Origin: Methanobacteriota archaeon | Lineage (GTDB): Archaea; Thermoplasmatota; Poseidoniia; Poseidoniales; Poseidoniaceae | Length of the DNA stretch: 18,085 nt | Reading direction: 5' to 3' | NCBI GenBank assembly: GCA_002719475.1 | Contig: PBHQ01000048.1 | Coordinates: 1 to 18,085 of the forward strand | Part shown: piece after piece, positions 1 through 18,085 of the stretch | How the letters are laid out: every line of letters starts with the position of its first letter | Position numbering within the stretch: position 1 is the first letter of the stretch | The notes under the pieces: generated by a model | Databases searched by the model: none | Seen by the model: the letters and a program-made list of their open reading frames with translations, nothing else | What the model was told of the DNA's origin: nothing | Translations under genes and position numbers: made by a program

Positions 1-882
1 AGTGCCGCTATTTCCGACATCTTGCCATTCGCCATCGTCAATTTTGATTTCATAATAATCAATGCCACTGCCTCCAGAATCGCTGGCTCCACTAGATATC
101 CCTGATACTGAAACGGTATTCGAGTCCACCCAACCAGTCGATGAAGCGCTGGGAGTTCCTACACTCGGGCCAGTGCGATCGATTCCCATGTGTAGCGTCT
201 CAGAGGCAGAGAGTCCTGAATCATCGAATACGCTCAGTCGAGGGCTCCATTTTCCTTCTTGTAAGTCCCCATTGGTCCAGTTCCAAGTGTAGGCAAGACT
301 TCCAGGGCCATCATTTGTCGGACTACCTGGGCCGGGTACATTAGACAGGCTTGCGTAAGATAGGTCATCGTCATCTGCCGACCAATTGAAAATCAAAGTT
401 CCATTTGCTGGCGTCTTTGTCCATGCCCTATTGCTTGGGGACGAGCCATCTCCAACTACAACATCAGCCAGAGTGAAAGCTGTAATCACTGGTACTTGGT
501 TACTAATGGTGAAGTTCTCAGTACTGAACAGAGCGGTATTTTCTCCATCACTATCAACCCCTGATGCGCGTAATCTGTATGTTCCATTGTCTAGGTTGGT
601 TGTATCCCAGTAATATGTCCAAGGACTTCCGCCTGTAAGGGTAGTAAGGCTGGACCAAGAATTGCCATCGAACAGTTCTATTGTAAGGCTCGTCAGAGTT
701 GCACTTCCTGATGTAGAGAATTGAAGTGTATAGGTTCCAACAATTGAATCTCCGGTATCAGGGCCATTACTGAATGAGATTGTGACATCACTGTCTCGCG
801 CTCCAGTAGCTTGTGCAGGTATCGGCAAAATGGATGTGACAAGTAGCATCGCGAGAATCATGCTGAGATAGTGACGACGCAT
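1..882 (-). CDS. Secreted Ig-fold surface protein, N-terminal part (runs off left edge)
   Basis: An open frame without stops runs from an ATG at 882 down to base 1, giving 294 residues of an incomplete protein. Residues 1-26 form a signal peptide: MRRHY, then a hydrophobic stretch ending in a PAQA-like cleavage site. The rest is rich in Ser, Thr, Gly, Asp and Asn with regularly spaced Trp and Tyr, as in tandem beta-sandwich modules. One segment, from about residue 30 to 128, reads like a CARDB or bacterial Ig-like unit (GTYTLQF, then WDTTNLDNGTYRLR). A later one, beginning DRTGP near 239, resembles adhesin-type Ig repeats. It is probably an exported surface protein or adhesin whose anchor lies outside the window. 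No catalytic motif is visible. It is head to head with the large surface protein at 1010. The frame is secure, but the exact family is not recognised. Confidence 0.8.
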   Translation of the reverse strand, partial: MRRHYLSMILAMLLVTSILPIPAQATGARDSDVTISFSNGPDTGDSIVGTYTLQFSTSGSATLTSLTIELFDGNSWSSLTTLTGGSPWTYYWDTTNLDNGTYRLRASGVDSDGENTALFSTENFTISNQVPVITAFTLADVVVGDGSSPSNRAWTKTPANGTLIFNWSADDDDLSYASLSNVPGPGSPTNDGPGSLAYTWNWTNGDLQEGKWSPRLSVFDDSGLSASETLHMGIDRTGPSVGTPSASSTGWVDSNTVSVSGISSGASDSGGSGIDYYEIKIDDGEWQDVGNSGT

Positions 883-1009
883 GCTAACAGAGAGTACACG
901 GCGCGCCTCGGCCTTGAATCCTTGCCAAGTCGAGAAGTCGCCTATGGCGACCTCTGAGGTGTATGTGGAGCGGCAGGGTTCAAGTGCCACCCAGCAAGTG
1001 AACGGTACA
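883..1009. promoter_or_regulatory. Divergent intergenic region between two surface-protein genes
   Basis: These 127 bases separate the minus-strand start at 882 from the preferred plus-strand start at 1010, so both promoters should lie here. I see no convincing TATA box at the expected distance from either start. The region is GC-richer than its flanks. Confidence 0.4.
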
Positions 1010-3826
1010 ATGGGTCGCCGCACGTCAGCATGCGCTGTCATGATTCCCGTCCTTTTGTTGCTCGTTTCAACGGCAAGTTTGATCTCTGTAAAGGCAGAGT
1101 CTAGCGGCGGCATCAATGCCTCATCTTCGAGTATCGGATTGGTACCTAGTGAACCAAAAATGGGCAATTCTGTAGAGATTCGCTTGACTTTGGAAAATAG
1201 TAACGCCTTTGATGCAAATAATGTAGAATATCGCTTCTACAAAGATGGAATATCAGCCTCGTCAAAATTCTGGGAGAATATTGTGAACATTCCAGCAGGA
1301 GAAACGACTGAAGTTTCAGCAACTTGGAGTGCCCTTACCGAAGGAGAACACCAAGTTTGGGTAGAGATTGAATATGGTGGAGATGCGCCAGCCTCTTTCT
1401 TCAAATCGTTCACAGTAAGCGGCTTAGCTAACCTTCAGGTGGCGAGCTCCAGTATAAGTCCGGAATCTGGAATCAGAGAGGGAGACAACGTCGATGTCAA
1501 CGTCGAGATTGAGAATTCTGGAACTGTAGCCTCATCTTCCAGTACCTTGTTTATCGGTATCGAGGGCTTGCCTTCACTAGACCAGAATCTTGCTGTTGCA
1601 GCCCTCAATGCTTCGGAATCAGTTTGGGTGAATACTTCCTTCGTTGCTCCAGTTAGTGGAGATCATACCATCGTCATACTTCCAGATGTGAATGGTGAAG
1701 TCGAAGAAGTCGTAGAAAATGGTAAGGAGATTCGCGAGACCTTGACAGTTGATCCAGAACCGGATTACCTGCATTCTGGAGACCTTACCGTATCTACTCC
1801 TGAGAATTCTATACGTGGAGATTGGGAAGTTAGTGGGGTTGTCATGCGTAAGCATGCTAGTGGGAGTAATGATGTAGCCCTTGGCTTCAGTTTCCCTGAA
1901 CATACCGGTTCCCCTATTGTTATTCAACCAATTACTGTAACCTTATCTGGGAATACAGATGAAGTCACTCAGTCATGGAATACCAATCTCTCTTGGGAGA
2001 CTATCCAGGGCCTTGGAGAAGGACAGCATCTCTTGCAGGTCACCATCGATCCAAGTTCCTTGCTCGAACAAGCGGTCACCAGCAATGATATCGCCAATGT
2101 AATCATTGAGGTAAGACCTGTACCCAATGTCTTCCTTGACCAGTACGCTATACCATCTTCGACAAGTGTTGAGGCTGGAGCCGATGTTGAATGGCGCGTT
2201 TCGATATTGAATACTGGGGATATACCAGTATCAGGTGGCCTTAATGTCGAATGGGAGGGAAGTACGACATACTACGAAATCAATGAGATAGCTGCTGGAG
2301 CATCGTACATCTGGACTGAAACTTTGGCAACATTGTCCACGGGTGCTCATCAAGCAACCTTCCGAGCAACTTGGCAAGCAGCAGAAGGATCCTATGACTC
2401 CGATGAAGCGGATAGCGTTGCTACAGGAAGTATTGAGGCCAAGACCACATTGAATATGCAATTCTCGATGTCGACTGTTGAACTAGTTGGTAGCAACGGA
2501 CTACCGGCCACCCCACCATTAGACCCTGGTGTCTATACTCTGAGTATTCAATTGACTTCATCGGGATTGGGCGAGACCGTCCTAATCTGTGAAGATGTAA
2601 CTGGAGGTGTAAGCAAGACCTTGTTCACTCAGGATGTCAATATCTCACAAAGAGGAGACAAGGTTGATCACGAATGTGTCTTCGACACCGAGGACCGTTC
2701 TTCGGTCATCATCAATATCCGTAGTTCTGACAACACGGTCATCACAGTTCCCTTCAACAAGGGATACAATGTTGATTTAGCACAAGGTGAAGGATTTGAA
2801 GAGAATGCAAATACCACTGGTACGGTGCTATTGTTTGGATTCGCTGCTTTACTTCTCATTGGCGTATTGGTAGCAGCGGTAATATTGACGCGCCGAGTCT
2901 TTGGGGAAGTTGAGAGGGACATCTACGAATATTGTCCAGCCTGTGAAGGCGAGATAGAGGGCTATGAGGACAAGTGTCCGCATTGTGATTTCAACCTCAA
3001 ACGAGCCCGCAGAAGATTCCACGACTGTGTAGATTGTGGCGAAAACATTCCAAGTTTGCTTGAGAACTGCCCATATTGTGGTTCTGTTCAAGACCTACGC
3101 AGTCAATTCCAAGCTAGAGAGCGAAAGCAGATGATCGCATTACCTGAAGAGACAGAGGAGCCTGTTGAGGAAGAAGAAGATGAGGATGAGATTGTTGCAG
3201 GCACTGAGGACTTTGACAGCATGGCTGGAGAATTTGGCTATGATGAGGATGGTCTTGAGAGCGAATGGGACGAGAGCCTGCAAGAAGCGGAAACTGAGAT
3301 TGATGAGATGTTGGAACGACAGGCTGCTGTTACAGAAATTGAAGGTCAAACTGAGGATGAAGAAGGGCCGGTCGCTGCTGTGCCGAACATCTCAACTCCT
3401 GAATCGATGATGTCTGGAGTAGACCTTGATGAAATGTTGGGCGACAAGAAAGAACGTAGGCACTTGGTTGACGCTGGAGATGATGGGCAAGTCCTTGATG
3501 CGAGCGATGCAGAAATCAGAGGTGACTTGTTCGAAATCACCGGAGAGTCAGGAGTATTGCCTGGCGAGGATGTAATTATCGGAATGGGTGTGCAGGATCA
3601 CCGTCTAGTAGGAAATGAACTGCCTGAAGAAGCGATGGACTTCTCCTTCGAGGATGATGGTTTGGAACCTGCTCTAGAAAAGCGTAGGCGAATCGCTTCT
3701 CGACGCAAGGAACAGAGTGAAGCAAAACAAGATACTGCTGAACAGGTTGGCGAGTGTGGTGCTTGTGGAGCTGACATTGCAGTTGATGCAGATGAATGCC
3801 CTACTTGCGGCGCTCGCTTTGCATGA
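1010..3826 (+). CDS. Large type I membrane surface protein: Ig/CARDB-like ectodomain, one TM helix, cytoplasmic zinc ribbons
   Basis: The start at 1010 is preferred because MGRR followed by a hydrophobic core and VKA gives a clean signal peptide (residues 1-29), which the longer frame from 881 would bury. The product is 938 residues. About five beta-sandwich modules follow at roughly 35-138, 139-250, 252-370, 371-478 and 479-590. Modules 1, 2 and 4 show CARDB-like features such as VEIRLTLENS, VDVNVEIENSG and VEWRVSILNTGD. One membrane helix lies at about 605-627, followed by basic residues. The cytoplasmic part has two adjacent zinc ribbons (Cys642, 645, 656, 659 and Cys673, 676, 687, 690), a roughly 200-residue acidic low-complexity region, and a third ribbon at the end (Cys916, 919, 930, 933). 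CARDB modules are known for adhesion or ligand binding outside cells. Joining them through one helix to zinc ribbons suggests a receptor or an anchored scaffold; that role is inferred. Confidence 0.85.
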   Translation: MGRRTSACAVMIPVLLLLVSTASLISVKAESSGGINASSSSIGLVPSEPKMGNSVEIRLTLENSNAFDANNVEYRFYKDGISASSKFWENIVNIPAGETTEVSATWSALTEGEHQVWVEIEYGGDAPASFFKSFTVSGLANLQVASSSISPESGIREGDNVDVNVEIENSGTVASSSSTLFIGIEGLPSLDQNLAVAALNASESVWVNTSFVAPVSGDHTIVILPDVNGEVEEVVENGKEIRETLTVDPEPDYLHSGDLTVSTPENSIRGDWEVSGVVMRKHASGSNDVALGFSFPEHTGSPIVIQPITVTLSGNTDEVTQSWNTNLSWETIQGLGEGQHLLQVTIDPSSLLEQAVTSNDIANVIIEVRPVPNVFLDQYAIPSSTSVEAGADVEWRVSILNTGDIPVSGGLNVEWEGSTTYYEINEIAAGASYIWTETLATLSTGAHQATFRATWQAAEGSYDSDEADSVATGSIEAKTTLNMQFSMSTVELVGSNGLPATPPLDPGVYTLSIQLTSSGLGETVLICEDVTGGVSKTLFTQDVNISQRGDKVDHECVFDTEDRSSVIINIRSSDNTVITVPFNKGYNVDLAQGEGFEENANTTGTVLLFGFAALLLIGVLVAAVILTRRVFGEVERDIYEYCPACEGEIEGYEDKCPHCDFNLKRARRRFHDCVDCGENIPSLLENCPYCGSVQDLRSQFQARERKQMIALPEETEEPVEEEEDEDEIVAGTEDFDSMAGEFGYDEDGLESEWDESLQEAETEIDEMLERQAAVTEIEGQTEDEEGPVAAVPNISTPESMMSGVDLDEMLGDKKERRHLVDAGDDGQVLDASDAEIRGDLFEITGESGVLPGEDVIIGMGVQDHRLVGNELPEEAMDFSFEDDGLEPALEKRRRIASRRKEQSEAKQDTAEQVGECGACGADIAVDADECPTCGARFA

Positions 3827-3989
3827 ATAAGGCCTGTCTGCACTCATAGGGTTCGTCATCACCCGAAGGCTCGGCTGACCCTCTTTGCTTCATTCAGGCG
3901 GGATTGCCAGTAGCACTTCATTCAAGAAGCCTGTGAAGAAATCCACTTCAACGCGGCTTTGATACGGGATGTGCGTCTCGCGATTGTCG
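3827..3989. promoter_or_regulatory. Intergenic region with possible lipoprotein promoter
   Basis: No gene is visible in these 163 bases. A weak TATA-like stretch (TTTGATAC) at about 3957-3964 is roughly 26-30 bases before the ATG at 3990, which fits a leaderless message from that codon. A CTTCATTCA word occurs twice (3889 and 3918 areas) without evident function. Confidence 0.3.
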
Positions 3990-4553
3990 ATGGGAAGGGC
4001 ACTCTTGTCGCTTTCAGCAGTAATTCTGCTGTTCATTTCAAGCACCCTTGCAGGGTGTCTTTCGTTAGTTCCAGCGCGTGAAATGATGGAGTCTCTACGC
4101 GATAAGCCGCAGATTGAAATGACCGAAGACAAGGTGAATATCAGCCATGTTTTCGATTCTCTCGATATCTCACAGACCCTTTCGCCTTATACTGCAGATA
4201 GAATCATCGAAATGAATGCCAGCGCCAATGAAATGCAGATATACTTCCGCGCCACCATGCCCACCAGTGGTTTCACCAGCGATATCTCCAATTCAATAAG
4301 ATATGTCGATGCTAGATTGCTCAGACCAGATGGCAGTGTATATTGGGAAACTCATGTGACCGCATCAAAATCTCCAGTGGATAATTTTGCGGAGGGGCCT
4401 TTCGATGAGGGTGAATGGAAACTAGAAGTCGAAGCTAGAGGCATCGGAATCGATGTTGGTGGAGTTGCTGTAAAGGATGATTTCGTGGTAATTGTGACCG
4501 TTCGTAGGGAATGTGTCATTTTCCCGACTGAAGATATTTGTGTCATTGAATGA
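3990..4553 (+). CDS. Small predicted lipoprotein
   Basis: From the ATG at 3990 the product is 187 residues. The N-terminus is a lipoprotein signal: MGR, a hydrophobic core, then the lipobox LAGC with the lipidated Cys at residue 23 (codon at 4056). An alternative start at 3969 adds seven residues ahead of the signal. The mature part has no recognised domain. Segments such as the one around YFRATMP and the late EGEWKLEVEARG look like beta strands of a single sandwich domain, so it may be a small surface binding or accessory protein. It follows the zinc-ribbon surface protein on the same strand after about 160 bases, so it probably has its own promoter. Function unknown. Confidence 0.75.
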   Translation: MGRALLSLSAVILLFISSTLAGCLSLVPAREMMESLRDKPQIEMTEDKVNISHVFDSLDISQTLSPYTADRIIEMNASANEMQIYFRATMPTSGFTSDISNSIRYVDARLLRPDGSVYWETHVTASKSPVDNFAEGPFDEGEWKLEVEARGIGIDVGGVAVKDDFVVIVTVRRECVIFPTEDICVIE

Positions 4554-4622
4554 TGTTTAGTGCCCTTATTTTGGCCGTGAAAACAAACAGCGGTTCAAAT
4601 AGGCAAATCTCCTGAGAGGTAC

Positions 4623-4850
4623 ATGCAGTGCAATATCGGAGAGAAGGGTAGAGAAGTCCGCATGAAAGGTGGAATCGCTACCATTCTGGGAGCGATTTTT
4701 GTATCGATATTGACCTTTACAGGCGCCCTTAGCGGTGCAATTGGATGGTTTGCAGCGATCTCGATGTTCTTTGGTGGTGCCTTTGCAGTTTTTGAGGCCC
4801 GTAAGGGATGGTGCATTATCAGGGCCATGGGAATCAAGACGCCATTGTGA
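4623..4850 (+). CDS. Small two-helix membrane protein
   Basis: The frame encodes 75 residues from the ATG at 4623, or 62 from an internal ATG at 4662. Two hydrophobic Gly/Ala-rich segments at about residues 17-35 and 40-58 should cross the membrane as a hairpin. The C-terminal tail (EARKGWCIIRAMGIKTPL) is basic and looks constrained rather than random. GAGAGG just before 4623 resembles a ribosome-binding site, and AAATA near 4596-4600 could be a TATA element for a leaderless start at 4623. I do not recognise the family. The coding call rests on the clean membrane topology, position in a same-strand run, and lack of a better frame opposite. Confidence 0.6.
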   Translation: MQCNIGEKGREVRMKGGIATILGAIFVSILTFTGALSGAIGWFAAISMFFGGAFAVFEARKGWCIIRAMGIKTPL

Positions 4851-4934
4851 GGTATTTGATTCCAAAAATGCGCTAGAATAGCTTTGATTGCCCATTTTCG
4901 CTGATTTAGATTTCATGGCTTTCAACAGCACTTC

Positions 4935-4940
4935 ATATAC
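4935..4940 (+). promoter_or_regulatory. TATA-like box for the gene at 4962
   Basis: ATATAC is centred about 25 bases before the ATG at 4962, the spacing expected of an archaeal TATA box driving a leaderless transcript. An AGAGG lies between them. Confidence 0.4.
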
Positions 4941-4961
4941 TAAAGAGGTTGCACGCAACTC

Positions 4962-5180
4962 ATGGTCGACATGAACAACGTCATCTATGTGTTGAGCGGT
5001 ATTCTCATCGTTCTTTCGTTGCAGTTAGTCATTCGTAATCTCCGCAAGAGAAAGTACCGATCTGAGAACATCTGGCATGTTCCAAGTTTGCCTTCCAAGT
5101 CAAGGCGAAGCAAGCGCAAGGCTAGGATGCCTGCACAACCACAGGTTCCGCCACCTGCTTACATGTTCAGGCAACGCTGA
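4962..5180 (+). CDS. Small single-helix membrane protein with basic, proline-rich tail
   Basis: This is a 72-residue product. Residues 6-24 form one membrane helix (NVIYVLSGILIVLSL region), followed at once by a strongly basic stretch (RNLRKRKYR), so the tail is probably cytoplasmic. The tail has a second basic cluster and ends in a Pro/Gln-rich segment with PPP. A TATA-like box at suitable spacing supports expression. A second ATG at 4971 is possible. The gene ends 12 bases before the convergent lipoprotein gene. Family not recognised; a membrane-tethered adaptor or nucleic-acid contact is conceivable from the charge, but nothing shows it. Confidence 0.5.
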   Translation: MVDMNNVIYVLSGILIVLSLQLVIRNLRKRKYRSENIWHVPSLPSKSRRSKRKARMPAQPQVPPPAYMFRQR

Positions 5181-5192
5181 AATCATTGGAAA

Positions 5193-7034
5193 TCACTGGT
5201 TGTTAGCAGCATCCGGTGATTGTGGGGTAATCAGCACATTATCTCCGGTTCTTTCAATCAGAGGTAGTTCAGCAGTTGACAATGAAGGCAGTACATGGAT
5301 AGTGCAAGCATTTCCACAAGCAGGTGCGAGGTAATCTTCGCCTTGTTCAGATAGAATGAATCTGATACCGTGTCCTGCTGGAAGAATTGCATCGATGCCT
5401 TGGAATTCCATCATCATCGTGACCTGTTGACCAGGAACTACCGTTTGTGGCTCAGAACCACCCGCATGATATCGAATATCCATCGTGGCGTGCCCGAGGC
5501 GCAATCCCGTCTCGGCATCTTGCATTTCAACGAATATTTGGCCTCCATCAAAGGTTGGAACTGTAATCAAATGGATGGTAGCTAAGCCTGCGATGTGAAG
5601 TGGCTCCATTTCATTTAGAGCAGAACATTCGATGGTAATTGTTTGTCCTCCACCTACCACTGGGGCGCCTCCTCCTGTAAACACGCCATCATATTCACAA
5701 TCAGAAAGATCGATTGCATGTCTTTCGACATCGTGGGGAGGCCAAGTCTCTTCGATTCTCCACTGCCCATCATTGCGCTGAATTTGAGCGTTTAATTCGG
5801 GTTTGGGACCGATCCCTTTGAGGTAGTATTCGTACCATTCAAACAAGTCCTGGGCCCAATCCCAGCGAGTCATGTTGTGGATGGCTTCCCCGCCATATCC
5901 ACTATCCTGATTGTTGTGTTTAGTCCACTGATCAGGATAATTGTGTTCCCATTGCCCGAGGATTCCTCTGACTTCGAAGCCTGCGTCGATGTAGTCCTGA
6001 TACCAATTGTAACCGATTGGGCCACTGAATACTTGGTGAGGATCGACATTCCAGTCTTGCATACCTTGTACCCAGTACACTGAACCATTCCAATTCTCGA
6101 AGGCTTTGTCGATATGACTGCGTTCTTCGTAATAATTCTCCATGTATGGGTCAAGTTCTCCCATTCCGTAGGTCACAGGTCCAGCGAACAGACCTTCTAC
6201 AATATCTGGACAGACATTGTCCAAGTCGTCTTCGTTGTAATCGACCGTACTGGAGAAATAATTCATGTGCATGACTTGAGATCTGGCTTCTGCACTTCCA
6301 TTCTTGTACAGTAATGGATGTAATGCAGTAGTTCCGGAAATAGGTACGATGGTTTTGAGGTATTCACTTCCAAGAGCAGCAGCTTCCCATTGTGTCGCCC
6401 CTTCGTAGGATTTTCCATATAGGCCAACATGTCCATTGCTCCAGTTCTGAGAGCCCAGCCATTCAACTGCGTGGTGAATGCCAAGACCTTCTCCAGCACC
6501 TCTGTAATCGAAGCAGCCGCTGGAAAGTTCGGTGCCAAAGACCGCTACTTGTGCAAAGGCATAGCCGTGAGGTATGAAATTCTCATAGATGAATTCACCA
6601 CGGCCTGCTCCAACGATTCCAGTATGTCCGGATTCGTCACCGGGCTGGCCGTATGAGAAATAGGGGCTTATGACAGCGATGACAGGAACCTTCTCTCCTT
6701 GTTCGGTGTTGCTCGGTAGCCAATATGAGAGATGTACTTCCGACTCTGCAGGGCCGGTTTCCCATATCGAACTTGTATCGACCGTAATGTAGGCCTCTTG
6801 GACTTCCAAAGCATGGTGCGGTCCATCCTCAAGGACACGAGCAAAGGAATGTGTCATATTCCATTCTAGTTGGTGCCTATCCCAGATACTTGGGTAAATG
6901 ATTGACTCCTCAATCACTTCATGCTTGGTATGATTGACGATACAGCCTGCAAGGGAACATGAAAGGACGATGAGCACCAAAGACATCGCCAGTTGTCGCT
7001 TCCCCATAGTGAGTGCGAGTAGATGGACAGTCAT
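5193..7034 (-). CDS. CocE/NonD-family hydrolase lipoprotein (X-Pro dipeptidyl-peptidase S15 type)
   Basis: The product is a 613-residue predicted lipoprotein with the lipobox LAGC (Cys31; Cys22 if the internal ATG at 7007 is used). It belongs to the alpha/beta hydrolase family of CocE-like esterases and X-Pro dipeptidyl-peptidases. The nucleophile is Ser209 in GKSYEG. The acid is Asp327 in the GMQD segment and the base is His364 in GQWEHN, giving the expected order Ser-Asp-His. The C-terminal third, from about residue 440, looks like the jelly-roll domain typical of this family. The N-glycosylation-like NWS/NGS sites, the export signal and the length all fit an enzyme acting at the cell surface on peptides or esters; exact substrate cannot be read. 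A TATA-like palindrome at 7058-7070 favours the start at 7034 as leaderless. It diverges from the CoA-transferase. Confidence 0.88.
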   Translation of the reverse strand: MTVHLLALTMGKRQLAMSLVLIVLSCSLAGCIVNHTKHEVIEESIIYPSIWDRHQLEWNMTHSFARVLEDGPHHALEVQEAYITVDTSSIWETGPAESEVHLSYWLPSNTEQGEKVPVIAVISPYFSYGQPGDESGHTGIVGAGRGEFIYENFIPHGYAFAQVAVFGTELSSGCFDYRGAGEGLGIHHAVEWLGSQNWSNGHVGLYGKSYEGATQWEAAALGSEYLKTIVPISGTTALHPLLYKNGSAEARSQVMHMNYFSSTVDYNEDDLDNVCPDIVEGLFAGPVTYGMGELDPYMENYYEERSHIDKAFENWNGSVYWVQGMQDWNVDPHQVFSGPIGYNWYQDYIDAGFEVRGILGQWEHNYPDQWTKHNNQDSGYGGEAIHNMTRWDWAQDLFEWYEYYLKGIGPKPELNAQIQRNDGQWRIEETWPPHDVERHAIDLSDCEYDGVFTGGGAPVVGGGQTITIECSALNEMEPLHIAGLATIHLITVPTFDGGQIFVEMQDAETGLRLGHATMDIRYHAGGSEPQTVVPGQQVTMMMEFQGIDAILPAGHGIRFILSEQGEDYLAPACGNACTIHVLPSLSTAELPLIERTGDNVLITPQSPDAANNQ

Positions 7035-7057
7035 GAATGGTGCGCCGAATTGTTGTC

Positions 7058-7070
7058 CTGTAATTTACAG
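7058..7070. promoter_or_regulatory. Perfect 13-base palindrome in divergent promoter
   Basis: CTGTAA-T-TTACAG is a perfect inverted repeat around one central base. Read leftward it holds TAAATTAC centred about 30 bases before the ATG at 7034, suitable for a TATA box. Read rightward it lies about 75 bases before the CoA-transferase start at 7139. It may be a bidirectional TATA element, an operator, or both. Confidence 0.4.
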
Positions 7071-7138
7071 TGATTCGTTGTAAGAAATCATTGTCAACCG
7101 AGTTGAATGCTTTTCGACCGATGAGTTCAGGGTGCTTC

Positions 7139-8182
7139 ATGAGCGGAATCTTACAGGGCATTAGGGTACTCGACCTTTCACGTATTCTAGCGGGTCCTTA
7201 TACAGCGCAAATGTTGTCAGATCTCGGCGCAGAAGTGACCAAGGTTGAGGCGCCTTGGGGCGATGATACGCGCGGTTGGGGTCCTCCTTTCACAACAGAT
7301 TTTGATGGTCAACGAGTTGCAGCCTACTTCTTGTGCTGCAATCGTGGTAAGTCGATTCTACAAATGAACTTGAAAGAAGAAAAGGAACGATTACTCAAGA
7401 TGATTGAGGAAGTAGACGTTGTCATCGAGAACTTCAGACCTGGTACCTTAGAGAGGTTGCTTGGTAATTTGCCAAAGGATACCATCATCTGTTCGATATC
7501 AGGTTATGGTGCATCAGGACCGCGCCGAGATGAACCAGGATATGACCTCGCTCTACAGGCTCGTAGTGGCATCATGAGTATTACAGGGGGTGCAGATGGT
7601 CCGCCTGCAAAGGTAGGCGTCGCTTGGATTGACATTATCACAGGACTGTATGCTGGAAACGCCATCCTTGCCGCTTTGCTTGATTACGAAAGAACAGGTC
7701 GAATTCGACACATCGATATCAGCCTCTGGGATTGTGCGATTGCATCGCTCGCCAACCAAGCACAGAATGTTCTTGCCAGTGGACAAGACCCAGTGCGAAT
7801 GGGCTCTGCACACCCTAACCTCGTTCCATATCGCGCCTTCGAGGCATTGGATGGTTGGTTCGTGGTAGCGATTGGTTCAGATCCACAATGGCAGGAATTT
7901 TGCAGCATTGCGAAAATCAAATCTCAAGATGAGTGGAAGAATAATGCAGGAAGAATTGCACATCGAAATGAGATTGAAGCAAAGGTTCAGCAATGGGTAG
8001 GAGGGCACAGTAGGGGAGAACTTGAAGAGATGCTTGCTGGCATTCCTTGTGCTCCAATCAATACAGTTTCCGAAGCCTTGAACGATGCTCAGAGCCAAGC
8101 GAGAGGTGCCCTATTGAATGAAGGCGGAGTGACGACATTAGCCAGTCCATTGCGTTTCATGGATGTTCAAGATAGAGCCTGA
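7139..8182 (+). CDS. Class III CoA-transferase (CaiB/BaiF family)
   Basis: The start at 7139 is preferred because MSGILQGIRVLDLSR matches the usual beginning of the family and GGGTG lies just upstream as a possible ribosome-binding site. The frame itself is open from 7070. The 347-residue product carries the family signatures RVLDLSRILAGP, LSDLGAEVTKVE, VVIENFRPG, and PGYDLALQA with the catalytic Asp136. Members move CoA between carboxylic acids or, in the racemase branch, epimerise 2-methylacyl-CoA. The sequence alone does not fix which. The length is slightly short for the family (commonly about 380-400), and the C-terminal end overlaps the last 16 bases of the convergent PLC-like gene. Its role is probably cytoplasmic acyl-CoA metabolism, which fits the hydratase/dehydrogenase fusion elsewhere in the window. 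Confidence 0.9.
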   Translation: MSGILQGIRVLDLSRILAGPYTAQMLSDLGAEVTKVEAPWGDDTRGWGPPFTTDFDGQRVAAYFLCCNRGKSILQMNLKEEKERLLKMIEEVDVVIENFRPGTLERLLGNLPKDTIICSISGYGASGPRRDEPGYDLALQARSGIMSITGGADGPPAKVGVAWIDIITGLYAGNAILAALLDYERTGRIRHIDISLWDCAIASLANQAQNVLASGQDPVRMGSAHPNLVPYRAFEALDGWFVVAIGSDPQWQEFCSIAKIKSQDEWKNNAGRIAHRNEIEAKVQQWVGGHSRGELEEMLAGIPCAPINTVSEALNDAQSQARGALLNEGGVTTLASPLRFMDVQDRA

Positions 8183-9297
8183 TCACCGAGCAAATTTACG
8201 CGCCGTGCTGCTTCAACAACATCACCATCTTCCCACCAATCGACAGCGATGAAGGTTGGCCTTTTGCCATGTTGTTCCATACATTCAATCGCTCGGTCAA
8301 CCATGAAATCCACATCATTGGCTTCAGCAGAACGAGTGGGGTCTGATAGACCAGCCTGATTTTTCAGCCAATTGTTCATGTGAAAAACAACCTGATTTGA
8401 GTCTCCTCGTAAAGGGTCGCAGTCCATTGATTCAGTATTATCATCAGCATAATTTGTAGTCCATCCAAAAGTCAAGAAATCATGAAAATACGGGTGCGCT
8501 GACTCTCCGGATTGTTCCCAGAACACAACCAATCGCTTGTCCATGTTAATCAGATCGATGAGAGTGGGCCATTCCGCATTCAATTCATGGACATACATCC
8601 AATCAGATAGTCCAACATCGTCGAACAATTCCTTGAGATGGTCTCCTTCTACGTGGTTTTCTATCAGTAGAGTCACGACATCTCTGTCCTCGCTATTCAT
8701 TCCTGATTTCAATTTATTCAGCCACTGCCATGGGTCAACTGCACCATAGGTGCATGGACTGAATCCTCTGTCTGGGTCACCGTGGCAGAACCGAACTGCC
8801 GAAGCACTTAGGTCCGCACTAGTGAGGTAATGCGTATCCAACATGAAAGCCCTCATTCCAGCATCCCATTGAGCCTGAAATCCAGTTCTATGGTTGCTCG
8901 CTGGGTAGTAGATGTTGTCTTCATGCGTTGAGAAGGAATTGTGCGTTTCCGGAAAGGTCACTTGATCATAGGTTCTGTGACATAGGTCGATCATCCCATT
9001 GCAAGGCTCGGTCTCCTTATACCAACATGAACCATCATCCTCTGTGGCCGACTCGTTGTAATTCTCAGCATCGCTATCTGTACAGCCCAAGACAGGTTCA
9101 GGTTCTTCGTATTCGCAACTTCCGTCATCCTCTTCTGCTTCTGGATTATGATTCATTGCTTCAGGGTCTGTACACCCTTTGACCAAGGGTGTGACTTCCC
9201 CTTTCTCCTCCGTCTCTTCAACAATATTGTCCTCAAGAAAGGTACATCCTGAAAGTAGTAGCAAACTGGCCATGATGAATACGGCCAAAGTTCGCAT
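8167..9297 (-). CDS. PLC-like phosphodiesterase lipoprotein with two GCTD repeats
   Basis: From the ATG at 9297 the product is 376 residues with a lipoprotein signal ending in LLSGC (Cys18). That start is preferred over 9348 because the signal peptide begins there and a TATA-like TTTATTG lies about 21 bases upstream. Two tandem 23-residue repeats at 41-63 and 71-93 follow the pattern GCTD..A.N.N..A..DDGSC.Y, a disulfide- and Asp-rich surface motif common in marine microbes. The C-terminal domain from about 110 resembles the PI-PLC X-type TIM barrel, with ETHNSF (His119) and FCHGD (His172) as the two catalytic histidines and FMLDTH between them. Such enzymes cleave phosphodiesters by general acid-base chemistry. 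Anchoring outside the cell suggests use of phospholipid head groups or lipid anchors; that substrate is inferred. The 3' end overlaps the CoA-transferase by 16 bases. Confidence 0.82.
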   Translation of the reverse strand: MRTLAVFIMASLLLLSGCTFLEDNIVEETEEKGEVTPLVKGCTDPEAMNHNPEAEEDDGSCEYEEPEPVLGCTDSDAENYNESATEDDGSCWYKETEPCNGMIDLCHRTYDQVTFPETHNSFSTHEDNIYYPASNHRTGFQAQWDAGMRAFMLDTHYLTSADLSASAVRFCHGDPDRGFSPCTYGAVDPWQWLNKLKSGMNSEDRDVVTLLIENHVEGDHLKELFDDVGLSDWMYVHELNAEWPTLIDLINMDKRLVVFWEQSGESAHPYFHDFLTFGWTTNYADDNTESMDCDPLRGDSNQVVFHMNNWLKNQAGLSDPTRSAEANDVDFMVDRAIECMEQHGKRPTFIAVDWWEDGDVVEAARRVNLLGDQALS

Positions 9298-9313
9298 GTA
9301 ACAAATCGAGGAG

Positions 9314-9324
9314 TTTATTGATTT
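9314..9324 (-). promoter_or_regulatory. TATA-like box for the PLC-like lipoprotein
   Basis: On the minus strand AAATCAATAAA lies about 18-27 bases before the ATG at 9297, consistent with a leaderless or nearly leaderless transcript, and argues for that start over 9348. Confidence 0.4.
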
Positions 9325-9340
9325 GAACACTCCGCAACTC

Positions 9341-9496
9341 TCAATCAAATGAGTGCTTGCATTCTGGGCAGATTGATGATGTAGCTGGAATCATCTTTGC
9401 ACACTCTAGGCATGCAACTTCTTCTTCTGAATCATTTGAAGCATATTCAGCAATATCATCTTCATCCGCATCACTGGCATCAGACCTCGTGTCGCC
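9341..9496 (-). other. In-frame continuation after the sirtuin stop: acidic linker plus zinc ribbon without a start codon
   Basis: Directly after the TAA at 9497-9499 the same frame stays open for 51 codons before a TGA at 9341. The translation begins GDTRSDASDADEDD, continues acidic through NDSEEE, and ends in a zinc ribbon with two CxxC pairs (CLEC and CPEC, 13 residues between pairs) and the terminus KHSFD. This composition is typical of real acidic-linker/zinc-ribbon tails, such as those of the surface protein at 1010. No ATG, GTG or TTG precedes the ribbon in this frame after the TAA, and an upstream start would be cut by the stop. It is therefore best read as a C-terminal part of the sirtuin separated by a stop codon through mutation, readthrough or sequence error, or as a small gene with an unusual start. 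Confidence 0.6.
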
Positions 9497-10222
9497 TTAG
9501 GCTAGCCATCCTTCAACCAAATCAGGTAATATCTCGCCGGCTTTACCTTGGTGAAATTCATCGTGTCCATCAAAGTTCATCGGTTTGTCAAGATTAATCC
9601 CAACACAAGTTGCACCGCGTGAACCTGCGAGATATATCAGATCTGAAGCAGGTGAGACATGCCCACTAGTTCCGATAGTCATGAATATGTCACAATTTTC
9701 TACGGCTTGAAATATTTCTTCCAATTGGAAAGGCATTTCATGAAACCATACAATATGTGGCCTTAGTCTGTCGCGCCCGCAATCTGGACAAGCAACATAG
9801 TCACCGGTCAGGTGCCCCTCTTCCATCATCTCAAAGACGCCTGCGCACCCTTCGCATCGCAATTTGCGTAGTTCACCATGCATGTGAATAAGATTTTGTG
9901 AACCGGCCCTGCTATGTAAGTCATCTACATTCTGAGTAATTAGCAGGAATTCTTCGCCGACGTGTTGTTCCAATTTCACCAATGCATTATGAGCAGGATT
10001 TGGCTCTACATCGAGAAGTTGTTCTCGCCTTCTTTGGTAGAAATTCCAAACAAGCTCAGGGTTTTCTTTCCAGGCATAAGGGGTTGCAACATCTTCGATA
10101 GCATAATTTTCCCATAGCCCGTCGGAGGCGCGAAAAGTTTCGATTCCAGATTCAGCGCTAATTCCTGCACCAGTCAAAATTACCACTTTGGTACCGGATT
10201 TGATTTTGAGCATACAATCCAC
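9497..10222 (-). CDS. cobB: Sir2-family NAD-dependent protein deacylase, SIRT5/CobB-like
   Basis: The 241-residue product shows all sirtuin landmarks in order: GAGISAESGIETFR (NAD binding, residues 18-31), TQNVDDLHSRAG (96-107), catalytic His115 before GE, four zinc Cys (123, 126, 145, 148), and TIGTSG (182-187) and GIN (208-210) for NAD. Tyr62 and Arg65 in FYQRRRE match the Y-x2-R pair that lets SIRT5 and bacterial CobB accept succinyl- or malonyl-lysine. The likely reaction is therefore removal of acyl groups from lysine with use of NAD, in the cytoplasm; acetyl and short acidic acyl groups are both possible. An alternative start is at 10213. It lies 17 bases after the membrane nuclease gene, so the two are probably co-transcribed. 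The stop is followed in frame by a stranded zinc-ribbon tail. Confidence 0.92.
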   Translation of the reverse strand: MDCMLKIKSGTKVVILTGAGISAESGIETFRASDGLWENYAIEDVATPYAWKENPELVWNFYQRRREQLLDVEPNPAHNALVKLEQHVGEEFLLITQNVDDLHSRAGSQNLIHMHGELRKLRCEGCAGVFEMMEEGHLTGDYVACPDCGRDRLRPHIVWFHEMPFQLEEIFQAVENCDIFMTIGTSGHVSPASDLIYLAGSRGATCVGINLDKPMNFDGHDEFHQGKAGEILPDLVEGWLA

Positions 10223-10239
10223 CTCATCGAACCTTATCT

Positions 10240-11406
10240 TCAGATCAATGCCTCAGGACATGCCCTCCTCCTTGAACAATTCTTGCATTTTCCTTGACGT
10301 TCGTGATTACGTTTTGCCCCACCTTCAACCATCAGCCGTTGTACTTCTTCAAGTTGGTTCATCAGTAACTTGTCATGGTCTTCATCCCATTCGACTTTGT
10401 GAATGTCATTTTCACCATATCTTAGAACTCCGAAAGAGGGTTTGTGTCCAGTCACCACCTTGACCAGATGTATGTATGCCAATAACTGCACCTTATGCGA
10501 CAAGTGGGGATGCTTTGGGATTCTCCCAGTCTTCTGCTCCATCGGAATGAACTCTCCATCAACGATGACGATTTGATCAGGCCTTCCACGCAATCCAGTA
10601 TTTTTGTCAATCAATAAATCAGCAGCCTTGGAGTCATCGCTGTAAGCGATTTTGATATCCTTATCCAAACCCGCTTGATGTCTCGCTTCTTCCATGTCGT
10701 TTCCGGCAATCAATGCTCTTTGCAGTCGCCATGATGCCAATAGCGTCCAAAGCATGGCGGCAGAAAGCAGAATGAATCCAGCGTGTGTTGTTTCCTCCAC
10801 AGTCCAGAGAGCAGCAGCGTGAAGAATTAGCAAAATGGCTCCCAATCCAAAGGCTGCTTCGACTTTACCTCCTGCAACCCATCCTCCAATGAATCCTGGT
10901 CCTTGAATCATCCCGGCGATGTTTTTTGCATCGATACCATCTTTTCCCACAGCGGCTTCAGCAGCAGTTGGCCAATTCAACCATTTTCGCCACGGAAGAA
11001 TTGTGCTGGCCATCATTGCCCCAACCCAGACCACAGCTAGAAGTGCTAGATATCGTGCCAAAACTTGGGGGGACATTTGATCAGCTAAGAGATACCATGC
11101 AACTGCATCTATGGTCAATGCAACGACGATTCCGAACCACCAACCCCACACTGTTAATTCTTTGACCACTGACACTCTGGCATGTTCATAACTCGCCATC
11201 TGCTGATGGATTTGCGCGTGCTCCTCAACCCCTCTGGATACTGCTTCGCCCCTGCCAGAAATACCTCGTCTAGCCAATTCCCAAGATAGAGGGCAATAGG
11301 TATGTCTTTCAAGGTCAGATGCTGAAACGTGCAAGGCTTCCCCTCCTTTATCTCGCCAAATCCCGTCTTCTCCTCGGGTCGCATCAATCAATTCCAATTC
11401 AGACAT
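10240..11406 (-). CDS. Cas4/RecB-like PD-(D/E)xK nuclease with four inserted membrane helices
   Basis: The 388-residue product has the layout of a Cas4/AddB-type iron-sulfur nuclease split by a membrane block. Near the N-terminus are HTYCPLSWELA with Cys38 and a G-x3-H motif (GVEEH, His63) matching RecB motif I. Four hydrophobic helices lie at about 86-107, 118-139, 183-203 and 209-226. The catalytic core then resumes: GRPD (Asp277), PMEQKTG (Glu290 and Lys292), and the QLLAY motif (Gln307, Tyr311). The C-terminus has CKNCSRRRAC (Cys374, 377, 383), which with Cys38 would ligate a 4Fe-4S cluster. Soluble Cas4 proteins are about 200 residues; the excess here is the insert. Activity on DNA ends is expected from the family; membrane location is inferred. 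There are no cas genes or CRISPR repeats nearby. The TATA-like box at 11431 fits leaderless expression. Confidence 0.85.
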   Translation of the reverse strand: MSELELIDATRGEDGIWRDKGGEALHVSASDLERHTYCPLSWELARRGISGRGEAVSRGVEEHAQIHQQMASYEHARVSVVKELTVWGWWFGIVVALTIDAVAWYLLADQMSPQVLARYLALLAVVWVGAMMASTILPWRKWLNWPTAAEAAVGKDGIDAKNIAGMIQGPGFIGGWVAGGKVEAAFGLGAILLILHAAALWTVEETTHAGFILLSAAMLWTLLASWRLQRALIAGNDMEEARHQAGLDKDIKIAYSDDSKAADLLIDKNTGLRGRPDQIVIVDGEFIPMEQKTGRIPKHPHLSHKVQLLAYIHLVKVVTGHKPSFGVLRYGENDIHKVEWDEDHDKLLMNQLEEVQRLMVEGGAKRNHERQGKCKNCSRRRACPEALI

Positions 11407-11430
11407 AAGTACTAGGAATCATGCCTGAAG

Positions 11431-11436
11431 CATATC
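11431..11436 (-). promoter_or_regulatory. TATA-like box for the nuclease-sirtuin unit
   Basis: On the minus strand GATATG is centred about 27-28 bases before the ATG at 11406, the normal spacing for a leaderless archaeal transcript. Confidence 0.4.
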
Positions 11437-11455
11437 TGCATTGAATGTTGTGGAG

Positions 11456-11465
11456 TTACTTATTT
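11456..11465 (+). promoter_or_regulatory. Possible TATA-like box for rpsB
   Basis: TTACTTATTT is centred near 11461 and would place transcription start at about 11487, leaving a leader of roughly 90 bases before rpsB. A second candidate, GTTATCAAT at about 11532-11540, would give a leader of about 15 bases. Confidence 0.3.
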
Positions 11466-11485
11466 GCAGCAAGCGATGTGCCTTC

Positions 11486-11565
11486 CTTCGCAATACTGCG
11501 TTGCAAACCCTCAGTTTTGCTGTGCGAAGCGGTTATCAATGAAAGGCAAGTGGCCCAGCCGCTTG
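11486..11565 (+). promoter_or_regulatory. Predicted structured leader upstream of rpsB
   Basis: An outer 7-base stem pairs CTTCGCA (11486-11492) with TGCGAAG (11523-11529). It encloses a smaller hairpin, GCAAA (11503-11507) with TTTGC (11516-11520). A separate 8-pair hairpin with a CCA loop lies at 11547-11565 (CAAGTGGC/GCCGCTTG, one G-T pair), 11 bases before the ATG. These stems were found by eye; no folding was run. Confidence 0.35.
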
Positions 11566-11576
11566 AGGCCTAAAAC

Positions 11577-12182
11577 ATGAGTGAAGGGGCAACACTGGTG
11601 TCTGAAGAGACATACGAGTTATACGCGGTTCACATCGGTACTCAACAGAAGTCTGCAGACATGAAGCAGTTCATCTCGCATGTTCGCAGTGATGGCCTTT
11701 ACCTCTTGGATTTGGGTATAACCGACGGCAGGATTCGTTCCATCGCCACCTTCCTCAACAGATACGATGCTCAGAGAGTAATGGTGGTCAGCGCTCGTCA
11801 GTATGGTCAGCGCCCAGCCCGCAAGTTTGCAGAGGCGATTGGCGCCATCAGTGCTGTTGGACGATTTATTCCAGGCAGTCTGACAAATCCCATTCTACCA
11901 TCGTATAGAGAGCCCGAGGTTCTGTTCGTGACCGACCCGGCTGCCGATCAGCAAGCATTGAGTGAGGCCGTAAACAGTGGATTGCCGATTGTAGGAATCT
12001 GTGATGCCAATAACAATCTCCGAAATGTCGACCTTGCCCTGCCTGCTAACAATAAGGGACGTCGAAGTCTCGCTCTACTGTATTGGTTATTGGCAAGAGA
12101 AGTTCTCAAGCAGCGCGGCACTATGGATGATGAGACTTGGGCCGAGATGAATCCTCTAGAGGATTGGGAATCTACCTTCTGA
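11577..12182 (+). CDS. rpsB: 30S ribosomal protein uS2
   Basis: The 201-residue product is a clear archaeal/eukaryotic-type uS2. Recognisable blocks are VHIGTQQKSADMKQFI near the start, SDGLYLLDL, ARQYGQRPARKFAEA, GRFIPGSLTNP, VLFVTDPAADQQALSEA, and LALPANNKGRRSLALLYW. The length matches archaeal uS2 (about 200) and lacks the bacterial coiled-coil insertion. The protein sits on the small subunit between head and body and helps join uS1-like factors and mRNA. The ATG at 11577 starts at the expected N-terminus. No other ribosomal gene, enolase or RNA polymerase subunit gene is adjacent, although many archaea keep rpsB in such a cluster. The stop codon abuts the convergent dus stop with no spacer. 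Confidence 0.97.
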   Translation: MSEGATLVSEETYELYAVHIGTQQKSADMKQFISHVRSDGLYLLDLGITDGRIRSIATFLNRYDAQRVMVVSARQYGQRPARKFAEAIGAISAVGRFIPGSLTNPILPSYREPEVLFVTDPAADQQALSEAVNSGLPIVGICDANNNLRNVDLALPANNKGRRSLALLYWLLAREVLKQRGTMDDETWAEMNPLEDWESTF

Positions 12183-13139
12183 TTAGGCTGATTTTTCCTG
12201 CAGCCAGTTCTGAATTCCACTGGCGACCGCTTCAGTATCTCTGTCTTTTGTGATGACCTTGCGAGCATTCTTTGCTCCAGGTAGTCCTTTGGTGAAAGCG
12301 ACTGCGTGTCTGTTCAGCCATTTGGATTGCAAACCAGTAGTTTCTCGCGCCAGTTCTAGATATCTATTCCAACACCATGATCTGATTGCGAAATCATCTA
12401 CAGAGTCCCAGGGTGAATCAGAATTGCACCACCCCAGTTCTGATTTGATTTCGTTGAATATCATTGGTCTTCCAATCGCCCCTCTCCCAATCATCAGACC
12501 AGCGGCTTGAGTGGTTTCTAAGCAGTCTTGAGCACTTTGGGCATCGGTTATGTCCCCGTTGGCAAAAACTGGGATGTCCACCGCTTCAACCACTTCTCGG
12601 ATGGTACCCCAGTCCGCTTCTCCAGTGTAGCGTTGTTTCAGAGTGCGTCCGTGAACACATAGCCTCATTACGCCAGCATCTTCCAGCCTTGGTGCTAGTT
12701 CGACTATGTTGTTCTCCATGTATCCTGTTCCCATCCTCAGTTTAGCAGTGACAGGGACATCTGAAGCATCGATGCATGCTTCTGTTATTGCTACCAAATC
12801 ATCTGGCTGACCCATCAATGCAGCACCAGCACAAATTTTTGTTATCTTTGGAGCAGGACATCCGAAATTCAAATCGATGATGTCAGCCTTACCTTGTAGC
12901 ATTTCGACTGTCGTGACCATTTCATTCACATCGCCCCCAAAAATTTGCGGAATGAAGGGTTGCTCCCTTTCATCGGATTCTAGTTTTAACCAACTGTTTG
13001 CAACTTCTCGTGAAAGTCCAGCACTGGAAGTGAATTCGGTTATCGTAATATCAGCACCACATTCTCTGGCCAATAGGCGATACGGTAAGTCAGAGACTCC
13101 TGCCATTGGAGCCAGTGCCAGAGGTACGGCCATACCCAT
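12183..13139 (-). CDS. dus: tRNA-dihydrouridine synthase
   Basis: From the ATG at 13139 the product is 318 residues; another ATG two codons later is equally possible. The frame extends to 13214, but this would overlap the upstream regulator and add residues not typical of the family. Signatures are LALAPMAGVSDLPYR (FMN site start), LNFGCPAPK with catalytic Cys94, GAALM, VTAKLRMG, CVHGRT, and FANGDI followed by GLMIGRGAIGRP (phosphate grip). The enzyme reduces uridines in the D-loop or elsewhere of tRNA using FMN and NADPH. The NFGCPAPKI sequence is nearest to the DusB-like branch, though target position cannot be assigned. It lies 19 bases after the upstream winged-helix gene, so they are probably co-transcribed, and it abuts convergent rpsB. 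Confidence 0.95.
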   Translation of the reverse strand: MGMAVPLALAPMAGVSDLPYRLLARECGADITITEFTSSAGLSREVANSWLKLESDEREQPFIPQIFGGDVNEMVTTVEMLQGKADIIDLNFGCPAPKITKICAGAALMGQPDDLVAITEACIDASDVPVTAKLRMGTGYMENNIVELAPRLEDAGVMRLCVHGRTLKQRYTGEADWGTIREVVEAVDIPVFANGDITDAQSAQDCLETTQAAGLMIGRGAIGRPMIFNEIKSELGWCNSDSPWDSVDDFAIRSWCWNRYLELARETTGLQSKWLNRHAVAFTKGLPGAKNARKVITKDRDTEAVASGIQNWLQEKSA

Positions 13140-13158
13140 GCGCTGCACAATCTGCGTT

Positions 13159-14286
13159 TCAGGACATCGCTTTATCCAGCATTTCGGCCACGCGCTTGAT
13201 TCTACGTAGAACACGGTCTAATCGGGTCATTATTTTGGCAGAGGTTGAGACAGGATCAGATCCGATCATTCGATGCCCGAGAGGTAAGCGACCACCGAGT
13301 AGGTTAAGCAGCAACATCTGATCATCTAAAGATACTCCACTCAGTTCCTTTTCCACTAAATCGACATTCAATTTGCCTTTTGCCATAGCCTTAGTCAAGG
13401 TCTCAATCGCCCGATCTGGAACGATTCTATTGAAACCTCCTTTGAGCAGAATCCAATCTTCTCCTCGACGTTTGTATTGGGTCATCATTGCATTCCATAG
13501 ATTCGCAGGTAAACGGTCAGTTCGAGGGACCCTTTCGACTATTCCAGCAGACCTGAAGCGTTCCAGAATTCTTCCTATACGGGCCTTGGGGCCTTTGAGT
13601 TCTGCTGCTGCTTCATCTAGAGAAAGTGGTGGCCCTCTCTGCAACAATATCTGCATCAACCTAACAGGTAATGAATCGGCTGCGAGTTTTGCTCCAGGTC
13701 TATCGCCTAACAATCCGAGATCCGCCATCCAAAGACTCAGTTCACTCACCTTCTCTACCGGTGGTAACGGCCTTGGTTCGTTGATCCATATGACAAGAGG
13801 AGATTCTCTATCGGGACTTGCCATCTCCATTTTCAACGAGGGATCTTCTGGTCTTTGCCACCACCCCTCGAGTCGAGACAATTGGAGTTTGAGAATCTGC
13901 GTTGCTTCATTGGCCAGAAGTTCGACAGCCGCGCTCAAAGTTCCCGCTCTTAGGAAGTGCCTTCTCCATCCATCTCCTTGACTGCGACTAGAGATCAGGC
14001 GACATGCTGCAAGACGGGTGATGTGATGATGTAAAGAGGCAGCAGTCATGCCCATCTGGTCAGCAAGCGTACCAGCATCTACACCCTGTTTGGGGTTGGC
14101 GAGAATATGTTCTCTGAGTAATCGTACTACTGGCTGCATACGGTCCCCATCAGCATGTTCTTCTCCCCGTCGGCGAACTAAACCGAAGGTTGCTACCAGC
14201 CAATCAATCAATTGATCGACATTATCTCGACTGGTAGGAAGAGGATGCTCCTCTAACCTCAATTCGAACATGGCACAAGGGCCCAT
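13159..14286 (-). CDS. Double winged-helix transcriptional regulator (ArsR-like)
   Basis: The 375-residue product has two DNA-binding modules. The first, at about 50-105, is an ArsR-like winged helix (LADQMGMTAASLHHHITRL recognition region, then a wing with SRSQGDGWRRH). The second lies at about 207-256 (DEAAAELKGPKARIGRILERF, then ERVPRTDR). Between and after them are mostly helical segments without recognised ligand motifs. A TATA-like box about 29 bases before the ATG at 14286 supports that start; an internal ATG at 14271 is the alternative. It sits between two other winged-helix genes upstream and dus downstream with a 19-base gap. It is probably a sequence-specific regulator; target and signal are unknown. 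Palindromes beside its promoter hint at autoregulation. Confidence 0.8.
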   Translation of the reverse strand: MGPCAMFELRLEEHPLPTSRDNVDQLIDWLVATFGLVRRRGEEHADGDRMQPVVRLLREHILANPKQGVDAGTLADQMGMTAASLHHHITRLAACRLISSRSQGDGWRRHFLRAGTLSAAVELLANEATQILKLQLSRLEGWWQRPEDPSLKMEMASPDRESPLVIWINEPRPLPPVEKVSELSLWMADLGLLGDRPGAKLAADSLPVRLMQILLQRGPPLSLDEAAAELKGPKARIGRILERFRSAGIVERVPRTDRLPANLWNAMMTQYKRRGEDWILLKGGFNRIVPDRAIETLTKAMAKGKLNVDLVEKELSGVSLDDQMLLLNLLGGRLPLGHRMIGSDPVSTSAKIMTRLDRVLRRIKRVAEMLDKAMS

Positions 14287-14300
14287 GGCGAGGCACCTTC

Positions 14301-14330
14301 AACATGTTGTCAATAAAGGACGAATATTCG
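14301..14330 (-). promoter_or_regulatory. Promoter with flanking palindromes upstream of the double winged-helix gene
   Basis: A TATA-like CTTTATTG on the minus strand at about 14311-14318 lies between two perfect palindromes: CGAATATTCG (14321-14330) on its upstream side and AACATGTT (14301-14308) on its downstream side. The spacing to the ATG at 14286 fits a leaderless transcript. Binding of a dimeric regulator to either palindrome would affect promoter access. Confidence 0.4.
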
Positions 14331-14346
14331 ACGTTTCCTGCAACGG

Positions 14347-15045
14347 TCAGCGCTGCCGTTCGTCTTCCCATTCATAGCCAAGTTCGGACATCTCTTTGTT
14401 GTCATCAATCAGATGTGGTGCTAATGCGAGTTCGTCTTGTCTGAGGATACCTCTTCTGCGCAGAACCTTGATGGCGCTGTGAACAGTTGCTCTAGTACGC
14501 CCAAGTTGTCTCGCAAGAGCAGCTTGAGATTTCGGAGGTTGTCCTTTCTTCAATTCCTCTACGATCAGTTTCTGTACCAGGGATAGGCCAACAGGTAAGC
14601 GCTTTGCGGCTTCTTCTGAATCAACCATGACTCCTCCTAGAATTTCGACCTGTGCAGGTCCTCCAGCGAAGTAGCAGGTGCGACCATTAACTGATACTGC
14701 GGTAATGGTCATTTGAGATTGTAGGACGTCTAGGTGATGTCTCAAGGTGCCATTGGCCGCATTGAGTGCCTTCTGTAGTTCTCTGTAGCATAGTCCGGGA
14801 CTATCTTCCAAGGTGACGAGAATCCTTCTGCGCATTGGGTGTTCATAGGCTAAAACTTGCGTAGAAATCGTACCTCTAGCACCCCACGTCCAAGGCATTG
14901 CTGCATTGGCAATACCGACTACTCCTCCAACCAAACCGGTCAGTCCAGCGGTTAACCAAGGCCGCTGTCGCATCCATTGTTGGAGCAGTGCCATACAAGC
15001 GACTCGCAGTCCATCCCAATTCAAACTGCCGCTTAGATGAATCAT
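14347..15045 (-). CDS. Two-module winged-helix regulator with possible membrane tether
   Basis: The 232-residue product begins with a short basic/Trp-containing region and a moderately hydrophobic Gly-rich stretch at about 31-52 (LTAGLTGLVGGVVGIANAAM), which may be a membrane helix. A winged helix follows at about 66-128 (EHPMRRRILVTL, YRELQKALNAANGTLRHHLDVL), and a second at about 155-205 (QAALARQLGRTRATVHSAIKVLRRRGILR). The start at 15045 overlaps the stop of the HxlR gene in an ATGA arrangement, so translation is likely coupled. Membrane-bound winged-helix regulators are known in archaea, but the hydrophobic segment here is weak and could instead be a soluble helix. The targets cannot be read. 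Confidence 0.78.
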   Translation of the reverse strand: MIHLSGSLNWDGLRVACMALLQQWMRQRPWLTAGLTGLVGGVVGIANAAMPWTWGARGTISTQVLAYEHPMRRRILVTLEDSPGLCYRELQKALNAANGTLRHHLDVLQSQMTITAVSVNGRTCYFAGGPAQVEILGGVMVDSEEAAKRLPVGLSLVQKLIVEELKKGQPPKSQAALARQLGRTRATVHSAIKVLRRRGILRQDELALAPHLIDDNKEMSELGYEWEDERQR

Positions 15046-15503
15046 CCATCTAAGCGCTTAATTGACCCCGTTTGCATCTTCAGATGAGCAACCAAAGGAG
15101 ATAGTAACCTACCACATATCTTGCCATGATTTGTAAGGTTGTATTCCACCTTGATGGGTGGCCCATCCTCAACGGTCCGCTCTACAAGGTTCTCATCGGC
15201 GAGAAAGCGCAATTTGTCGGAAAGAGTACGACTGGAAATGCCTTCCAATAAATGCTTGAGTTGATTGAAGCGCTTTCCTCCAGTGATGTATAATGCGGCT
15301 AAAATTTCGATGGTCCATCTGCTGCCGAATACATGTAATGCTTCCACAGCAGCCTGAACTTCCCATTTTTCATCCCAAGGGTGTTTTCCTGAGAATTCAG
15401 CCAGAATGTTGCGAATGTGACCACCGTTAGCAATGGTTGCAGAGACATGTGTCTCTATGTCTGTAAGGCTATCTTTTGGAATTTCCATCGCTGGTTGCGG
15501 CAT
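15042..15503 (-). CDS. HxlR-family transcriptional regulator
   Basis: The 153-residue product contains the HxlR winged helix from about residue 55 to 145. Landmarks are GSRWTIEILAAL, RFNQLKHLLEGISSRTLSDKL, and the wing and post-wing part with VEYNLTNHGK. The N-terminal 50 residues are extra relative to the usual roughly 110-residue members. The start at 15503 is supported by an AGGTGA ribosome-binding site four bases upstream; 15488 is an alternative. HxlR proteins act as dimers and often answer to aldehydes, oxidants or other small reactive compounds, but no Cys-based sensor is obvious. It is the first gene of a unit with the tethered winged-helix gene (4-base overlap), and it lies 70 bases downstream of the beta-oxidation fusion gene on the same strand. 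Confidence 0.9.
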   Translation of the reverse strand: MPQPAMEIPKDSLTDIETHVSATIANGGHIRNILAEFSGKHPWDEKWEVQAAVEALHVFGSRWTIEILAALYITGGKRFNQLKHLLEGISSRTLSDKLRFLADENLVERTVEDGPPIKVEYNLTNHGKICGRLLSPLVAHLKMQTGSIKRLDG

Positions 15504-15507
15504 CCTT

Positions 15508-15513
15508 TCACCT
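15508..15513 (-). promoter_or_regulatory. Shine-Dalgarno site for the HxlR gene
   Basis: AGGTGA on the minus strand lies four bases before the ATG at 15503 and matches the anti-SD end of 16S rRNA. It favours 15503 over the internal ATG at 15488. Confidence 0.6.
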
Positions 15514-15573
15514 GCTCGTGGTTATCTCGAACGCTTTTGGTGTAGAGGATGCACTAGATGAGTCCTTCGCCAC

Positions 15574-17649
15574 TCAAGAATCGGTATACGTAGGGCGGCG
15601 ATTCTCGATTAGTGCGCTCAAACCTTCCAGCGCGTCATTGGTTCCGAATATCTGTTCTAGCCCGTCTAATTCCGCTTTTAGTCCGTGTACAAGTTCTTCC
15701 TGAGACTTGTCGATTAGATCGCTAGCCATCCGTAGGGCTATTGGAGCAGTTCTACTCAATGCTTTGATCTGTCGAGAAACTGCCTTGTCTTCGGCATCGA
15801 ATCCTTCGGGACATTGCCCTGAAAGCAAGTTTGGCAGGTTATCGTCAGAGAAGAAACGGTGAGCGAATTTGGCTACGTTACTGTCAGGATTAGCAGGTTT
15901 TCCGGGGTATTTCTGACCAGGCTTCTCTAGCGTCTTCAGTAAATCATCAACTTCAGATGGCTCCACAAGATGAGTGACTAAACCTAGATCAGTCGCTGTT
16001 TGTGCATCCATAAAATTGCCTGCCAGAACGGCCCATCTCGCCGCAGGCATACCACAGATTCTCGCTGGGCGCTGAGTACCGCCTAATCCAGGATAGATTC
16101 CAATACTTGTCTCTGGGAAACGGAATTGAGTTCTGCGGGTTCCAATTCTGTGGTCACAAGCAAGTGCTAACTCCAACCCTCCGCCCAAGGCTAGACCGGT
16201 GGTCAAAGCGATGGTGGTCTTCGGAGAGTTTTCCAATTTGTCTAGAACTTCATGACCATAGGCTGTAAACTCATAGATTTCAGAAAAAGAATCAGCACGT
16301 ATCTTGTCTACGAAGAACTTGACATCTGCACCAGCCACAAAGGCCTTACCTGCCCCTTCAAGGACGATACTGTTGACTGAATCATTTCGATTCAATTCAT
16401 CAAGAGTTTTGCCTAGTTGTTCGACCACCGTCTCATTGAGAGCATTCATCGCTTCAGGCCTGTTCAGTTTCACTCTAGCGATTCCATCTGAGATTTCTGT
16501 ATCGACGTAATTGAATGAGAACCCATCACCTGTGGCCGCTTGTTCAAAAAGTAATGCAGGGACATCATAATCTGCTAGACGGCAGTAGGAATTTGCCATT
16601 TCAAGAGCGGTTCCGACTCCAATTCGATTAGCCAACTCAAATGGACCCAATGCCCAGCGCAGTCCTACTTTGGCGCCACGATCTACGTCTTCCATCGAGC
16701 AAACTTCTTCTTCGACTATTTGTGCAGCTACTGCGAATACTTGACCCAACAATCTTTCTGAGATGATGTTGGCAGTTTCTTCATCACAATCGGTTTCTTC
16801 ATCGATATCCCACATTCGGTTTTCTGCAACCAAGTCTCTTAGGTTCTGCGCCCCATGATAACGAAGACAATTCAGTTGTTCTGACAGGTAATCGGTTGAG
16901 TGCAGAGCAATGGGGGGCCCGGTCAAGTTCATCAGGGCAAATGGTCCCATGCCGATACGGAATGCCTTGCATGCTACTGCATCAATTTGTGCTGTGCTGG
17001 CAACTCCCTCTTCGAGCAAACGGCATGCCTCATTGAGCCAAGGCACGAAGAATCGATTGACCACAAACCCCGGTCGATCTTTGCAGACGATTACGACCTT
17101 GCCAGAAGTTTTGCAGTATTGTTCAACCTTTGCTAATGTCTCAGGACTGGTTGTACTAGCGGGGATAATCTCAATCAATCTGTTCTTTGCAGGATGATAA
17201 AAGAAGTGCAAACCAACGAAACGGTCTGGTCTACCGCTTGCTTCTGCCAAAGCCTCGACGCTGAGAGAGGAGGTGTTCGATGCCAAAATGGTGTGTTCAT
17301 CACAGACTCCATTTAGGGTTGCAAATACTTCGCTCTTGATTTTCAAATCCTCAAATACCGCCTCGATGCACAAGTCGGTTGAGGGGTCGACATTTTCAAC
17401 TCCTACAACACCTGTAATTCTTGACTTGATGGCTTCGACCTGTTCTGGTCTGAAAATACGGCGTTCCAATGCTTCATCAAGAAAATCTGAAATGATGCTC
17501 TGCCCCCTTTCTACCCATTGTTCCTCGCGGTCGACCATCTGAACAGAGAACTGTTCTTGTGCGCTCTTCTGAGCGATACCTGAACCCATGTTTCCAGCAC
17601 CGATGATGGCTATGTTCTCGATTGCCTGCATGATGTTAGCCAACAGCAT
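15574..17649 (-). CDS. 3-hydroxyacyl-CoA dehydrogenase / enoyl-CoA hydratase fusion
   Basis: The 691-residue protein joins a dehydrogenase (about 8-380) to a hydratase (about 381-691), the order found in archaeal crotonyl-CoA hydratase/3-hydroxybutyryl-CoA dehydrogenases and opposite to bacterial FadB. The dehydrogenase has the NAD loop IGAGNMGSGIAQ, catalytic His148 in HFFYHP, and Asn198 in RPGFVVNR. The hydratase has the oxyanion-hole region AFVAGADVKFF, and both catalytic Glu: 493 in GGGLELA and 513 in FPETSIG. Together they hydrate enoyl-CoA and oxidise the 3-hydroxyacyl-CoA with NAD, as in beta-oxidation. The start may be 17649 or 17631; the latter begins MQAIENIAIIGAG. No thiolase or acyl-CoA dehydrogenase gene is adjacent here. 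It diverges from the ABC ATPase gene. Confidence 0.93.
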   Translation of the reverse strand: MLLANIMQAIENIAIIGAGNMGSGIAQKSAQEQFSVQMVDREEQWVERGQSIISDFLDEALERRIFRPEQVEAIKSRITGVVGVENVDPSTDLCIEAVFEDLKIKSEVFATLNGVCDEHTILASNTSSLSVEALAEASGRPDRFVGLHFFYHPAKNRLIEIIPASTTSPETLAKVEQYCKTSGKVVIVCKDRPGFVVNRFFVPWLNEACRLLEEGVASTAQIDAVACKAFRIGMGPFALMNLTGPPIALHSTDYLSEQLNCLRYHGAQNLRDLVAENRMWDIDEETDCDEETANIISERLLGQVFAVAAQIVEEEVCSMEDVDRGAKVGLRWALGPFELANRIGVGTALEMANSYCRLADYDVPALLFEQAATGDGFSFNYVDTEISDGIARVKLNRPEAMNALNETVVEQLGKTLDELNRNDSVNSIVLEGAGKAFVAGADVKFFVDKIRADSFSEIYEFTAYGHEVLDKLENSPKTTIALTTGLALGGGLELALACDHRIGTRRTQFRFPETSIGIYPGLGGTQRPARICGMPAARWAVLAGNFMDAQTATDLGLVTHLVEPSEVDDLLKTLEKPGQKYPGKPANPDSNVAKFAHRFFSDDNLPNLLSGQCPEGFDAEDKAVSRQIKALSRTAPIALRMASDLIDKSQEELVHGLKAELDGLEQIFGTNDALEGLSALIENRRPTYTDS

Positions 17650-17704
17650 TGTGTTGAAGAATCCGACGCTTACACTTCCTCGCTGTGATTTGGTAAAAAC
17701 AAAG

Positions 17705-17710
17705 CATTAT
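17705..17710 (+). promoter_or_regulatory. TATA-like box for the ABC ATPase gene
   Basis: CATTAT is centred about 27 bases before the ATG at 17735, fitting a leaderless archaeal transcript. The same 85-base region must also hold the promoter of the divergent fusion gene, for which no clear box is seen. Confidence 0.4.
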
Positions 17711-17734
17711 GAAGGCAATTGAGTAGGCAGAAGT

Positions 17735-18085
17735 ATGTCTGAATCCTCATTGTTACAGGTTGTAGAACTAAAACGTGGATTCGGAAGTGGTAGCGAACGA
17801 CTTGAGGTTCTCAAAGGCATAGATTTGGAGATTCACAAGGGTGAGTTGGTCGCTTTGATGGGCCCGTCTGGATGTGGTAAGTCCACTCTTCTGAATATTA
17901 TTGGCGGATTGTTGGATGGTGATTCAGGCAGTATTCGTCTAGGCGATATGGATTATGGAACAGATGGTCCAAGCAGATTAGTCGAATTGCGTAGAAAGGG
18001 AGTTGGCTGGATTTTCCAAGATTTCCATCTGCTGGCTCATCTTTCTGCATACGATAATGTTGCTCTTGCACTTGATATGTCTGGA
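17735..18085 (+). CDS. ABC transporter ATP-binding protein, MacB/LolD/FtsE type (runs off right edge)
   Basis: The first 117 residues are present. Walker A is GPSGCGKST at 43-51, and the Q-loop follows in the form IFQDFHLLAHLSAYDNV (Gln95), which is the pattern of the MacB/LolD/FtsE branch. The signature LSGGQ and Walker B lie outside the window. This branch usually pairs with a large-loop permease of the MacB/FtsX kind and moves lipoproteins or drives envelope processes without importing solutes, so a permease gene is expected to the right. A role in surface lipoprotein handling would suit the several lipobox proteins in the window, but that is inferred. Confidence 0.9.
   Translation, partial: MSESSLLQVVELKRGFGSGSERLEVLKGIDLEIHKGELVALMGPSGCGKSTLLNIIGGLLDGDSGSIRLGDMDYGTDGPSRLVELRRKGVGWIFQDFHLLAHLSAYDNVALALDMSG

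Follow-up and report, generated by a model that had tools for sequence, protein, structure and literature searches.

We have identified an archaeal nuclease of the Cas4 family whose fold is, with very little room for doubt, split by membrane hairpins. Its gene lies in a stretch of 18,085 nucleotides from a member of the Poseidoniaceae, referred to here as the window. Solo-Cas4 proteins, which stand apart from CRISPR systems, are already known; the membrane-embedded form is new. A fuller statement, that this solo-Cas4 nuclease sits at the inner face of the membrane, trims or degrades DNA ends there and separates self from non-self by location, is plausible but falls a little short of probable. 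The features on which the argument rests are as follows.

10240..11406, minus strand: membrane-embedded solo-Cas4 gene, an ORF of 388 aa (Pfam, TIGR00372, conserved residues, structure model)
11218..11325, minus strand: N-terminal Cas4 part, residues 28-63, with putative Fe-S ligand Cys38 and motif I His63 (75/75 rows)
10996..11151, minus strand: predicted membrane hairpin 1, about residues 86-137 (hydropathy; model helices 54-107 and 113-136)
10861..10995, minus strand: predicted cytoplasmic inter-hairpin loop with GGW, residues 138-182 (conservation; low pLDDT at 156-172 and 174-176)
10723..10860, minus strand: predicted membrane hairpin 2, about residues 183-228 (hydropathy, model; kin to the last hairpin elsewhere)
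10243..10620, minus strand: catalytic core, residues 263-388, with D277, E290-x-K292 and Q307-x3-Y311
10258..10287, minus strand: C-terminal putative Fe-S cysteines Cys374, Cys377 and Cys383 (kept in 75/75 rows)
11577..12182, plus strand: ribosomal protein uS2 (TIGR01012, 7.8e-73), conserved divergent neighbour of the Cas4 gene
3969..4553, plus strand: lipoprotein-like gene W2, which in most relatives, though not in the window, adjoins the Cas4 gene downstream and convergently

The assignment to the Cas4 family draws on both profiles and individual residues. In the Pfam scan the window protein matched Cas_Cas4 (PF01930) at 1e-10 over residues 267-383, passing with 42.4 against a cut-off of 22.7, and PDDEXK_1 at 1.5e-9, also above its cut-off. 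The TIGR00372 cas4 profile gave 64.4 bits, just below its cut-off of 65, and Cas4 models scored best in the PADLOC scan (3.9e-19). The Pfam cut-off for EXO5 (PF09810) was not reached (13.7 bits versus 25). The PD-(D/E)XK site that marks the family is present with its GxPD, ExK and QxxxY motifs, as are the four cysteines of Cas4 type, one N-terminal and three C-terminal, that would bind an Fe-S cluster. The earlier note had placed an ORF with a full set of Cas4-type residues here; coordinates and strand were correct, and every residue it named is present. Cys38, His63, Asp277, Glu290, Lys292, Gln307, Tyr311 and Cys374/377/383 are unchanged across 23 close rows and are kept in 79 to 81 of 81 Poseidoniales-type loci. 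Across the phylum, all 75 rows keep C38, H63, G274, P276, D277, K292, Q307, Y311, C374, C377 and C383; at position 290, 71 rows have E and the other 4 have D. Among the 360 homologues listed, every ungapped row retains the full set of ten ligand and active-site positions, with gaps in at most one row per position. The protein is conserved in 1146 homologues out of 8000 scored candidates, which excludes chance for the observed protein. It is a probable CRISPR-independent PD-(D/E)XK nuclease of the Cas4 family with a putative 4Fe-4S cluster. In the ExK motif, loci L164, L166, L168, L171, L205, L211, L212, L216 and L230 have Asp in place of Glu (GDLKTG, for example).

A Pfam scan of 11 of the 16 neighbours in the window found no cas gene, in agreement with what had been noted before, and cas1 occurs in one of 339 genomes of the class to which the related genome G001 belongs (the match is G020, L200). 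The same cas1 search recovered the gene in 9 of 14 known genomes, 4 of them archaea. A CRISPR-associated Cas4 was considered and rejected, as the scanned neighbours do not include cas1 or cas2 and the class almost lacks cas1. Some sources name part of the listed homologues 'CRISPR-associated protein Cas4', a name that misleads, at least in this class, because cas1 is nearly absent from it. The membrane Cas4 family shows the two marks of solo-Cas4, a place outside cas loci and vertical inheritance.

Family-averaged hydropathy gives four peaks, near residues 86-107, 117-137, 183-203 and 207-228. We counted segments at a hydropathy threshold of 1.3, taking neighbours from the same Poseidoniales-type loci as controls. 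The Cas4 family has four segments in 66 of 81 proteins, three in 14 and five in one, and most controls have none (uS2 75/79, Dus 61/72, W12 61/64, W14 51/57). W15, by eye a dehydrogenase/hydratase and presumably soluble, nevertheless shows two segments in 35/52 proteins, and W13 one segment in 56/60, so the threshold by itself is unspecific and not proof. The median highest peak is 2.26 in the Cas4 family versus 1.61 in W15. Odd counts at 1.3 occur in 15 of 113 proteins, in 14 of which the weakest segment lies at 1.17-1.28; at a threshold of 1.1, 111 of the 113 have 2, 4 or 8 segments and the other two have 5. The three-segment calls are borderline cases, and in L094, the five-segment protein inspected, the extra peak belongs to an added outer-loop domain. 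That domain characterises a Poseidoniia subgroup (L092-L095) in which about 100 residues with NGT/NGS-like sites are added in the outer TM1-TM2 loop; the added stretch of L092 has no Pfam match at E up to 0.01, and its placement fits the outer side. In the Poseidoniales-type rows G174, G175, W176 and G180 of the inter-hairpin loop are kept in 81/81, and TM4 is conserved to the same degree as the core (entropy 0.89 and 0.90). Three polar residues inside or at membrane segments, D100 (78/81), E183 (81/81) and H196 (79/81), are poorly kept in the phylum-wide rows (47, 48 and 46 of 75) and hint at an added function in Poseidoniales.

The membrane insert is widespread, and its size is variable. The family was matched in 221 of the 339 class genomes; the 118 genomes with no match may be incomplete. 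A short query from the small genomes with the 2-segment form, which we infer to be MGIII-like, matched 249 of 389 phylum genomes, a count that overlaps with the class and whose weak matches may be ordinary Cas4. Outside the class, membrane segments stand at the same place, before the core, in all 74 Thermoplasmatota loci read. The first 22 of these (L156-L177) have 2 segments in 6, 4 in 13, 8 in 2 and a borderline 3 in one; the remaining 52 (L201-L252) have 2 in 3, 4 in 41, 8 in 7 and 7 in one, and the N-terminal Cys motif was not found in this lone 7-segment protein. Three lists of 120 listed homologues each gave 2 segments in 120/120, 4 segments in 118/120 (with one 3 and one 2), and 2 in 78 with 4 in 42. 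Spacing from H63 to D277 covers a range of 115 to 312 residues in the 75 phylum-wide rows. The earlier idea of a four-helix insert between motif I and the core holds in that the insert is present, but it is special neither to one protein nor to four helices. Among the names on the listed homologues are Candidatus Poseidoniia, Candidatus Poseidoniaceae, marine group II/III euryarchaeote, Candidatus Thermoplasmatota, Thermoplasmata and 'Euryarchaeota' and 'Methanobacteriota' archaea; many of the archaea that carry the gene are marine.

Several individual records deserve mention. L172 (ORF frame 520-2475, plus strand) has 8 segments and carries, fused to the nuclease at the C terminus, a TRAM domain (Pfam 1.3e-10), which is of RNA-binding type. 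A second family copy on contig C6 of G117 is broken across frames, and G003, G165 and G189 have second intact family matches; in each case bin contamination could be the cause. L005 is titled Deltaproteobacteria AH-558-G13, yet has a Poseidoniales-type locus, which suggests a mislabelled or contaminated record.

The hairpins were also compared with one another. In 12 two-hairpin proteins from outside the class, alignments between hairpins 1 and 2 averaged a score of 69.6, control hairpins 27.5; of the former, 83% exceeded the 99th percentile of the control, and profile comparison of the outside-class hairpins gave a probability of 98% (E 1.2e-14). Judged by these alignments, the hairpins in the 12 tested proteins are tandem duplicates. 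In Poseidoniales, profile comparison detected no likeness between hairpins 1 and 2 (probability 0.42%); hairpin 2 there is related to the last hairpin in other orders (hhalign probability 85%). In a tree of the core the architectures group, but several changes are needed and the deep forks are weak.

In the predicted structure the two halves build one whole Cas4 fold, in which the N-terminal Cys/His half meets the C-terminal core; residues 28-63 fall within the stretch superposed on a Cas4 structure. The transmembrane hairpins interrupt the chain after the motif I helix and before the GxPD strand, and long helices (54-107 and 209-245) connect the membrane part with the nuclease. Because the segments nearly always come in even numbers (2, 4 or 8), both halves end on the same side. 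The sum of K and R is higher in predicted-inside regions than in outer loops in all 339 analysable proteins, which remain of the 360 listed after 20 with missed patterns and one with an odd count were dropped; the predicted-inside regions are also the longer ones, the outer loops being short. Per residue, the contrast is strong in the 2-segment forms and in other orders and slight in the Poseidoniales-type list (about 0.15 inside versus 0.14 outside), so that the orientation leans more on the other architectures. Together these predictions indicate that the nuclease halves probably face the cytoplasm. The two checks that the earlier note had proposed, on folding and on homologues, thus came out in its favour: both halves are predicted on one side within one fold, and the homologues keep the catalytic residues along with an insert at the same place. 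What it suggested, an Fe-S nuclease of Cas4/RecB type with membrane helices dividing it, is supported; its interpretation overall is partly supported.

The surroundings of the gene in Poseidoniales are stable, its neighbours being uS2, Dus and regulators. The uS2 gene adjoins it in 78 of 80 Poseidoniales-type loci, the other two ending there, and W2, which has no match in the Pfam scan, adjoins it in 77 of 80, two of the exceptions ending there and the third, L001, having Sir2 in the place of W2, as the window does. Pairwise distances of the Cas4 protein correlate with those of uS2 (0.761), Dus (0.871), W12 (0.938), W1 (0.947) and W2 (0.899). On these comparisons the Cas4-family gene in Poseidoniales is a core gene, inherited vertically. 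In the window a lineage-specific block (4566-10222) separates W2 from the nuclease gene; its genes W5 (S15-type peptidase) and W6 (CoA-transferase III) are each found in 0/80 other loci, and W7 (lipoprotein-like, no Pfam match) and W8 (Sir2) each in 1/80. Next to Dus stand three successive regulators (13159-15503, minus strand), W12 and W13 being helix-turn-helix proteins by Pfam and W14 by eye; they occur in 63, 59 and 56 of the 80 loci. Across 20 regions from other orders, the most that any neighbour family recurred was in 6, and no defence-island context was seen in these regions or in the Poseidoniales loci.

We infer both the membrane location and the role of the family. With the above in mind, we propose an enzyme anchored to the cytoplasmic membrane on the inner side, where it would trim or degrade DNA ends. 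Anchoring would keep the nuclease off the chromosome and position it where foreign DNA enters, a spatial self/non-self logic like that of SNIPE. By this analogy a role in defence at the point of entry is plausible, though short of probable. The most extended version, in which a CRISPR-independent gatekeeper across Thermoplasmatota cuts entering viral or plasmid DNA while its location spares the chromosome, with a hairpin module used once, twice or four times, is rather unlikely to hold in all its parts.

A strong rival, possible though not probable, is a housekeeping function unrelated to viruses, in which a membrane-tethered Dna2/EXO5-like nuclease processes ends for replication, repair or chromosome handling and anchoring would concentrate it at membrane-attached DNA. 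Its strength comes from the gene being conserved like its neighbours, with no sign of an arms race seen; conservation and vertical inheritance fit it as well as they fit defence. However, it leaves the need for 2 to 8 membrane segments unexplained, no recurring repair or replication gene was recognised beside the Cas4 gene in the Poseidoniales loci or in the 20 regions from other orders (the latter read without a Pfam scan), and about a third of the class genomes, which may be incomplete, have no match. Alternatively, the hairpins may sense a ligand, the membrane potential or a lipid and activate the nuclease, which would then degrade own or foreign DNA under stress. The polar D100, E183 and H196, a TM4 conserved like the core, the long helices running from the membrane part into the nuclease and the enlarged outer loop of one subgroup would suit such a sensor; we consider it improbable, since the three polar residues are not conserved in other orders, many members have a single hairpin and there is no known regulatory partner.

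Processing of transforming DNA, one of the roles first suggested, would suit a membrane location and DNA-end chemistry, yet is very unlikely here: the idea is weakened because ComEC (PF03772) was found in 0/339 class genomes, in a search whose control was positive in 10 of 14 known genomes. Every one of those 10 is bacterial and none of the archaea gave a match, so the search may have overlooked a diverged ComEC in archaea. Equally far-fetched is an insert buried or misjudged outside the membrane, or a catalytically dead scaffold: fourth segments are weak in places (13 proteins of Poseidoniales type have 1.24-1.28, and L165 has 1.17), the uncorrected insertion sums, averaged over the family, range at the four peaks from -1.7 to about 2.4, and one Cas4 relative is described as having turned viral nucleocapsid protein (PMC4625639, as far as its available text goes), but segment numbers are nearly always even, peaks elsewhere reach about 3.2, outer loops are short and the catalytic residues are conserved.

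The entry-defence reading and its rivals can be set against systems already described. According to the available text of PMC5704561, solo-Cas4 is common in archaea, is over-represented in small-genome microbes typically without CRISPR-Cas, and has a role that is an open question. Our family resembles the solo-Cas4 of that text in the Cas4 fold, the PD-(D/E)XK site, the four Cys ligands, the location away from cas genes and vertical inheritance, and differs in the membrane segments, numbering 2, 4 or 8, that lie within its fold; the main text of that paper uses 'membrane' a single time, within the name of another gene (PMC5704561). Our searches of the open-licence literature turned up no description of a membrane Cas4. 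Solved CRISPR Cas4 structures (the 7mi4 Cas4/Cas1 fusion, 8d3l type I-C Cas4, 4ic1 SSO0001 and 4r5q Pcal_0546) have no membrane insert, and their chains of 190-218 residues, or the Cas4/Cas1 fusion, leave no room for one. Dna2 and AddAB/AdnAB are helicase-nucleases; compared with their nuclease domains and with EXO5, the present Cas4 has no helicase and has a membrane insert. Druantia DruK shares a PD-(D/E)XK domain match with the window protein (PADLOC 3.2e-10), weaker than the best Cas4 model and covering the core only. Zorya and Kiwa are likewise membrane-localised, DNA-targeting defences but, in the available text of PMC12904381, are multi-protein systems with separate membrane sensors, unlike the Cas4 here, and the window protein matched neither of them in PADLOC.

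A functional precedent is SNIPE, described in the available text of PMC13190303 as a bacterial membrane-bound anti-phage nuclease whose anchor, in a tested case, spares the chromosome and places the nuclease at injected phage DNA. Like SNIPE, our family is predicted to be one nuclease fixed in the membrane, its catalytic domain lying in the cytoplasm, and SNIPE serves as a model of how anchoring can limit self-damage (PMC13190303). SNIPE has features of its own, namely a GIY-YIG nuclease, DUF4041, one N-terminal TM segment and a sparse distribution in genomes (PMC13190303), whereas the Cas4 family is widespread and vertical. With E values up to 1 admitted, the window protein matched neither GIY-YIG nor DUF4041 in Pfam, and identity with SNIPE is ruled out by the different fold, domains and spread. 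An enzyme fold split by tandem-duplicating hairpins of 2 to 8 segments, its active site untouched, is an unusual protein architecture, and the membrane form, present without exception in the loci read across a wide sampling of the phylum, would narrow the role of solo-Cas4 to DNA handling at the membrane. If the gatekeeper reading were true, the family would be a core-gene archaeal counterpart of SNIPE built on an unrelated nuclease.
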